NCBI RefSeq assembly: GCF_022343685.1
Contig: NZ_CP092123.1
Coordinates: 620,001-684,000 of the forward strand
From: Marinobacterium sediminicola
GTDB lineage: Bacteria > Pseudomonadota > Gammaproteobacteria > Pseudomonadales > Balneatricaceae
Reading direction: 5' to 3'
Length of the DNA: 64,000 nucleotides
Numbering within the stretch: position 1 is the first letter of the stretch; the number at the start of each line of letters is the position of its first letter. The position numbers were made by a program, and so were the translations under genes. The notes under the pieces are model-generated. The model saw nothing but the letters and a program-made list of their open reading frames with translations, was not told the origin of the DNA and did no database searches. This document shows, in pieces, positions 1 to 64,000 of the stretch.

Positions 1-313
1 CACCAATGAGATAGGTAACGATACCGGCGATCACGGTGGTCATGCCGTAGTCATGGTCTTCGCTGGAGTCGAGCCAGTGCGCCAGACCAAGCAACAGGGT
101 GATACCGATGCCGATAGCAATGCTGATGCCCGGCCCCAGAGTCGGCAACAGGACAGCGGTCAGGGCACCGGTGACCGCAAGCAGACCGAAGGTGCGGATG
201 CCGGCAATGCGTCCGCCCGCACGAATGTTGCGTTCATGCCAGCCGCGCTGCAGGCCGATAAGCATGCCCAATGCCAGCGCCACCAGTACATGCAGTAGTT
301 GAGAGTTGTCCAT
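1..313 (-). CDS. MgtC/SapB-family membrane protein (partial, C-terminus off window)
   Basis: The reverse strand opens with MDNSQLLHVLVALALGM and runs off the left edge after about 104 residues. The visible part has three or four hydrophobic segments, with the motif GMLIGLQRGWHER followed by AGIRTFGLLAVTGAL. This is the pattern of the N-terminal MgtC/SapB domain (LIGLERE...GLRTF), which in longer proteins is followed by a DUF4010 membrane domain. MgtC-like proteins are inner-membrane proteins linked to magnesium limitation, but the role of this subgroup is not established. The start is the ATG complementary to 311-313. The frame remains open at the edge, so full length and any C-terminal domain are unknown. 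Confidence 0.75.
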   Translation of the reverse strand, partial: MDNSQLLHVLVALALGMLIGLQRGWHERNIRAGGRIAGIRTFGLLAVTGALTAVLLPTLGPGISIAIGIGITLLLGLAHWLDSSEDHDYGMTTVIAGIVTYLIG

Positions 314-420
314 AACGCCTCCGCCAGGGCTGTTCGACGCGATACTTCAAGCCTATCAGATTAGAACAGAATAATTGTACCGGGCAGGTTCCGTGCGGAA
401 GTGGTGGCAATTGTGGGGAA

Positions 421-459
421 GAAAAATCAGCGGGCATTCAGGGGACGATTGTCCCTGAA
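421..459 (-). terminator. possible terminator of the HD-GYP operon
   Basis: Nine bases at 451-459 (GTCCCTGAA) pair with 437-446 (TTCAGGGGAC) with one bulged G and a GATT loop. On the minus strand a run of five T follows about ten bases after the stem. It lies just downstream of the HD-GYP gene stop. The gap between stem and T-run makes it a weak candidate. Confidence 0.3.
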
Positions 460-486
460 CGCACCGGTAAGATTCTGGCAGTGGGT

Positions 487-1551
487 TTATTCGCTGAACT
501 GCTGGCGCAGCTGGCAGATCTGCTCGAAGTGGGCGAAGAAAAGATCGACCAGCTCGGGGTCGAAGTGCTTGCCACGGTTGTCCCGAATCAGCGCAGCAGC
601 GTCCTCGATTGACCAGCTTTTCTTGTAGGGGCGTTCTGAAGTGAGCGCATCGAAGACATCGACGATCGCCACGATACGCCCTTCAATCGGAATTGCTTCT
701 CCGGCAAGCCCCAGAGGATAGCCGGAGCCATCCCACTTTTCATGGTGTGAGAGCGCTATGCTCTTGGCCATCTGCAGCAGCGGGTCATTTTCGTTGGCGC
801 CATCCAGCAGCTCTGCGCCAATCAGCGTGTGCAGCTTGATCTGGTCGAACTCTTCGGGCGTCAGCCGGCCTGGCTTGCGCAGGATGGCGTCCGGGACGCC
901 GAGCTTGCCGATGTCATGCATGGGGGAGGCGTTAAAGATCAGCTTGATCTGCTCATCATCCCAGCCCAGAGCCCTGGCCAGTAACGCGGCACCATGGCTG
1001 ACTCTGAGGATATGACTGCCGGTTTCCTCGTCCTTGTACTCGGCGGCACGACCCAGTCGCTGCACCAGATCGAGGCGGCTGTTGTAAAGCTCCTCGGTGC
1101 GCTGTTGCACCAGCTCTTCCAGCACGTTTTTCTGGTCATGGATCATGCGCAGGCCCATCTGCAGTTGCAGCAGGTTGCCAACACGCATCAGCAGTTCATC
1201 ACGGTCGAAGGGCTTGGTGATGAAGTCACGCACACCCATCGACAGGGCTTTCAGGCGGAAAGACTTGTCGTGCTGCGCGGTCAGCATGATGACCGGCGGC
1301 AGCATCTCGGGCTCCAGCGCCTTGATGGCCTCCAGCACTTCGAATCCATCCATCCCCGGCATATTGATATCCAGCAGTACCAGGTCAAAGCGGTGCTGCT
1401 GGTACTCCTCGACAGCCCGACGAGGGTCGCTGATCAGGGAGAGCCCGTCGTATCCCTCCAGTGCCAAAACGCGCTCGACCAGCCGCAGATTGACCGGCTC
1501 GTCATCCACCACCAGTATGCGGGAGTGGGTGAGCGTGTTATTGAGAGACAT
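487..1551 (-). CDS. HD-GYP response regulator (predicted c-di-GMP phosphodiesterase)
   Basis: This 354-residue protein has an N-terminal receiver domain (about 10-130, phospho-acceptor Asp in LVLLDINMPGMDG, Lys in TKPFD), a short coiled linker, and an HD-GYP domain (about 160-345). The catalytic motifs are intact: MHDIGKLG (HD pair) and HHEKWDGSGYP (HHE plus GYP). HD-GYP proteins hydrolyse c-di-GMP to pGpG or GMP in the cytoplasm, so phosphorylation of the receiver would tune c-di-GMP breakdown. It is the last gene of a three-gene operon, and its start overlaps the stop of the upstream hybrid kinase by 14 nt. AAGGGAG lies nine bases before the ATG, supporting this start. The upstream kinases are its likely phosphodonors (inference from linkage). 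Confidence 0.93.
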   Translation of the reverse strand: MSLNNTLTHSRILVVDDEPVNLRLVERVLALEGYDGLSLISDPRRAVEEYQQHRFDLVLLDINMPGMDGFEVLEAIKALEPEMLPPVIMLTAQHDKSFRLKALSMGVRDFITKPFDRDELLMRVGNLLQLQMGLRMIHDQKNVLEELVQQRTEELYNSRLDLVQRLGRAAEYKDEETGSHILRVSHGAALLARALGWDDEQIKLIFNASPMHDIGKLGVPDAILRKPGRLTPEEFDQIKLHTLIGAELLDGANENDPLLQMAKSIALSHHEKWDGSGYPLGLAGEAIPIEGRIVAIVDVFDALTSERPYKKSWSIEDAAALIRDNRGKHFDPELVDLFFAHFEQICQLRQQFSE

Positions 1552-3812
1552 TCGGGTTTTCTCCCTTCATATTTAAGAGCTGCTCGGTGGTTTCAAGCAG
1601 TATTTTTACATCAAGAGGTTTGGTCAGGTAGCTGTCAAAGCCGGCTTCAAGGCCTCTTTCGACGTCATTGTGCATGGCGTTGGCCGTCAATGCCATCACC
1701 GGTGTATGCATGAGTGTCGGTTCTTTTTTCATCAGTTGAAGCAGTTCGTAGCCATCCATCTCGGGCATGTTGATGTCGAGTATGATCAGGTCCGGCTGGT
1801 GTTGTTTGGCCAGCTCCAATCCCAGGCTGGGGGTATGGGCGTCCAGCATGACGACATCTTTCAGACGGTTCATGAGTCCCCGTAACAGCTTGATGTTAGA
1901 GGGGTTATCATCAACATACAAAATGGTTTTCATGGGCGTTGTATCCTTGGCGACAAGCGCCTCCGTGATGTCCTCAGCGGTGGGTGAATCCTCTGCGCTG
2001 TCCAGGGATAAGGTAATCCAGAAACAGCTGCCTTCGTTCGGGGTGCTGTGCACGCCGATGGTACCGTCCATCAGTTCCATAAGTTGCTTCGCCAGCGTCA
2101 AGCCGACACCGGTTCCTTCAATACCGGAGTGATCTGCATCCAGCCGGTTAAAGGGTTGAAACAACTGCTTCAGGTTCTCGGTGGAGATACCGGTACCTGT
2201 ATCCTGAATGCTCAGTTTGAATCGGTTGTTTTCGAGCATCTGGCCGCTGATTCTGACCAGCCCCTGCTCGCGATTGTATTTCACCGCATTGGACAGCAGG
2301 TTCAGAATCACTTGTTTCAGTCGAGTCCTGTCGGCCATGGCATGACGGGAAGTCAGCGGTAATGTCTCGATGCGAATCTGCTGCTGGTCAGCCAGCGGTC
2401 GAATCAGGCGAGTACACTCATCGACAAGGTCTGCGATTGAAACCGACTCCAACGACAGTACCATGCGTCCCGACTCAATCCGGGCCAGATCGAGAATGTC
2501 GTTGATCAGTTCCAGCAGGTGATTGCCGGCGGTAAGAATTTCGTGAACGCTTTCCTTGTGCTCGGGTGCCAGGTTGCGGTCGTATTCCATCAGTTGGCCA
2601 AATCCAAGAATCGCATTCATCGGGGTGCGCAGTTCATGGCTCATGTTGGCCAGAAAACGGCTCTTGGCCAGATTGGCTGCTTCCGCCTCCCGTGCGGCTG
2701 CGGCCATATGCTCAATATAGAGGTGGCGGCTGACGATACGTGACGCCGACAGCCAGGCGATCAGGGCGAGCAGGAGCAGGGTAAAGCCCAGCGTCAACCA
2801 GCTGGTTACCGACTGGAACGTCGTACCCAGCGTATGCCTGGGTTGACGGTGAACCAACGCCGTCCACCGTATCAGCTCCGGTGAGATGACAGACTCAACG
2901 GATAGTGCGTGAGTGCCCGGCATGACTTCAAGCAGCGGTATGTCCAGCGTCAGAACGTTGGCAACGGGTGTCACAATTGGCTGGTGAGTGGCGCGCTGGA
3001 GCTGGGCCCATACCTCAGGATGATCCTGCTGGTAGTTGAGATCTGCCCGGTCGCGTATGGACCCCCATTCATGGCCGGGGTAGCTGCCAATCAAATAGTC
3101 CCCTTCATGGCTGATCAGCACCGCGGTTCCCTGCTGTATCAGGGCAAAGCGATCGCGAATGTGGGAAAGCATCTCTTCCAGTCGGTAGTTGATGACGAGA
3201 ACCCCGCGGCGCTCATTGCGGCCATCAAACACCGGCGTGGCGATACGAATCATCGGCTGGAACGGAATCTCAATTTGACCATGTTCGACGTTCAGATCAG
3301 CCTTGGAAATAAACACCTTACCGGCTGGCAGCGCCCGGGACTGCTGGAAGTAATAACGACCAGATTTATCCTGCAGCTGGTCTTCGGCAACGGCGAAGGC
3401 GACACCGTCCTGATGATCGATCCGAACATGCTCCTGCCCTTGAAGATCAATAAAGCGAATTTGGGCATAGGTGCCCAGTCTGTTCGACAAGAGTTCGAAA
3501 AAATTCTCCAGGCGGGCTTTGTGTTCGGGGGTGGGCTGATGCAGAAAGGTGGTCAGGGCCGGCAAATGAGCCAACAGCAAAGCGTCATCGGCAGCGCGTC
3601 TCAGTTCGGACTGAACCAGCTGTTTGGATTCTTCCAGGTGGTGCAGGTGCAAGATGTCGAGGGCTTTGTTTCGCTGGGCTTCAAAAGCCTGCAGGATCGG
3701 ATAGCCGATGGCCAGCAGCAAAGCCGTCAGCAAGAGGAAAATTGCGCAAAACAACCCGAGCGTGGAGCGAGACAGTGTTTCGATCCGTAATATGCGAACT
3801 GCTCGGGCAAAA

Positions 3813-3826
<14 letters not shown>
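1538..3826 (-). CDS. membrane hybrid sensor histidine kinase with C-terminal receiver
   Basis: About 762 residues from the ATG at 3826, which is preceded by AAGGA at good spacing; an earlier in-frame TTG at 3862 lacks a ribosome binding site. Order: first membrane segment (about 20-45), a roughly 300-residue periplasmic domain of Cache type (RYYFQQSRALPAGKVFIS and IATPVFD are typical), second membrane segment, HisKA with H-box SHELRTPMN, HATPase with NLLSNAVKYN, DTGTGI and GTGVGL, then a receiver with DLIILDINMPEMDG. All catalytic motifs are present. It probably senses a periplasmic small molecule and signals to the downstream HD-GYP protein. Its start overlaps the end of the upstream kinase by 14 nt, and its own end overlaps the HD-GYP gene by 14 nt, so the three are likely co-translated. 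The ligand is unknown. Confidence 0.92.
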
Positions 3827-5795
<1,969 letters not shown>

Positions 5796-5820
5796 CAAAA
5801 AAAAGCGCCCAAAGGGCGCT
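5796..5820 (-). terminator. Rho-independent terminator of the CoA-transferase gene
   Basis: Read on the minus strand, AGCGCCC-TTT-GGGCGCT forms a seven-pair GC-rich hairpin directly followed by a T-tract. It lies about 25 bases after the stop codon of the leftward acetyl-CoA hydrolase/transferase gene. Confidence 0.9.
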
Positions 5821-5845
5821 CAAGGCTTAGAGCATCAGAAAAAAC

Positions 5846-7360
5846 TTACATCTGCCCGGTTTCTTCGTAGCGCTGGTGCCAACTCAACGCTTCCTCAAGC
5901 AGGTGTGGAGTGTGCATGCCGCGACCAGAGTGCAGCGCACGCTCGTAATAGTCGATCAGTGCAGGACGGAAGTCCGGATGAGCGCAGTTATTGATGATTT
6001 CGTGGGCGCGCTGGCGTGGTGACAGGCCACGCAGATCTGCCAGACCCTGCTCGGTTACGATAATCTTGACGTCATGCTCCGTGTGATCCACGTGAGAAAC
6101 CATTGGCACTATCGCCGAAATAGCGCCGCCTTTTGCCGTCGACGGTGATACAAAGATCGACAGGTAGCCGTTGCGGGCGAAGTCACCGGATCCTCCAATA
6201 CCATTCATCATTCGTGTACCCATGATGTGAGTGGAATTGACGTTACCGTAGATATCCGCCTCAATCAGTCCATTCATGGCTATGACGCCAAGACGCCGTG
6301 CCAGTTCCGGGTGATTCGAAATATCCTGTTGGCGCAGAATGATCTTGTCGCGGTAGAAGTCGATGTTTTCATCGAATTCCTTGATGCCGTCCGGGCTCAG
6401 GGAGAAAGCGGTTGCGGACGCGACCTTCAGGGTGCCGGACTTGAGCATCTTCAGCATGCCGTCCTGAATCACCTCGGTGAACGCGGTCAGTCCCTTGTAG
6501 GGGCCGGCATCCAGGCCTTCGAGCACGGCGTTGGGGATGTTGCCTACACCGGACTGGATCGGCAGCAGTTCTTTCGGCAGACGGCCCAGCTCGATCTCCC
6601 TGTTGAAGAACTCGAGGATGTGCCCGGCGATCTTCTTGGAAACGTCGTCGCTCGGCTTGAACGGCGAGTTGCGATCCGGCGCGGCGGTTTCCACCACAGC
6701 GATCACTTTTTCCGGCGGGCAGGCCAGATACTGCTCGCCGATACGATCAGCCGGGTCGGTCAGCATGATCGGCTTGCGGTTCGGCGGCAGAGCGGTGCCG
6801 TAGTAGATGTCGTGCATCCCTTCCAGCTTGGCATTCTGCCTGGAGTTGACCTCCAGAATGATCTTGTCGGCCTGCTCGATCCAGGTCTTGTTGTTACCAA
6901 TGGAGGAGGAGGGGATCAGGCTGCCGTCTTCACGGATTCCGGCCACTTCGATCAGAGCAATATCCATCTTGCCGAGGAAGCCGGACCAGGCGTACTGGGA
7001 CACCTCGGAAAGGTGGTAATCAACGTAATCCATGGTGCCGTTGTTGATGCGGCTGCGGCAGATGGGGTCGCTCTGGAACGGCAGACGCATCTCGATGCCA
7101 TCCACTTCGGCCAGAACACCATCCAGTTCCGGCGCAGTAGACGCGCCAGTCCACACGTTGATGCGGAAGGGCTTGGTATTTTCGGCGTTCAGGTGACGGA
7201 TGCGCTCAGCGAGTGCGCCCGGTACCGCTTTTGGGTAACCGGCGCCGGTAAAACCGCTCATGCCGACATTGGCACCTGCCGGAATCAGCTCGGCCGCTTC
7301 TTCGGCACTCATAATGCGCTGGCTGAGTACTGGGCACAGGATTCGTGACGTATCAGGCAT
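5846..7360 (-). CDS. acetyl-CoA hydrolase/succinate (acetate) CoA-transferase family
   Basis: The start is taken as the ATG at 7360 (MPDTSRILCPVLSQRI), preceded by GTGAGA; the frame is open 27 codons further upstream but without support. The 504-residue product has both CoA-transferase I halves. Family motifs include GMSGFTGAGYPK near the N-terminus, IQSGVGNIPNAVL, TEVIQDGM with the catalytic Glu that forms the glutamyl-CoA thioester, and NGIGGSGDFARNGYLS. Relatives (Cat1, AarC, Ach1) move CoA between succinyl-CoA or acetyl-CoA and acetate or another acid, in the cytoplasm. Substrate preference cannot be told from sequence alone, so hydrolase against transferase is left open. It is monocistronic: a strong terminator follows, and another terminator separates it from the helicase gene upstream. 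Confidence 0.92.
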   Translation of the reverse strand: MPDTSRILCPVLSQRIMSAEEAAELIPAGANVGMSGFTGAGYPKAVPGALAERIRHLNAENTKPFRINVWTGASTAPELDGVLAEVDGIEMRLPFQSDPICRSRINNGTMDYVDYHLSEVSQYAWSGFLGKMDIALIEVAGIREDGSLIPSSSIGNNKTWIEQADKIILEVNSRQNAKLEGMHDIYYGTALPPNRKPIMLTDPADRIGEQYLACPPEKVIAVVETAAPDRNSPFKPSDDVSKKIAGHILEFFNREIELGRLPKELLPIQSGVGNIPNAVLEGLDAGPYKGLTAFTEVIQDGMLKMLKSGTLKVASATAFSLSPDGIKEFDENIDFYRDKIILRQQDISNHPELARRLGVIAMNGLIEADIYGNVNSTHIMGTRMMNGIGGSGDFARNGYLSIFVSPSTAKGGAISAIVPMVSHVDHTEHDVKIIVTEQGLADLRGLSPRQRAHEIINNCAHPDFRPALIDYYERALHSGRGMHTPHLLEEALSWHQRYEETGQM

Positions 7361-7632
7361 ATTCAATCTCACGTCATATTGTTGACAATCTTGTGATTTA
7401 GACTTGTGTCTGTTTTTTGTACAAGATAGTGGGATCGCCATTCTATCAGTGATTTAGAGGGTTTTGAGAGCTGGTAAGGGTATGTGTAATAGTTCTTTAG
7501 TCTAGTTTTTGAAAAATATTGTAGACATTGTTGCGGTTTTGTAGAAACTGAGTTGCAAACTGAGCAACCTCTTGCCTCCTGTCAGGCTGATGGGGGCGGT
7601 GAGACCGATGTCATCAGTGCTGCAGACGGACA

Positions 7633-7662
7633 TAAAAAAACGGGCCTTAATGGCCCGTTTTT
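7633..7662 (-). terminator. Rho-independent terminator of the SrmB-like gene (symmetric)
   Basis: ACGGGCC (7640-7646) and GGCCCGT (7652-7658) form a hairpin flanked by A7 on one side and T5 on the other, so it could work in both directions. It sits 25 bases past the stop of the leftward helicase gene. The rest of the 7361-7684 gap shows only AT-rich promoter-like DNA for the CoA-transferase gene and no open frame I can support. Confidence 0.88.
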
Positions 7663-7684
7663 GATGGAATGCACAGGTTGGCGC

Positions 7685-9073
7685 TCAGTCAGCCTGCGGC
7701 TTGGGTTTGCGTTTCATCATCGGCATGGAGCCGTCACCCAACGAAGGCCCTTTGGGCGCTGCACTGTTGCCCGCAGGTTCACTTCGACGCTTGCCGACTT
7801 GCTTGCGGTCACGGGAGCGTACTTTATTGGCTGCCGTTTTCTTGCTGCCTTTACTGTCGGTTTTCTTCTTTTTGCTGCCAGCAGCCTTGCCGGATGCCTT
7901 CAGTTTTTTCGGGCCCTTATAGCTGCCTTCCACGCCCTTGATGGTCCGGCGCTCGAATTCGAGTCTCAGGTAGCGCTCGATGCTGGCCATCAGGTTCCAT
8001 TCGTTGTGAGCGATCAGGCAGATGGCCAGGCCTTCGCGTTCCTGACGACCGGTACGGCCGACACGGTGGAGGTGTTCGTCGCCCTTGCGCGCCATGTCAA
8101 AGTTGACCACCAGATCCAGGCCCTCGATATCAAGCCCGCGTGCAGCGACATCGGTCGCGACCAGGATGTTGATCTTGCCGCTGCGCATCAGCTCCATGAC
8201 ATGCTTGCGCTCGTCCTGGCTCATTTCGCCATGCAGGACACCCGAGCGGCGGTTCTGGCGCTGCAGGCTCTTGGCCAGCCACTGTGCCTTGTCGCGGGTG
8301 TTGGTAAAGATGATCGCCTTGTCATAGGTTTCATGTGCCAACAGCCACTCGACCAGCCGCTCCTTGTGCTTGTCGTCATCGGCCAGAATGATCTGCTGAC
8401 GAATCTGTTCCTGTGAGCTTTGTGGGGTGTTCAGAATCAGCTCTTTGGGCTCGTTAAGCACTTCCGGCAGCAGCGCACGTACACCGCGATGGGTCAGGGT
8501 GGCAGAAAACACCATTGACTGACGCTCGGCGCGGCAGACGTTGATGATCGCCATGACTTCGTCGCGGAAACCCATGTCCAGCATGCGATCCGCTTCATCC
8601 AGAACCAGAAATTCCAGGTCATCAAAGTCCAGCGTCTGACGTTCCAAATGTTCGGCCAAACGGCCGGGAGTGGCGACCAGAATCTCCGGATTCTTGCGCA
8701 TCTCGGCCGCCTGCTCCTTGAAGCCTGTGCCACCGCAGACGGTCATGACGCCGATGCGTGTATAGGCTGCCATATCCTTGACTGCCTGACAGACCTGTTC
8801 GGCCAGTTCGCGGGTAGGCGTCAAAATCAGGCCCCGGGTGCCCGTGTTGGGGGCGGGAGCATCCAGAAAATGCTGGAGCATGGGTACAACGAACGCGAGC
8901 GTCTTGCCGCTGCCGGTTTCTGCGCCCACGATCAGGTCGTGGCCATTCAGGGCTTCCGGCAAGGCTGCCTGTTGTACGGGGGTGGGCTGGGTAAAGCCCA
9001 GTTTGTCGATCGCCTTAAGCAGGCGATCATGCAGCATCAATTCAGCAAACACGTTGAGTTCTCGCATGGTCAT
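7685..9073 (-). CDS. srmB: DEAD-box ATP-dependent RNA helicase, SrmB-like
   Basis: A 462-residue DEAD-box helicase. Motifs in order: Q motif (GFTQPTPVQ), motif I AETGSGKT, Ia PTRELAEQV, Ib ATPGRL, II DEAD, III SAT, then helicase-C motifs IV IIFTNTR, V ATDVAARGLD and VI HRVGRTGR. After residue about 370 comes a Lys/Arg-rich tail including RSRDRKQVGKRR, resembling the tail of E. coli SrmB. SrmB helps early assembly of the 50S ribosomal subunit by binding 23S rRNA; the same role here is inferred. It is divergent from the NlpC/P60 gene and followed by a terminator. The start at 9073 (MTMREL) could also be the ATG two codons later. Helicase identity is certain, the SrmB subgroup less so. Confidence 0.9.
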   Translation of the reverse strand: MTMRELNVFAELMLHDRLLKAIDKLGFTQPTPVQQAALPEALNGHDLIVGAETGSGKTLAFVVPMLQHFLDAPAPNTGTRGLILTPTRELAEQVCQAVKDMAAYTRIGVMTVCGGTGFKEQAAEMRKNPEILVATPGRLAEHLERQTLDFDDLEFLVLDEADRMLDMGFRDEVMAIINVCRAERQSMVFSATLTHRGVRALLPEVLNEPKELILNTPQSSQEQIRQQIILADDDKHKERLVEWLLAHETYDKAIIFTNTRDKAQWLAKSLQRQNRRSGVLHGEMSQDERKHVMELMRSGKINILVATDVAARGLDIEGLDLVVNFDMARKGDEHLHRVGRTGRQEREGLAICLIAHNEWNLMASIERYLRLEFERRTIKGVEGSYKGPKKLKASGKAAGSKKKKTDSKGSKKTAANKVRSRDRKQVGKRRSEPAGNSAAPKGPSLGDGSMPMMKRKPKPQAD

Positions 9074-9369
9074 GTGTGCACGAATCCTAGCAAATTCTGG
9101 CTGCTCTGAGGATGTAAAATGATCCAGATAGTCAAACTCCCTGTCGCCGGGGGATCGCTCAACCTGTGCCTAGGTTGTTAAGACGTTTGTCCACAGTTTC
9201 TGTGGATACAGCCAGACCGGCCAGGGGTTTTGGAAGGCTGCGGAAGCTTTCGAGAGGATTTGAGATGCATGGAAGGTGATCTACCCCGCAGACAGGCATG
9301 CCTGGGCTTTGCTACATTGTCAGTCAGGGCACTTGCCGACTCTGGTCATCACAGTGAGAGGTCATATCC
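9074..9369. promoter_or_regulatory. divergent intergenic region with a 7-bp hairpin
   Basis: This 296-base gap lies between the leftward helicase and the rightward NlpC/P60 gene and must hold both promoters. TCCACAG-TTT-CTGTGGA at 9190-9206 is a perfect inverted repeat; its arms also resemble DnaA boxes with one mismatch each. No open frame with a ribosome binding site was seen. Confidence 0.4.
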
Positions 9370-9888
9370 GTGCCGATACGCTTATCGCTTATCCCCAATC
9401 TTGTTTTGTGTCTGTTGCTGGTTGGCTGTGCCAGTCGAAATTCAGTGCCGCCACAAAGTCATTTCAACGATGCTCAACGTCACCGTCTGCTCCAGGTCTT
9501 TGCCGATTGGGCAGGCACCCCATACCGGTTTGGTGGCAATGATCAAAAGGGTGTCGATTGCTCCGGGTTTATCCAACAGGTTTTTTGGCAGCTGGACGGT
9601 CGGCTGTTGCCCCGCACAACTGAACAGCTGGCTGAGCTTGGAGGCAGGGTCCGGCTGCAGAAACTGCAACCGGCTGATCTTATATTTTTCAAAACCGGGG
9701 AGAAGCAGCGTCATGCCGGGATATACATTGGCAATGGCGAATTTATCCATGCATCCACAAGTCGGGGAGTGATGATCTCTCGACTGGATAATCCCTATTG
9801 GCAGGATGCCTGGTGGATGGCAAGGCGGCTGGCTCCGGAAGAAGTTATTAACAGGAGCGTCGATCTGTCCCTCAAGTCGGCAGAATAA
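9370..9888 (+). CDS. NlpC/P60-family cell-wall peptidase, lipoprotein
   Basis: The GTG start at 9370 is preceded by AGAGG at proper spacing. The 172-residue product begins with a lipoprotein signal peptide ending in the lipobox LLLVGC (Cys about 20), so it should be lipid-anchored in the periplasm. The NlpC/P60 domain (about 45-150) has the catalytic Cys in VDCSGFIQQVF, the His in RHAGIYIG and the third polar residue His in FIHAST. Such enzymes (Spr/MepS, YdhO class) cut peptide cross-links or stem peptides in peptidoglycan, usually next to D-glutamyl residues. The short length matches the Spr type. No operon partner: the neighbouring gene upstream is divergent and a 420-base gap follows. Confidence 0.9.
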   Translation: MPIRLSLIPNLVLCLLLVGCASRNSVPPQSHFNDAQRHRLLQVFADWAGTPYRFGGNDQKGVDCSGFIQQVFWQLDGRLLPRTTEQLAELGGRVRLQKLQPADLIFFKTGEKQRHAGIYIGNGEFIHASTSRGVMISRLDNPYWQDAWWMARRLAPEEVINRSVDLSLKSAE

Positions 9889-10309
9889 CTTTTGCAATGT
9901 GGAAAAGAAGTCTTGATTATTGTGACGGAATGCCGTTTTGGCTAAAAAATAGACGGTTGTTCGGGGTTGACAAACCGGTGTTGATTAAAACTATCACCTG
10001 CGCGATCAAGAAATGTACGCTTTTTAAATATCCATATAAATCAATTAGTTATTTATATGCTTTTCACTCTTTCCAAAAGTTATCCCGATGTTTTTGCACA
10101 GAATATGTGAGCAAAAAAGGGATGGTTTTCAACAAAATTTAATGTGTTCGGTTGTTGTGGGTAATGGTGTGTGCAAACTGCGGGATAGAGTGCAATTCGA
10201 GTCTGGATAACGCATCGGTGTAAATAATCCGGAATCGTTTCGCATGATCGAGGTGAGCAGTGCTGTTTTTCGATAGAATGTCTTTATTTAGCGTCAAGAG
10301 GAATATGCC
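9889..10309. other. AT-rich intergenic region upstream of the binding-protein gene
   Basis: About 420 bases, clearly AT-richer than the flanking genes. An 81-codon frame at 9897-10142 lacks a ribosome binding site and recognisable features and is not called. The region should contain the promoter of the binding protein/GGDEF-EAL operon. TAGAAT at 10274-10279 is a possible -10, but no matching -35 was found. No riboswitch structure was recognised. Confidence 0.4.
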
Positions 10310-11263
10310 TTGAGGAAAATGTGGCTAAGGTTCAGTGTCATTCTGCCTCTGGTCGTTGTTCTGGCTGCTTGTTTGCCGTCGTCCACTCCTCCCCTGAAAC
10401 TGGGGACCAACCTCTGGCCCGGTTATGAGCCCCTGTATCTGGCACGGCAGCAGGGGCTGCTGTCTGAGGATCAGGTTGCCTTGGTCGAGTTGCTCTCGGC
10501 CAGTGAGGTTATGCGAGCTTTTCGTAACGGTGCGATCGATGCGGCAGCACTGACGCTGGATGAGGTCATCAGCCTCAGGGCCATTGGCCTGAAGCCGGTG
10601 ATTGTCCAGGTGGCCGATATTTCCAATGGCGCCGATGTGATTCTGGCTCGGCCCGGTATTCGTGCCGTTAACGACTTGCAGGGCCGTCGGGTTGGCGTCG
10701 AAGCAACCGCTCTTGGGGCATACATGTTGTCACGAGCGCTGGAAATGCATCAGATGTCACCGGACGATGTGGAAGTGGTCAGGCTGGAGGTCAACGAACA
10801 TCGGGAGGCGTTCTTGAGCGGTGCGGTGGATGCCGTCGTAACCTTTGATCCGGTCCGCCAGCAGCTGATGGAAGCCGGAGCGGTAAAGGTGTTCGATTCG
10901 AGCCAGATTCCAGGTGAAATCGTGGATGTGCTGGTCGTGCGCGAATCTTTGCTGAAAGAGCGTCATGACCAGATTCAGCATCTGGTACAGGCCTGGCAGC
11001 GAAGCCTGGATCTGGTTCGCTCGCAGCCAAGGTCTTCGGCGGAAATGATGGCCGAACGCCTGAAACTGACACCGGACGAAGTGCTCAAGAGTCATGAGGA
11101 TCTGGAGCTGCCCGGTTGGCAACGCAGTCGAAATCTGATGGGCAAGACCTCTCCGTTACCTCAGCAGGCGGTGAAACTGGCTGACAGCATGTTTCAGCAC
11201 CAGCTCATCGACACAATTCCGGATCTGGAGGGGCTGATCTACAGCCATTACCCCGTCGAATGA
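10310..11263 (+). CDS. periplasmic substrate-binding lipoprotein (NMT1/SsuA-like), orphan
   Basis: The TTG start at 10310 has AAGAGGA six bases upstream; an ATG at 10319 is the alternative. The 317-residue product has a lipoprotein signal ending VLAAC (Cys about 21). The mature part reads LKLGTNLWPGYEPLYLARQQGLL, the opening of NMT1/SsuA/TauA-type ABC-transporter binding proteins, followed by AFRNGAIDAAALTLDE and GRRVGVEATALGAYMLSRALE, which belong to the same fold. No ABC permease or ATPase is nearby. Instead the gene overlaps the next one, a GGDEF-EAL protein, by four bases (ATGA), implying translational coupling. By analogy with NspS-MbaA of Vibrio cholerae, the protein may bind a small molecule and report it to the periplasmic domain of its partner. 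The ligand is unknown. Confidence 0.85.
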   Translation: MRKMWLRFSVILPLVVVLAACLPSSTPPLKLGTNLWPGYEPLYLARQQGLLSEDQVALVELLSASEVMRAFRNGAIDAAALTLDEVISLRAIGLKPVIVQVADISNGADVILARPGIRAVNDLQGRRVGVEATALGAYMLSRALEMHQMSPDDVEVVRLEVNEHREAFLSGAVDAVVTFDPVRQQLMEAGAVKVFDSSQIPGEIVDVLVVRESLLKERHDQIQHLVQAWQRSLDLVRSQPRSSAEMMAERLKLTPDEVLKSHEDLELPGWQRSRNLMGKTSPLPQQAVKLADSMFQHQLIDTIPDLEGLIYSHYPVE

Positions 11264-14052
11264 GTCTTATCAACAACATCCCTCTGCGCCGGGTTATACC
11301 GGCGACCATTCTGGTATTTGCAGTGGTCATGCTGGTGCTGTCGTTTGCCGTCATCAAGCCCTTCGTTGGTGAACTGTTGTATCAGAATCTGGAATCGGGA
11401 CTGCGCTCAACGCTGAACCGCTTGCAGGGGACTACCGAATATCTGCTCAGCAAGGGCGACCTTGAGGGCGTGAGGCGAGAGGTTGCTGCCACCAGCGCGC
11501 ACATCGAGGTGAAAAACCTGCTGATGATCGACGCCAGCGGCAAGGTGGTAGCGGCCAGTCAGCTTTCGTATGTAGGGCAACTGATTAACAGTGTGCCTAT
11601 TCATTACGAGTCGTCGTTGATCGACGAGGTCAAGGCGGGCTGGAAGCCGGCCTATCATCGTCAACAGCAGGGTGAAAATACCATCTACGGTGCGGCCCCT
11701 TATCTTTATCCCGATACTGAAAACGGGTTTCGGGAGCGCAGAGGACTGGTTATTCTGGAAGTCGATATCGACCGTACTCTGAACCAGGTTTACCGGCGTC
11801 TGGATACTCTGTTCATGTGGGTAGGGATAGCCGTAGTAGTGTTGGCCGGCTTTTCCTGGTTGCTGCTTGAACGAGCGGTCAACCGGCGGCTGGTACGGAT
11901 TACGGATACGGTTCACCGGCTTGCTGCTGAAGACTTCAGTCACCGAACCCTGCTACAGGGAAAGGACGAACTCAGCATGCTGGGCCAGACGCTTGACCAG
12001 ATGGCCGACCGTCTGGAGCAGAACCGTTATCAGCTGGTGCAGGCCAACCGGCAAATGGAAAATATCCTGCGCTTCATACCGTCGATGGTCTACATCAAGG
12101 ATCCGGAAGGGCGTTATCGCCTGGTCAATGAACGTTTTGTTCAGGTGCTTGGAGAGCCGGACGAAGGCGGAACAACCGTTTTTGATGTGCTTCCTGAGCC
12201 TTTTGCCAGCGAGATTGCGGATCATGACCGCAGAGTGCTTGAAAGCAGAGAAGCGCGCCAGTTTCATATCAGTTTTCCGGTGCAAGGCGAAATGCACAAC
12301 TGGTTCATGGTCAAGTTTCCTCTGGTCAATGAGGAAGGGCAGGTGTATGCCATTTGCACGGTAGCGACGGACGTAACCGAGCAGGAACGTAACGAGAACC
12401 TCGCCAGAATTGCGCAGCGCGTCTTCGAGCACACTACGGAAGGGATCATGATCACCGATGCGGAGAATCGCATCGTCGATGTCAATCAGTCCCTGGTGGA
12501 GATGACCGGTTACACGCGGGATCAGTTGCTGGGCCAGCCGCCGTCACTGCAGCGATCAGATCAGCAGGACGCAGGCTTCTATGCCAGCATGTGGAAGGCG
12601 CTTCAGACACAGGGCAAGTGGAGTGGTGAACTGATCAACCAGCGCGCAGACGGTCAATACTATCCGGTTCGCCTGTCGATCAGCACCATCCTCAATCGGC
12701 AAGGTGAGCGCGATGGTTTCTTCGGCATCTTCCAGGATATTACCGAGGAGAAAAAATCGGAGCGGGATCTCCACCTGCTGGCGTATCACGATACCTTGAC
12801 CGGGCTTTTCAACCGTACCGAGTTCATGCGCATTCTGGCAGATGCGCTGAAGCGAGGAGAGCGGTATGGCGAGCCCTTTGGCCTCTTGTTTATCGATCTT
12901 GACCTGTTCAAGGAGGTCAATGACAGCTTTGGCCATGCCGCCGGCGACAAGTTGTTGTGCCAGGTCGCCGAGCGATTGCGCGGCTGTTTGCGTGAGACGG
13001 ATCATGCTTTCCGTCTGGGAGGGGATGAATTTACAGTGCTGCTGCCAAAGGCGGGTCACGACAGTGACTTGACGACGGTTGCTGATAAGCTGATTGAGCA
13101 GCTGCGCGAACCATTTCTGATCGAGGGACAGAAAATACAGATCGGTTGCAGTATTGGCATGGTCAGTTATCCCAGAGACGGCAGTGAAAGGGATACCCTG
13201 CTGGGGCATGCTGATGCGGCCATGTACTTTGCCAAGGAGCAGGGACGTGGACGCTACGCCTTCTTTGACCCACAGATCAATGCTCGCAACCAGCGTGTGA
13301 TGAAGATCAAGACCGGTCTGAATCAGGCTTTGGAAAAGCAGGAGCTGAGTCTTGTCTATCAGCCGCGTGTGCACTCGGAAAGCCGCAAGGTGACAGGCTA
13401 TGAGGCGCTGCTACGCTGGAACAGCGAAGAGCTGGGTTCGGTCTCACCTGCAGAGTTTATACCCATTGCTGAAACCACCGAAGTGTTGGGGCAGATGACT
13501 GCCTGGTTACTGCATCAGGTCGCTCAGGATTTGTCCCACGAAGTCATGCGTGGCAAGCAGGTGAGTATCAACCTGTCACCGCGTCAGTTCCAGACCGGCA
13601 ACTGGGCCGCAACGCTCAAGGCGACCATCGAGCAGTACCGATTGCGGCCCGACCAGCTCTGTATCGAGGTGACGGAAAATGCGCTGGTTGAAAACTTTCA
13701 GGCCACGGCTGCTCAACTTGAAGAGATGCAGGCGCTGGGTGTGGAAGTGGCGATTGATGATTTCGGGACAGGGTATTCATCGCTGGAGTATCTCAAGCGA
13801 CTGCCAATCGACTATCTCAAAATCGACCGCTCCTTCGTGCGTGACATCGAAACAGACGCGGATGATCGCGTGATCGTCGAGACGATCATCGTATTGGCCC
13901 ATTCGCTGGGGCTGCAGGTGGTCGCGGAAGGGGTGGAAACATCGGCGCAGGCGGAGTTCCTTCAGGCACGGGGTTGTGACGAGCTGCAGGGCTACCTGTT
14001 TTCCGCACCGCGTCCGCTGTCCGAACATGGTGAACAACAGGTAAAAATCTAA
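11260..14052 (+). CDS. membrane GGDEF-EAL protein with HAMP and two PAS domains
   Basis: A 930-residue c-di-GMP enzyme. Order: TM1 (about 12-33), periplasmic domain (about 35-185), TM2 (about 187-205), HAMP (about 206-258), PAS1 (about 265-375), PAS2 (about 385-500), GGDEF (about 505-665), EAL (about 680-925). The cyclase site GGDEF is intact, with an inhibitory-site RETD five residues before it. The EAL domain keeps GYEALLRW, NLSPRQF, IEVTENAL, AIDDFGTGYSS, LKIDRS and VVAEGVET, so both synthesis and hydrolysis are possible. The start overlaps the binding-protein stop by four bases. Layout and linkage match MbaA-type receptors that are switched by a periplasmic binding protein between cyclase and phosphodiesterase states (inference). 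The extra PAS pair suggests a second, cytosolic input. Confidence 0.94.
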   Translation: MSLINNIPLRRVIPATILVFAVVMLVLSFAVIKPFVGELLYQNLESGLRSTLNRLQGTTEYLLSKGDLEGVRREVAATSAHIEVKNLLMIDASGKVVAASQLSYVGQLINSVPIHYESSLIDEVKAGWKPAYHRQQQGENTIYGAAPYLYPDTENGFRERRGLVILEVDIDRTLNQVYRRLDTLFMWVGIAVVVLAGFSWLLLERAVNRRLVRITDTVHRLAAEDFSHRTLLQGKDELSMLGQTLDQMADRLEQNRYQLVQANRQMENILRFIPSMVYIKDPEGRYRLVNERFVQVLGEPDEGGTTVFDVLPEPFASEIADHDRRVLESREARQFHISFPVQGEMHNWFMVKFPLVNEEGQVYAICTVATDVTEQERNENLARIAQRVFEHTTEGIMITDAENRIVDVNQSLVEMTGYTRDQLLGQPPSLQRSDQQDAGFYASMWKALQTQGKWSGELINQRADGQYYPVRLSISTILNRQGERDGFFGIFQDITEEKKSERDLHLLAYHDTLTGLFNRTEFMRILADALKRGERYGEPFGLLFIDLDLFKEVNDSFGHAAGDKLLCQVAERLRGCLRETDHAFRLGGDEFTVLLPKAGHDSDLTTVADKLIEQLREPFLIEGQKIQIGCSIGMVSYPRDGSERDTLLGHADAAMYFAKEQGRGRYAFFDPQINARNQRVMKIKTGLNQALEKQELSLVYQPRVHSESRKVTGYEALLRWNSEELGSVSPAEFIPIAETTEVLGQMTAWLLHQVAQDLSHEVMRGKQVSINLSPRQFQTGNWAATLKATIEQYRLRPDQLCIEVTENALVENFQATAAQLEEMQALGVEVAIDDFGTGYSSLEYLKRLPIDYLKIDRSFVRDIETDADDRVIVETIIVLAHSLGLQVVAEGVETSAQAEFLQARGCDELQGYLFSAPRPLSEHGEQQVKI

Positions 14053-14091
14053 CCGTTTCTGAAAGTTAAGTAATTTTTTTCAAAAAGGGTG

Positions 14092-14119
14092 TTGACAGAA
14101 AATCTGAACTCTATAAAAT
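14092..14119 (+). promoter_or_regulatory. sigma-70 promoter of the tRNA operon
   Basis: A perfect -35 TTGACA (14092-14097) is followed after 16 bases by TAAAAT (14114-14119) and then a GC-rich discriminator (CTGCGCCC), as is usual for stable-RNA promoters under stringent control. The first tRNA starts 15 bases later. Confidence 0.8.
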
Positions 14120-14134
14120 CTGCGCCCATCCTTT

Positions 14135-14222
14135 GGAGGGGTGGCTGAGTGGTCGAAAGCACCGGTCTTGAAAACCGACGAGTCGAGAGGCTCCCAGGGT
14201 TCGAATCCCTGCCCCTCCGCCA
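14135..14222 (+). tRNA. tRNA-Ser (TGA)
   Basis: 88 nt including an encoded CCA end. The acceptor GGAGGGG pairs with CCCCTCC, the anticodon loop is CTTGAAA (anticodon TGA), the long variable arm of class II tRNAs is present, and the T-loop is GGTTCGAATCC. First of four tRNAs in the cluster. Confidence 0.97.
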
Positions 14223-14246
14223 TTAAAGGATGATGATTTGAGCAGT

Positions 14247-14322
14247 TCCTCGATAGCTCAGTTGGTAGAGCAGTAGACTGTTAATCTATTGGTCCCTGGT
14301 TCGAGTCCAGGTCGAGGAGCCA
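14247..14322 (+). tRNA. tRNA-Asn (GTT)
   Basis: 76 nt with an encoded CCA end. Acceptor TCCTCGA pairs with TCGAGGA, the anticodon loop CTGTTAA gives GTT, and the T-arm contains GGTTCGAGTCC. It follows tRNA-Ser by 24 bases and is likely co-transcribed. Confidence 0.97.
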
Positions 14323-14366
14323 AATCATGAAGGCCTTGCCTGTCTGGCATGGTCGCTGCAAAGAGC

Positions 14367-14442
14367 GGGTCGTTAGCTCAGTTGGTAGAGCAGTTGGCTT
14401 TTAACCAATTGGTCATAGGTTCGAGTCCTATACGACCCACCA
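14367..14442 (+). tRNA. tRNA-Lys (TTT), copy 1
   Basis: 76 nt with an encoded CCA. Acceptor GGGTCGT pairs with ACGACCC, the anticodon loop CTTTTAA gives TTT, and the T-loop is GGTTCGAGTCC. It is identical in sequence to the copy 91 bases downstream. Confidence 0.97.
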
Positions 14443-14457
14443 CTCTTCGCAACCGGA

Positions 14458-14533
14458 GGGTCGTTAGCTCAGTTGGTAGAGCAGTTGGCTTTTAACCAAT
14501 TGGTCATAGGTTCGAGTCCTATACGACCCACCA
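14458..14533 (+). tRNA. tRNA-Lys (TTT), copy 2
   Basis: Identical to the preceding tRNA-Lys over all 76 nt and separated from it by 15 bases: a tandem gene duplication giving higher dosage of the lysine AAA/AAG tRNA. Last tRNA of the cluster. Confidence 0.97.
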
Positions 14534-14572
14534 CTTCCGGTTCTTTCCTGTCTTTTCCCAGTGTTTATTATC

Positions 14573-14600
14573 TCTTCCGGCATCCCTGCCGAAGATCCGC
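14573..14600 (+). terminator. likely terminator after the tRNA cluster
   Basis: TCTTCCGGC (14573-14581) pairs with GCCGAAGA (14588-14595) with one bulge and a six-base loop, followed by TCCGCTTTT. It sits between the tRNAs and the convergent greB gene, so it may serve both strands. Confidence 0.4.
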
Positions 14601-14609
14601 TTTTGTGAT

Positions 14610-15107
14610 TCAGTAATCAATCCCGGTTATTTCGAGCCAGAGTTCATCCCCATCTCCACGCTGTATCGTCACTTCATCGCCCACCTGCTTCTTCAGCAGC
14701 TGACGGGCGAGAGGCGCATCTATACTGATATAGCCTTTGGCCGGATCAATTTCATCGGCTCCGACGATACGGTAGCGGCGCTGATGGTCTTCTTCATCCA
14801 GCAGCGTTACCCAGGCGCCGAAAAAGATACGGCTGGTGTCGTCAGGAGCGCGGTCCACGACCTTGATATGTTCAAGACGCTTGGACAGGTAACGGACGCG
14901 TCGATCGATTTCACGCAGCTGTTTCTTGCCGTAGATGTACTCGGCATTCTCTGAACGATCGCCTTGAGCGGCTGCTTCCTTGACCGACTGGGTGACTTCG
15001 GGGCGCTTGACCTTCCACAGGTAGCGTAGCTCTTCGTTGAGCCTGTCGTAGCCTTCCTGCGTAATGTAGGGAGAACTTTTCGGTTGGGGTGGTCGCCAGC
15101 GTCCCAT
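14610..15107 (-). CDS. greB: transcription elongation factor GreB
   Basis: A 165-residue protein matching GreB in length and layout: N-terminal coiled coil (about 15-85) with the tip motif QGDRSENAEYIYGKKQLREID, which carries the acidic residues that reach the RNA polymerase active site, followed by the FKBP-like C-terminal domain (FFGAWVTLLDEE, GYISIDAPLARQLL). GreB rescues backtracked RNA polymerase by stimulating cleavage of the transcript 3' end. YIYGKKQLREIDRRVRYL separates it from GreA. AGAGG precedes the ATG. It is divergent from the next small gene and convergent with the tRNA cluster. Confidence 0.95.
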   Translation of the reverse strand: MGRWRPPQPKSSPYITQEGYDRLNEELRYLWKVKRPEVTQSVKEAAAQGDRSENAEYIYGKKQLREIDRRVRYLSKRLEHIKVVDRAPDDTSRIFFGAWVTLLDEEDHQRRYRIVGADEIDPAKGYISIDAPLARQLLKKQVGDEVTIQRGDGDELWLEITGIDY

Positions 15108-15199
15108 GACTCATCTGCCTCTTGATCAAAGAAAGAACCGAATAAAAATATAAAGAATTACAGTCAGTTGCCGATAATACCAGCTCCAACGGAGGTAAG

Positions 15200-15625
15200 A
15201 TGCAGACTGACAGTATACAAGCACGAATCGAGACCTATACGGCCTCGCTGCCACAGGCGGTGCACTCGCCCAATGGGGCGCAGTTCGCGTTTCTGCTCAG
15301 TCTTATCGCGTCCAATCAGGAGATCTACCGACCTCAGCCCCAACAGTCGCCGGGTGAAGGTTTTGCACTGCCGGGACAGGCCCTGAGTTATCCGGATCCC
15401 GCTCAGCTGCACACCTCGGAAGTGGTGGATCGCCTCAATCACTCCATCAATGATCCGATCCCCGGTGATTACGCCTTTCTGGTCAGCCGGCTTGATGTTC
15501 AGGCACGTACGCCGCGTGCACAGGCATTGGCATCGGATCGCTTTGAACAGGTGGCGTTGTACGCCGCCAGTAATCTGGCAGGCACGATCGCAACGGCACG
15601 TCAGAGCATCAACGTGAAAGCCTGA
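15200..15625 (+). CDS. conserved hypothetical protein, 141 aa
   Basis: The ATG at 15200 follows an excellent ribosome binding site (GGAGGTAAG), so the gene is real. The product is soluble and mainly helical: an N-terminal segment with FAFLLSLIASNQEIYRP, a Pro/Gln-rich stretch, then GDYAFLVSRLDVQARTPRAQAL and a C-terminal helix. No signal peptide or membrane segment is evident. I do not recognise the family with confidence. It is divergent from greB and 57 bases upstream of a DMT transporter gene, possibly co-transcribed with it. Confidence 0.75.
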   Translation: MQTDSIQARIETYTASLPQAVHSPNGAQFAFLLSLIASNQEIYRPQPQQSPGEGFALPGQALSYPDPAQLHTSEVVDRLNHSINDPIPGDYAFLVSRLDVQARTPRAQALASDRFEQVALYAASNLAGTIATARQSINVKA

Positions 15626-15682
15626 CAGAAGGCTTCAATTATGCTTTCCTAGGCGCTTTTGCGTTTGCCCCCAAGGATATCC

Positions 15683-16591
15683 ATGTCAGAAAAATCTCAA
15701 TCCAGAGCTTTTGTTCTGGGCCTGTCGGCGGTACTGCTGTGGTCCACTGTCGCCACGGCTTTCAAGCTTTCACTGCAACAGATGTCGCCATTGCAGCTGC
15801 TGGCGTGGGCCGGTCTGTTTTCAACTGGCGTGCTGGCGGCTGGCGTCAGCTGGCAGCAAAAATGGCGTGAGTTGGCAACCCAATGGCGTCAGCGTCCGTT
15901 GTTTTATCTGGGGTTGGGGGCATTGAATCCGGCATTGTATTATCTGGTGTTGTTTCGCGCCTATGACTTGTTGCCTGCGCAGCAGGCGCAGGCGCTGAAC
16001 TATACCTGGGCGTTGACGCTGGCGCTGCTGGCGGTGCCGCTGCTGAAGCAGAAGCTGCAACGGGTGGATCTGCTGGCGATGCTGCTGGGTTATGGCGGTG
16101 CGCTGGTGATCGCGACTCGTGGCAACCTGCTGACACTGGAGTTCGACAGTGTGCCGGGCGTAGCACTGGCACTGTTCAGTACGCTGATCTGGGCGCTGTA
16201 CTGGATTCTGAACGCCCGTGCGGAGGGCAGTCCCGCAGTCAGTCTGTTGCTGTGTTTCCTGTGTGGCACACCGCTGGTCTGGGGATTGATGCTCTGGCAG
16301 GGCGAGTCAATGCTGCCTTCCTGGCAGGGGCTTCTGGGGGCTGCATATGTGGGGCTGTTTGAAATGGGGCTGACATTCATGCTCTGGTTAGGGGCCATGC
16401 GTGCAGCGACCCATGTCAGCCGCATCTCCAACCTGATTTTCCTGTCGCCCTTTCTGTCACTGGTATTTATCTATTTCCTGCTGGATGAGCCGGTTGCCCC
16501 GGCCACGTTCATCGGCCTGGGGCTGATCGTACTGGCTGTTGTCTGGCAGCAGCGAGCGGCCCGCTCAGAGCCAGCGCCAGCGGCGGAATAA
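15683..16591 (+). CDS. DMT-superfamily (EamA) transporter
   Basis: The ATG at 15683 is preceded by AAGGAT; the frame is open back to a TTG at 15659 without a ribosome binding site. The product is about 302 residues with ten predicted membrane helices arranged as two EamA repeats (first about 10-140, second about 150-290). ALLLWSTVATAFKLSL and NPALYYLVLFRAYDLLPAQQAQALNYTWAL are typical of the first repeat and LIWALYWILNARAEG of the second. EamA proteins export or import amino acids, nucleosides or other metabolites across the inner membrane; substrate not predictable here. Its last 27 bases overlap the end of the convergent zntB gene. Confidence 0.9.
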   Translation: MSEKSQSRAFVLGLSAVLLWSTVATAFKLSLQQMSPLQLLAWAGLFSTGVLAAGVSWQQKWRELATQWRQRPLFYLGLGALNPALYYLVLFRAYDLLPAQQAQALNYTWALTLALLAVPLLKQKLQRVDLLAMLLGYGGALVIATRGNLLTLEFDSVPGVALALFSTLIWALYWILNARAEGSPAVSLLLCFLCGTPLVWGLMLWQGESMLPSWQGLLGAAYVGLFEMGLTFMLWLGAMRAATHVSRISNLIFLSPFLSLVFIYFLLDEPVAPATFIGLGLIVLAVVWQQRAARSEPAPAAE

Positions 16592-17539
16592 CCAGAACAG
16601 GCCCGCGACCATCAGGGTCAAGGCGCCGAGGAACATCAGGAAGGCGTTTTCGTTATCGGCTCCGGGAATACCGCCGACGTTGATGCCCAGCAGCCCGGTC
16701 AGGAAACCCAGTGGCAGGAAAATTGCCGAAATGATCGAGAGGACATACATGCGCTGGTTGAGCTGCTCACCTTGTATGCTGGCCAGTTCCTCCTGGGCCA
16801 TGGCGGCGCGTTCGCGCAGCATGTCCAGATCCTCGATATGGCGCAGCAGTCGGTCACTGATCTCGCGCAGGGCCAGACGGGTATCGGTGGTCAGCCAGCC
16901 CAGGCGCTCGCTCTGCAACTGGTTGAAGGCATCGCGCTGGGGTGCATAGTATCGGCGCAGGCTGATGCTCTGGCGGCGCAGATTGCGCACCGCGTGTCGC
17001 ATCTCGCTGCCGGCCTCGGCAAGCAGATCCAGCTCAAGTTCGGACAGCTGGTCGTCCAGCGTCTCGACAGTAGTGCCCATGCGCTCTACCAGACGGTCGT
17101 TGAGCTGGACGATCAGCTCTGCACTGTCAATGGGGCCGCAGCCATTGTGCAGGTCTTCCAGCAAGCGGCTGACGGACATCAGGCGGCGTTTGCGGGTGGA
17201 AATGATACGCTTGTCCGAGATGCAAAGCCGGATGGAGACCATGTCTTCAGGGTCGGCACCGGGATTGGTGTTGACGCCGCGCAGTGCCAGCAGCAGGTGC
17301 TCACCGAGCACGGCGGCGCGGGGGCGGGTATTTTCCGCCAGCAGGGCGTCAATCGCCAGTTCGGGCAGTCCGCTATGATGTTCCAGCCAGAAGCGGGAGC
17401 CTTCCTCGGTGTAGTCCAGGTGCAGCCAGAGAGTGCCCTGTTCTGGTGTCCAGTTGTCGACTTCGGCAGGGGTTAGTGAACGGGCACCGCCCTGACCATC
17501 GAGCAACAGAGCGTGGAGTGGAGTCAATTCGATGGTCAT
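16565..17539 (-). CDS. zntB: zinc transporter ZntB (CorA family)
   Basis: The start is the ATG at 17539 (MTIELTPLHALLLDG), preceded by AGGGAGAG; an upstream TTG at 17557 is less likely. The roughly 324-residue product has a large cytosolic domain of mixed fold and long helices, then two C-terminal membrane helices. The selectivity motif after the first helix is GINVGGIPG, the ZntB variant of the CorA GMN signature. ZntB is a pentameric inner-membrane channel-like transporter of Zn2+. The C-terminus (FRRWRWL) is basic, as in CorA proteins. It overlaps the convergent DMT gene by 27 bases. Confidence 0.92.
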   Translation of the reverse strand: MTIELTPLHALLLDGQGGARSLTPAEVDNWTPEQGTLWLHLDYTEEGSRFWLEHHSGLPELAIDALLAENTRPRAAVLGEHLLLALRGVNTNPGADPEDMVSIRLCISDKRIISTRKRRLMSVSRLLEDLHNGCGPIDSAELIVQLNDRLVERMGTTVETLDDQLSELELDLLAEAGSEMRHAVRNLRRQSISLRRYYAPQRDAFNQLQSERLGWLTTDTRLALREISDRLLRHIEDLDMLRERAAMAQEELASIQGEQLNQRMYVLSIISAIFLPLGFLTGLLGINVGGIPGADNENAFLMFLGALTLMVAGLFWLFRRWRWL

Positions 17540-17576
17540 ATGGCTCTCCCTGATCAATCAATGTCAGTCGTGCGTC

Positions 17577-17972
17577 TTATTCGGTACGCCAGGTGATCTT
17601 TTCGGTGCTGCCGTTTTCGATTCGCCACCACTCATCTGGATCATCACCGTCCTGCCAGCCTGAAACGATGCAGCGTACCTGAGTATCCAGAGCGTTGGAG
17701 ACTTCTTCGGCACAATCCAGGTCGCGCACCCAGGGGGTGGCATCAGAACGGAACCAGACACTGATCCAGGCCTTGCCGACTGCCTTTTCATGAATCATGA
17801 CCGGCACGGTGACACCGTCCAGCACGGCTTTGAGTGCATGGGTACCACCGCCGCTGTGCTGTGGCTCCAGGCTGTCGCAGCGTTCCCGTAACCACTCTAG
17901 GATCTGATCCAGGGATCGGTTCTTGATGTAGATCTCAATGTCGGGGTGGCGGTTATCGTTGCTCATCATCAT
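17577..17972 (-). CDS. conserved hypothetical protein, about 130 aa
   Basis: A soluble acidic protein of 129-131 residues with no signal peptide. It has an alternating strand/helix pattern (DIEIYIKNRSLDQILEWLRERC, then AVLDGVTVPVMIHEKA and WISVWFRSDATPW) and a Trp/Asp-rich C-terminal end. I do not recognise a named family. Three consecutive ATG codons at the 5' end leave the exact start open. The first codons overlap the stop region of the upstream membrane-protein gene by about 20 nt, so the two are probably translationally coupled and co-transcribed with rlmA and dapE. Confidence 0.75.
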   Translation of the reverse strand: MMMSNDNRHPDIEIYIKNRSLDQILEWLRERCDSLEPQHSGGGTHALKAVLDGVTVPVMIHEKAVGKAWISVWFRSDATPWVRDLDCAEEVSNALDTQVRCIVSGWQDGDDPDEWWRIENGSTEKITWRTE

Positions 17973-18237
17973 TGTCCAGAAGGTGCCAGATACGTAAAAG
18001 GCTCAGGCTCAGATAGCCCAACAGGGCGAGTATGCTGCCGGCCAGCAGCAGGATCAAGCCGGCCAGTGCGAGAAGTTCCGCTTTCAGCCCGGCAGGCAGG
18101 CCGTGCTGCGCCATCATGATGCCACCCAGCCCGCTGAAGAACAGAAAGGCACCGCTCATCAGCAGACGCAGGTTGCCTCTGGGATCCTCAGCACGTTGTC
18201 GCAGCCAGGCCTTGAGGGCGTCAGTACGTATGCGCAC
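17953..18237 (-). CDS. small two-helix membrane protein, 94 aa
   Basis: The GTG at 18237 (VRIRTDALKAWLRQRAED) is chosen because the longer frame runs far into rlmA; GGAATAAC lies upstream. The product has an amphipathic N-terminal helix and two membrane helices (LLMSGAFLFFSGLGGIMMA and LLALAGLILLLAGSILALLGYL), then a short acidic tail. Family unknown. It begins four bases after the rlmA stop region and overlaps the next gene by about 20 nt, so it belongs to the dapE-rlmA transcription unit. Confidence 0.7.
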   Translation of the reverse strand: MRIRTDALKAWLRQRAEDPRGNLRLLMSGAFLFFSGLGGIMMAQHGLPAGLKAELLALAGLILLLAGSILALLGYLSLSLLRIWHLLDNDDEQR

Positions 18238-18241
18238 GGCG

Positions 18242-20277
<2,036 letters not shown>

Positions 20278-20301
20278 AGTCAATGTGCCGGAGGCGAGTG
20301 C

Positions 20302-21333
20302 TTAGTTGTGCTTGTGCAGCTCGGCGTTCAGTTCGATCGCGCTCTTGTTGGTTTTCACCTCGATGCGACCGTTCTGGGAGTTGCGGCGGAACAGCAGGTC
20401 CGGTTTGCCGGCCAACTCGCCTGCCTTGACCACGCCCACTTCGTTGTTCTGGTCGTCCAGGATGGTGACCTTGGAACCGCCGGTCACATACAGGCCCGCT
20501 TCGATGGTGCAGCGATCACCCAGCGGCAGACCGAGACCGGAGTTGGCGCCCAGCAGGCAGTTCTCGCCCACGGAGATGACCACGTTGTTGCCGCCGGACA
20601 GGGTGCCCATAGTAGAAGCGCCACCACCGATGTCGGAACCGTTGCCGACGACAACGCCAGCGGAGATACGGCCTTCAACCATGCTTACGCCCAGTGTACC
20701 GGCATTGAAGTTGATGAAGCCTTCGTGCATCACGGTGGTGCCTTCACCCACATGAGCACCCAGGCGGATGCGGGAAGCATCACCGATGCGGATACCGGCC
20801 GGAACAGCGTAGTTGGCCATTTTCGGGAACTTGTCCACCGACAGAACATCCAGCACGCGACCCTGGGCGCGGGCAGACAGCTGGCGGCGCGGCAGGTCTT
20901 CCAGTGCCACAGCACCTTCGTTGGTCCAGGCGACGTTCGGCAGCAGCGGGAACATGCCGCTCAGGTCAACACCGTGCGGCTGAACCAGGCGATGAGACAG
21001 CAGCGAGAGCTTGAGGTACACCTCAGCGGTGGTCTGAGGCGCTGCGTCGGTCTCCAGAATACACAGGACCAGCGGTTGCTTGGTGCCTTCCAGGATCTCC
21101 ACGACTTCAGCCTGCTCTTCGGCATCCACTGACAGGAAAGCCGCTTCCAGTGCCTTCAGCTGGCTGGCGTTCAGTTCGATGGTCTGGTTGCCACCCTCAT
21201 AACCCACCTTGTCGGCCACGGCCGCGATCAGGGCATCGTCTGCGTTCAGCAGCGGTGCGTTGTAGTACACCTCCAGCCAGTCACCGGCGGAAGATTTAGT
21301 ACCTACACCCAGACCAAATGCGAAATTCGCCAT
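20302..21333 (-). CDS. dapD: tetrahydrodipicolinate N-succinyltransferase DapD (long form)
   Basis: 343 residues, matching the long Pseudomonas-type DapD rather than the 274-residue enterobacterial form. The N-terminal 170 residues are specific to this form; the C-terminal part is a left-handed beta helix of hexapeptide repeats (IRIGDASRIRLGAHVGEGTTVM, GGGASTMGTLSGGNNVVISVG). DapD transfers succinyl from succinyl-CoA to tetrahydrodipicolinate, the step before DapC. It sits between yffB and dapE in a lysine/DAP gene run. MANFAFGLGVGTK is a usual opening for this group and supports the start. Confidence 0.96.
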   Translation of the reverse strand: MANFAFGLGVGTKSSAGDWLEVYYNAPLLNADDALIAAVADKVGYEGGNQTIELNASQLKALEAAFLSVDAEEQAEVVEILEGTKQPLVLCILETDAAPQTTAEVYLKLSLLSHRLVQPHGVDLSGMFPLLPNVAWTNEGAVALEDLPRRQLSARAQGRVLDVLSVDKFPKMANYAVPAGIRIGDASRIRLGAHVGEGTTVMHEGFINFNAGTLGVSMVEGRISAGVVVGNGSDIGGGASTMGTLSGGNNVVISVGENCLLGANSGLGLPLGDRCTIEAGLYVTGGSKVTILDDQNNEVGVVKAGELAGKPDLLFRRNSQNGRIEVKTNKSAIELNAELHKHN

Positions 21334-21403
21334 CGTTTACTCCGTCGTTCAATAATGCAAAAAAATACGTTCGTAAGGCTTCATGTGTACGCTGTTTGAG
21401 CGT

Positions 21404-21754
21404 TCAGCGATCGAAAGCGGCTGCGTACTGCTCAGCCTTGAAGCCGATCTCGATACGGCCATCATCCAGTTCCAGGACGGGCCGTTTGATCAGTGTCGGT
21501 TGCTCCACCAGAAGCGCTTTCAGAGCGGCCTCATCAGTGTTGGCCTTGACCTCGTCCGGCAGTTGGCGCCAGGTCGTGCCGCGCTTGTTCAGCAGCGTAT
21601 CCAGGCCTACGGCTGCGCACCAGCGGTCGACCTGCTCTGCGCTCAGGCCCTGTTTGCGGAAGTCATGAAAGTCAAATGCGACAGCCTCGGCTTCCAGCCA
21701 TTTGCGCGCCTTGCGCACGGTGTCGCAGTTGCTGATTCCGTAAATAATGGTCAC
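21404..21754 (-). CDS. ArsC/Spx-like thioredoxin-fold protein (YffB family)
   Basis: The GTG at 21754 (VTIIYGISNCDTVRKARKWL) is preceded by AAGAGG; the longer frame would enter dapC. The product is about 116 residues, the YffB length. It has the ArsC-family thioredoxin-like fold with a single Cys in GISNCDTV, then NKRGTTWRQLP and a conserved PTLIKRPVLE. This group (YffB, also called ArsC-related) is not an arsenate reductase by default and its role is unsettled. It lies between dapC (ten bases upstream) and dapD (70 bases downstream), the same neighbourhood found in many gammaproteobacteria, so co-expression with lysine genes is likely. Confidence 0.88.
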   Translation of the reverse strand: MTIIYGISNCDTVRKARKWLEAEAVAFDFHDFRKQGLSAEQVDRWCAAVGLDTLLNKRGTTWRQLPDEVKANTDEAALKALLVEQPTLIKRPVLELDDGRIEIGFKAEQYAAAFDR

Positions 21755-21764
21755 TTCGAGCCTC

Positions 21765-22961
21765 TTACAATGATTCAATATAGCGGCGAATACGTTCAGC
21801 TGCCTCGACACACTCGGATACGGTTGCGACCAGCGCCATGCGTACAAAGCCTTCACCCGGCACTACGCCATCGACTTCACGGGACAAATAGCGGCCCGGC
21901 AGTACGGTCAGGTTCTGCTGGGCAAACAGGCCCTTGGCAAATTCATCATCGGCGATCGGTGTCGGTGCCCAGAGGTAGAAACTGGCATCGGACTGTTTCA
22001 CATCCATCACTGGTTGCAGGATACGCAGTACGGCTTCGAACTTGTGCCGGTACTGGCTGCGGTTTTCCAGCACGTGAGCTTCATCATTCCAGGCCGCGAT
22101 GGAGGCCAGCTGGTGCTGCACGGGCATGGAGCAGCCGTGGTAGGTACGGTACAGCAGGAAGGGTTCCAGCAGGCTGGCATCGCCGGCAATAAAGCCTGAG
22201 CGCATGCCCGGCAGGTTGGAGCGCTTGGACAGACTGTGGAATACGATGCAGCGTGCGAAGTCGTGACGGCCCAGCTCGGCACAGGCCTGCAGCAGACCTG
22301 CCGGTTTGTTGTTTTCGTCCGGGTACAGTTCGGAGTAGCACTCGTCGGAGCAGATGATGAAGTCATGCTCGTCCGCCAGTGCGATCAGCTTCTTCAGCGT
22401 GTCGATACTGTGTACGGCGCCGGTCGGGTTGCCGGGGGAGCACACGAACAACAGCTGACAGCGCTGCCAGATGTCGGCGGGTACCGCGTCGTAGTCCGGG
22501 ATGAAGCCGTTCTCGGCCAGGCAATTCAGGTAATGCGGCTCGGCACCGGCCAGGTAGGCAGCACCTTCGTAGATCTGGTAGAAGGGGTTGGGTGACACCA
22601 CCAGAGCGTCATCCTTACGTTCCACCGCCGCCTGGGTAAAGGCGAAGATCGCTTCACGCGTCCCGTTGACCGGCAGTGCGTTGCGCTCCGGGTCCATGCT
22701 GCCACTTTGCAGTTCGAAACGGCGTTCGCACCAGCCGGCGATCGCTTCGCGCAGCTCTGGCATTCCCTTGGTGGTCGGGTAGTTCGACAGGCAGTCCAGG
22801 TTGTTGGCCAGCACTTCCTGCACGAACGGCGGCGCCGGGTGCTTGGGTTCACCAATGCCGAGCGAAATGTGCTCGAGGCTGTCTGGTGGCTGGATACCGG
22901 CCTTGAGTACGGCCAGCTTTTCAAACGGGTAGGGCTGGAGTCTGTCGAGATCGTGGTTCAT
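21765..22961 (-). CDS. dapC: succinyldiaminopimelate transaminase DapC
   Basis: 398 residues, a class I/II aminotransferase. MNHDLDRLQPYPFEKLAVLK opens as in proteobacterial DapC. The PLP-binding Lys is in SLSKRSNLPGMRSGF, with further family motifs in NPFYQIYEGA and CSPGNPTGA. DapC converts N-succinyl-2-amino-6-ketopimelate plus glutamate to N-succinyl-LL-DAP. It heads the dapC-yffB-dapD-dapE run, so all three succinylase-branch enzymes are encoded here. AGGAAA precedes the ATG. A small hairpin (22978-22996) sits in its leader. Confidence 0.93.
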   Translation of the reverse strand: MNHDLDRLQPYPFEKLAVLKAGIQPPDSLEHISLGIGEPKHPAPPFVQEVLANNLDCLSNYPTTKGMPELREAIAGWCERRFELQSGSMDPERNALPVNGTREAIFAFTQAAVERKDDALVVSPNPFYQIYEGAAYLAGAEPHYLNCLAENGFIPDYDAVPADIWQRCQLLFVCSPGNPTGAVHSIDTLKKLIALADEHDFIICSDECYSELYPDENNKPAGLLQACAELGRHDFARCIVFHSLSKRSNLPGMRSGFIAGDASLLEPFLLYRTYHGCSMPVQHQLASIAAWNDEAHVLENRSQYRHKFEAVLRILQPVMDVKQSDASFYLWAPTPIADDEFAKGLFAQQNLTVLPGRYLSREVDGVVPGEGFVRMALVATVSECVEAAERIRRYIESL

Positions 22962-22977
22962 GCGTTTTTCCTGTCAG

Positions 22978-22996
22978 ACCCTGCAAACTGCAGGGT
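22978..22996 (-). other. hairpin in the dapC leader
   Basis: ACCCTGCA-AAC-TGCAGGGT forms an eight-pair stem with a three-base loop between fumC and dapC. On the minus strand (the direction of both genes) no T-tract follows, so it is not a clear terminator; it would sit 17 bases before the dapC start. Confidence 0.4.
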
Positions 22997-23036
22997 TTTC
23001 GGCCACATTCAGGGGCGAAAGTATAGCGGATGGCGC

Positions 23037-24413
23037 CTATTCGGCGCCAGTAAGGTGGTGAGGATCAAGCAGGCTCTCGACCTCGTCGCGCTCAAGATCG
23101 GTTTGCTCCACCACCACATCGACGATCGGTCGGCATTCGGCATAGGCCTGTTTCGCCAGCGTAGCGGCCTGCTCATAACCGAGTATCGGATTCAATGCGG
23201 TAACCAGCACCGGGTTGCGAGACAGAGTCGCCTCGATATGGGCACGGTTAACGGTGAAACCGCTGATCGCCTTGTCGGCCAGTGTGATGGCCGCATTGGC
23301 TACCAGCTGCTCGCTCTGGAGCAGGTTATAGCCGATCAGGGGCAGCATGGTGTTGAGCTGGAAATTGCCGTGCTGGGCGCAGATGGTGATGCTGGTATCG
23401 TTGCCGCAGACCTGGGCGGCGGCCATCATCACGGCTTCCGAGATCACCGGGTTGACCTTGCCGGGCATGATCGATGATCCCGGCTGCAGCGCCGGCAGGG
23501 CGATTTCGCCCAGTCCTGCCAGTGGACCGGAGTTCATCCAGCGCAGGTCGTTGGCAATCTTCATCAGCATGGTGGCGCAGGTTTTGAGCTGGCCTGACAG
23601 TTCGACCGCCGTATCCTGGGAGGCCTGGGCGCTGAAATGATTGGCGGCCGGCTGCAGGGTCAGGCCGGTGCGTACGCTCAGATGTCGGCAGAACAGACGG
23701 GAGAAGGTGCGAGGCGCGTTGACGCCGGTGCCGACGGCGGTACCACCCTGTGCCACCTGCACCAGTCGGGGCCTTATATTCTCCAGTCGGGTAATGCAGT
23801 CCTTAACCTGCTGCAGCCAGCCTGAAATCTCCTGATCCATGCGGATCGGCATGGCATCCATCAGGTGGGTGCGGCCGGTCTTGACGATATGCATCACCGC
23901 GGAGCGTTTGCGCATCAAGATGCCTGCCAGATGATGCAGCGCAGGCAGTACGCTGTTTTCAAGTTGCAGCAGGGCACTGACATGGATACAGGTTGGGATC
24001 ACATCGTTTGAGCTCTGGCTCATGTTGATATGGTCGTTCGGGTGCAGGTCGAGTCCGCTGTCTCGCTTGACCAGTGCGGCCAGTACCTCGTTCATGTTCA
24101 TGTTGCTGCTGGTGCCTGATCCGGTCTGAAAAACGTCAACAGGGAACTGATCCAGGTGTTTACCGGCGACGATCTGGTCGACGGCTGCGACGATCGCTTC
24201 GGCTTCCTCCTTTTCCAGCAAGCCCAATTCGGCGTTGGCGCGAGCGCAGGCACCCTTGATCTGGGCCAGCGTCTTGATGAAGTGAACCGGTAACGTCAGG
24301 TCGCTGATGTTGAAATTATCCACAGCGCGTTGGGTCTGGGCAGCGAAGAGCGCGTCTGCGGGGACCTCTACCGTGCCCAGGCTGTCGTGTTCCGTGCGGG
24401 TATTCCGGGTCAT
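23037..24413 (-). CDS. fumC: class II fumarate hydratase FumC
   Basis: 458 residues. Fumarase/aspartase superfamily motifs are present: QTGSGTSSNMNMNEV, KTGRTHLMDAMP, and the signature GSSIMPGKVNP whose flexible loop carries the catalytic Ser. FumC interconverts fumarate and malate in the TCA cycle, is iron-independent and oxygen-stable, and is often induced under iron limitation or oxidative stress. The gene starts two bases after the RND pump stop, so it may be transcribed with the pump operon, an odd pairing of central metabolism with efflux. The alternative aspartase is less likely because of the LDL..NDHINMSQSSND pattern. Confidence 0.93.
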   Translation of the reverse strand: MTRNTRTEHDSLGTVEVPADALFAAQTQRAVDNFNISDLTLPVHFIKTLAQIKGACARANAELGLLEKEEAEAIVAAVDQIVAGKHLDQFPVDVFQTGSGTSSNMNMNEVLAALVKRDSGLDLHPNDHINMSQSSNDVIPTCIHVSALLQLENSVLPALHHLAGILMRKRSAVMHIVKTGRTHLMDAMPIRMDQEISGWLQQVKDCITRLENIRPRLVQVAQGGTAVGTGVNAPRTFSRLFCRHLSVRTGLTLQPAANHFSAQASQDTAVELSGQLKTCATMLMKIANDLRWMNSGPLAGLGEIALPALQPGSSIMPGKVNPVISEAVMMAAAQVCGNDTSITICAQHGNFQLNTMLPLIGYNLLQSEQLVANAAITLADKAISGFTVNRAHIEATLSRNPVLVTALNPILGYEQAATLAKQAYAECRPIVDVVVEQTDLERDEVESLLDPHHLTGAE

Positions 24414-24415
24414 GG

Positions 24416-27400
24416 TTACTGCTCCTTTTCGGTTAACGGTCGGGCATCGGTCGTCTTGAAACGACGTGGCTTGTATTCTTCTACCAGGCTCAGCATGGCA
24501 GGCACTACCACCAGAATGAGAAGAGTGCCATAGGCCAGACCAAATACGATTGAAGTGGCCATAGGGATTAGAAAACGGGCCTGCAATGAAGTTTCAAAGA
24601 GTATCGGGGTCAGGCCACCAATGGTGGTGAGAGAGGTCAATAAAACGGCGCGCAGACGCTGGCAAGCGGCTTCGGATATCGCTTCCTGAACAGCCATGCC
24701 CTTCGCTTTAAGCTGCTTGTAAAAGGTGACCAGAACGATGGAGTCATTGATCACAATGCCGGACAGGCCAAAGAGACCAAAGAGTGACAGTACGGTCAGG
24801 TCCTGTCCGGTGAGCAGATGACCAAAGATGGCGCCGGTCAGACCCAAGGGAATGGCCATCATGACCACCAGCGGCCAACTCCAGGCGCCGAAGACCCAGG
24901 CGAGAATGATATAGATCAGAGCGAGGGCCAGAAGCAGTCCGGCTTTCATGTCAGCCAGCGTTTCGCGCTGGTCGCGATTCTTGCCTTCAAAGCTGGCATG
25001 AATGCCATAGCGGCTGGTCAGGGCCGGCAGGGACTCGTCCTGCAGCCGGGCAATGATCTCGTCAGCATTGGCCACCGCCTCGTCAAGATCAGCGGATACG
25101 TTCAGTGCCAACTGGCCATCAATCCGCTGCAGGCTGTCCAGTCCGGGTCTTGCGGTGAATTCGACTACATTGCTGATCGGGGTGATGCTGCCGTCGGGTA
25201 ATACCACCGGCAGTGAGCCGAGAGTACTCAGGCGGTCACGCTCAGCATCCGGCAGCATCACTCTGACCTCGATTTCATCTCGCCCTGCGTAGAACGACTG
25301 CACCAGCTGTCCGTCGAAGGCGGCACGTAACTGACGTCCCAGTGTTTCCAGAGTCAGTCCTGCCGACTCCGCACCGGGGGTCAGACGATAGATCAACTGG
25401 GAACTGCCCCAGGGCAGGTCGTCATCGATATTGGACAGACCCGCATAACGGTTCAGCGTGTTCTGCAAATCCACCGAGGCCTGTTTGAGCGTCTCAATAT
25501 CCGGGCCGGTCAGCTTGACCTCGATCGGCTTGCCCGGTGGGCCGGCCTGGGCAAGGTCGATGCTGAACTTCTCGACTCCGGCAGGCAGGCGAATACGCTC
25601 ACGCCAGGCCTGAATCAGGGGCTGGTTGCGCACATGTCGGTGGTCGGCAGGCACCAGCTCGACATAAAGCGAGCCATAGACTTCCCCATTGAAGGGCATG
25701 GCCGAGCTGCGAGGGAAGTTGGCCATGCCCGACTCCCTGAGAGCGATCTTCACCAGTCCACCGCCGAACGCACGGTCGGTTTCCCGCAAGGTCTGGTCAA
25801 GGTGGGCCAGAAAGCGCTCGACCGTGACGCCCTCGGTACCCGCGACGAACTTGACGTTGGCAGTCAGGGTGTCGGTTTCGACGCTGGGAAAGAACGTGAA
25901 CTGGAGACGACCGCCGGCAAGCAGGCCGATGCTGATAATCAGCATGGCCAGCGCACAGGCGATGGTGGTGCCACGGTGGTGCAGGGTCAAAGTAACAAAG
26001 GGGCGAAACCAGGCTTCACGGAAGTGATTGAAGCCCCGATCCAGACGTAACCGCAAGTTGGACGGGTGCAGGTCCTGGATGCTGCGCAAGCTGTGACTCA
26101 GGTGGCCGGGCAAAATGAACAGGCATTCGAGCAGCGACGCCAGAATGACGCAGATAACAACGATGGGGATGTCGACCAGAATGTTGCCGATGATGCCGCC
26201 CACCATCAGCAGAGGCAGGAAGGCCGCTATCGTGGTCAGCGAAGAGGCAATGACGGGAGCCGCCATCCGTTTGGCACCACCGATGGCGGCTTGAAGCCCG
26301 GGCTCGCCGCGTTGCACATGGGTGAGCGTGTCCTCACCGACAACGATGGCATCGTCCACGATGATCCCCAACGCCATGATGAATGCGAACAGGGACAGCA
26401 TGTTGATCGAGCCGCCGATAACCCAGAGCACCGCCAACGCAGTCATGAAGGAGATCGGAATGCCGACGCTGACCCAGAAGGCGACGCGGGCATTGAGGAA
26501 CAGAAACAGAATCAGAACCACCAGAATCAGACCGCTGACACCGTTCTTGATCAGCAGCTGGATACGGTCATTGATCAGCTGCCAGCTTTCGTTAAAGGCC
26601 ACCAACTGAGTGCCTGCAGGCAGTTCAGGACGCACTTCGGTGAGCCAGGTATTGAGGATTTCGGCCGCCTCAAGGGTATCGTCAGCATCGGTCCGTTTGA
26701 GCTGCAGCAGGACGGCAGGCTGGTCCTGCCATGAGAGCAGCACCTGAGCGTCACGTGGTCGTTGCTCCACCTCGGCAATGTCACCCACCCTTATCAGCCG
26801 ACCCTGCTCATCCGTCATCAGAGGCAGTTGACGAAAGCCCTCGGCATCACGTTGCTGTCCCAGGCTGCGAATCTGGCGAGCACCTTCACTTTGGGCCGCC
26901 GTGCCGGCTGGCAGGTCCAGGCTCTGTTGACGGATTTTGCCAACGATATCATTCAGGGTAAGACCCAGCTGCTGCAGTTTGTCCGGGGGCACCTGGATGG
27001 CAATCTCTTCGTCCGGCAGGCCGATAAAATCGATCTTGCGTACACCGCGCTCCAGAAGTTGCTGTTCCAGCCGGTAGGCGAGTGGTCGAAGCTCTTCCAG
27101 TGAGGCTCGGTCAGACGTCAAAATGACATCGGAAATGCCTTCGTAGTTGATGACCTTCTGAACCAGCGGCTCCTCGCTGTCGCTGGGCAGGTCAGCACGG
27201 ATGGCATCAATCTTCTGGCGCACTTCGGTGAGGGCATAATCCACATCAGTGCCCTCTTCCAGTTCGACACGAAAGGACGCGACCCCCTGATTGGCGGTGG
27301 CAAAGAGGCTGTCGATACCGTTGACCGAACGCAGCTCCTGCTCCACGGGCAGCAGGATGGAGCGTTCAATGTCTTCAGCAGTGGCACCGCTCCAGATCAC

Positions 27401-27547
27401 CTGCACGGTGATCATATCGAGATCAAAAGTGGGGAAGAACTGGGTGTTGAGATTGCGCAAACCGAAGAGCCCCGCCAGCAGCAACAGCAGCATGAGCAGG
27501 TTGGCGGCAACGCGGTGACCGGCAAAAAGTGCGATGGCTCCGTGCAT
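24416..27547 (-). CDS. RND-family efflux permease (system 1)
   Basis: 1043 residues, the standard RND length, with twelve membrane helices and two large periplasmic loops. TM1 opens AGHRVAANLLMLLLLLAGL. The proton-relay Asp pair is in ALGIIVDDAIVVGE (TM4), and the second half repeats the fold (FGLFGLSGIVINDSIVLVTF). Such permeases export drugs, dyes, fatty acids or other hydrophobic compounds in exchange for protons. The adaptor gene lies immediately upstream (3 bases between frames); no outer-membrane gene is adjacent, so it probably uses a TolC-type channel encoded elsewhere. Substrate not predictable. It is only distantly similar to the second RND permease in the window (38664-41822). Confidence 0.93.
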   Translation of the reverse strand: MHGAIALFAGHRVAANLLMLLLLLAGLFGLRNLNTQFFPTFDLDMITVQVIWSGATAEDIERSILLPVEQELRSVNGIDSLFATANQGVASFRVELEEGTDVDYALTEVRQKIDAIRADLPSDSEEPLVQKVINYEGISDVILTSDRASLEELRPLAYRLEQQLLERGVRKIDFIGLPDEEIAIQVPPDKLQQLGLTLNDIVGKIRQQSLDLPAGTAAQSEGARQIRSLGQQRDAEGFRQLPLMTDEQGRLIRVGDIAEVEQRPRDAQVLLSWQDQPAVLLQLKRTDADDTLEAAEILNTWLTEVRPELPAGTQLVAFNESWQLINDRIQLLIKNGVSGLILVVLILFLFLNARVAFWVSVGIPISFMTALAVLWVIGGSINMLSLFAFIMALGIIVDDAIVVGEDTLTHVQRGEPGLQAAIGGAKRMAAPVIASSLTTIAAFLPLLMVGGIIGNILVDIPIVVICVILASLLECLFILPGHLSHSLRSIQDLHPSNLRLRLDRGFNHFREAWFRPFVTLTLHHRGTTIACALAMLIISIGLLAGGRLQFTFFPSVETDTLTANVKFVAGTEGVTVERFLAHLDQTLRETDRAFGGGLVKIALRESGMANFPRSSAMPFNGEVYGSLYVELVPADHRHVRNQPLIQAWRERIRLPAGVEKFSIDLAQAGPPGKPIEVKLTGPDIETLKQASVDLQNTLNRYAGLSNIDDDLPWGSSQLIYRLTPGAESAGLTLETLGRQLRAAFDGQLVQSFYAGRDEIEVRVMLPDAERDRLSTLGSLPVVLPDGSITPISNVVEFTARPGLDSLQRIDGQLALNVSADLDEAVANADEIIARLQDESLPALTSRYGIHASFEGKNRDQRETLADMKAGLLLALALIYIILAWVFGAWSWPLVVMMAIPLGLTGAIFGHLLTGQDLTVLSLFGLFGLSGIVINDSIVLVTFYKQLKAKGMAVQEAISEAACQRLRAVLLTSLTTIGGLTPILFETSLQARFLIPMATSIVFGLAYGTLLILVVVPAMLSLVEEYKPRRFKTTDARPLTEKEQ

Positions 27548-27550
27548 GGC

Positions 27551-28822
27551 TTACTCCACGACTTTTACCGGCAGACCGCCGATCGCATTGGGCAGTTGGG
27601 TCGTGATCACGCGATCACCCGGCTTCAGTTCAGCACTGCTGACCAGCAGTTGTTCCGGCTGTCCACCCGGGTGATGCTGGCCGACCAGGTGCACCTCAAT
27701 GCCCTGCAGGCGATCGTCGTCAACGATTCGGTAAATGCGGTTGCTGCCATAGAGTGCCGAAGGGGGCAGAGCATAGAGGCCGGACTGCTCGGGCAGCTTC
27801 AGGGTCAGACTCAATGTCTGTCCGGGAACGGCCTGAACGTTGGTGTCCATCAGTGTAAACAGCGCATCGACCCCTGCTTGGCCTGCATTGACTCGAGCGG
27901 CCAGACGGGCGAGTGAAAGCCTCACCGAAGTGCCTTGCATCATGGCATGTGCAGACAGCTTTTCGGCCTCGCCTGCCTGGCTGTCCAGTCCCTGGCGCAG
28001 GATGGGAAGCAAGTGCTCGGGTACCTGGGCGCGCAGTTGCAGTCGATCCAGATCGTAGAGCGTCAGCAGCCTATCGCCGGTACGGGTGCGGTTGCCGATG
28101 GCGGTGTCGATACTGACGATACGAGCATTAAAGGGGGCCTGAATACGGGTGCGGGACAGGTCCAGCTGCGCACTGTCAACAAGGGCCTGAGCACGATCCC
28201 GCTCGGCGTGGAGCTGTGCCAGCCGATTGGGGTGGTCGGCAATTGCCTGCTGGCGCGCCCGGATGGCCAGGGCCTGCTGTCGGGTTGTAAGGCGTGTGTT
28301 GTCGAGCTGCTCCTGACTGAGCAGGGTACGCTGGTGCAGGCGTTCGGCACGGCTGACACGCTCTTCGTTCAGCGCCTGCACTTCCTGCTCCAGTTTGAGT
28401 GAACGCAGGTCGTTGCGATGGCGGTTATGTTCGGCGGCAATGCGCGCTTCCACTGCGGCCAGCTCTGACTGACGCTGGCGCAACTGTAGCTCGACTTCAC
28501 GTGCATCCAGCTCAAGCAGGAGGCTGTGTTGTTGCACGCGATCGCCTTCGCGTACCTCAATCCGCTGGACATCGGCGTTCAATGCGCTGCTCAATCGGGT
28601 CAGCTGAGGCGCCTCAAACTGACCGTAGAGTTTCAGTTCGGGTCGGGCGCTGATCGGAGTCAGCTCAATGCTGTTGACATTCCAGCGCTTGACGCCGGCC
28701 TCCTGGGCCTGAGGCTGCTCCCGGGTTTTGATCAGTACGAAGGTGATGAGTGCTGCCGCCAGGAGAATGGCCAGGGGCAGCCATCGGCTGGGCAGTGACA
28801 GAAGACGGGAGGTATCACGCAT
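27551..28822 (-). CDS. RND efflux membrane-fusion (adaptor) protein (system 1)
   Basis: The start is taken as the ATG at 28822 (MRDTSRLLSLPSRWLPL), preceded by AAGGA; an upstream in-frame start at 28894 is less supported. About 423 residues: an N-terminal membrane anchor (LAILLAAALITFVLI), a barrel-sandwich/lipoyl half (VQRIEVREGDRVQQHSLLLELD), a long Gln/Arg-rich coiled-coil hairpin (about 100-215), the second lipoyl half (RIQAPFNARIVSIDTAIGNRTRTGDRLL), then beta-barrel and membrane-proximal domains. It would link the RND permease to an outer-membrane channel. It is the first gene of the leftward operon and divergent from the kinase gene at 29057. Confidence 0.9.
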   Translation of the reverse strand: MRDTSRLLSLPSRWLPLAILLAAALITFVLIKTREQPQAQEAGVKRWNVNSIELTPISARPELKLYGQFEAPQLTRLSSALNADVQRIEVREGDRVQQHSLLLELDAREVELQLRQRQSELAAVEARIAAEHNRHRNDLRSLKLEQEVQALNEERVSRAERLHQRTLLSQEQLDNTRLTTRQQALAIRARQQAIADHPNRLAQLHAERDRAQALVDSAQLDLSRTRIQAPFNARIVSIDTAIGNRTRTGDRLLTLYDLDRLQLRAQVPEHLLPILRQGLDSQAGEAEKLSAHAMMQGTSVRLSLARLAARVNAGQAGVDALFTLMDTNVQAVPGQTLSLTLKLPEQSGLYALPPSALYGSNRIYRIVDDDRLQGIEVHLVGQHHPGGQPEQLLVSSAELKPGDRVITTQLPNAIGGLPVKVVE

Positions 28823-29056
28823 TGATGGTCCTTGATCAACGGAGTGAAAGTCGGAGACTGCAGCAATACGACCGGTGGAAAACGTCTTCGCCACATGCCC
28901 GGGATGGCTTCATACTATGAGAAAAGCCTAATAGTATCCACAGCTCGGATGTCGTCAGAAAATGACAGGTGTTGGCGCTTATCCCCCCACAGGGGAACTG
29001 GTATAAACTGGGTGCTTTAGTCTCAGCCTTTTTGTCATCGCAATGCAGGATACGCC

Positions 29057-30058
29057 ATGAGCATTTTGACCCGTTGGCCACGCAACCAGCTCTGTCTGTC
29101 TGCAGCAGAGCGAAAGCACGCTGTTCAGGCGGTCGAGCAGGCATTTGCCGCTACCCTCGAATCCTTGAAGGTGGATATTGGCCTCAAGGAAATGTTCGAG
29201 GAAATCTACGTGCCACTGGCGGCCTGGATTCTGGCGCGTAAGCGGCAACATCAGGGGCCGCTGGTGTTGGGCATCAACGGGGCGCAAGGTGCGGGCAAGT
29301 CCACCCTGTTCAACCTGCTTGAAGTGATTCTCGGAGAAGGTTTTGGCTTGCGTGTAGTCGGCTTTTCCATCGACGACCTCTACAAGACGCGTGCTGACCG
29401 AGAGGCCATGGCGGAAGCGATCCATCCCTTGTTTGTCACCCGTGGCGTCCCGGGTACGCACGATGTGGATCTGGGTATCGAAATCATCGACAGCCTGTGT
29501 ACCGATGATCCCGAGCAGGTGACCAAGATTCCAGTGTTCGACAAATCGATCGATGATCGCTGTCCCGACTTTGTCTGGCAGGAATGGGTTGGCGGAGCTG
29601 ACCTGATTGTGTTTGAAGGCTGGTGTGTCGGCGCTCAGCCGCAACCGGATGTCTCGCTGGTCGAACCGGTCAATCAACTGGAACGTGATGAGGACCCTGA
29701 CGGGGTCTGGCGCCGGTATGTCAATGAACAGCTCAAGGGACCTTACCGTGAGCTCTTTTCCCGTCTGGACATGCTTCTCATGCTCTGTGTCCCCAGCATG
29801 GATGCGGTCTACGAGTGGCGATCTTTACAGGAAAAGAAACTGGCCGAGCGGGTGCAGTATATCTATGACACTCAGCAGCCGACCGATCACCTGCGCATCA
29901 TGAATGAGAACGAGATCGAACGCTTCATCCAGCACTATGAAAGGCTGACTCGAGCGATGCTGGAGCAGATGCCTGATCAGGCCGATGTCACGCTGTTTCT
30001 CAACGAGAACCACAAGATCGCCGATATCCGGGTATTCAACCCGTTACGGGACTGTTGA
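29057..30058 (+). CDS. P-loop kinase, D-glycerate 3-kinase-like
   Basis: 333 residues. The Walker A motif GAQGAGKST is at about 75-83, with a Walker B-like DLIVFEGWCVG and a lid region near VNEQLKGPYRELF. The set ING-AQGAGKST, SIDDLYKT, RGVPGTHD and FEGWCVG is characteristic of the plant-type D-glycerate 3-kinase (GLYK) group, which also includes E. coli YggC and yeast Tda10. GLYK phosphorylates D-glycerate to 3-phosphoglycerate; for the bacterial members this is not always shown, so uridine-kinase-like is the safe description. It is divergent from the RND operon and convergent with the lipoprotein gene at 30095. Confidence 0.85.
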   Translation: MSILTRWPRNQLCLSAAERKHAVQAVEQAFAATLESLKVDIGLKEMFEEIYVPLAAWILARKRQHQGPLVLGINGAQGAGKSTLFNLLEVILGEGFGLRVVGFSIDDLYKTRADREAMAEAIHPLFVTRGVPGTHDVDLGIEIIDSLCTDDPEQVTKIPVFDKSIDDRCPDFVWQEWVGGADLIVFEGWCVGAQPQPDVSLVEPVNQLERDEDPDGVWRRYVNEQLKGPYRELFSRLDMLLMLCVPSMDAVYEWRSLQEKKLAERVQYIYDTQQPTDHLRIMNENEIERFIQHYERLTRAMLEQMPDQADVTLFLNENHKIADIRVFNPLRDC

Positions 30059-30094
30059 ATCCGAACGCCGCGTCGCGATGTCATCATATACCGC

Positions 30095-30787
30095 TTAGAT
30101 CGGCAGCAGCGTCGTTGAGGCGATGCCGTGTACCACTGAGTTGATGGCACGGTTGGTCGAATCAGATACGATGCGTGCCATCATGTCCTGATGAGCAATC
30201 AACTTGCCGAACAGGCGCTCGAAACTAAGGTTGGCCGGGTCATTGGCGAGCAGGAAAGGGGCTCCGTTCGGCTGACGGTAGGTATTCAGTCGCCAGGCAA
30301 CGGCTTCGAGGTTGCGCGCCGAGTTGTAGAGCTTTTGCTGGTCCATCTCATTGAGTAGATAGAACTCGTCCCGGTAGTTGTATGAGGCGTGCAACATGCC
30401 GGTGATACCGACCATCAAGGCAAACACCCGATCGCCAGTGAATGCCGGATCAAATGCCAGCGGCACGGCTTTTTCCGCATAAAGGTTGTTCAGTTCAGGG
30501 TGGGTGATCAGTCGGGGGGAGCCCAGCAGGAGCTCGAGCCGACGTTCGATGGTCATGCCCGGAATCTTGGCCAGTTCGCGCGGGTTGCGCTTGTACAGCT
30601 TGATGGTCAACTCTCGGGCCAGGCGATTAACGGCCTCGACATGCAGGTCGGCGACCATATCGATTTCCGATTTGGCCAGGTTCTTGATCTGGAAGGGACG
30701 GGGCTGGCCGTTGCTGACGCAGCCGCCGAGCAGCAGTGTCGCACACACCAGCACAGCAAGGGAGTGGCAGAATCGGGCGCGGGCCAT
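30095..30787 (-). CDS. conserved lipoprotein of unknown function
   Basis: The ATG at 30787 (MARARFCHSLAVLV) is chosen because GGAGCC lies eight bases upstream; the ATG five codons earlier is possible. The roughly 230-residue product has a lipoprotein signal with lipobox LLLGGC. The mature protein is helical, with KSEIDMVADLHVEAVNRLARELTIKLYKRNPRELAKIPG then a conserved-looking GITGMLHASYNYRDEFY and DQQKLYNSARNLEAVAWRL. No enzyme motif is evident. I recognise the look of a proteobacterial conserved lipoprotein but cannot name it. It is monocistronic, and the pdxH gene diverges from it. Confidence 0.8.
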   Translation of the reverse strand: MARARFCHSLAVLVCATLLLGGCVSNGQPRPFQIKNLAKSEIDMVADLHVEAVNRLARELTIKLYKRNPRELAKIPGMTIERRLELLLGSPRLITHPELNNLYAEKAVPLAFDPAFTGDRVFALMVGITGMLHASYNYRDEFYLLNEMDQQKLYNSARNLEAVAWRLNTYRQPNGAPFLLANDPANLSFERLFGKLIAHQDMMARIVSDSTNRAINSVVHGIASTTLLPI

Positions 30788-30906
30788 GTGATTGGGCTCC
30801 ATTCATCAATCGTTGAGTCACTAATGCTCCATGCATGATCCGTGGCAGTATAACCCTCTGGCGATGCTTTATAGTAATGGCCTGTGTCAATCCGATGGAG
30901 AGAGCT

Positions 30907-31554
30907 ATGACCGATACCCCTGAAATCAGTGCCTTGCGCCGTGAATATGTAGCCGCGGGCTTGCATCGGCACGACATGCTAGCCGATCCCCTGGACCAGT
31001 TCCGTGGCTGGATGCACTCAGCACTGGAAGCTCACCCCGATGACGCCACCTCAATGACACTGGCGACGGCTGACGCGGATGGCTGGCCCTCCGCCAGAAT
31101 AGTCCTGCTTAAGCGCTTCGACAGTGAAGGCTTCTGCTGGTTTACGGATTTCCGCAGTGAAAAAGGCGTTCAACTGGAGCAAAACCCCAAAGCAGAACTG
31201 ATGTTCTACTGGCGTGGATTGGAGCGGCAGGTGCGCGTCCGTGGTCGTGTGGAGCGGCTGCCCTATAACGATGGTGAAACCTATTTCCACCAGCGCCCAC
31301 GTGGCAGTCAGCTCAGTGCTGCAGCTTCGACCCAGAGCCATGCTGTCGATCATCGCGCCACGCTGGAGCAGCGGGTCAGCGAACTTGATCAGGCATATGC
31401 CGGAGAGGTGATTCCCTGCCCTGAAACCTGGGGCGGCTATTGCCTGATTCCACATCAGTATGAGTTCTGGCAGGGGCGCGAAAACCGATTGCATGACCGT
31501 TTTCGCTACACACTGGTAGACGGTATCTGGCAACTGGAACGGCTGCAGCCCTGA
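30907..31554 (+). CDS. pdxH: pyridoxamine 5'-phosphate oxidase PdxH
   Basis: The ATG at 30907 has GGAGAGAG just upstream and gives 215 residues, the usual length; the open frame back to 30835 is not supported. The split-barrel FMN enzyme is clear: RREYVAAGLHRHDMLADPLDQF at the N-terminus, ARIVLLKRFDSEGFCWFTDFRSEKG, YWRGLERQVRVRGRVERL and the C-terminal signature PETWGGYCLIPHQYEFWQGRENRLHDR. PdxH oxidises pyridoxine or pyridoxamine 5'-phosphate to PLP with O2 in the cytoplasm. It stands alone, divergent from a lipoprotein gene. Confidence 0.97.
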   Translation: MTDTPEISALRREYVAAGLHRHDMLADPLDQFRGWMHSALEAHPDDATSMTLATADADGWPSARIVLLKRFDSEGFCWFTDFRSEKGVQLEQNPKAELMFYWRGLERQVRVRGRVERLPYNDGETYFHQRPRGSQLSAAASTQSHAVDHRATLEQRVSELDQAYAGEVIPCPETWGGYCLIPHQYEFWQGRENRLHDRFRYTLVDGIWQLERLQP

Positions 31555-31731
31555 CCCCGCACTTTGGGGCCTCATCCTGTACCTCTGATGTTGGCCCTGC
31601 CTTCTCAACGCCTGCCGATCACGAAGAGTGACCGCGGGCGTCATAACACACTCCTCAGGAACTGACCGAAACGCCCTCCGTGCGCCTGCCCGCGCTCCTC
31701 ACGGCTGTCTTTGACGGGTTTCCGACCAGGG

Positions 31732-31992
31732 TTATGACACCTTTTCCCGCCACTGCAGATCGCCGATCTGGACATTGAGCCAGTCAAATCCTATCCGTCT
31801 TGCCACAGCGGAAGCGCCATCCAGACTTTTGAACTCCCGTTCACCCTTTGAGCGCTGCAGGTTCAACGTTACGACTTCCTGGTCCCGCGTAATGAATTTC
31901 AGTGTCCAGCCGCGCGACATTGAAATCGGAATTGCCTGACAGGACTCGAATACACCCGCCTTAAAGAGCAGCTTGATTTCCTTTTCCTGCAT
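31732..31992 (-). CDS. small protein resembling ParC-family partition-associated proteins
   Basis: 86 residues starting MQEKEIKLLFKAGVFESC with AGGAA nine bases before the ATG. A helix is followed by strands (GWTLKFITRD, EVVTLNLQRSKGEREFKSLDGA) and a terminal helix (SAVARRIGFDWLNVQI). The pattern of an N-terminal KEIKxLFKAG and a later DxAxxVARxIGF resembles small ParC-family partition-associated proteins known from plasmids and integrative elements; this is recognition by pattern only. A clear promoter overlapped by palindromes lies upstream, suggesting autoregulation. No parA/parB is nearby, so a partition role is not supported by context; a mobile-element remnant is possible. Confidence 0.6.
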   Translation of the reverse strand: MQEKEIKLLFKAGVFESCQAIPISMSRGWTLKFITRDQEVVTLNLQRSKGEREFKSLDGASAVARRIGFDWLNVQIGDLQWREKVS

Positions 31993-32009
31993 GATCGTTA
32001 TTCCTATTC

Positions 32010-32064
32010 TGATTAATCATTAATCTTTAGTGATCATTATATAATCAATAATGATTTATCGCAA
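32010..32064 (-). promoter_or_regulatory. promoter with overlapping palindromes for the ParC-like gene
   Basis: On the minus strand TTGCGA (32064-32059) is separated by 17 bases from a perfect TATAAT (32041-32036). An inverted repeat ATCATTAT/ATAATGAT (32033-32040 and 32048-32055) covers the -10 and part of the spacer, and a perfect palindrome TGATTAATCA (32010-32019) lies about 20 bases downstream of the -10, near the expected transcript start. Good operator candidates. Confidence 0.65.
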
Positions 32065-32536
32065 AATAAAAGCGCGACGCAGCGCTGCCTAAGTCTTTGT
32101 ATTTATTGGGATTTTCATTGCGATAGAGGAGGGCGTAACTTTGTTTTGTGAGTATCCGTAACTCATTGTTTTTAAAAGGGTAAAAAATCAATCGGCTTAT
32201 ACTTTTTTGCTATCGATATAGAGTTTTTATTATCTTTATTGCTTTGTGATAATTCATAAGAGATTTATGAATTATCAAAATGAAATTGTCATCATTCGGC
32301 CCAGGCGTGCCTGCGGTGCGTTGATCATGCGGTCCAAAGCACTTTTATGGCGTTCAGAACGGTGAAAGCGTGACGATGAGTCGACAAGCGCAAAAGGTGG
32401 AGTGGGATTACGTGGAAGGATGGCCTGGCGGGTGGCCTGAACCCCCAGCTGACGGCTGGGGCGAACATGGTAGACAGGGGATAGAGTCGACAGGCAGCGA
32501 GGGTGCTACCTGTCAGGAAGCTGACTGGTTCAGATT
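32065..32536. other. AT-rich non-coding patch
   Basis: About 470 bases without a supported gene. The first 230 are strikingly AT-rich compared with the rest of the window, then composition returns to normal from about 32300. The perfect 13-bp inverted repeat at 32247-32277 lies inside. A 92-codon plus-strand frame (32370-32648) overlaps the small gene on the other strand and has no recognisable features, so it is not called. Confidence 0.5.
32247..32277. repeat. perfect 13-bp inverted repeat with 5-base loop
   Basis: TGATAATTCATAA and TTATGAATTATCA flank GAGAT. All 13 pairs match. No T-tract follows on either strand, so it is not a normal terminator; an operator or protein-binding site is more likely. 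Confidence 0.8.
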
Positions 32537-32731
32537 TCAGTCGTTGCGTTTGGCATCGAGACGTGTTTTGAGCGCCTCTTCAATGGCATCCAGCTTTTGC
32601 CGCATCTGTTCAGTGGGGTTGGAGTCTGCATTGGAAGGAGAGTATTGAAACATGTCGAGCATCTCCACCAGGAAACTCTCTTCGTTCATCTTGCTGATCT
32701 GTTCGGGCGTCCAGTGTTTGGTTTTATACAT
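32537..32731 (-). CDS. small hypothetical protein, 64 aa
   Basis: The ATG at 32731 (MYKTKHWTPEQISKMNEESF) has a textbook AAGGAG seven bases upstream, so the shorter version is preferred to the 95-codon frame. The product is soluble, acidic and helical: a first helix (EESFLVEMLDMFQYSP), a Ser/Asn-rich turn and a second helix (TEQMRQKLDAIEEALKTRLDAKRND). No family recognised. It is isolated, with no same-strand neighbour within 500 bases downstream. Confidence 0.7.
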   Translation of the reverse strand: MYKTKHWTPEQISKMNEESFLVEMLDMFQYSPSNADSNPTEQMRQKLDAIEEALKTRLDAKRND

Positions 32732-32921
32732 GTGGGGCTCCTTGATCGTCGGCGTCGATAGTTCAGATATGGCGCACTTCCTCGGTTTTTGCAAGCGAGT
32801 GAAGGGGCTCAGGTGCCTGTTCAAAGTGTGATCAATATTGCTTGAGCCAAGTCAATAACCCCTACTTCGTATAGGAGTAATCTGATCCCAACATTAGAAA
32901 ACAGTGAAGCAGGTGATTGCT

Positions 32922-33062
32922 ATGTTCGGAATTGATACTTACAGCTTTGGAACCCTGTGGCCGAGTCTTCTGGGTGTTGCGGGTATGACCGCCGCCATGA
33001 TCTGGGCCTTCGTGAAGGTGCGCAAGCTGATGAATGAAGATGCGCATAAGCACGGCAAATAA
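32922..33062 (+). CDS. small single-span membrane protein, 46 aa
   Basis: A 47-codon frame from ATG at 32922 to TAA at 33060-33062. AGGTG lies eight bases before the ATG. The product starts MFGIDTYSFGTLWPSLLG, has one membrane helix (GVAGMTAAMIWAFV) and a charged tail rich in Lys and His (KVRKLMNEDAHKHGK), so the tail should face the cytoplasm. A stable hairpin with a T-rich flank follows 55 bases after the stop, supporting a discrete transcript. No family recognised; small single-span proteins of this kind often regulate a membrane complex, but nothing here tells which. Confidence 0.6.
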   Translation: MFGIDTYSFGTLWPSLLGVAGMTAAMIWAFVKVRKLMNEDAHKHGK

Positions 33063-33116
33063 GCGACAGATGACAGGAGCCTGATTTCCCCGATTCAGTC
33101 CGCCGGTGTGTTATCA

Positions 33117-33146
33117 AGACCCCCGCATTGACGGGGGTCTGCTGTT
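33117..33146 (+). terminator. Rho-independent terminator after the 46-aa membrane protein gene
   Basis: AGACCCCCG (33117-33125) pairs perfectly with CGGGGGTCT (33132-33140) around a six-base loop, followed by GCTGTTTTGG. The T-tract is short but the stem is strong. Confidence 0.7.
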
Positions 33147-33239
33147 TTGGGCGCTCGGAAAGCCTGTTGGACATCTGTTATGATGCCCGGTGTCGATGCA
33201 TGTTTTTGGCACTTATCCTGTTTGTCTGAGAGTCCCGTT

Positions 33240-33869
33240 TTGTCTACCCCCCGTGCCTACAAGATCCCGATGAGCGAAGCCGAGGCTGAAATCGAGGTCA
33301 AGAAAAGCCGTTTTATTGCCAGCCTGTGCCCAATCACCTCCGAAGCGGAAGCCAAAGCCTTTATCGAGCGACAGCGCAATCGTTTTCCCGGGGCGAACCA
33401 CCACTGTTGGGCATTCGTTGTCGCGGAACCCTTTGCATTGAAAGGGCTGGGCAGTAGTGACGATGGCGAGCCATCCGGGACTGCCGGGCGTCCCATGCTG
33501 GCTGTATTGACAGGGGCAGAACTGGGTCAGGCCTGTGTGGTGGTCACCCGCTTCTTCGGTGGGACCAAACTGGGTACGGGAGGGTTGGTGCGTGCCTATT
33601 CGCAGGCGGTCCGGGCCGTGCTGGAGCAAACCCCACAGGTGCTGCGAGAACCGCAGGCGTATTATCGCCTGACGTATCCCTACAGCTTGACGGCCGCCGT
33701 GGAGGCTACGTTGAACGGATTCGAGACCAATGTTCAGGATCATCAGTTTACCGAGCAGGTGCAGTTGTCACTGTCCCTGCCGCTGGAACAGGAGTCCGCC
33801 TTCGTCTCTGCGTTGAGCGAACAGCTGCATGGTCAGGCTAGAGTTGAGCGGCTGGATGGAGCCGATTAA
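33240..33869 (+). CDS. yigZ: YigZ/IMPACT family protein (UPF0029)
   Basis: The TTG at 33240 (LSTPRAYKIPMSEAEAEIEVKKSRF) is the likely start, with GAGAG upstream; this gives 209 residues, near the YigZ norm of about 205. Frames open further upstream lack support. The IMPACT N-terminal domain has KKSRFIASLCPITSEAEAKAFI, ANHHCWAFV and the signature GEPSGTAGRPMLAVL, followed by VVVTRFFGGTKLGTGGLVRAYSQAV. The C-terminal domain is the DUF1949-like ferredoxin fold. YigZ-type proteins are linked to translation regulation, but their exact role in bacteria is unknown. It overlaps the convergent dacB stop by four bases. Confidence 0.92.
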   Translation: MSTPRAYKIPMSEAEAEIEVKKSRFIASLCPITSEAEAKAFIERQRNRFPGANHHCWAFVVAEPFALKGLGSSDDGEPSGTAGRPMLAVLTGAELGQACVVVTRFFGGTKLGTGGLVRAYSQAVRAVLEQTPQVLREPQAYYRLTYPYSLTAAVEATLNGFETNVQDHQFTEQVQLSLSLPLEQESAFVSALSEQLHGQARVERLDGAD

Positions 33870-35278
33870 CCGTTGTGGTAGATCCATTCCAGCAGTGACT
33901 TTTCGAATACGGTGACCGGAGTCGGCCTTGGCATATGGTCAGGCAGGCTGATCCCGCTCAGCATCAATACGAATACATAACGTTCACCGGAGGCGGTGGT
34001 GATATAGCCGGCCAGATTACGCGTGCCGTTGACGGTACCACTCTTGGCTTGAATGGCACCTTTCAGCGGGGCCTGACGAGTGCTGCGGCGGTATTTCAGC
34101 GTGCCATTCTCTCCTGAGACCGGCAGCGCCTTGTAGGTTGTCATGTCCGGATGTCGGGCCAACCACTGCAGCAGTTGAGCCAGCTGACTGGCCTGCATCA
34201 GATTGTCTCGCGACAGGCCTGATCCATCGGTTACTTTCGACAGTGTCAGATCAATACCCGTACGTGTCAGGATGCTGTTTTTCATCGCTCTTACACCACG
34301 GGCAAAACTTCCCGGGGTGTGCTCGGCAGCCCCCAGGTTTTTCAATGTCAGGTCGGCGATCAGATTGTCTGAATCCTGCAGCATTTCAGTGAGCAGCGTG
34401 GCCAGCGGAGCAGACTCTACTTGGCTTGCCAGCTGCCAGCCCTGATCGTCACGTCTGTCGACGCGGATCTCGCCACGCAACACGATGCCCAGACGGCTCA
34501 ACTCCTGACGCACCAGTGCCTTGCCATGGGCGATGGGGTCATTGATGGCAAAGTTGAGTGGCAAGACTTCGCGCCTGTCGTTGATGCAGCCGCTCAAGTG
34601 ATAGCGGTTGCCCGGACCGACCCATGATTCCAGCTCGCAGAGCTCGGCATCAATCTCATCCTGCGTTCTAACCACCACCTCCGACGTTACTTCAATCGGT
34701 TGATGTGCCGGTACAAAGAATCGGGCGGGGCGATCCTGGCCCTGATTGGTCAGGCTGGCCGCCACGCAATTGCCCTCCAGTGTCAGGGCCGAGGCGGGTG
34801 CGCTGTAGCAGACCCCCAGGTTGTTCCAGGGCCAGCCAATGGCACGGTCATAGCCCGTGAAGTAACTGACGTCGAGCAGCAGGTCACCCTCTATTTCACG
34901 AACGCTCTGCTGTCGCAGCACTTCCAGCAGTTCGGCCAGTTGTTGCCGGTTCAGGTCAGGAGCGCCTCGAAACTCGAGCAACCAGTCGCCTTGCCAACGG
35001 CCATTGCGCTGCTGGCCCCGATGCCACAGGCGGGTTTCGAATCGGTAGTCCTCGCCAAGCTCCAGTTCAGCAGCCGTCGCGGTAAACAGCTTGAGGGTGC
35101 TTGCCGGTGGCAGAAAACGGTCGTCACGATAGTGGATCTGAAGAGGCGCATTGGCGCCGAGCGGTTCCACGACCAGTGCAACCTGGCTGCCTGCGGGGGC
35201 TTGATCAAGAATTTTTTTCCATTCGGCAGCATGGACAACCGGTGCCAGGATAAGGAGGATAAAAAGTCGTAGCAACAT
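33866..35278 (-). CDS. dacB: D-Ala-D-Ala carboxypeptidase/endopeptidase (PBP4, DacB)
   Basis: 470 residues with a Sec signal peptide (cleavage after VVHA, about residue 18). The penicillin-binding motifs are present: SxxK as S60-T-L-K63 in PPASTLKLF, SxN in LQDSDNLIADL, and KSGT (KTG box) in AKSGTVNGTRNLAGY. The large insert between SxxK and SxN is typical of class C, PBP4-type enzymes. DacB trims or cuts peptidoglycan cross-links in the periplasm. YFTGYDRAIGWPWNNLGVCYSAP and NLMQASQLAQLL also fit. It is convergent with yigZ and divergent from the DnaJ-related gene. Confidence 0.95.
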   Translation of the reverse strand: MLLRLFILLILAPVVHAAEWKKILDQAPAGSQVALVVEPLGANAPLQIHYRDDRFLPPASTLKLFTATAAELELGEDYRFETRLWHRGQQRNGRWQGDWLLEFRGAPDLNRQQLAELLEVLRQQSVREIEGDLLLDVSYFTGYDRAIGWPWNNLGVCYSAPASALTLEGNCVAASLTNQGQDRPARFFVPAHQPIEVTSEVVVRTQDEIDAELCELESWVGPGNRYHLSGCINDRREVLPLNFAINDPIAHGKALVRQELSRLGIVLRGEIRVDRRDDQGWQLASQVESAPLATLLTEMLQDSDNLIADLTLKNLGAAEHTPGSFARGVRAMKNSILTRTGIDLTLSKVTDGSGLSRDNLMQASQLAQLLQWLARHPDMTTYKALPVSGENGTLKYRRSTRQAPLKGAIQAKSGTVNGTRNLAGYITTASGERYVFVLMLSGISLPDHMPRPTPVTVFEKSLLEWIYHNG

Positions 35279-35374
35279 GAGACACTGTCCCTAGCCGTAG
35301 TCGGTGAATGCTCATTGTGCCAGAAGCGCTCATCGGCTGGACAGCCTCAGCCCAGTGTAAGACCCGGAGCCACC

Positions 35375-35962
35375 ATGTGCCCAGATATGACGCCTAACCC
35401 TCTGATACCCGAGTTGCTGGCTCTGCTCAGGCAAAATCCTGAAGGGATCAGTGAATTCAGTTTGATGAAGGCACTGGAGTCACATCAGGCTTTCAGCGAT
35501 TTGGCTGAAGACTATCAGCTGTGCCTGTTTCAGAAGCATTTCATGATCATGAACGGTCTGTACACCTTGCAGACCCGGCTCTGGTACGAAGAGCAGTTGC
35601 GTGTGGAGATCTCACCGCTGAGCGTTCGCCTTTTCATGGAGAGCGTTGAAGAAACTACCGAGCAGGCAAGCGTACCCGGAGCCGGAGACAGCCTGCGTGA
35701 GTACTATCTCGACTGGCAACAGCTGAGCAGCACCAGTGCCGAAGATGTACAGAAGTTGCTGCGAGGGTTCTGGAAGCAGTGTTTCAACCCCGGTGCACGC
35801 CAGCAGGCGCTGATCACTCTGGAACTGGAAGAAGGTGCGACCGAGGAAGAGATTCGTTTGCGCTATCGGCAGCTGGCGGCGCGTCTTCATCCTGACAAGG
35901 GAGGAGATAGCGAAGCCTTCATTGAAGTCCGTCGTGCCTATGAGGTGCTCCGTTCCGGGTAA
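35375..35962 (+). CDS. DnaJ-related protein with C-terminal J domain
   Basis: The ATG at 35375 (MCPDMTPNPLIPELL) has GGAG upstream; the frame is open back to 35315 without support. About 195 residues. The N-terminal domain (about 5-125, NPEGISEFSLMKALESHQAF, LFQKHFMIMNGLYTLQ, REYYLDWQQL) is the DNAJ-related domain. The C-terminal J domain (about 140-193) has the HPD motif in RLHPDKGGDSEAFIEVRRAYEVL, so it should stimulate an Hsp70 (DnaK) ATPase. A paralogue at 44647-45030 has only the N-terminal domain. Client proteins unknown. Confidence 0.88.
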   Translation: MCPDMTPNPLIPELLALLRQNPEGISEFSLMKALESHQAFSDLAEDYQLCLFQKHFMIMNGLYTLQTRLWYEEQLRVEISPLSVRLFMESVEETTEQASVPGAGDSLREYYLDWQQLSSTSAEDVQKLLRGFWKQCFNPGARQQALITLELEEGATEEEIRLRYRQLAARLHPDKGGDSEAFIEVRRAYEVLRSG

Positions 35963-36076
35963 TGAACGTAAACACGGCAGCGTAAAGAAATGTAAAAGCC
36001 GCTGTCGTCAGGGGAACAATCCTCTACCATGGTGGTTCAGAGGACAGATTGAGATCTATCGATACAGGGAAATAAT

Positions 36077-37462
36077 GTGCGCACCTATCTGTTTTTGCCC
36101 CTGATGGTGCTGCTGACCGCCTGCAGCGCCCCGCCCGAACTGCAGCCTCCTTCGCCCGACCTGCCCTCCGCCTGGCAGTCGCCTGCCGATACCGGGGAGC
36201 AGTCGCCAGACTGGCTGGTTGGCCTGAACGACCCGGCATTGGTGGAACTGGTCGACGAGGCCATGTTGCGAAATCCTTCACTGGAAGCTGTGCGACAGCA
36301 GTGGCTGGCTGCTCAGCAACGTGCAGAGATTACCGGTGCTGCTCGTTACCCGCAGCTTTCTCTCGAGTTGAGCAGTCGTCGTCAGGAGGGGAGTCCGCGG
36401 TCTGAATCCATGGAACAGGGATCGGGCTGGACGTTGGATGTCTGGGGCAAACTCAGCGCCGATCAACGGGAAGCGGAACTGAGCCGCGCAGCAGCGGAAG
36501 CCGCCTACGTTGAACAGCGTGAAGCGCTGGCAGCGAGTCTGGCACGCAACTGGTTTGCCTTGCAGGAAGCGCGCATGCTGCTGATGCTCTACACCCAGCG
36601 TCGCGATAACCTGCAACAGAATCTGGATATCATTGAGTCAGGTTATCGGCAGGGATTGAACGAGGCACTGGATCTCTATCTGGCCCGTAATAACCTGCAT
36701 GCCGAGGCCGCTCGGGTAGAGCAGCAGCAACAGACCTTGAGCGAGTTGCAGCGGGAGCTGGAACGCCAGTTGGGCCGTTACCCTGCGGCGCAGTTGACCA
36801 ACGATGCGCTGTTGCCGCTCAACGATGAGGTCATCGTTGCGGGACAGCCTGCGGAGATTCTGACGCGTCGCCCTGATCTGCAGCAGCAGTGGCTGCAACT
36901 GCTGGCCTCGGATGCCGCTCTTGCCGCTGCCCATCGCGACCGCTTTCCCGCGTTTAATCTGAGCGCCGCTTATGGCGGTAGCAGCGATGCGTTGAGTGAC
37001 CTGCTTTCCGGTGGCAACCTGGCCTGGAGTCTGGGTGCTTCTCTGGTGCAAAGCCTGTTCGACGCCGGGCGTAAGGCGGCAGTCCAGGATCAGGCGCTGG
37101 CGGTGCGTCGAGAGCAGGAGCAGCGCTGGCTGGATGCCCTGTTCAGCGCCCTGACCGAGGTCGAGAATGCCCTGTCGTCTCGGCAGAGTCTCAAGGCCCG
37201 CTATGCGCTCTACCTCAAGGCAGAGCAGAATGCACTGAGCGCTGAGACGCTGGCATTCGAGCAGTACAGAAATGGTCTTGAGAACTACACCACCGTACTG
37301 GAAGCTCAACGTCGTTCACTGGACGCGCAAACCAGTGTGATAAACCTGCGTCGGCAATTACTGGATAACAGGATCGAGCTTTACCGAGCGCTGGGAGGTC
37401 GCTTTGCGTCGACTGCCAAGAGCGCTCCGCTTCAGCAGGCAAAGGAGTCTGACACCCCATGA
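36077..37462 (+). CDS. outer-membrane efflux lipoprotein, NodT/OprM type (system 2)
   Basis: The GTG at 36077 follows AGGGAA. The 461-residue product has a lipoprotein signal with lipobox LLTAC (Cys about 15), so it is probably lipid-anchored at the outer membrane. It has two internal repeats of the TolC/OEP family (QWLAAQQRAEITGAARYPQLSLELSS and LLASDAALAAAHRDRFPAFNLSAAYG), each with long helices, and the NodT-type YRALGG near the C-terminus. It forms the channel and periplasmic tunnel of a tripartite efflux pump. First gene of a rightward operon, overlapping the adaptor gene by four bases. Confidence 0.93.
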   Translation: MRTYLFLPLMVLLTACSAPPELQPPSPDLPSAWQSPADTGEQSPDWLVGLNDPALVELVDEAMLRNPSLEAVRQQWLAAQQRAEITGAARYPQLSLELSSRRQEGSPRSESMEQGSGWTLDVWGKLSADQREAELSRAAAEAAYVEQREALAASLARNWFALQEARMLLMLYTQRRDNLQQNLDIIESGYRQGLNEALDLYLARNNLHAEAARVEQQQQTLSELQRELERQLGRYPAAQLTNDALLPLNDEVIVAGQPAEILTRRPDLQQQWLQLLASDAALAAAHRDRFPAFNLSAAYGGSSDALSDLLSGGNLAWSLGASLVQSLFDAGRKAAVQDQALAVRREQEQRWLDALFSALTEVENALSSRQSLKARYALYLKAEQNALSAETLAFEQYRNGLENYTTVLEAQRRSLDAQTSVINLRRQLLDNRIELYRALGGRFASTAKSAPLQQAKESDTP

Positions 37463-38667
37463 TCAAGCGGATACTTCCCCTTATCGTTATTGCCGTGCTG
37501 GGCGCGGTCAGCTGGGTGATTTACCAGAACCCACCCGAAGTGCAGCGAGGAGCTCCCCCCCAGGCCAGTCGCACCAGTGTAGAGACGCAGACGCTGGCGC
37601 GGGTGCCATTCAAGATACAGGTAAAAAGTTATGGCCGGGTCAAGCCACGTACCCAGAGTACGCTGTTGCCGCAGGTATCCGGTCAGATCGTCTGGTTGAA
37701 CCCTGATTTTCGTGCCGGTGGTTTTTTCGAATCGGATGAGGAGCTTGTGCGGCTCGACAACCGTGACTACAAAGCGGCTGTGTCCCAGAGCGAGGCGACG
37801 CTGATGAGCGCCCGTCAAGCGTTGGCGGAGGAGGAAGCTCGTAGTGCTCAGGCGGCTGCTGACTGGAAGCGGCTGGGTAACCCCGGAAATGCCCCCCCGC
37901 TGGTGCTGCGCAAACCCCAATTGAACGCGGCCAAGGCGGCAGTGGCTTCGGCCGAAGCGGCGCTGGCGATTGCCAGACTGAATCTGGAACGTACACGTAT
38001 CCGTGCTCCCTTCTCCGGGCGTGTGCTGGACACCGAGGTGGACCTTGGGCAGGTCGTTTCCAGCGGGACTGTACTGGGCGAAATCTATGCCGTGGACGTG
38101 CTCGAAGTCCGTCTGCCGTTGCAGAACCGGGATTTGGCCTATCTGCGTTTGCCGGAAGAGTATCGGGTGAAGGCAGGGGAAAGCTTTCAGCCGAAAGTGT
38201 CAATTTACTCTGACCTGATCCGGCCCGAGCGCTGGCAGGGACGAATCGTGCAGACAGAAGGCGCCATTGATGAAACCAGCCGACAGCTGCATGTGTTGGC
38301 GCAGATTGATGACCCCTACGGCGAGAAAGCGGTCGATCGGGTGCCGCTCAAAGTCGGGCAGTATGTGACCGCGTTGATCGAAGGAATCGAGGTCCCGGAT
38401 GCGTTGCTGGTGCCGAACAAGGCGATCTATCAGGGCAGTTACGTGTACGTGGTTGAAGAAGGCATGCTGCAACGGCGTGAAATCGAAGTTGCCTGGCAGG
38501 ACGAGACACAGGCACTGGTTGCGGCGGGGCTTGAGCCGGGTGAAGAGCTGGTGCTGACGTCGCTGGGGCAGGTGGTGTCGGGAACACGGGTACGGGTTCG
38601 CGGTGCCGAATCAGGCTCTTCATCAGTACCGGCTGAAGATGCTGTGCCTCAAGGAGGCCGCTCATGA
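37459..38667 (+). CDS. RND efflux adaptor (membrane-fusion) protein (system 2)
   Basis: 402 residues. An N-terminal membrane anchor (ILPLIVIAVLGAVSWVIY), first lipoyl half (QSTLLPQVSGQIVWLNPDFRAGGFF), a short coiled-coil hairpin (about 95-165), second lipoyl half (RTRIRAPFSGRVLDTEVDLGQVV), beta barrel, and a membrane-proximal domain ending in a Ser/Gly-rich tail. It bridges the RND permease and the outer-membrane channel encoded on either side. It overlaps the upstream gene by four bases (ATGA) and the permease gene by four bases, so the three genes are translationally coupled. Confidence 0.93.
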   Translation: MIKRILPLIVIAVLGAVSWVIYQNPPEVQRGAPPQASRTSVETQTLARVPFKIQVKSYGRVKPRTQSTLLPQVSGQIVWLNPDFRAGGFFESDEELVRLDNRDYKAAVSQSEATLMSARQALAEEEARSAQAAADWKRLGNPGNAPPLVLRKPQLNAAKAAVASAEAALAIARLNLERTRIRAPFSGRVLDTEVDLGQVVSSGTVLGEIYAVDVLEVRLPLQNRDLAYLRLPEEYRVKAGESFQPKVSIYSDLIRPERWQGRIVQTEGAIDETSRQLHVLAQIDDPYGEKAVDRVPLKVGQYVTALIEGIEVPDALLVPNKAIYQGSYVYVVEEGMLQRREIEVAWQDETQALVAAGLEPGEELVLTSLGQVVSGTRVRVRGAESGSSSVPAEDAVPQGGRS

Positions 38668-41600
38668 TCGCCTGGTTTGCCCGTAACCATGTGGCCGCCA
38701 ATCTGTTGATGGTCACGATTCTGTTTACCGGCCTGATGTCCCTCAAGATCAATATCCCGCTGGAGATCTTTCCCAGCTTCGAGTCCGACACCATCAGTGT
38801 GCAGATCAGCCTGCGGGGCGCCACACCCGAAGATGCCGAGTTGAGTCTTGCCACCCGCGTCGAGGAAGCCGTCAGCGATCTGGAAGGTGTTGAGGAGCTG
38901 CGCAGCCGTTCGGTTGAAGGCGGCACCACGGTCACCATCGAGGTGGAGAAGGGCTATGACGCCCGCGAGTTGCTGGCCGACGTCAAATCCCGGGTGGACG
39001 AGATTGGCACCTTCCCGGCCGAGGCGGAGGAGCCGGTGATTGCACTGGCGACGTTCAAGCGGGATGTGATCACGGTAGCCATTTCCGGTGATTTGTCCGA
39101 GCGCGAGTTGCGCAGCTACGCCGAGCAGGTACGGGATGATCTGCTTCAGCTGGACGGCGTCACTCAGGTGGAGCTGGATGGGGTTCGCAATTACGAGATC
39201 GCCATCGAGATCGCTCAGGATCGGTTGCGTGACTATGACCTGACGCTGGCGGATGTGGCCGATCGCATCGCTGCCAGCTCTTTGGACCTGTCTGCCGGCA
39301 ACATTCGCACCGATGGCGGTGATATCCTCATCCGCTCCAAGGGGCAGGCCTACAGCCGCGACGAGTTCGAGCCGCTGGTGATCAAGACCCATCCCGATGG
39401 CAGTCTGCTGCGTTTGGGGGATCTGGCCCAGGTAACCGACGGCTTCGAGGAAAGTGCGCTGCGCACCCGTTTTAACGGCATGCCGGCGGCGATGATCGAG
39501 GTGTACCGGGTGGGTGACCAGAGCGCTATTGCGGTAGCGGATGCGATCAAGGATTACATCGCTCGGCAGCAGCCGCAGTTGCCGGAAGGTCTGAGCCTGA
39601 GTTACTGGGACGATGATTCCGAAATCGTCAAAAGCCGAATCAACACCCTGCTGACCAATGCGGTGCAGGGCGGTGTGCTGGTGCTCTTGTTGCTGACCCT
39701 GTTCCTGCGGCCTTCGATCGCCTTCTGGGTGTTTATCGGTATCCCGGTCAGTTTCATGGGGGCGTTCCTGGTGATGCCGGTGTTCGGTGTCACGCTGAAC
39801 ATCCTGTCGCTGTTCGGTTTCATTCTGGTGTTGGGTATCGTCGTTGATGATGCCATTGTCACCGGCGAGAATATCTACAGCCACCTGCGGGGGGCCGAAT
39901 CCGGGCTGCAGGCGTCAATCCGCGGAACCCAGGAAGTGGCGGTCCCCGTGACCTTCGGCGTGCTGACGACAGTAGCGGCCTTTCTACCGATTGGCTTTAT
40001 TGAAGGCCAACGTGGCGCGCTCTTTGCGCAGATTCCGGTTGTCGTCATACCGGTACTGTTGTTCTCGCTGATCGAGTCCAAGTTCGTGTTGCCGGCCCAT
40101 CTCAAGCATCTCAAGCTGCGTCACGAAAACGTGGAGCAACAGGGGCGTCTGGCCAGACTGCAGCAGAGTTTTGCCGACGGCTTCGAAAGTATGATCCTGC
40201 GCTATTACAGGCCGTTGCTGGAAACGGCCTTGCGGCACCGGCTGACCACACTGGCACTCTTCAGTGGCGTGTTTATTCTGATTCTGGCGATGATTCTGAG
40301 TGGCTGGACCCGGTTTGTGTTCTTCCCCCGGGTGCAGAGCGATACCGCTCGGGCTTCACTGACCATGCCCAGTGGTACCCCGTTTGAGGTCACTGACCGT
40401 TATATCGTTCGCATGGTGGACGCAGCCCGAGAACTGCAGGAGCAGTACCGTGACCCGGTGACCGGCGAGAGTGCCATTCTCAATATCTATTCTACTTCCG
40501 GTACCGGCGGCAGCACCGAAGAAGGACGGGTGCGTTTTGAGCTGCTGCCTTCAGAGCAGCGTGACGAGAGTATCAGCACGCGCAGGATCGTGCAGGAATG
40601 GCGTGAGCTTATCGGTCCCATTCCCGGAGCCGAGACTCTGACGTTCAGGGCCGAGATAGGCCGAGCCAGTGATCCTGTCGATATCCAGCTGCGCTCCAGC
40701 CGGGTGTCGGACCTGGAAGCCATGGCCGCCGAGGTCAAGGCACGACTGAAGACCTATCCGACTCTGTTCGATATCACGGACAACCTGTCCGATGGCAAGG
40801 AAGAGCTGCAGCTGGAGTTGACCGAGCAGGCGCATCTGCTCGGGTTGACCCGCAGCGACATCATCCGTCAGGTGCGGCAGAAATTCTTCGGCATAGAAGT
40901 GCAGCGTGTACAGCGAGGGCGGGATGATGTGCGGGTCATGGTGCGTTTGCCGCTGGCTGAGCGTCAGGCGATTTCGGGGCTGAGGGAGGTGCTGATCAGT
41001 ACCGCCCAGGGGCAGGTGCCGCTGGATGCGGTCGCGCGCCTGGTGCCGGGGCAGAGCCCTGCAGCGATCTATCGTGTTGACCAGCAGCGTACGGTCAGCG
41101 TGGTCGCCGACATGGATAAGCTGAATACCAATACCACGGTGCTGAATCGTGACCTGGAGCAGTTCCTGTCCGAGCTCGTACGTCAGTACCCCGGGGCGTC
41201 CTTCAGCCTTGAAGGGGAGGCGCGTGAGCAGCGCGAGTCTTTCTCTTCCATGGCAATCGGCCTGGGGTTTGTATTCTTCGTGATCTACAGCCTGCTGGCG
41301 ATACCGTTCCGTTCCTATCTGCAGCCGCTGATCGTGATGTCGGTGATTCCCTTCGGGGCGATTGGTGCCATCATCGGCCACTGGATCATGGGGATGGACC
41401 TGACCATCATGAGCCTGCTCGGACTGATGGCGTTGATCGGTGTGGTCGTCAACGACAGCCTGGTGCTGGTGGACTTCACCAACAAGCGGCGGAAAGAACT
41501 TCAGGATGCGGGTGAACACTCACATTTCGAGGCGACGCGTCAGGCCGTACTGGTGTCGGGCGTTGCACGTTTCCGTCCGGTGATGCTGACTTCGCTGACC

Positions 41601-41822
41601 ACTTTCATCGGCCTGATGCCGCTGCTGTTCGAAAAGGCGGTACAGGCACAGTTCCTGATCCCGATGGCCGTTTCACTCGGCTTCGGCATCATCTTCGCAA
41701 CACTGGTGACGCTGATTATGGTACCAGTCAACTTCATGCTGCTGGAGGACCTGCGGCGACTTGGTCACCGTCTGTCCCGCAAAAAAGACCCGGGTCAGAC
41801 CGGGTCAGCCAATGCTCTTTGA
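38664..41822 (+). CDS. RND-family efflux permease (system 2)
   Basis: 1052 residues with the twelve-helix RND layout. TM1 NHVAANLLMVTILFTGLM, TM4 proton-relay pair in LGIVVDDAIVTGENIYSH, second half LMALIGVVVNDSLVLVDFTNKRR. It would pump hydrophobic or amphiphilic compounds out through the operon's own adaptor and channel. The 3' end of the gene contains a hairpin (41787-41806) that works as a terminator for the convergent DUF2339 gene, so the coding sequence carries a second function there. Substrate unknown. Confidence 0.94.
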   Translation: MIAWFARNHVAANLLMVTILFTGLMSLKINIPLEIFPSFESDTISVQISLRGATPEDAELSLATRVEEAVSDLEGVEELRSRSVEGGTTVTIEVEKGYDARELLADVKSRVDEIGTFPAEAEEPVIALATFKRDVITVAISGDLSERELRSYAEQVRDDLLQLDGVTQVELDGVRNYEIAIEIAQDRLRDYDLTLADVADRIAASSLDLSAGNIRTDGGDILIRSKGQAYSRDEFEPLVIKTHPDGSLLRLGDLAQVTDGFEESALRTRFNGMPAAMIEVYRVGDQSAIAVADAIKDYIARQQPQLPEGLSLSYWDDDSEIVKSRINTLLTNAVQGGVLVLLLLTLFLRPSIAFWVFIGIPVSFMGAFLVMPVFGVTLNILSLFGFILVLGIVVDDAIVTGENIYSHLRGAESGLQASIRGTQEVAVPVTFGVLTTVAAFLPIGFIEGQRGALFAQIPVVVIPVLLFSLIESKFVLPAHLKHLKLRHENVEQQGRLARLQQSFADGFESMILRYYRPLLETALRHRLTTLALFSGVFILILAMILSGWTRFVFFPRVQSDTARASLTMPSGTPFEVTDRYIVRMVDAARELQEQYRDPVTGESAILNIYSTSGTGGSTEEGRVRFELLPSEQRDESISTRRIVQEWRELIGPIPGAETLTFRAEIGRASDPVDIQLRSSRVSDLEAMAAEVKARLKTYPTLFDITDNLSDGKEELQLELTEQAHLLGLTRSDIIRQVRQKFFGIEVQRVQRGRDDVRVMVRLPLAERQAISGLREVLISTAQGQVPLDAVARLVPGQSPAAIYRVDQQRTVSVVADMDKLNTNTTVLNRDLEQFLSELVRQYPGASFSLEGEAREQRESFSSMAIGLGFVFFVIYSLLAIPFRSYLQPLIVMSVIPFGAIGAIIGHWIMGMDLTIMSLLGLMALIGVVVNDSLVLVDFTNKRRKELQDAGEHSHFEATRQAVLVSGVARFRPVMLTSLTTFIGLMPLLFEKAVQAQFLIPMAVSLGFGIIFATLVTLIMVPVNFMLLEDLRRLGHRLSRKKDPGQTGSANAL
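41781..41806 (-). terminator. terminator of the DUF2339 gene, inside the RND coding sequence
   Basis: On the minus strand GACCCGG-TCTGAC-CCGGGTC is followed directly by TTTTTT. It lies 20 bases after the DUF2339 stop codon and within the last codons of the convergent RND gene (the KKDPG region). Confidence 0.85.
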
Positions 41823-41825
41823 GGT

Positions 41826-44549
41826 CTAATCGGCGTCCACCCCGGAGGCATCCGGGGGGACGCTGCTCTTCGGCGTCAGTCGCTGATGCAGCCAGGCCAG
41901 CGCCAGCAGTGCCAACCCCAGTCCCATGAAGGATGCCACCCGCCAGAGTCCAGTCAGGTCCGACATGTCGATCAGGAACAGCTTGGCGACCACCACCAGC
42001 AGCAGGGCCAGGCCTCCACGATACAACGAGGCTTTCTGCAGCCAGTTTCCGCCCAACAGGGCACCCGAAGCCATCAGCAGCCAGACTGCGGAATAGGTGT
42101 ACAGCTCACCGTCCGGGGTTGGATAGCTCAGGCTCAGTTTGCCCTGCCAGAGGTGGCGGATCTCCAGTGAAATGAACAGCAGCCAGTTCAACCCTGCGGC
42201 CATCGCAGAGTAGCGCCCAATGCGGCCGGGCAAGAGCCGCCAAAGTATCAGCATCAGCAGGCTTGGCAGGCCGTAGCTGATCAGCAGCAGGTTCCACAGC
42301 GGAGTCGGGCTGATCTCGGTACTGTGCCAAAGCGGGTTATACCAGAGTACGACCAAGAGCAGATGGTTACCGGCGGCTGCCAGCAGGTGCAGGGTTGCGA
42401 TCACCTGATAGAAGCGTTGCAGGTATTGGCTAAGTCTGGCGCGCCAGAGGTAGACGCAGCCGGCGGAGCCCCAGATCAGCGTGTTGAGGCTGGCTTCGAG
42501 AAAACTGTATTCATGGCGGAAGATATCGCCGTCATAGAGCCAATAACGTACCTCGGCCGCCAGTGTCAGTACCAGCAAGTGGGCGGCGGCGCCCTGAAGC
42601 CAGGCGGTCAGCTTGTGGTCGTGGCGCAGAATCCAGGCCCCGGCAAAGGCGCAGAGCGTCGAGCCGCCATAGGTCCACAGCGACCAGTGGGTACCGCTGT
42701 CGTAGGTCAGCAGCCAGGGGTTGAACGTCAGGCGGCAGATCACCACGGCAAGGAGCAGGCGAATCACCCAAGGCAGCAATCTCAGCTGATAGTGTCGTTG
42801 CAGCAGCGACAGGGTGATCAGTTGAACGGCAAAGGCCAGGGTCAGAGTGGCATCGACCAGCCAGATTACCGCGGCCAGCGACAGCCCCAGATGGGCACTG
42901 CTGATCAGCAATACCCTTACCAGGTCGCTGGTGGGGCGCTCCAGGGCCATCTTCGACAGCGTCAGATAAATCAACCCGAGAATGAGCGCTGCGCCTCCCC
43001 AGGCCCAGTCGGCAGTGAAGGCGGTGAAAAGGTAGTAGCCCAGTGCCAGCATCAGCAACGGCGTGAAACAGCCAAGGCCAACCCAGAACCCCGGGTATTC
43101 CACCCGTCGCTGCAGCAGCCAGGCTGAACCGGCGGTATAGAGGATCGTCAGCATCACAAAGCGGGAAACCAGTGCCGCCTGAGTGGCGGCGTCCGGTGCG
43201 GTGAACAGCAACTGATCGCCGAGATAGCTCAGCATCGGCATGACCACTGCCAGTGCGGTCGCCAGCAGCAACAGAACTGGCAGGGGATTCAGAATCGGGC
43301 GCCGACTGGCGGCGAGCAACAGCAGGGCTGGTAACAGCAGCAGGGTCGGATAACTGCTGCGGGAGACGGTTTCAGTGGCCAGCGTAATCCCCTGTGCCAG
43401 TACGATCAGCACCAGTGTCGGAAGGACCGGCCAGTAGCGGGTGCTGCGAACCTGTTTGAGTAACTGCAGCCAGTGACTGGCAGGCTCGTCGCGCCGCTGC
43501 AGCAGCCAGTCGTAACCGGGCACGGCCAGAAACAGGTAGGTCAGTGCCAGCAGATAGAGCGATCGGACACCGTCAGCCGGATGGCTGCCAAGACTTAGCA
43601 GCCACCAGCCCAAGCTGCCTGCGATGACCCCCAGCCAGAGCCAGCGTCTTTCAACGTAAGCCAGCAGCCAGAGCGAGAACAGGGTCAGGATGCCGATGTA
43701 GATCAGGGCCAGCTCGATCTGGCCTGAGCCGGTATTGACCAGAATGGGGACCAGATAACCTCCGAGCATGCCGAGCGCGGCCAGTACAGGGCCATGTCTC
43801 AACGCCAGTGCCTGGGTGGCGAAGGAGACCAGTGCCATGCCAGTAAAAATCAGCCCCGGCGAAATGTCGTTCAGTAACTTGAAGGCGGCAAAGAGTGCGG
43901 CATAAAGGATGATACTGGCGCCTCCGGCCAATGCCGCGAACACATCATGCTGGCCACGGCTGCGCCTGAGCCATTCGGCGGCCCCATGTAGCACCACGCC
44001 GGCAATCAGGGAAAGAATGACACGCGCTTCCGGCCCCAGCAGACCCTGCTCAATGGAGTAATGCACCATGAAAACGCCGGCCAGACCGACACAGATACCG
44101 CCCAGCCAGATCATCCAGTTGGCTCGGAGGTTGGCGGCAAGACGATCAAAAAAGCGGGGCGCTTCAGCCGTGATGGGAGGTGAGATGGAAATCGTTGGGG
44201 GCTGTTCGGCAGCGGGTGCTGGTTCCACACCCCAGGCAGCATCAGCGGCAGCATGCTGAGTGGCTTCTGTGGGCGTGGCGCTCTCCTGGCGTGTGGGGGG
44301 TGGCGCGGGTTCCGCTTCCGGTCGGGGGGGGGGAGCGGTGAGGTTTTCGGGTGGGCGGGCGGTTGCTACATCGGTGGTCCGTGGAGCCTCGCGCTGTTCC
44401 AGCTCCTGGACACGCTCCTGCAGCTGGGTAATGTGATCGCGCAGGTGACGGGTAACGACCCAGGCGCGAATGCCGAAACAGGCTCCGACCACTACAAACA
44501 GTGGGAGAGCCATCAAAAGCAGCCAGAGTTCATCCATCATCCACCTCAT
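41826..44549 (-). CDS. DUF2339 large polytopic membrane protein
   Basis: 907 residues. An N-terminal membrane helix (LLLMALPLFVVVGACFG) is followed by a short coiled coil (HITQLQERVQELEQRE), then a Pro/Ala-rich low-complexity linker (about 55-130) and more than twenty membrane helices to the C-terminus. NWMIWLGGICVGLAGVFMVHYSIEQGLLGPEARV is the DUF2339 signature. The function of this family is unknown; a transport or envelope role is often guessed but not shown. The start could also be an ATG three or four codons later, nearer a GAGGTGG. It is convergent with the RND operon, with a terminator shared with its coding region. Confidence 0.9.
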   Translation of the reverse strand: MRWMMDELWLLLMALPLFVVVGACFGIRAWVVTRHLRDHITQLQERVQELEQREAPRTTDVATARPPENLTAPPPRPEAEPAPPPTRQESATPTEATQHAAADAAWGVEPAPAAEQPPTISISPPITAEAPRFFDRLAANLRANWMIWLGGICVGLAGVFMVHYSIEQGLLGPEARVILSLIAGVVLHGAAEWLRRSRGQHDVFAALAGGASIILYAALFAAFKLLNDISPGLIFTGMALVSFATQALALRHGPVLAALGMLGGYLVPILVNTGSGQIELALIYIGILTLFSLWLLAYVERRWLWLGVIAGSLGWWLLSLGSHPADGVRSLYLLALTYLFLAVPGYDWLLQRRDEPASHWLQLLKQVRSTRYWPVLPTLVLIVLAQGITLATETVSRSSYPTLLLLPALLLLAASRRPILNPLPVLLLLATALAVVMPMLSYLGDQLLFTAPDAATQAALVSRFVMLTILYTAGSAWLLQRRVEYPGFWVGLGCFTPLLMLALGYYLFTAFTADWAWGGAALILGLIYLTLSKMALERPTSDLVRVLLISSAHLGLSLAAVIWLVDATLTLAFAVQLITLSLLQRHYQLRLLPWVIRLLLAVVICRLTFNPWLLTYDSGTHWSLWTYGGSTLCAFAGAWILRHDHKLTAWLQGAAAHLLVLTLAAEVRYWLYDGDIFRHEYSFLEASLNTLIWGSAGCVYLWRARLSQYLQRFYQVIATLHLLAAAGNHLLLVVLWYNPLWHSTEISPTPLWNLLLISYGLPSLLMLILWRLLPGRIGRYSAMAAGLNWLLFISLEIRHLWQGKLSLSYPTPDGELYTYSAVWLLMASGALLGGNWLQKASLYRGGLALLLVVVAKLFLIDMSDLTGLWRVASFMGLGLALLALAWLHQRLTPKSSVPPDASGVDAD

Positions 44550-44646
44550 CTATATCCATGTTGCCGCCTTCTGCCCTGACGAACAGATCGCTTTGACTAT
44601 AATGCAATTGGCTCCCGCGCAGAAAGACAAGAGCGGAAGGTGACGC

Positions 44647-45030
44647 ATGATTAACCCTGTATTGCCCCAAGTACTGAGCGAGCTTCGTCAGCACCCGGAA
44701 GGGGTCAGTGAGTATTACCTGATGCGGACACTGGACCGGCAGAATGCATTTGACGAGTTGGAAGCGGATGGACTGCTCGCCCTCTTTCGTAAGCATTTCA
44801 TCATCATGAATGCCCTTTACGATCTGCAGGATATTCTTTGGGAAGAAGAGGGGCGGGTGCTGAATATCTCGCCCATGCATATCGAGCTGCACAAGTCCCG
44901 TGGCAAGGATGATTGCATCGATCCCAACCCGTTGCTCAGCGAGTACTACCTCGATTGGCACAATTTTGAACACACTACTGCCGAGGATCTGGTGGCGTTG
45001 ATGGAAACTGTGACCGGCCCTCGTCACTGA
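44647..45030 (+). CDS. DNAJ-related N-terminal domain protein lacking a J domain
   Basis: 127 residues matching the N-terminal domain of the DnaJ-related protein at 35375: QHPEGVSEYYLMRTLDRQNAF, LFRKHFIIMNALYDLQ and SEYYLDWHNFEHTTAEDL align block by block, but the chain ends where the J domain would start. AAGGTGACGC precedes the ATG. Without HPD it cannot stimulate Hsp70; it might pair with or compete with the J-domain paralogue. It is divergent from the DUF2339 gene and convergent with the cytochrome genes. Confidence 0.85.
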   Translation: MINPVLPQVLSELRQHPEGVSEYYLMRTLDRQNAFDELEADGLLALFRKHFIIMNALYDLQDILWEEEGRVLNISPMHIELHKSRGKDDCIDPNPLLSEYYLDWHNFEHTTAEDLVALMETVTGPRH

Positions 45031-45037
45031 GGGCCGG
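45014..45037. other. nine-bp hairpin spanning a stop codon
   Basis: CCGGCCCTC and GAGGGCCGG pair perfectly around GTCACT, overlapping the stop of the DNAJ-related gene. There is no T-tract on either strand, so it is at best a weak, bidirectional terminator for the convergent genes on both sides. Confidence 0.45.
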
Positions 45038-45052
45038 GTACCAAATGAGAGA

Positions 45053-46372
45053 TCAATCCTCGATTTGACCACTCTCAATCCGTTTACGGTAGATTCCCTG
45101 CAGTTTGTAGAGATCCTGCTGGAGCTCAAAGAATCCATGCCAGTGGGCATAATCGGGGCCGGCCATCATGGCACCGTGGCGGGCTCTGCGTCCTTCATGG
45201 TGCCATAGATGGTAGAAGGTGATCTGGAACTCGTCGGTCCAGGGGTTATCCTTCAGCAAGCCCTTTTCCTTGAGCTCGTCACGCATTTTGCGCGCAGGAT
45301 CGTAGTACTCCACGTTATACAGCTGAACAGCCTTGTCACCCTGTTTGAAAAAACCTTCGGTATGCGACTTGCCATGACAGGCCTTGCAGACCGCTTTCAT
45401 CTCCTGTCGGCCCTGCTCGCCGTTGCCAAGCAGCGGACTCAGTACATCGGTGGAGTTGCGCACTTCAGAGCGTTCAGCCCAAAGGTTCCAGTACAAGCGC
45501 TGAGTGATGTTGTGAGTAGGGGCCAGATTGCCGACGCCGCTCATATGGCAGGTGGCACAGGTTGGGGCACGATAATCGCCGGGTTCCCAGCCGTCGGCGG
45601 GAGCGTTCCAGTTCCACTCATGGCCTTCGGCTGCAAACACCTGCCCGTGTTTGCTGTTTTCGAAGACTTCAATATCGGGGTGGTCCGGCCCCAGATGGCA
45701 GCTGGCACAGGCTTGAGGCTTGCGGGCTTCGGCAATGGAGAAGCGGTGGCGGGTATGGCAGGCACCGCAGTTACCGGTTGATCCGTCCGGATAGATATTA
45801 CCCATGCCCGAGTTGGGCCAGGTTGTGGGATCGGGGCGGCCGTCGTCCAGCAGCTTGATCTCCGTGCCGTGGCATTGCATGCAGCCGGTTTCGTCCGGTG
45901 CATTGCCCAGTTCAGGGTTATTGCGCCCTTCATGGAATTTCACCAGGGCGTGCAGGCTGTTCTTGGGAATGATCTGGCGGTAGGCACGGAAATGACCGCT
46001 GTGATTGAACTCCTGCTGCTCCTGCGCATGACAGCGGCCACAGGTGTCCGGGGAGACCAGGGGGGAAATATAGACATTTTCCAGTCCTTCCTGATTATGC
46101 AGCCGAGCATCGGGTTCGCCCTTGGCTGCCGCATGGCAGTCGTTGCAACCTACGCCGACATGGCTGTGTCGGCTGTTCTTCCAGTCTGCGACGACTCCCG
46201 GGTGTTCCTGTTGATGGCAGCTGACGCACTGGCGGTCAAGTTCGGAGAGGCTACGGCTGAATGCCAGTGATTTGATACTCGGATTGATCTCGGAACCTGT
46301 GGCGGCAGCCTGGGCCAGGACGCTCAGCGGCAGCAGTATGAGCAGCAAGAGTCGGCAGAAAAGCTGAACCAT
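45053..46372 (-). CDS. octaheme c-type cytochrome, hydroxylamine oxidoreductase (HAO) family
   Basis: 439 residues with a Sec signal peptide and eight CxxCH sites: CVSCH, CNDCH, CGRCH, CMQCH, CGACH, CASCH, CATCH, CKACH. The order and the C-terminal GPDYAHWHGFFELQQDLYKL fit the HAO family, whose members oxidise hydroxylamine, or in the epsilon-type reduce nitrite/hydroxylamine. AAGGAG precedes the ATG. It follows the NapC-type tetraheme gene by eleven bases, so electrons probably pass between the quinone pool and this periplasmic enzyme, as in the reductive haoC-hao pairs. Whether the protein cross-link Tyr of true HAO is present must be settled by alignment; the direction of catalysis is left open. 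Confidence 0.88.
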   Translation of the reverse strand: MVQLFCRLLLLILLPLSVLAQAAATGSEINPSIKSLAFSRSLSELDRQCVSCHQQEHPGVVADWKNSRHSHVGVGCNDCHAAAKGEPDARLHNQEGLENVYISPLVSPDTCGRCHAQEQQEFNHSGHFRAYRQIIPKNSLHALVKFHEGRNNPELGNAPDETGCMQCHGTEIKLLDDGRPDPTTWPNSGMGNIYPDGSTGNCGACHTRHRFSIAEARKPQACASCHLGPDHPDIEVFENSKHGQVFAAEGHEWNWNAPADGWEPGDYRAPTCATCHMSGVGNLAPTHNITQRLYWNLWAERSEVRNSTDVLSPLLGNGEQGRQEMKAVCKACHGKSHTEGFFKQGDKAVQLYNVEYYDPARKMRDELKEKGLLKDNPWTDEFQITFYHLWHHEGRRARHGAMMAGPDYAHWHGFFELQQDLYKLQGIYRKRIESGQIED

Positions 46373-46383
46373 GATCGATCTCC

Positions 46384-46923
46384 TTATTCGGTGATGGCCG
46401 CCGTTGGCGGAGGGGGCAGTTCGCGGCTCAGATCGGCATGACCGACACTATGGCAGTCGATACAGCTATCCTTGATGGTGCCGAGAAAATAGGGTTTATG
46501 TGCCACAAATTGTGCAGGGTCCAGCCCGGAGCCGGATTGCAGGTTGTTGTGGCACTTGATGCAACCGGAATCATAAACATAGGTGTTGGCCCGGGCGCGC
46601 TTGGCGTGCCAGTCCACATCCTCGGCTCCGAGAACGAACTCTTTCCAGATATCCCAGGCGCCGCTGCGGGCCTTGACCCACAGGTAATTGATCGTGCTGT
46701 CATGCGGCAGATGGCAGTCGGTACACAGGGCCTGAATGCCCGTCGTGGAGTTGCCACCATGAGTGTCCCGCAAAAAAGAGGCCTGCATTGGCTTCATGCT
46801 GTGGCAACTGCCACAGAAGGCTTGAGTCGAAGTCAGGTGCAGAGTGTGATCGGTCAGGCCCCAGCTGCTGATAACGCCAATGCCGAGAAAAGCCAGTACC
46901 AGCAGCGTCTTGATCCAGAACAT
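46384..46923 (-). CDS. NapC/NrfH-type membrane-anchored tetraheme cytochrome
   Basis: The ATG at 46923 (MFWIKTLLVLAF) is preferred because AAGGAT lies eight bases upstream; an ATG at 46929 is possible. About 179 residues: one N-terminal membrane helix, then a periplasmic domain with four CxxCH sites (CGSCH, CTDCH, CIKCH, CIDCH). CGSCHSMKPM matches NapC/NrfH quinol dehydrogenases, in which the first heme lies near the quinol site. The C-terminus is Pro-rich. It is the first gene of the cytochrome pair and is the likely electron link between menaquinol/ubiquinol and the octaheme protein. Confidence 0.9.
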   Translation of the reverse strand: MFWIKTLLVLAFLGIGVISSWGLTDHTLHLTSTQAFCGSCHSMKPMQASFLRDTHGGNSTTGIQALCTDCHLPHDSTINYLWVKARSGAWDIWKEFVLGAEDVDWHAKRARANTYVYDSGCIKCHNNLQSGSGLDPAQFVAHKPYFLGTIKDSCIDCHSVGHADLSRELPPPPTAAITE

Positions 46924-47063
46924 GGCCATATATCCTTATGTGACGCTAATTTTAAGTATGCCACTCAGCTTAGAACAGCATGGCTTTTTTTCCAGTGAAC
47001 CGGCTTGCCAAAGGCCGGTATGGCGGTCAGACTTTGGAAAAACAATCACGGAGGATGTTTTGT

Positions 47064-47624
47064 ATGACAGGGATGAAGAGAGGGTTGCTGGCCTTGCTGA
47101 TGATGTTTGCAGGCACGGTCGCGTGGGCGATTGAACGTGACGGCTTCCTGCAACACCAGTATCGCACCCAGTGTCTGGCCTTTGCCGAGGATCCGGAGAG
47201 CTTTCGGCAGCGCCTTGAAAACGGAGCGCTGCCTCAGTTGCCCTCCGCCCTCGTGCGTCAACTGCTGATGGGCAACGACAGCGTTCAGGGCTGGGCTCTG
47301 GCCTATCAGGGAAGACGCGAATATGTTCTGGTGCTGGCCGAAGATGAAAACAGTTGCGCCATTGTCGCCCGGTATGCGGATGTGAATTACACGCTGAGCT
47401 GGTTTGAGCAGCTGATGCTTAACCCCCCAGAGGGCTATGATCCTGAGCGGCTGCAGACTGCTGAAGCTGAAGGACATTTCGCCGGGAATGCCCAGATCAA
47501 TCGCTGGGCCTGGAATGGGTCTGATCGTGTTTTGACTCACAGTCTTATGGTTTCCGAGCAACAAGATGCACAGATACAGGCAATCCTGTCGCTGACACTG
47601 ACAATGAAACAGAACGAAGAGTAA
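47064..47624 (+). CDS. secreted hypothetical protein, tandem paralogue A
   Basis: The ATG at 47064 has GGAGG nine bases upstream; longer versions from 46980 lack one. The 186-residue product has a signal peptide (LLALLMMFAGTVAWA) and a mature domain with Cys in YRTQCLAF, LPQLPSALVRQLLMG, YVLVLAEDENSCAIVARYADVNYTLSWF and a C-terminal QIQAILSLTLTM. These blocks align with the next gene, which is seven bases downstream. I do not recognise a named family with certainty; the pattern resembles small periplasmic proteins of unknown function in pseudomonads. It is divergent from the cytochrome pair. Confidence 0.8.
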   Translation: MTGMKRGLLALLMMFAGTVAWAIERDGFLQHQYRTQCLAFAEDPESFRQRLENGALPQLPSALVRQLLMGNDSVQGWALAYQGRREYVLVLAEDENSCAIVARYADVNYTLSWFEQLMLNPPEGYDPERLQTAEAEGHFAGNAQINRWAWNGSDRVLTHSLMVSEQQDAQIQAILSLTLTMKQNEE

Positions 47625-47631
47625 TCCCTGC

Positions 47632-48183
47632 ATGAAGAAATATACGGCCTGCCTTCTGGTACTGATGACGGTGTTGCCAAGTCTGGCCCAGGCGGATGAG
47701 CGTGCCGTGTTTTTGAAGAAGGTTTATCTCTCATTCTGCATGAAGCACTTTGACGATTATGGTGCCCTGCGCCATGAGCTGATTGCTCAGCAGTTGCCCA
47801 AATTGCCGCCACAGCAGGCTCAGCATTTCCTGCCGGAAGGTGGCGGCGATGCCTGGCCGATCCCTTATCAGGGGCAGTTTGGCCAGTATGTTCTGGCCTT
47901 GCCGGAGGGAAACCGGCTCTGTTCGGTTCTGGCACGGCGAAGTGATGCGACCGTCACCCGTCAGTGGTTTGCCGACTTGGCTTCGCAGGCCCCGACACCG
48001 CTCCACTCCAGTAAACTCAGTGAAAAACAGATACAGACCCCACTCAACGGCGAGGCACTGACTGAGTCCTGGCAATGGGCGACCGAGCATGCACCGCGCC
48101 GCCTGTTACTCACCCTGACCACCTCTCGTGAGTCCGGGGCTGCGATTCAGGCAATGGTGTCACTTACCCTGAGTGAGCGCTGA
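47632..48183 (+). CDS. secreted hypothetical protein, tandem paralogue B
   Basis: 183 residues with a signal peptide ending SLAQA. The mature part shares the layout of the preceding protein: Cys in [64 protein letters not shown] and [12 protein letters not shown]. Two Cys in corresponding positions (one early, one in the NxCSVLAR block) may form a disulfide. Function unknown. The gene ends inside the start region of arfB, with the two overlapping or nearly so, so all three genes are probably co-transcribed. Confidence 0.82.
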
Positions 48184-48190
48184 TCAGGGC

Positions 48191-48604
48191 ATGCTGAGGA
48201 TTTCAAACGCGGTATCGCTGGCCGATGATGAGATTGAACTGAGTGCCATTCGTGCTCAGGGAGCCGGTGGGCAGAACGTCAACAAGGTGTCTTCGGCGAT
48301 TCATTTGCGTTTCGATATCTGTGCTTCTTCTCTGCCGGAGTTTTACAAGGAACGATTGCTTGCGCTCAATGACAGCCGTATCACCCGAGAGGGTGTGATC
48401 GTGATCAAGGCGCAGCAGTACCGCACTCAGGAACAGAACCGTGAGGATGCACTGAATCGTTTGGCCGAACTGATTCGCAGTGCGGTAAAGGTAGAAAAAA
48501 AACGCCGTGCCACGAAACCGACTCGCAGTTCTCAGCGCAAGCGGCTGGATAAGAAAAAGCAGCGTGGCAGCATCAAGTCGATGCGGGGCAAGGTGCAGCC
48601 CTGA
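48191..48604 (+). CDS. arfB: alternative ribosome-rescue factor ArfB (YaeJ)
   Basis: The ATG at 48191 ([28 protein letters not shown]) is the start expected from E. coli YaeJ; a GTG at 48173 would add six codons overlapping the previous gene. 137 residues. The GGQ motif in [21 protein letters not shown] is the peptidyl-tRNA hydrolase centre. The Arg/Lys-rich C-terminal tail ([23 protein letters not shown]...[10 protein letters not shown]) inserts into the empty mRNA channel in ArfB. It frees ribosomes stalled at the 3' end of broken mRNAs, backing up tmRNA. Confidence 0.95.
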
Positions 48605-48728
48605 AATAGTTTAAATCAGCAAAACTGATCACTTTGTGCTGTTTTTTGCCGTTCATGATCAGTGCTTCCGATTGCACAATGGCAGTTATCCATGAACGAG
48701 TTGCGCAGCCCGCAACAGGAGGCTTGCC

Positions 48729-49577
48729 ATGAATGAACGTACCATCAAACGTCGTATCCCTGCCCGTGAGAGCCGCGATGGCGCCGGCGTGCGCCTGCTG
48801 CGCAGTCTGGGCCGCTCGGCGCAGCATCGTATTGATCCTTTCCTGATGCTGGATAACTTTTTTTCCGATAATCCTGAAGATTACATTGCCGGTTTTCCGG
48901 CGCATCCTCACCGTGGTTTTGAAACCGTCACCTATATGCTGGATGGGCGCATGCGCCACCGTGACCATCTGGGTAACGAAGCGGTGCTCGAAAGTGGCGG
49001 CGTGCAGTGGATGACGGCTGGCCGTGGTGTGATCCATGAGGAAATGCCGGAGCAGGAAGAGGGGCTGATGCGAGGATTCCAGCTTTGGGTGAATCTGCCC
49101 GCCGCCGAAAAGATGATGCCAGCACATTATCAGGAATTTGCGGCCGACCAGATTGCTCTGGTTGAAGACGCGCTTTCGGGAGCCCGACTCAAGCTCATCG
49201 CCGGTGAAATAGAACTCAATGGTCAGTCCTATGCCGGCCCGGTCAAAGGCATCAGCCGTGACCCCTTGATGCTGGATCTGCGCCTGCCACCCAACGCCTG
49301 CCTCTCGCTGCCACTGGCGTCTGAGCGCGCCGGTTTTATCTACCTGTTTGAAGGCAGCGGGCAATTGGGATCGGAGGTGCTCAATCTCAACGAGGCCGCC
49401 GAGCTGTCGGCCGGTGACCAACTGTCATTTAGTGCCGGTGAACAGGGAGCTGCCATGCTGATTCTCGCAGCAAGGCCGATAGGAGAACCGGTTGCTCAAT
49501 ATGGTCCTTTTGTCATGAATACGGTGGCTGAACTGGATCAGGCCATCGAAGATTATCAGCAGGGCCGCCTGGTCTGA
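48729..49577 (+). CDS. pirin family protein
   Basis: 282 residues, a bicupin. The metal site of the N-terminal cupin is intact: HPHRGFETVTYMLDG provides two His, and GGVQWMTAGRGVIHEEMP provides the third His and the Glu. RDHLGNEAVLESG and the C-terminal cupin (LFEGSGQLGSEVLNL, AELSAGDQLSF) complete the fold. Some pirins act as quercetin dioxygenases or as redox-sensing regulators; the role here is unknown. AGGAGG (end of CAACAGGAGG) gives a strong ribosome binding site. Confidence 0.94.
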   Translation: MNERTIKRRIPARESRDGAGVRLLRSLGRSAQHRIDPFLMLDNFFSDNPEDYIAGFPAHPHRGFETVTYMLDGRMRHRDHLGNEAVLESGGVQWMTAGRGVIHEEMPEQEEGLMRGFQLWVNLPAAEKMMPAHYQEFAADQIALVEDALSGARLKLIAGEIELNGQSYAGPVKGISRDPLMLDLRLPPNACLSLPLASERAGFIYLFEGSGQLGSEVLNLNEAAELSAGDQLSFSAGEQGAAMLILAARPIGEPVAQYGPFVMNTVAELDQAIEDYQQGRLV

Positions 49578-49591
49578 GAGAGACAAGGGAA

Positions 49592-50335
49592 ATGAATGAA
49601 CCGGCCGCTGTTCAGCCACAACAATCACTGCCAGCCCCGGTGGCCGCCTGGCTGGCCAAAGTGTTGCCTGAGTGGAGCAAAGTGTCCTCTGAGCTGGAGA
49701 TCCTGCAATCGGGGCGATTGCGAACGGATATGGACCAGTCGCGGTGGCTGACGTTCAGTGCACGCCAGCGGGTATGGCCCCTGCAGCATGCATTCATCTG
49801 GCAGGCGAAAGTCGGCATTTTTCCTGGGGCATGGGTGAGTGTCAGGGATGGCTTTCATCAGGGGCAAGGGCGGGGAGAGGTCCGGTTGTTCTCGTTGATA
49901 CCTCTGGCACGAGAGAGAGGCGGCAGCGAGTTGAATTCGGCTGCCTTGATGCGCTTCCTGGCCGAGAGTGTCTGGTATCCGGCAATGCTGATTTCTGATC
50001 CCTGTATTCGCTGGCAGTCATTGTCGGCGCGATCGGCACAGGTTGAAATTCATTGTGAGGGCGTCAGCGCTACGCTGATATTCTATTTCAATGAACAAGA
50101 CGAAGTGTGCCGGGTATACAGTCCCGGCCGGTATTGTCGTGAAGGACACAAGTATCGTTTGCGTCCCTGGGAGGCCCGGCTGGAGCAATACCAGCGTTTT
50201 GAGGGTGCCTTATTGCCCACCCGGGCAGAGGTGGGTTGGTACCGGCTGGGTGTGTTTCAGCCCGTGTGGCAAGGGCGGGTCGAGTCGGTTCGTTTCCGAT
50301 CAGACGCGGGTAAGACTCAGGTTGAGTGGGGGTGA
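49592..50335 (+). CDS. DUF6544-like protein of unknown function
   Basis: 247 residues, soluble, 14 bases after the pirin stop and likely in the same operon. Recognisable blocks are WLTFSARQRVWPLQHAFIWQAKVGIFPG, RGEVRLFSLIPLARERGGSELNSAALMRFLAESVWYPAML, FYFNEQDEVCRVYSPGRY and GALLPTRAEVGWYRLGVFQPVWQGRVESVRF. These match my memory of the DUF6544/DUF6920 family, which is uncharacterised. The conserved LMRFLAESVWYP and LPTRAEVGW are the best markers. There is no signal peptide. Confidence 0.8.
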   Translation: MNEPAAVQPQQSLPAPVAAWLAKVLPEWSKVSSELEILQSGRLRTDMDQSRWLTFSARQRVWPLQHAFIWQAKVGIFPGAWVSVRDGFHQGQGRGEVRLFSLIPLARERGGSELNSAALMRFLAESVWYPAMLISDPCIRWQSLSARSAQVEIHCEGVSATLIFYFNEQDEVCRVYSPGRYCREGHKYRLRPWEARLEQYQRFEGALLPTRAEVGWYRLGVFQPVWQGRVESVRFRSDAGKTQVEWG

Positions 50336-50351
50336 TAACAGCGCCGGCCCC

Positions 50352-50897
50352 TCAGCGTTTTGTGCGCTTCGGCGGTTTCAGCTGCTCAATCCAGGCCGGA
50401 TCGAGTGATGTCTGCTCTGGTGCGATTCCCAACGCCAGCAGTCTGTCCAGATGAGCCTGACTTTCTGTCTGCAGGTCACGCAGTTCGCTTTCGTTGTTTT
50501 CCAGTCGGTACATCTGCTCCAGTCCCAGATGGTAGAAGCGCATGACCTTCAAGGCCGTGTGATCATTACGCTCAACGCCGTCCTTGACCGCATGCAGGAT
50601 GTTGGTCACGCTCATCAGGCTGCGCTTGAGTTGCCAGCCGTAGCGGGCCGAGTCCATCCAGGGCTGCTGCCAGTAGTAGCCTTTGAAGACCAGGGTGGTG
50701 GCGATGACGCCGGACAGCACCCCGGCCAGATTCCAGATGAAGTTTCCGCCTTCCGGGCTGCCAAAAATACGCACACTCAGTGTGGCCAGTGTCATGGCCA
50801 GAATCGCAAAGGTCGCCATCACGATCAGGTTGCTTTTGCGGGTCTCCTGGCGGTACTGCTCAGGATTACGGGATTCAAGGGTAAATATGTCCGACAT
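50352..50897 (-). CDS. DUF3087 family membrane protein
   Basis: 181 residues. The N-terminal FTLESRNPEQYRQETRKSNLIVMATFAILAMTL includes the first membrane helix and a short basic-acidic preface typical of DUF3087; a second helix follows (NFIWNLAGVLSGVIATTLVF). The rest is a cytosolic helical region (RYGWQLKRSLMSVTNILHAVKDGVER, MRFYHLGLEQMYRLENNES) with a basic end (KPPKRTKR). The family is of unknown function. Convergent with the DUF6544 gene. Confidence 0.85.
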   Translation of the reverse strand: MSDIFTLESRNPEQYRQETRKSNLIVMATFAILAMTLATLSVRIFGSPEGGNFIWNLAGVLSGVIATTLVFKGYYWQQPWMDSARYGWQLKRSLMSVTNILHAVKDGVERNDHTALKVMRFYHLGLEQMYRLENNESELRDLQTESQAHLDRLLALGIAPEQTSLDPAWIEQLKPPKRTKR

Positions 50898-51004
50898 GTC
50901 AGGGCCTTGTCTGCGCGGGAGTGCTGAGGTTAGCAGTAATCGTCGAGGCGGGAAACGGGCTCTGCTAAGCTGTTAAAAGCTGAAAGGTTTGACAGGAGAT
51001 AGAT

Positions 51005-51490
51005 ATGTGGTCCGAATCCGATATGCAATATCTGCGCAGGGCTGTAGAGCTCGCCGAGGAAGCTGTGGAAGCCGGAGATGAGCCCTTTGGCTCTGTTCTG
51101 GTGGCCGCTGACGGTCGGATACTCGCGGAAGACCGCAACCGTATCCATGCAACCGGTGACAATACGCGTCACCCCGAGTTCGAGCTGGCTCGCTGGGCGG
51201 CCGAGCACCTGACCCCTGAAGAGCGAGCGACGGCCACGGTTTATACCTCGGGAGAGCATTGTCCCATGTGCGCGGCTGCGCATGGCTGGGTCGGACTGGG
51301 CCGCATTGTTTACGCCAGCTCTTGCCAGCAATTGGGGCGCTGGCTTGAGGAGCTGGGTGTGCCGGCTGCGCCGGTCAGTGCCTTGCCGATCCGTGATGTG
51401 GTACCCGGACTAAAGGTTGAAGGGCCGGTGCCGGAACTGATTGACCAAATTCATCAGCTGCATCGACGGCATCATGCCTCGGATCAGTAA
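51005..51490 (+). CDS. nucleoside deaminase (CDA superfamily)
   Basis: 161 residues. The zinc site is visible as HPEFELARW (His and catalytic Glu, in the HPE variant) and SGEHCPMCAAAH (the PCxxC-type cysteines, here with H-C-P-M-C). N-terminal VELAEEAVEAGDEPFGSVLVAADG is usual for cytosine/guanine/adenosine deaminases. The HPE sequence rather than HAE separates it from TadA and suggests another purine or pyrimidine substrate. AGGAG precedes the ATG. Isolated, divergent from the DUF3087 gene. Confidence 0.88.
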   Translation: MWSESDMQYLRRAVELAEEAVEAGDEPFGSVLVAADGRILAEDRNRIHATGDNTRHPEFELARWAAEHLTPEERATATVYTSGEHCPMCAAAHGWVGLGRIVYASSCQQLGRWLEELGVPAAPVSALPIRDVVPGLKVEGPVPELIDQIHQLHRRHHASDQ

Positions 51491-51557
51491 CGGGGCTTCA
51501 CGGGTAAAACGGGCCGGTGGATGTTTTGTTCAATGCATGCTGCCGGCCGCGAACGGT

Positions 51558-52172
51558 TTACTGGCCGCCTCGATACATCCCTCGATGCATCTGCCATAGC
51601 TGCTGGCGCTGTTCCTCTGTCAGCACACTCTCCATCTCCTGCTGCAGTTTCAGGCGTTGTTCAAGCATTTCCAGCTGTTCCTGCTGCATTTCCCGATGTG
51701 CATTCAGTAGCTTGTCATTGTCGGGTTTTCCATCCTGCCAAAGCTGCTGCATCTCGTTGTGGTGTTCCCACATTTCCTTCATCTGTTCCTGATACAGCTG
51801 CCAGACCTTTTTGCCGATCTCGTTCATCCTTTGCTGCTGGTTTTCATCCAACTGCAGGCCGAACGTGTTTGGGCCTCCCTGGATTCCACCCATCATTGGG
51901 CAGGGCATTATTCCCATGCTTCCCATTCCCATACCGCCCATTCCCATACCGCCCATTCCCATGCCATACCCCATCATGTGACCGCCCATGCCATAGCCCA
52001 TCATGGGGCCATAGCCGTACATCATTCCGGGGCCCATTCCCTGTGCCATGGCAGGTCCGGGCATGTTGGTTGGCGCTTGTTGCATCATATGGTTGTGCGC
52101 ACTTACAGGGATTGCCAAAGCCAACCCCAGCAGAGCCGGTAACAGCGGTCGAGTTATCTCAATTCTGAACAT
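51558..52172 (-). CDS. Gly/Met-rich periplasmic protein with Spy/CpxP-like C-terminus
   Basis: 204 residues with a signal peptide (LGLALAIPVSA) followed by HNHMMQQ. Residues about 35-100 are built of repeats of Gly and Met with Tyr and His (MMGYGM, GMGMGGMGMGGMGMG), a metal-binding-looking segment. Residues about 105-204 are a charged helical domain with LQLDENQQQRMNEI, LLNAHREMQQEQLEML and LTEEQRQQLWQM, the LTxxQ type of motif seen in Spy, CpxP and ZraP. Those are periplasmic chaperones or metal-responsive proteins. Binding of copper or another soft metal is inferred from the Met/His content. Divergent from ybiT. Confidence 0.85.
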   Translation of the reverse strand: MFRIEITRPLLPALLGLALAIPVSAHNHMMQQAPTNMPGPAMAQGMGPGMMYGYGPMMGYGMGGHMMGYGMGMGGMGMGGMGMGSMGIMPCPMMGGIQGGPNTFGLQLDENQQQRMNEIGKKVWQLYQEQMKEMWEHHNEMQQLWQDGKPDNDKLLNAHREMQQEQLEMLEQRLKLQQEMESVLTEEQRQQLWQMHRGMYRGGQ

Positions 52173-52313
52173 GTTGACCTCTCCGTATTAGATGATTCAA
52201 GCGTGGCACAGACCGAGCAGATCGCAAGGAGATCCTCGTGATTCATGGCAATTTGCTGCTCATTTTCGAGTGACGTCAGCGATGAGGTGCTCACTGTAAA
52301 CGGCGTTTGTTTG

Positions 52314-52322
52314 TGGCATAAT
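52314..52322 (+). promoter_or_regulatory. extended -10 promoter element for ybiT
   Basis: TGGCATAAT is an extended -10 (TG-N-CATAAT), about 100 bases before the ybiT start, in the divergent gap between the Gly/Met-rich gene and ybiT. No strong -35 is needed for this class. Confidence 0.4.
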
Positions 52323-52422
52323 ACGGCATCGAAAAGCGTCATCTGCCCGCTGAACCATGTGCAGCCGGCCCCGCCTTCCTCGTTTCAGAATTTCCATTTT
52401 CCAGGCAAGTGAGACCATTCCA

Positions 52423-54009
52423 TTGCTGACCACTGCGAACATCACCATGCAGTTTGGCGCCAAGCCACTGTTTGAGAACATTTCTGTCAAATTCGGTGAC
52501 GGCAACCGTTACGGCCTTATCGGTGCCAACGGCTGCGGTAAATCCACCTTCATGAAAATTCTGGGTGGCGACCTGGAACCGTCCTCCGGCAATGTCTCCA
52601 AAGATCCGAATGAGCGGTTGGGTAAGCTGCGTCAGGATCAGTTCGCCTACGAGGAGTACTCCGTGGTCGATACGGTGATCATGGGGCATGAGGAGCTTTG
52701 GGCGATCAAGTCTGAGCGTGACGCGATCTACGCCAAGGCCGAGATGACCGAGGAAGACGGTATTCGCGCCGGCGAGCTGGAAGCCGAATTTGCCGAGATG
52801 GATGGTTATACCGCCGAGTCCCGTGCGGGGGAACTGCTGATCGGTGTCGGCATCCCGGTGGAGCAGCACTTTGGCTTGATGAGCGAAGTCGCGCCGGGCT
52901 GGAAACTGCGTGTCTTGCTGGCCCAGGCACTGTTCTCCGACCCGGATATTCTGCTGCTCGACGAGCCGACCAACAACCTGGATATCAACACCATTCGTTG
53001 GCTGGAAGGGGTGTTGAACCAGCGTCAGTGCACCATGATCATCATTTCGCACGACCGCCACTTCCTCAACAGCGTGTGCACCCACATGGCCGATATCGAC
53101 TACGGTACGCTCAGGGTGTATCCGGGGACCTACGACGATTACATGCTGGCTTCTACTCAGGCGCGTGAGCGCATGCAGGCTGACAACGCCAAGAAGAAGG
53201 CTCAGATCGCCGACCTCAAGGCGTTTGTCAGTCGCTTTTCTGCCAACGCCTCCAAGTCACGCCAGGCCACTTCACGCCTGAAGCAGATCGACAAGATTCA
53301 GCTGGAAGAGATCAAGCCTTCCAGCCGCCAGAATCCGTTCATCCGCTTCGAACAGGCGAAAAAACTTCACCGTACCGCGCTTGAGGTGGAAGGGCTGGCC
53401 AAGTCGTTCGACGAAGAATTGTTCTCCGGACTGAATTTGCAGGTGTCCGTGGGTGAGCGGGTTGCCATCATCGGTCCCAACGGCATCGGTAAATCCACCC
53501 TGCTCAAGTGTCTGGTCGGCGATCTGGAGCCGAATGCCGGGACGGTGAAATGGTCCGAGAACGCCGAGATCGGTTATTACGCCCAGGATCATGCCCACGA
53601 ATTCGAGCAGGACATGAACCTGTACGACTGGATGAGTCAGTGGGGCAAAGAGGGTGATGATGAGCAGGTGATCCGTGGCACGCTGGGCCGGATGCTGTTC
53701 TCGCAGAAAGAGATCGACAAGTCCGTTAAAGTCATCTCCGGTGGTGAGCAGGGGCGTATGCTGTTCGGCAAACTGATCCTGCAGAAGCCCAATATCATGC
53801 TGCTGGACGAGCCCACCAACCACCTGGATATGGAATCCATCGAGTCGCTCAATCTGGCACTGGAGAACTATCCCGGGACGCTGATCTTCGTCAGCCACGA
53901 CCGAGAGTTTGTATCATCACTGGCTACCCGCATCATCGAGCTGACACCGACCGGCATCGTCGACTTCCACGGCAACTACGAAGATTACCTGCGTTCGCAG
54001 GATTCCTGA
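52423..54009 (+). CDS. ybiT: ABC-F family ATPase, YbiT-like
   Basis: The TTG at 52423 ([20 protein letters not shown]) matches the start of E. coli YbiT and gives 528 residues; the frame is open 22 codons further upstream without support. Two ABC domains on one chain without membrane helices: Walker [10 protein letters not shown] and GPNGIGKST, Walker [14 protein letters not shown] and [13 protein letters not shown], and signature region ISGGEQGRM in the second half. The linker (P-site interaction motif) lies about 240-310. ABC-F proteins act on ribosomes; YbiT's exact role is unclear. Confidence 0.94.
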
Positions 54010-54026
54010 TCGTTCCTTGATGTGAC

Positions 54027-54060
54027 GCAGCCAGCCTGTTCAGAAATACCGGCTGGCTGC
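54027..54060 (+). other. ten-bp hairpin downstream of ybiT
   Basis: GCAGCCAGCC and GGCTGGCTGC pair perfectly around a 14-base loop, 18 bases after the ybiT stop. No T-tract follows, so it is a possible RNA-end stabiliser or Rho-related site, not a classical terminator. Confidence 0.45.
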
Positions 54061-54164
54061 ATATCCTGCCTCCGCTCAAGCACACAAAACCGCTGTGTGT
54101 TGAAGCTGTTTGGGCGGCCCTGAGCTTCATGCGATAATAGCCGTTTTCAGCCGAGTCTGCCGTC

Positions 54165-55463
54165 GTGACCACTTTTGCCGATCTTCATCTCTGTCCGGAA
54201 CTTGTCCATACGCTGGAGGAGCTGGGCTACAAGCAGCCTACGCCGATTCAGGCTCAGGCGATTCCGCGCATACTGGCTGGCAAGGATCTGATCGCCGAGG
54301 CGCAGACCGGCACCGGCAAGACGGCAGCCTTTGCCTTGCCGATGATTCAGCAGTTGAGCCGGGAACCGGTCACGGATGAGTATCATGAGATCCGCGGGCT
54401 GGTGCTCGTGCCGACCCGCGAGCTGGCGGTTCAGGTGGGGGACAATGCGCTGGAGTACGGCCGACTGCTGGGTATGAGAGTGATCTCCATTTTTGGTGGT
54501 GTACGCTTCGACAACCAGATCCGCAAGATGAAACGTGGCGCTGATATTCTGGTGGCGACCCCGGGGCGTCTGCTGGACATGCTCAATCAGAAGAAACTCT
54601 CGCTGGCACACCTGCAGCTGCTGGTGCTGGACGAAGCAGACCGCATGCTGGACCTGGGGTTTATTCACGATATCCGCAAGCTGATGAGCCATATGCCGGA
54701 ACAGCGTCAGACGCTGCTTTTTTCCGCCACGCTGAATAGCTCGGTAGAGGCTCTTGCCGAATCGCTGTTGCGACAGCCGGAACGGGTGCAGGTTGCCCGT
54801 CGCAATGCCGCCAGCCAGCAGGTCAAACAGAGTGCCTATGCGGTGACCAATGCCGACAAGACCGACGTGCTCAGTTACCTGATCAGAGAGGGAAACTGGC
54901 AACAGACACTGGTATTCACCCGTACCAAGCGCCGGGCTGATCTGGTGGCGGCTCAGCTGCAGGAGGAAGGCATCAGTACGTTGGCGATCCATGGCGACCG
55001 CCACCAGCGTGAGCGGCTGGCGGCGTTGCAGGCATTCAAGGAGGGAGAGGTGCAGGTGCTGGTGGCAACGGATGTGGCGGCCCGTGGTCTGGATATCGAA
55101 GCATTGCCGCAGGTGGTGAATTACGATCTGCCCAATCAGCCCGAGGCCTATGTTCACCGCATCGGGCGAACCGGCCGAGCCGGTCAGCGCGGCTGGGCCG
55201 TTTCTTTGGTGGCACCGGAAGAGCGGCGTTTTCTGCAGGCGATCTCGGCGTTGCTCAACAAACCCTTGCAGGTGCAGCCCGTGCCTCGCTTTGAAAATGG
55301 GCGCCTGATCGAGAGTGCCCCACTGGCTGAGAAAAAAACGAGCAGACCCGGTGCTTCAAAGCCTCGGTCAGCCCAGAAATCCAGAACTGCCAGCAAGGAA
55401 ACCAACAGCCCTGAGCGTAAGCCTGCACGTTCGGCAGGTCGTCGTTCTCTGTTTTCCCGTTAA
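54165..55463 (+). CDS. rhlE: DEAD-box RNA helicase, RhlE-like
   Basis: 432 residues from a GTG at 54165. Motifs: Q motif GYKQPTPIQ, I AQTGTGKT, Ia PTRELAVQ, II DEAD, III SAT, V ATDVAARGLD, VI HRIGRTGR. FADLHLCPELVHTLEELGY opens as in RhlE. A basic, Ser/Lys-rich tail follows the helicase core (about 380-432), shorter than in the other helicase in the window. RhlE modulates ribosome assembly and RNA decay. The gene sits between ybiT and a large sensor gene with no overlap to either. Confidence 0.92.
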   Translation: MTTFADLHLCPELVHTLEELGYKQPTPIQAQAIPRILAGKDLIAEAQTGTGKTAAFALPMIQQLSREPVTDEYHEIRGLVLVPTRELAVQVGDNALEYGRLLGMRVISIFGGVRFDNQIRKMKRGADILVATPGRLLDMLNQKKLSLAHLQLLVLDEADRMLDLGFIHDIRKLMSHMPEQRQTLLFSATLNSSVEALAESLLRQPERVQVARRNAASQQVKQSAYAVTNADKTDVLSYLIREGNWQQTLVFTRTKRRADLVAAQLQEEGISTLAIHGDRHQRERLAALQAFKEGEVQVLVATDVAARGLDIEALPQVVNYDLPNQPEAYVHRIGRTGRAGQRGWAVSLVAPEERRFLQAISALLNKPLQVQPVPRFENGRLIESAPLAEKKTSRPGASKPRSAQKSRTASKETNSPERKPARSAGRRSLFSR

Positions 55464-55589
55464 AGCGGGCTATGGCCTTGTCCGAACAGATACTCAGCAT
55501 TGCGAACAAAGGGAAGCTTCATAGTAGTTGAATTGAGTGCTGCAGAGCTGCAAAAATGAAAAGATAGAACCTTTTTCAAGGCCCTTATA

Positions 55590-58500
55590 ATGAAAAAAAT
55601 GTTCAACGACTGGCGTTGGCCGGGCCGTTTCATGATGCTGGCGCTGGCGTATTACACAGCTGGGCTGGTCGGGCTGTCTGTTCCCTTTCTCGATGCTCAC
55701 ATCACGCTTATCTGGGCGCCGACAGGTATCGCCTTAGCGGCCCTGATGCGCTGGGGATTGTCATTATGGCCTGCGATCTGGCTGGCTGCCTTCAGTATCA
55801 ACCTGTCGATTGATGGTTCGCTCTGGTTGGCCAGTATCATCGCCACTGGTAATACGATAGGGCCGCTGTTGGGGGTCTGGTTGCTCAAGCGCTCAGGTTT
55901 CAATCCCAGTCTGGCGCGTCGCACAGACCTGCTGCTTTATCTGATACTCGGCGTTGTCACAGCCATGCTGATCACTTCAGCCAATGGGGTATATCAGCTC
56001 TGGCTGGCCGATGTGGTGCCGACCGCGGCTCTGCCCAAGGCCTGGGCGGTGTGGTGGCTGGGGGACGCCATGGGCGCTCTGGTGTGCGGGATTCCGTTGA
56101 TGACGTTCCGCTGGTCCGCTTTGAAAACGACGCTTGGTGGATCCCGCGGGATTGATCTTGGCATCGCCCTCCTGCTCCTGCTGTGCACCGGGGTACTGAT
56201 TTTCAACGGCCCGGTGAACAATGAAGCCTTGTATCATCCTGTCCTTTACCTGCCATTTTTCCTCTTGTCCTGGTTGGCGATCAGGGGTGGTGTGGCGGTG
56301 GCCTCTGGAGCTGCACTGTTACTGTCGGCGCAGGCAGTATGGGCAACGGCACAGGGCAGCGGCCCCTTCCTGTCTGATGACGTCCATTTCAGCCTGGCCA
56401 TGCTCTGGGGCTACATGGCAACAGCGACCATCATTCCCGTACTCATCACAGTGCTGATCGGGGAACTCAGCGTGAGTCAACGTCGCCTGGCGCTGGCGAG
56501 CCTGGGGGCAGAGCTGGGGATGTGGGAGTGGAGTCTGAAGGATGACCGTATCAGCCATGCCAAGGAATCGCATGTACTGAATCAGCTACCCATGGCAACC
56601 AGTGGTGAACTGTTGCGCAGCCTTATGCACCCCGAGGACGTGCCCTCATTCAATCTTCAGCTGAACAATCACCTCAGTGGTATTGATGAGCTGTTCGAAG
56701 CTGAATGCCGTTTCAAAACGGACAGTGATAATTGGTCCTGGGTGTTGATCAGAGGGCAGGTTGTCGAATCGGATGAGCATGGAGAACCTGCTGTCATGGC
56801 GGGCACCATGATTGATACCAGCGCTCGCAAGGCAGCAGAGGCTGCCCTGCTGCAAAGTCAGGCCAAGTTGCAGCAGAGCGAGGAGCGATATCGTCAGCTG
56901 CTGAGTAATTCACCAGCAGGTATCCTCAACTATGATCGTGAGTTGCAGGTAACCTATGTGAACACCCGTTTTGCCGAGATCATGTGTGTTCCGATCGAGT
57001 ACATGTTGGGGCTGAATTGTCACAAACTGCGTGACCAGCGCGTGATTCCGGCTTTGGAAGGTTCACTGGAAGGCAAGCGTACCTACTATGAAGGTGAGTA
57101 CTGTACCAGCTATGGCAGTGTGCAGTTGTGGATTTCGATGCGTTGCGCCCCGGTCAGGAGTGAAGCCGGTGAGATCGTGGGCGGTATCGCCCTGATTGAA
57201 GATATTACCGTGCGCAAGCGCATCGAAGCCGAGGAGCTGCGTCAGCGCAAGGGGCTGGCGGCTTTGAACGAGGTCGCGGCATTAACCCATCTGCCATTTC
57301 AGGAGCAGTTGCGCCAGGCGCTCAGAATCGGGAATGAGCATTTTGGGCTCAGTTTTGGCATCGTCAGCGAGATTTCAGGACAAACCTACAAGTTACTGGC
57401 GCAAGTGTCGCCGCCCGGCACCCTTGAAGATGCACAGTGCTTCGAACTGGGTAATACCTACTGTGACATCACCTTGAAGCTGAATGACGTGCTGGCCATA
57501 TCAAGCATGGGGTCTTCTGTCTACCATCATCACCCTTGCTATGAGCTGTTCCACCTTGAGTCCTATCTGGGTGCGCCCGTTTATGTGAATGACCAGGTTT
57601 TCGGGACGGTGAACTTTTCCGGGCCCGAGTCCTATGAGCGAGAGTTCGATGATGGTGATCGGGAGTTCATGCGCCTGTTGGCGCGCTGGATAGGCTCTGC
57701 CATTACCCAGGAGATGGACCGTCGAGCCCTGGCGGCCAGCGAACAGCGGTTGGAAACGATCATCGAGACCCAGCCCGAATGCGTCAAGGTCATGTCTCCG
57801 GATGGTGAGCTGCTGCAGATGAACTCTGCTGGTCTTGCGATGCTGGAAGCGGACAGTGTCGAGCAGGTTAACCAGGCTGGGGTGCTCAGTTTTGTCGATC
57901 CGAAATACCGGGAACAATTTGAGGCACTCAATCAACGCGTGCTCCAGGGGGATTCTGGTTCACTGGAATTTACCGTGACCGGGCGGCAGGGCCAGGTCCG
58001 CTGGCTGGATACCCATGCAGCTCCGTTGCGCGACACCGATGGACAGATCTCGGCGGTGCTTTCGGTCACTCGAGACATTTCCCAGCTTAAACATCAGCAA
58101 CAAAAGCTGGAACAGCTGGCTCATTATGACAGTCTGACCGGGCTGCCGAACCGAGCATTGCTGGCCGAGCGCATGGAGCAGGCGGTTGCCCATGCGCATC
58201 GCTACGGTTCGGTGTTTGCTGTCTGTTATCTCGACCTGGATGGCTTCAAGGCAATTAATGATGCTTTGGGACATGAGGCAGGGGATAGAGTGCTGATAGA
58301 AATCGCTCAGCGACTGGTTGCCACCCTTAGAGAGGTCGATACCGTGTCGCGTCTCGGGGGAGATGAGTTTGTGCTGCTGTTGAGTGGTATCAGTACGCTT
58401 GAACAGGCCGAAGTGACGCTGGAGCGTGTACTGCGTCGGGTTGCGGACACTGTCGTTGTTCATGACAGGGATTGTCACGTTTCTGCCAGTATTGGTGTTA

Positions 58501-58631
58501 CGACATATCCACAGGATGGCCGGGACCCGGATACGCTGCTGCGTCATGCCGATCAGGCAATGTACACCGCCAAGCAACAGGGCAAGAACCAGTACTACTT
58601 TTACCATCTCCCCGGCGCGCTTCATTCATGA
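55590..58631 (+). CDS. MASE1-PAS-PAS-GAF-PAS-GGDEF diguanylate cyclase
   Basis: 1013 residues. Order: MASE1 membrane sensor of about eight helices (1-290), PAS (about 300-420), PAS (about 430-545), GAF (about 560-715, with YLGAPVYVNDQVFGTVNFSGPE), PAS (about 730-845), GGDEF (about 850-1010). The cyclase site is intact (RLGGDEFVLLL), with an inhibitory-site REVD five residues before GGDEF. It makes c-di-GMP from GTP, with multiple inputs from the membrane and cytosol. There is no EAL domain. AAGG lies about ten bases before the ATG. Monocistronic, followed closely by ybaK. Confidence 0.93.
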   Translation: MKKMFNDWRWPGRFMMLALAYYTAGLVGLSVPFLDAHITLIWAPTGIALAALMRWGLSLWPAIWLAAFSINLSIDGSLWLASIIATGNTIGPLLGVWLLKRSGFNPSLARRTDLLLYLILGVVTAMLITSANGVYQLWLADVVPTAALPKAWAVWWLGDAMGALVCGIPLMTFRWSALKTTLGGSRGIDLGIALLLLLCTGVLIFNGPVNNEALYHPVLYLPFFLLSWLAIRGGVAVASGAALLLSAQAVWATAQGSGPFLSDDVHFSLAMLWGYMATATIIPVLITVLIGELSVSQRRLALASLGAELGMWEWSLKDDRISHAKESHVLNQLPMATSGELLRSLMHPEDVPSFNLQLNNHLSGIDELFEAECRFKTDSDNWSWVLIRGQVVESDEHGEPAVMAGTMIDTSARKAAEAALLQSQAKLQQSEERYRQLLSNSPAGILNYDRELQVTYVNTRFAEIMCVPIEYMLGLNCHKLRDQRVIPALEGSLEGKRTYYEGEYCTSYGSVQLWISMRCAPVRSEAGEIVGGIALIEDITVRKRIEAEELRQRKGLAALNEVAALTHLPFQEQLRQALRIGNEHFGLSFGIVSEISGQTYKLLAQVSPPGTLEDAQCFELGNTYCDITLKLNDVLAISSMGSSVYHHHPCYELFHLESYLGAPVYVNDQVFGTVNFSGPESYEREFDDGDREFMRLLARWIGSAITQEMDRRALAASEQRLETIIETQPECVKVMSPDGELLQMNSAGLAMLEADSVEQVNQAGVLSFVDPKYREQFEALNQRVLQGDSGSLEFTVTGRQGQVRWLDTHAAPLRDTDGQISAVLSVTRDISQLKHQQQKLEQLAHYDSLTGLPNRALLAERMEQAVAHAHRYGSVFAVCYLDLDGFKAINDALGHEAGDRVLIEIAQRLVATLREVDTVSRLGGDEFVLLLSGISTLEQAEVTLERVLRRVADTVVVHDRDCHVSASIGVTTYPQDGRDPDTLLRHADQAMYTAKQQGKNQYYFYHLPGALHS

Positions 58632-58677
58632 GCGCAGCGATGTATGCCGTTGAAATTCGAGTACACAGGAGGCAGGA

Positions 58678-59145
58678 ATGACACCTGCAATCAATCAGGT
58701 CCGCAAGGCAGGGGTCGACCATCGGGTTCACGAGTACCAGCATGACCCCAGCAGCGAGTCTTATGGTACCGAGGCTGCCGAAAAGCTTGGGCTCTCTCCA
58801 GAGCAGGTGTTCAAGACGCTGGTGGTAAGTCTGGATGGTAAAACGCTGGCCGTCGGTATAGTACCGGTTGCCGGCAAGCTGAATCTGAAGCAGATTGCCA
58901 AGGCGGCCGGGGCGAAAAAAGCCGCCATGGCTGATCCGGCCGAAGTCGAACGCGTCACCGGTTATGTCATGGGTGGGGTTAGTCCTTTAGGTCAGAAAAA
59001 GCGTTTGGCAACCTTTATCGACGCAAGTGCTCAGCAGTACAGCACGATGCATGTCAGTGCCGGACGTCGTGGTCTGGAGATCGAACTGGCCCCTGATGAT
59101 CTGTGCCGGCTGACGTCGGCGCGTTTTGCTGCCATTGCCGGCTAG
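58678..59145 (+). CDS. ybaK: Cys-tRNA(Pro)/Cys-tRNA(Cys) deacylase YbaK
   Basis: 155 residues, usual length. YbaK/ProX fold with HEYQHDPSSESYGTEAAEKLGLSPEQVFKTLVV, the catalytic Lys in GKLNLKQIAKAAG, and GYVMGGVSPLGQKKRLATFID, the latter the typical GG-SP-G-K/R motif. YbaK hydrolyses Cys-tRNA(Pro) formed by mischarging. AGGAGGCAGG lies before the ATG. It follows the GGDEF gene by 46 bases and may share its transcript. Confidence 0.95.
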   Translation: MTPAINQVRKAGVDHRVHEYQHDPSSESYGTEAAEKLGLSPEQVFKTLVVSLDGKTLAVGIVPVAGKLNLKQIAKAAGAKKAAMADPAEVERVTGYVMGGVSPLGQKKRLATFIDASAQQYSTMHVSAGRRGLEIELAPDDLCRLTSARFAAIAG

Positions 59146-59264
59146 CTTGCGGATGAGGTTCAAACATGTGACTCGCTTATCCCCGGACATTTCGGAGCGT
59201 AGGCTGACGATCGGAACCTGCTGGCATACACTCTAAGCTCATGCCTGTATCGGGAGTGCGTACT

Positions 59265-60224
59265 ATGGACAAGGGCCGTGATGCTGACAACCTCATGTCA
59301 CTGATACAACATGCGGTGCTGGCGCCTTCCAGCCATAACTCCCAGCCGTGGCGCTTCAGGGGGCTCAAACACCAGCTTGAACTTCATGCGGACCTGAAAC
59401 GTCGACTGCCGGTCAATGATCCCGATAACCGGGAACTGCATATCAGTTGTGGCTGTGCGCTGATGAACCTTAGAGTATCTGCCGCCCATGCAGGCTGGGG
59501 AGTCAGCCTGGAGCTGTTGCCAGAGAGTGCCGAGCCCTGCCTTTTGGCACGTATCTCGCTGGATGCAGAACCGGCCGATTCCTCGCTGGCAGTACTTTTC
59601 GATGCGATGTTGTTACGGCGCACCTATCGAAACCGTTTCAAAAAGGAAGCCTTGGAACCGTTACTGGAAGAGTCGCTGATCCGTGCAGCTGAAGTCGAAC
59701 ACTGCCAGCCGGTGGTTATTAAGGACGACCTGCTACGGGATGCCCTGGTGGAGCTGATCCGTGAAGGGGATAGTCTCCAGTGGCAGAATGATGCCTGGCG
59801 TGACGAACTGGCGCAGTGGTTGCACGCAGGACGCAAGGGCGATGGGCTGGCTGTTCCGGGACTGGTAGCGCCACTGGTCCGCGGTGTGGTACGGCATTTT
59901 GATATGGGGAAAAGTGTGGCCTCGCAGGACAGTCTGCTGGTGGAAGAATCTCCTGCTCTGATACTGTTATCCACAGAGGGGGACAGTCCTGAATACTGGC
60001 TGCAAGCGGGTCAGGCATTGCAACGCCTGTTGCTGGTGGCGCAGCGACAAGGGATTCAGGCGTCCTATCTGAACCAGCCAATTCAGGTCGCCGAGTTGCG
60101 TTCTCGGCTGAAGCAGCAGCTGGGCATTGCGGGCTTCCCCCAAATTCTGTTGCGGCTAGGTTACCCCGAAGAGGTGCTGCCGGCTTCATCAAGGCGACCG
60201 GTCGAAGAAGTCATCATGGGCTGA
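59265..60224 (+). CDS. Acg-type nitroreductase-fold protein
   Basis: The ATG at 59265 (MDKGRDADNLMSLIQHAVLAPSSHNSQPW) is chosen because GGGAG lies eight bases upstream; an ATG at 59241 is the alternative. About 319 residues. APSSHNSQPWRF, then RELHISCGCALMNLRVSAAHAGW and a C-terminal QALQRLLLVAQRQGIQASYLNQP and FPQILLRLGYPEEV, match the Acg (Rv2032) group of nitroreductase-like FMN proteins. In this group FMN may be bound without clear oxidoreductase activity. Convergent with the marR gene. Confidence 0.87.
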   Translation: MDKGRDADNLMSLIQHAVLAPSSHNSQPWRFRGLKHQLELHADLKRRLPVNDPDNRELHISCGCALMNLRVSAAHAGWGVSLELLPESAEPCLLARISLDAEPADSSLAVLFDAMLLRRTYRNRFKKEALEPLLEESLIRAAEVEHCQPVVIKDDLLRDALVELIREGDSLQWQNDAWRDELAQWLHAGRKGDGLAVPGLVAPLVRGVVRHFDMGKSVASQDSLLVEESPALILLSTEGDSPEYWLQAGQALQRLLLVAQRQGIQASYLNQPIQVAELRSRLKQQLGIAGFPQILLRLGYPEEVLPASSRRPVEEVIMG

Positions 60225-60234
60225 CAGTCGTCAG

Positions 60235-60753
60235 TCAAAGGTGTGGACCCTTGTCGTCCTGATGCGATTCGATCTGGGCAAGCCACCGCAATAAGTGCTG
60301 CTCCAGCTGCCCGGGCTGGTCAATCCGGGCAACCAGCTCTGCTTCCTGCTCAATCAACTGTGCCGTCACCTTTTCAATCAGGCTTTTACCCTTGGGCGTC
60401 AGAGCGACCAGGCGGCTACGGGCATCTGCCAGATTGGCGGGGCGCTCGATTAACTCCTTGTCTTCCAGTCTGAGCAGAATTTTCGTCATGCCGCCTGAAC
60501 TGACCAGGAGTTTGCGATAGAGCTCGGTTGGCGTGATTCGGTATGGCTCAGGACTGTTACGCAGGGCACAGAGCGTCTCAAACTCTGCGCTTTGCAGGTT
60601 GTACTGCTTGAACAGCTCCCTGGCCAGACGGTTCAAATACTCATGCAACCGGTAGATGGCAGGAGCAATCAGACTGACTCCGACCGAAGCCTCGGGCCAG
60701 TATTTCTGGGAGACATCGGTTAGTTCAGTAAAACTCACACGTTCACGGCTCAT
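60235..60753 (-). CDS. MarR-family transcriptional regulator
   Basis: The ATG at 60753 (MSRERVSFTELTDVSQKYW) has AAGGAA upstream; an earlier start at 60798 would run into the operators. 172 residues. Winged-helix DNA-binding core: ALRNSPEPYRITPTELYRKLLVSSGGMTKILLRLEDKELIERPANLADARSRLVALTPKG is the helix-turn-helix plus wing, with the Asp-Arg of the wing as in MarR (DARSRLVAL). It is divergent from the SMR exporter gene, and two identical palindromes lie between them, so it very likely represses both. A ligand related to the exporter's substrate is expected. Confidence 0.92.
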   Translation of the reverse strand: MSRERVSFTELTDVSQKYWPEASVGVSLIAPAIYRLHEYLNRLARELFKQYNLQSAEFETLCALRNSPEPYRITPTELYRKLLVSSGGMTKILLRLEDKELIERPANLADARSRLVALTPKGKSLIEKVTAQLIEQEAELVARIDQPGQLEQHLLRWLAQIESHQDDKGPHL

Positions 60754-60766
60754 GGGGAGAGGTTCC

Positions 60767-60795
60767 TTGTTTTTATCTTTCTCGGAAGATAATAT
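60767..60795 (+). promoter_or_regulatory. promoter of the SMR gene, with operator O1 in its spacer
   Basis: TTGTTT (60767-60772) and TAATAT (60790-60795) are spaced by 17 bases. Those 17 bases begin operator O1, so a bound MarR dimer would cover both promoter elements. Confidence 0.65.
60773..60792. promoter_or_regulatory. MarR operator O1, 20-bp palindrome
   Basis: TTATCTT-N6-AAGATAA with N6 = TCTCGG, perfectly symmetric in the two seven-base arms. It starts 19 bases upstream of the marR start codon. Confidence 0.8.
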
Positions 60796-60804
60796 CACGC
60801 ATGA

Positions 60805-60824
60805 TTATCTTACTGGGAAGATAA
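60805..60824. promoter_or_regulatory. MarR operator O2, 20-bp palindrome over the SMR ribosome site
   Basis: The same TTATCTT-N6-AAGATAA with N6 = ACTGGG. It ends one base before the SMR start codon and contains its ribosome binding site (GGGAAG). Starts of the two palindromes are 32 bp apart, three helical turns. Confidence 0.8.
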
Positions 60825-60825
60825 A

Positions 60826-61140
60826 ATGGCTTGGCTCTATCTTTTGCTGGCAGGTGTGTTCGAAGTGGGATTCGCGGTGGCCTTGAAACAGTCGGAAGGG
60901 CTGAGCAGGCTGGGGCCCTCAATAACCTTCGTGGTACTGGGAGGATTGAGTTTCATGCTACTCACCAAGGCCATGGCCAGTATCCCGCTGGGAACGGCCT
61001 ATGCGATCTGGACTGGCGTGGGGGCCATGGGGACGGTGCTGGTTGGAATGATCTGGTTTGGAGACCCGGTCAGCGGGTTGCGGCTGTTTTTTCTGGCCCT
61101 GCTGTTGTGCTCGTTGGTAGGGCTGAAATGGGTATCCTGA
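60826..61140 (+). CDS. small multidrug resistance protein, SugE/Gdx-like
   Basis: 104 residues, four membrane helices. The essential Glu13 is in LLAGVFEVGFAVALK, and the GTAYAIWTGVGAMGTVLVGMI block is present. The opening resembles SugE/Gdx (LAGxxEVxxAVxLKxSEGxSRL), the guanidinium exporters, more than EmrE. It would work as an antiparallel dimer in the inner membrane and export small cations in exchange for protons. The leader is too short for a guanidine riboswitch; control is more likely by the divergent MarR through O1 and O2. Substrate (guanidinium or quaternary ammonium) is not proven. Confidence 0.93.
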   Translation: MAWLYLLLAGVFEVGFAVALKQSEGLSRLGPSITFVVLGGLSFMLLTKAMASIPLGTAYAIWTGVGAMGTVLVGMIWFGDPVSGLRLFFLALLLCSLVGLKWVS

Positions 61141-61318
61141 AGGTGGACTCCAGAGCCATTGGCACTGCTGCTGGCCATGCGGCTAGCCCGGTCTGATATC
61201 ACATCAACAATATTTTTGTGCAGCGGATGGATATCCCTGGTCCGGTTGTGGCTTTCTTCCTGTGGCGTATTCGGATAGGTTGTCAGGAATAACATCAACA
61301 ACCGTTCAAGGACACAAC

Positions 61319-61702
61319 ATGGGTTGCTACAACACGCCTTATGAAGCGCTGGGTGAAGACGGTATTCGCAGCCTCACCAACGCCTTTTACGATTTCATGG
61401 ATACGGCGCCTGAAGTGGCTGGCATTCGTGCCATGCATGGCAAGGACCTGGGGCCCATGAAGGAGCGACTGGCCGAATATCTGATCGGCTGGATGGGCGG
61501 TCCTCAGCTCTATGCCGAAAAATATGGCTCGGTTTGCATGACCAGCCCTCACAAGCCCTATGCGATAGGGACGGCAGAGCGTGACCAGTGGCTGCTGTGC
61601 ATGGACAAGGCACTGGAGCAGATTGGAGCTGAAGAAGAGCTCAAGCAGATGCTCAAGGAACCGATGTTCGCCATTGCTGATATGGTGCGTAATCGGGACT
61701 GA
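61319..61702 (+). CDS. group II truncated hemoglobin
   Basis: The ATG at 61319 (MGCYNTPYEALGEDGIRSLTNAFYDFM) has AAGGA upstream; frames open to 61262 lack support. 127 residues, the TrHbII size. YEALGEDGIRSLTNAFYDFMD is the A/B helix region, and WMGGPQLYAEKYG...SPHKPYAIG carries the proximal His (SPHKP). The Trp in DQWLLCMDKAL is the G8 Trp typical of group II. It binds O2 or NO in the cytoplasm and is thought to protect against NO or peroxide. Isolated. Confidence 0.92.
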   Translation: MGCYNTPYEALGEDGIRSLTNAFYDFMDTAPEVAGIRAMHGKDLGPMKERLAEYLIGWMGGPQLYAEKYGSVCMTSPHKPYAIGTAERDQWLLCMDKALEQIGAEEELKQMLKEPMFAIADMVRNRD

Positions 61703-61815
61703 CCCTCACAAACAAGGGTGTCGGATGGGGGAGCCATCGGGCTGAGGTGTGGGAGGTTGCGCCTGGCCTCTGATAATCATCCCCGGTCACCAGCGTCATC
61801 CTCCCATGCTGTTGT

Positions 61816-62250
61816 TCACATCAGTTTGGGCTTGAAAGCGGCACAGGCTTCATCAGGTTTGGCTGTTGACAGGTTCTTGTCCAGATCGCCGGCCAGCGCC
61901 TTTGACACCCGATTATCCATGGCGCCACGCAGCAAACCCAGAAAGTGCGGTGGAGCAGCCATATAAAACTGGCTGATCTGATTGTCATTCAGGGCATGGC
62001 GTACCTGATCGATCACCTCGCGAGCAAAGCGCTGGTCCTCAGCCTGGCGCGGGGTGACCTTTTCTTGCATGCCATGGGTGCCAGAGCCTGCATTGGCCTG
62101 AGCGCCAGGTGCATCGCTCGTCAGTGACGACCCCGGCGCACGTGCGGCAGGGTGGACCAGGGTATGGATCTCTTCAGCCGTGTCCCTGGGGCTTTTCTGT
62201 TGGAAGATGCGTGCCTTGGCGGCGTCGGCAACAACGTACCAGGTAGCCAT
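61816..62250 (-). CDS. host-attachment protein family (PF10116-like)
   Basis: 144 residues. MATWYVVADAAKARIFQQKSPRDTAEEIHTLVHPAAR and QAEDQRFAREVIDQVRHALNDNQISQFYMAAPPHFLGLLRGAM match the family first linked to attachment of Agrobacterium to plants, related in fold to eRF1/peptide-chain-release-like domains. In most bacteria its role is unknown and it need not involve a host. A Gly/Ser/Ala-rich segment (about 38-62) interrupts the domain. Convergent with the globin gene. Confidence 0.88.
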   Translation of the reverse strand: MATWYVVADAAKARIFQQKSPRDTAEEIHTLVHPAARAPGSSLTSDAPGAQANAGSGTHGMQEKVTPRQAEDQRFAREVIDQVRHALNDNQISQFYMAAPPHFLGLLRGAMDNRVSKALAGDLDKNLSTAKPDEACAAFKPKLM

Positions 62251-62745
62251 GTAAGTTCTCCCGCTGTTTGATCAATGTGTGGGTGCAGGTTCTGACCTGC
62301 CATGACTCAAGTATTGTTCAAAACCGGGAATTGGAAAGGGCAGGATTGTTTCTGCATCATCTGACTGTCAGGAGATGCAAGACTATTCTGTTGAGCCTGG
62401 TGCAAGGACTTTAACCAGACAAAATGGGCCTGACCACTTTATCCCGTTTTATTCCGTTAATACGTTTTGTCCGCAAGATAGCGGCTGATTTCTGAGCAAT
62501 TCGATTCGCTTTATTCCCCTTCGAAACCATTCTTTCGGCTGATGATAACTCAGCTGCCGCTGATAAAATTTGATCAAACAGATCAGGTTAACAAACTGCC
62601 GTCCAGTGATATGTCCATTTTATGGATGTGTAAATGTGATGAGCTACCAACTTGAGATACCGGGTTGGCAAGAAATGCTTCTTTCCGGGAAATTCGCTTA
62701 GTTAAAACGCCTCAAGCTGAACAGGCAGTTTATGGAGCATGGAGC
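62251..62745. other. intergenic region upstream of the LuxR-type gene
   Basis: About 495 bases between the host-attachment gene and the LuxR gene. It contains a perfect ten-base palindrome TTTGATCAAA (62569-62578), a possible operator. The LuxR frame is open back to a TTG at 62665 but the ribosome binding site is at 62734. No RNA gene or further open frame supported. Confidence 0.45.
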
Positions 62746-63546
62746 ATGAAAGGCATTGATGCCGAAGAAACTCAACAGATTCACACCCTGTGGGATGAGT
62801 TGGCGGCTTTTGGGGCTTCAGAGACTGACCAGGCGCTTATCCATGTCCTTAAAGGGCTGTGCAGTCTGATTTGCGCTCAGGACGCCTATTGGATGGGAAC
62901 TCTGAGAGTGCAAGACAAGGCCTTCAGTGATTCGGCCATGTGCTGGAAACCGAGGCACGTAGTGCGTCTGTCTGACGGTTTCGAGCAGGATATGGCAAGA
63001 ACGGAGTCTCCCAAAAGAATCGATTCAAAAGATGCTGATGCTTGCCTGTTGAGTCATCCCGGGGAAGCTGGGCGATTCGGCATTTCGGTTCAAGACGAGA
63101 GGCTTGATTCGGCATGTTCTGAGTCTGAACTCTGCGAAAGCTCTGACCCGTTAACGGACACTGGTGAAGTCATCTTTGTTTGTACTCCAGTCACTCAGGA
63201 TGCGGAGTCATGGTTTGCCTTTGAGCGCTTAGATGCGAAGAAGCCGAGGTTTAGTCAGCGTGAGAAGCTGTTGCTGGAGCATGCTGTCAGACCAATGAAA
63301 TGGTTCCATCGGCAGTTGGCTCTGCATCACGGATCCATAGTGGCGAGTGAGCCACTTACCTCTTCAGAGCGAAAGGTTTTGAGTGGACTGTTGACGGCTA
63401 AGACTGAGTCACAGATAGCAGATCATCTCAATTTGAGCAAAAGCACCGTGCATACCTATTGCGTCAGAATCTGTCGCAAGTTCGGAGTCAGGGGGCGCAC
63501 AGGATTAACGGCGCTTTGGTTGGAGGGCACTGGAGTCACTGAATAG
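62746..63546 (+). CDS. LuxR-type transcriptional regulator
   Basis: The ATG at 62746 (MKGIDAEETQQIHTLWDEL) is preferred because TGGAG lies eight bases upstream; a TTG at 62665 would add 27 residues. About 266 residues. The N-terminal 190 residues are of unknown type with no receiver or acyl-HSL signature. The C-terminal HTH (about 200-265) reads LTSSERKVLSGLLTAKTESQIADHLNLSKSTVHTYCVRICRKFGVRGRTGLTAL, a GerE-type helix-turn-helix. Base use is AT-richer than neighbours. It directly precedes the adhesin gene on the same strand (118 bases), so it may control that gene. A ten-pair hairpin spans its stop codon. Confidence 0.85.
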   Translation: MKGIDAEETQQIHTLWDELAAFGASETDQALIHVLKGLCSLICAQDAYWMGTLRVQDKAFSDSAMCWKPRHVVRLSDGFEQDMARTESPKRIDSKDADACLLSHPGEAGRFGISVQDERLDSACSESELCESSDPLTDTGEVIFVCTPVTQDAESWFAFERLDAKKPRFSQREKLLLEHAVRPMKWFHRQLALHHGSIVASEPLTSSERKVLSGLLTAKTESQIADHLNLSKSTVHTYCVRICRKFGVRGRTGLTALWLEGTGVTE

Positions 63547-63554
63547 TGACTCCA
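63531..63554 (+). other. ten-bp hairpin spanning the LuxR stop codon
   Basis: TGGAGTCACT (63531-63540) and AGTGACTCCA (63545-63554) pair perfectly around GAAT; the stop codon is in the right arm. No T-tract follows. It may end or stabilise the transcript between the regulator and the adhesin gene. Confidence 0.55.
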
Positions 63555-63663
63555 TGACGGATTCAAACATCTGTATGTTGCTTGTCATCATATTAATCAT
63601 GGGTCTGCGTGTCGGAAGCGGGCATGGGAGTCTGCAAGGGATTCCAAACAGGGAGTAAAGGAT

Positions 63664-64000
63664 ATGGCTAGAGCGGCTAAGCGACGCAGAGGCGGGTTGC
63701 GTCAAATCGCAGGACAGAAATTCACGGCGGCCCGTTCGACATTGGCTGCTGCTGTGGCAGCTGCACTGGGAGCGGGAATCAGCCCTCTGTGGGCCAATAC
63801 CATCGTAGTGGATGGACGCACCGATACACGCCTGAATGTGAATGGCAATGTCACGGACGTTGTAACTGGAACGGTGCGTGGAGCAAACGGCTTCAACTCC
63901 TTCCATCACTTCAATGTAGCCGCAGGCAATACCGTTAATCTGCATGTCCCATCCAACGCACAGAACCTGATTAACCTGGTCCATGACAGTCGAGCTGTCA
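63664..64000 (+). CDS. large filamentous-hemagglutinin-type adhesin (N-terminus only)
   Basis: The ATG at 63664 has GGGAG nine bases upstream, and the frame is open to the window edge (112 codons). It starts with a basic stretch (MARAAKRRRGGLRQ) and a long signal peptide ending near PLWA, then NTIVVDGRTDTRLNVNGNVTD, GTVRGANGFNSFHHFNV and AGNTVNLHVPSNAQNLINLV. This is the start of a two-partner-secretion (TPS) domain as in FHA, HMW1 and LktA-type adhesins, which is recognised by a TpsB outer-membrane transporter. Such genes are usually several kilobases long. Role: surface attachment or contact toxin. The TpsB gene and the rest lie outside the window. Confidence 0.88.
   Translation, partial: MARAAKRRRGGLRQIAGQKFTAARSTLAAAVAAALGAGISPLWANTIVVDGRTDTRLNVNGNVTDVVTGTVRGANGFNSFHHFNVAAGNTVNLHVPSNAQNLINLVHDSRAV

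Follow-up and report, generated by a model that had tools for sequence, protein, structure and literature searches.

A binding lipoprotein and a single-Cache receptor with exchangeable outputs: a likely small-molecule sensor coupled to c-di-GMP in Marinobacterium sediminicola

Introduction

What does a periplasmic binding lipoprotein do when the gene overlapping its own encodes a membrane GGDEF-EAL receptor, and does it report a small molecule to the c-di-GMP network or supply a transporter encoded elsewhere? We address this question for a gene pair in the window, i.e., the whole 64,000-nucleotide stretch of Marinobacterium sediminicola DNA that was analysed. Few receptors driven by binding proteins (SBPs) have been characterised, with about 10 sensor kinases by 2022 (PMC9602780), and a 2022 review (PMC8846402) gives SBP_bac_3 as the only member of the periplasmic-binding-protein clan studied in c-di-GMP networks. 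Titles and abstracts of the open-licence literature yielded no report of an NMT1-type SBP with a GGDEF or histidine-kinase receptor.

The gene pair and its products

The two open reading frames share an ATGA (Table 1), as expected from the initial annotation, which had described an NMT1/SsuA-type lipoprotein overlapping by four bases a GGDEF-EAL receptor with intact catalytic and inhibitory motifs. The latter point is also borne out, with the GGDEF motif (587-591), the RETD I-site (578-581) and the EAL motif (715-717) of the receptor being intact and their positions invariant or nearly so in an 11-sequence alignment that includes the window protein. N771, E803, D833, D834, K854, E890 and Q910, which we take to be the usual metal-binding and catalytic positions of EAL domains, are likewise retained. 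The overlap suggests translational coupling of the two genes, and a gap of -4 is the commonest one in homologous pairs (48/116). The pair is real rather than a chance juxtaposition, since it is kept in all eight genomes of the genus examined, in one of which (G007) the receptor gene is split. A promoter and terminator scan returned counts at chance level; its strongest match is a tRNA promoter at 14092-14119.

Table 1. Features of the gene pair, in window coordinates
Feature	Position	Strand	Evidence
Binding lipoprotein, NMT1/TauA fold, 317 aa, TTG start	10310..11263	+	Pfam, AlphaFold2 model
ATGA stop/start overlap of both genes	11260..11263	+	Open reading frames, gap in homologous pairs
Membrane receptor, 930 aa, ATG start: single-Cache, HAMP, PAS, PAS, GGDEF, EAL	11260..14052	+	Pfam, motifs
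Helix 1/TM1, periplasmic single-Cache and TM2, residues about 9-222	11284..11925	+	AlphaFold2 model
HAMP, residues 203-254	11866..12021	+	Pfam PF00672 2.4e-10
Two PAS domains: PAS_4, residues 273-377, and PAS, residues 386-494	12076..12741	+	Pfam PF08448 1.1e-30, PF00989 1.2e-26
GGDEF diguanylate cyclase domain, residues 508-664	12781..13251	+	Pfam PF00990 1.7e-48, alignment
EAL phosphodiesterase domain, residues 687-917	13318..14010	+	Pfam PF00563 4.6e-77, alignment

The lipoprotein, for which an alternative ATG start at 10319 is possible, carries the lipobox LAAC (C21, counted from the TTG) and matches the Pfam families NMT1_2 (2.3e-23) and NMT1 (4.2e-19), both above cut-off. Its AlphaFold2 model (pLDDT 94.9) has TauA as the best PDB match (6ssy, TM 0.82/0.87). 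Because its score against the NCBIfam model SsuA_fam (TIGR01728) is below the cut-off (131.3 versus 163.5 bits), we describe it as NMT1/SsuA-like and do not call it SsuA; against the second curated SsuA/TauA model, TIGR01729, it reaches 45.1 bits with a cut-off of 304.25. In the receptor, the sensor model (AlphaFold2, pLDDT 90.8) displays a long N-terminal helix and a PAS-like sheet between two TM helices, and Foldseek finds its nearest folds in the extracellular domain of WalK/YycG; CitA and an orthologue of LapD are also among the matches. By the predicted model and these matches the periplasmic part has the features of a single-Cache domain; a Pfam search of the receptor gave no Cache match at E 0.01.

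Linkage of the binding protein and sensor across relatives

We examined 80 of 407 binding-protein relatives. For 75 named relatives, 300 bases or more of downstream sequence are available, and in 74 of them a receptor with the same sensor follows the binding-protein gene, as counted with a sensor profile built from the window and 39 of those same named loci. Across a class-wide sample, which has one near-identical locus in common with the named set, this sensor or a PhnD-like one is downstream in 42 of 47 loci by profile and in 44 by reading, with no recognised receptor at L121, L213 and L231. The loci carrying the pairing come from 11 named phyla, and a conserved linkage of this kind, between an orphan SBP and a receptor with a periplasmic sensor, is the general mark of SBP-dependent transmembrane receptors. 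A point against a sensor pair is that an ATPase-like reading frame lies upstream at three loci, L207, L231 and L174 (in the last case on the opposite strand). Six neighbour genes of signalling loci (encoding an isopropylmalate-type dehydrogenase, a cation ATPase, a BNR-repeat protein, a biotin ligase, an NlpC/P60 protein and a histone-deacetylase fold) have no common theme and so offer no clue to the ligand.

The outputs differ between relatives, comprising GGDEF-EAL, GGDEF, histidine kinase and SpoIIE, and a pairing specific to GGDEF-EAL is rejected on that account. Along a binding-protein tree that took every second sensor-paired row (54 of 107, window included), the output type changes 17 times; the signalling binding proteins group in a single supported clade that is separate from that of the guanidine importers. 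The divergence of the binding protein follows the sensor domain and not the GGDEF domain: in partial Mantel tests on 59 pairs, its correlation with the sensor given GGDEF is r=0.55 (reached in 0 of 2000 permutations), versus r=-0.06 with GGDEF given the sensor, and the values after thinning of near-copies (58 pairs) are 0.548 and -0.069. Such co-divergence can also stem from the joint transfer of neighbouring genes. Because the pairing is conserved, the outputs are swapped and the co-divergence is with the sensor rather than the output, we read the locus as an SBP-receptor module. The coupling of binding protein to receptor, which had been proposed from this locus together with a gene-neighbourhood search as its check, is upheld by that search, and a lack of conserved linkage, named beforehand as grounds for refutation, did not turn up. 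The pairing is not tied to a GGDEF-EAL output or to two PAS domains: the module proper is the binding protein and the sensor, and the output is swapped.

Comparison with known systems

The locus had been likened to NspS-MbaA of Vibrio cholerae. That system, known also from Sinorhizobium meliloti, joins a periplasmic SBP to a membrane GGDEF-EAL receptor with a c-di-GMP readout. An SBP gene adjoining a membrane GGDEF-EAL gene is found here as well, and to that extent the likeness stands. NspS binds polyamines and belongs to a different SBP family. The lipoprotein matches NMT1-type families, and neither Pfam nor NCBIfam gives it a spermidine-type match at E 0.01. Unlike NspS-MbaA, the present module combines an NMT1/TauA-fold SBP with a single-Cache sensor and an output exchanged with GGDEF or histidine kinase among relatives. 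Strict membership of the NspS-MbaA group is rejected because the SBP family differs.

A binding protein likewise drives a membrane receptor in the SBP-activated kinase systems BctC-BctE and TorT-TorS and in the PhnD-fold TtrS, and the relatives of our module include histidine-kinase receptors and PhnD-like sensor domains. TorT-TorS and TtrS use SBP families other than the NMT1 type; BctC-BctE, too, differs from our module in its SBP family (PMC9602780). We class the lipoprotein-receptor module as a new family within the established kind of SBP-driven receptors, rather than as the new type of sensor that the initial annotation had suggested.

The pocket and the candidate ligand

The closest ABC-linked relatives of the lipoprotein are importers controlled by guanidine-I riboswitches (the TIGR03427 'urea' SBP and its kin, with urea/guanidine carboxylase). 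Of the 11 close relatives searched with Rfam (11 of 15 ABC-linked relatives, the other four, L033, L068, L069 and L070, being distant outgroup rows), 10 have a guanidine-I riboswitch no more than 100 bases upstream, and a urea carboxylase adjoins L063. Against TIGR03427 the lipoprotein scores 103.6 bits, below the cut-off of 333.9, and the riboswitch-linked L051 and L250 also reach only 145 bits. All 11 ABC-linked relatives have S105, G107, D109, S197 and D206 in common with the lipoprotein, and T82 is common to 10 of them. Among 26 background NMT1_2 proteins (seven with doubtful reading frames; two orthologues excluded and two frames not found), D109 and D206 occur together in two and in none along with S105 and G107, versus 11/11 in the guanidine-type set. 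Unlike these importers, the lipoprotein has no adjoining transporter or riboswitch and carries E40, D84, E85 and the motif W36-P-G-Y39. At the positions of E40, D84 and E131 most guanidine importers have other residues, a point against guanidine itself.

With the TauA/SsuA sulfonate-binding proteins the lipoprotein shares its fold and, by alignment, the amine-binding acids, TauA Glu106 and Asp205 being kept as D109 and D206. Unlike them, it has no adjoining TauBC/SsuBC, and W36 (present in 116/117 proteins aligned) takes the place of the sulfonate-binding Gln30 by ungapped extension four residues past the alignment; this Gln seems to have been lost. The pocket keeps or adds the acids D84, E85, D109 and D206, of which the acid at 84/85 aligns differently depending on the method; owing to this shift, an acid criterion passes just 4/11 guanidine-type proteins. 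Pocket residues rank among the most conserved positions of the binding protein, a pattern that points to retained ligand binding.

Judged from these residues, the pocket looks amine- or guanidinium-type, which makes a cation likelier than a sulfonate; a sulfonate inferred from the family name alone is rejected, as the pocket mapping argues otherwise. The ligand is probably guanidinium-like or another small cation, given that its nearest ABC-linked kin import guanidine under riboswitch control and have a pocket that matches. The earlier expectation that the ligand is probably not a polyamine stands as family-level reasoning, but next to a pocket that looks amine- or guanidinium-type. Guanidine itself is less favoured, because neither guanidine-I nor guanidine-II riboswitches were found in a genome-wide search of the own genome and the class-level co-occurrence with guanidine riboswitches is weak (9/42 versus 31/327, p=0.03, uncorrected for kinship; guanidine-I alone p=0.11, II alone p=0.10). 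Rfam at the gathering threshold returned only tRNAs and no riboswitch in the window, no guanidine-I riboswitch was found in the 28 loci of the family that were searched, and only 2/8 genus members have one, in one case below cut-off. We tentatively entertain, as something rather less than an even prospect, a widespread multi-phylum sensor that reads guanidine or a guanidino compound through an importer-related binding protein and passes it to exchangeable outputs, mostly c-di-GMP enzymes.

Alternative explanations

The pair could be a sensor that responds to an anion, for instance a sulfonate, nitrate or an oxyanion of sulfur. The Pfam and NCBIfam family names and the best PDB match, TauA, would suggest this; several carriers also bear names of sulfur- or nitrogen-oxidising groups, a lifestyle that they presumably follow. 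We consider this unlikely in view of the Trp at the Gln30 position (a mapping extended beyond the alignment), the four pocket acids, the guanidine-riboswitch control of the nearest ABC-linked clade and the pocket set that is seen in every guanidine-type protein and in none of the background (with its seven doubtful frames). Less probable still is a binding protein with no ligand of its own that, like YfiR or YycH/YycI, would be a structural partner of the receptor or one for redox or envelope stress. WalK/YycG, which is under the control of partner proteins, is closest to the sensor fold, a WalK-YycH model being the best match; the conservation of the pocket speaks against this explanation.

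The least probable alternative, in our estimate a very improbable one, is that the lipoprotein serves an ABC importer encoded elsewhere, its adjacency to the receptor being incidental or mere co-expression. Its fold is that of the TauA/SsuA importers, and ABC genes do adjoin more distant relatives (e.g., L250 and many of L050-L070). As first noted from the locus, however, the pair has no ABC genes beside it, either among the surrounding reading frames (window translations) or in seven genus relatives, and the only permease near the pairs of relatives is at L250, the lowest scorer (two neighbours on each side, or one upstream and two downstream). An ABC permease or ATPase elsewhere that uses the lipoprotein, which the initial annotation had raised as a counter-explanation, was searched for in the own genome and not found: the 19 permease matches are located away from the pair, and three of them (near 3522k, 1814k and 2743k) have an NMT1-type binding protein of their own at a distance of about 1 kb or less. 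The other 16 have no assigned binding protein, and the lipoprotein might share a permease. The receptor linkage (74/75 and 42-44/47), the supported signalling clade separate from the guanidine importers and the divergence with the sensor domain likewise argue against an importer.

Proposed mechanism and significance

We therefore regard it as likely that the lipoprotein and the receptor form one sensor that couples a small molecule to the c-di-GMP balance. The lipoprotein would capture its putative ligand in the periplasm and, either loaded or empty, may dock onto the single-Cache domain of the receptor. From there the signal would pass along TM2 and the HAMP domain, reach the PAS-PAS-GGDEF-EAL region and could shift the balance of c-di-GMP synthesis versus degradation in one direction or the other.

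A family in which binding protein and sensor stay together while the output is swapped would lend itself well to studying how a signal from an SBP gets across the membrane. Free guanidine in bacteria is known largely through riboswitch-controlled export and degradation (PMC12186494), and titles and abstracts of the open-licence literature yielded no report of guanidine sensing to c-di-GMP. The guanidine reading, if true, would define a guanidine-to-c-di-GMP pathway, and if the ligand is guanidine-like, free guanidine would be an external cue for c-di-GMP-controlled behaviour.

Organization of the gene pair

In the window (G000:C1:620001-684000 of a 3.55-Mb, single-contig genome), the two ORFs of the pair share the bases ATGA (Table), and the receptor retains, by sequence alignment, its GGDEF motif (587-591), the I-site RETD (578-581) and the EAL residues. 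The tRNA cluster just downstream is preceded by a near-consensus promoter (11/12). A four-tRNA cluster likewise follows the pair at locus L103, and an NlpC/P60 gene precedes it at L234. The binding protein was modeled with a pLDDT of 94.9, and the predicted fold matches TauA (6ssy, TM 0.82/0.87) and SsuA. The model of the receptor's sensor (268 aa, 40-row alignment, pLDDT 90.8) predicts a single-Cache domain flanked by two TM helices, whose top fold matches are the extracellular domains of WalK/YycG, with CitA and a LapD ortholog also listed.

Features of the window, the host genome and comparison loci
Feature	Location	Strand	Basis
ORF upstream of pair, presumably NlpC/P60 lipoprotein	window 9370-9888		motif
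NMT1/SsuA-type lipoprotein, 317 aa	window 10310-11263	+	ORF + Pfam
HAMP-PAS-PAS-GGDEF-EAL protein, 930 aa	window 11260-14052	+	ORF + Pfam
Promoter and tRNA-Ser-Asn-Lys-Lys	window 14092-14533		
Second orphan binding protein and GGDEF gene	G000:C1 ~2163555-2166260 (L252:2556-5261)		
Split receptor gene, G007	L038:3661-6452		
SpoIIE-output locus, Beggiatoa bin	L109:3990-5693		
872-aa binding-protein frame	L225:1545-4163		
Guanidine-clade ABC system	L050:6741-12052		

The initial annotation regarded the lipoprotein as an orphan, and searches of its own genome with the NMT1, NMT1_2 and permease profiles indeed found no ABC partner for it. The NMT1 profile matched five proteins: the window's own, two that both adjoin ABC genes (L033 and L034), an NMT1_3 member (TAXI-type) and one closer to SBP_bac_3. 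NMT1_2 added one more, which lies roughly 1 kb from the permease match at 2742k. NMT1-type binding proteins adjoin 3 of the 19 permease matches, the other 16 being without such an assignment, and the lipoprotein might share a permease with another binding protein. The same genome has a second orphan substrate-binding protein (SBP; L252), a 337-aa Lys/Arg/Orn-like SBP_bac_3 member followed, at a gap of 18, by a GGDEF protein of 557 aa in which Pfam finds no EAL domain, possibly another SBP-diguanylate cyclase pair.

Conservation of the linkage and exchange of outputs

The linkage of binding protein and receptor was borne out well beyond this genome. The overlapping pair is retained in all eight genomes examined from the genus; in G007 a break within the EAL domain divides the receptor gene into two frames of 744 and 186 aa. 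We analyzed the best 80 of 407 relatives of the binding protein from a collection scan, the closest named ones being Marinobacterium species; they span 11 named phyla (78/80 assigned), with many loci being metagenome bins, so that single-phylum entries are soft. Five contigs end less than 300 bases past the binding-protein gene, and in 74 of the 75 usable loci (the sole exception being L121) an ORF matching the sensor profile lies on the same strand at most 250 bases downstream. The profile covers the N-terminal sensor of the window receptor, and as its input sequences came from the window and 39 of these loci, those 39 match by construction; the window sensor alone as query recognized 44/80. 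The GGDEF-EAL partner proposed earlier held for 29 of these 75 loci, with 12 GGDEF and 25 histidine kinase outputs, eight that are ambiguous, cut or other, and one locus with none. Counted under 'other' is the Beggiatoa locus L109, where the SBP-sensor module is joined to HAMP-SpoIIE, with a SpoIIE-type phosphatase as output.

A less biased, class-wide draw matched 43/369 genomes at E 1e-60, and 47 of its 49 matches were analyzed, the other two being the window and a locus already in the set; L216 is identical to the named locus L159. By automatic counting, the sensor is the same in 32 and PhnD-like in 10 (L235 as a 158-aa fragment only), and reading the neighbors added L184, on a truncated contig with the sensor at gap 3, and L238, a GGDEF-EAL receptor with a sensor that was not recognized. 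L213 has a 217-aa ORF of ambiguous kind, L231 has an ATPase-like ORF upstream and no receptor downstream, and the lowest scorer, L250, has permease and ATPase genes. PhnD-like sensors follow the same binding protein in a subclade (L228, L229, L233, L235, L240, L242, L245-L248, L046 and L052), in which free and fused binding domains may work together. The binding-protein frame of L225 has a long N-terminal stretch without identification and may be over-long or a fusion. Weaker matches among 57 relatives are mixed, many lying beside ABC genes; L057, L059, L060 and L061 are followed by GGDEF-EAL, GGDEF or histidine kinase proteins.

The intergenic gap is -4 in 48/116 pairs. A lipobox-like motif occurs in 79/102 paired binding proteins, so lipid anchoring is frequent, though not found throughout. 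Five histidine kinase loci (L119, L134, L209, L241 and L244, the last two being one family) have an EAL or GGDEF-EAL gene close downstream, so a c-di-GMP end point may be common there too.

Phylogeny and co-divergence

Our tree comprises 88 binding proteins: 54 taken from the 107 that are sensor-paired, all 10 PhnD-paired ones, 11 ABC-linked, 8 others and 5 outgroup sequences. The signaling proteins form one clade (67 rows, three of them 'other'; SH-aLRT 97), and L050 and L053 fall with the guanidine importers in a separate one (12 rows, SH-aLRT 93). Below these clades, where the outgroup branches are long and L060, L061 and L065 attach, the tree gives no firm branching order. Output requires 17 changes on this tree, of which 37/85 inner branches are weak. 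Across 59 pairs with GGDEF, binding-protein distances track those of the sensor (r 0.61), also given GGDEF (partial r 0.55, 0/2000 permutations), and not those of GGDEF given the sensor (partial r -0.06); thinning near-copies left the same picture (58 pairs, 0.548 and -0.069). Taking all 102 pairs together gives an r of 0.52; across pairs differing in output it is 0.43. Co-divergence of this kind would be expected if binding protein and sensor are physical partners; co-transfer of adjacent genes could also produce it and is the weaker alternative.

From known SBP-driven receptors (PMC9602780), we posit that the lipoprotein would dock ligand-dependently on the receptor's Cache domain, with the signal then passing via TM2-HAMP-PAS-PAS to control GGDEF versus EAL activity. 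SBP-driven receptors are an already known kind, NspS-MbaA being the nearest analog by design. In the portions of the open-licence literature searched, we found no description of this SBP-sensor family, of output exchange on its core, or of the kinship of its SBPs with guanidine importers.

The ligand pocket and kinship with guanidine importers

TauA binds the sulfonate through Gln30 and the amine through Glu106, Thr132 and Asp205 (PMC6906117). By alignment, Glu106, Thr132, Asp205 and Trp176 correspond to Asp109, Leu135, Asp206 and Phe179 of the window protein, and Gln30 to Trp36 provided there is no gap, this position lying four residues ahead of the aligned part. Among 117 signaling proteins, W36, D84 and E85 are each conserved in 116, D109 in 117 and D206 in 112. 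From this mapping and conservation, the signaling pocket retains the cation end of TauA and seems to have lost its sulfonate end. S105, G107, D109, S197 and D206 are common to the signaling family and 11/11 ABC-linked relatives, with T82 in 10/11, while the acid at 84/85 in the latter varies with the alignment. In background NMT1_2 proteins (7 of the 26 reading frames being doubtful), D109 and D206 co-occur in 2/26, and together with S105 and G107 in 0/26.

An Rfam search of the 11 nearest of 15 ABC-linked relatives placed a guanidine-I riboswitch at most 100 bases upstream of the SBP gene, on its strand, in 10/11. The one without it, L050, adjoins genes for a creatininase-like protein and glutamine synthetase III, and is possibly an importer of creatinine or a guanidino compound. 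L063 encodes a urea carboxylase (1860 bits) and a UAAP protein; the combination of guanidine carboxylase and an ABC importer of guanidine in operons controlled by this riboswitch class has been described (PMC12186494). On the signaling side, genome-wide searches for guanidine-I and -II riboswitches found neither in the window's own genome, guanidine-I occurs in 2/8 genus members (one below cut-off), and it was not found in the 28 signaling-family loci searched. Co-occurrence of classes I and II with the signaling family over 369 genomes is weak (9/42 vs 31/327, p 0.03, uncorrected for kinship and with the ABC-linked-only G082 entered as non-signaling), as for class I alone (6/42 vs 22/327, p 0.11) and class II alone (6/42 vs 20/327, p 0.10). 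The pocket and the importer kinship point to a guanidinium-like cation, yet the riboswitch data speak against guanidine; accordingly, we propose a likely class of ligand, small guanidinium-like cations, rather than one compound.
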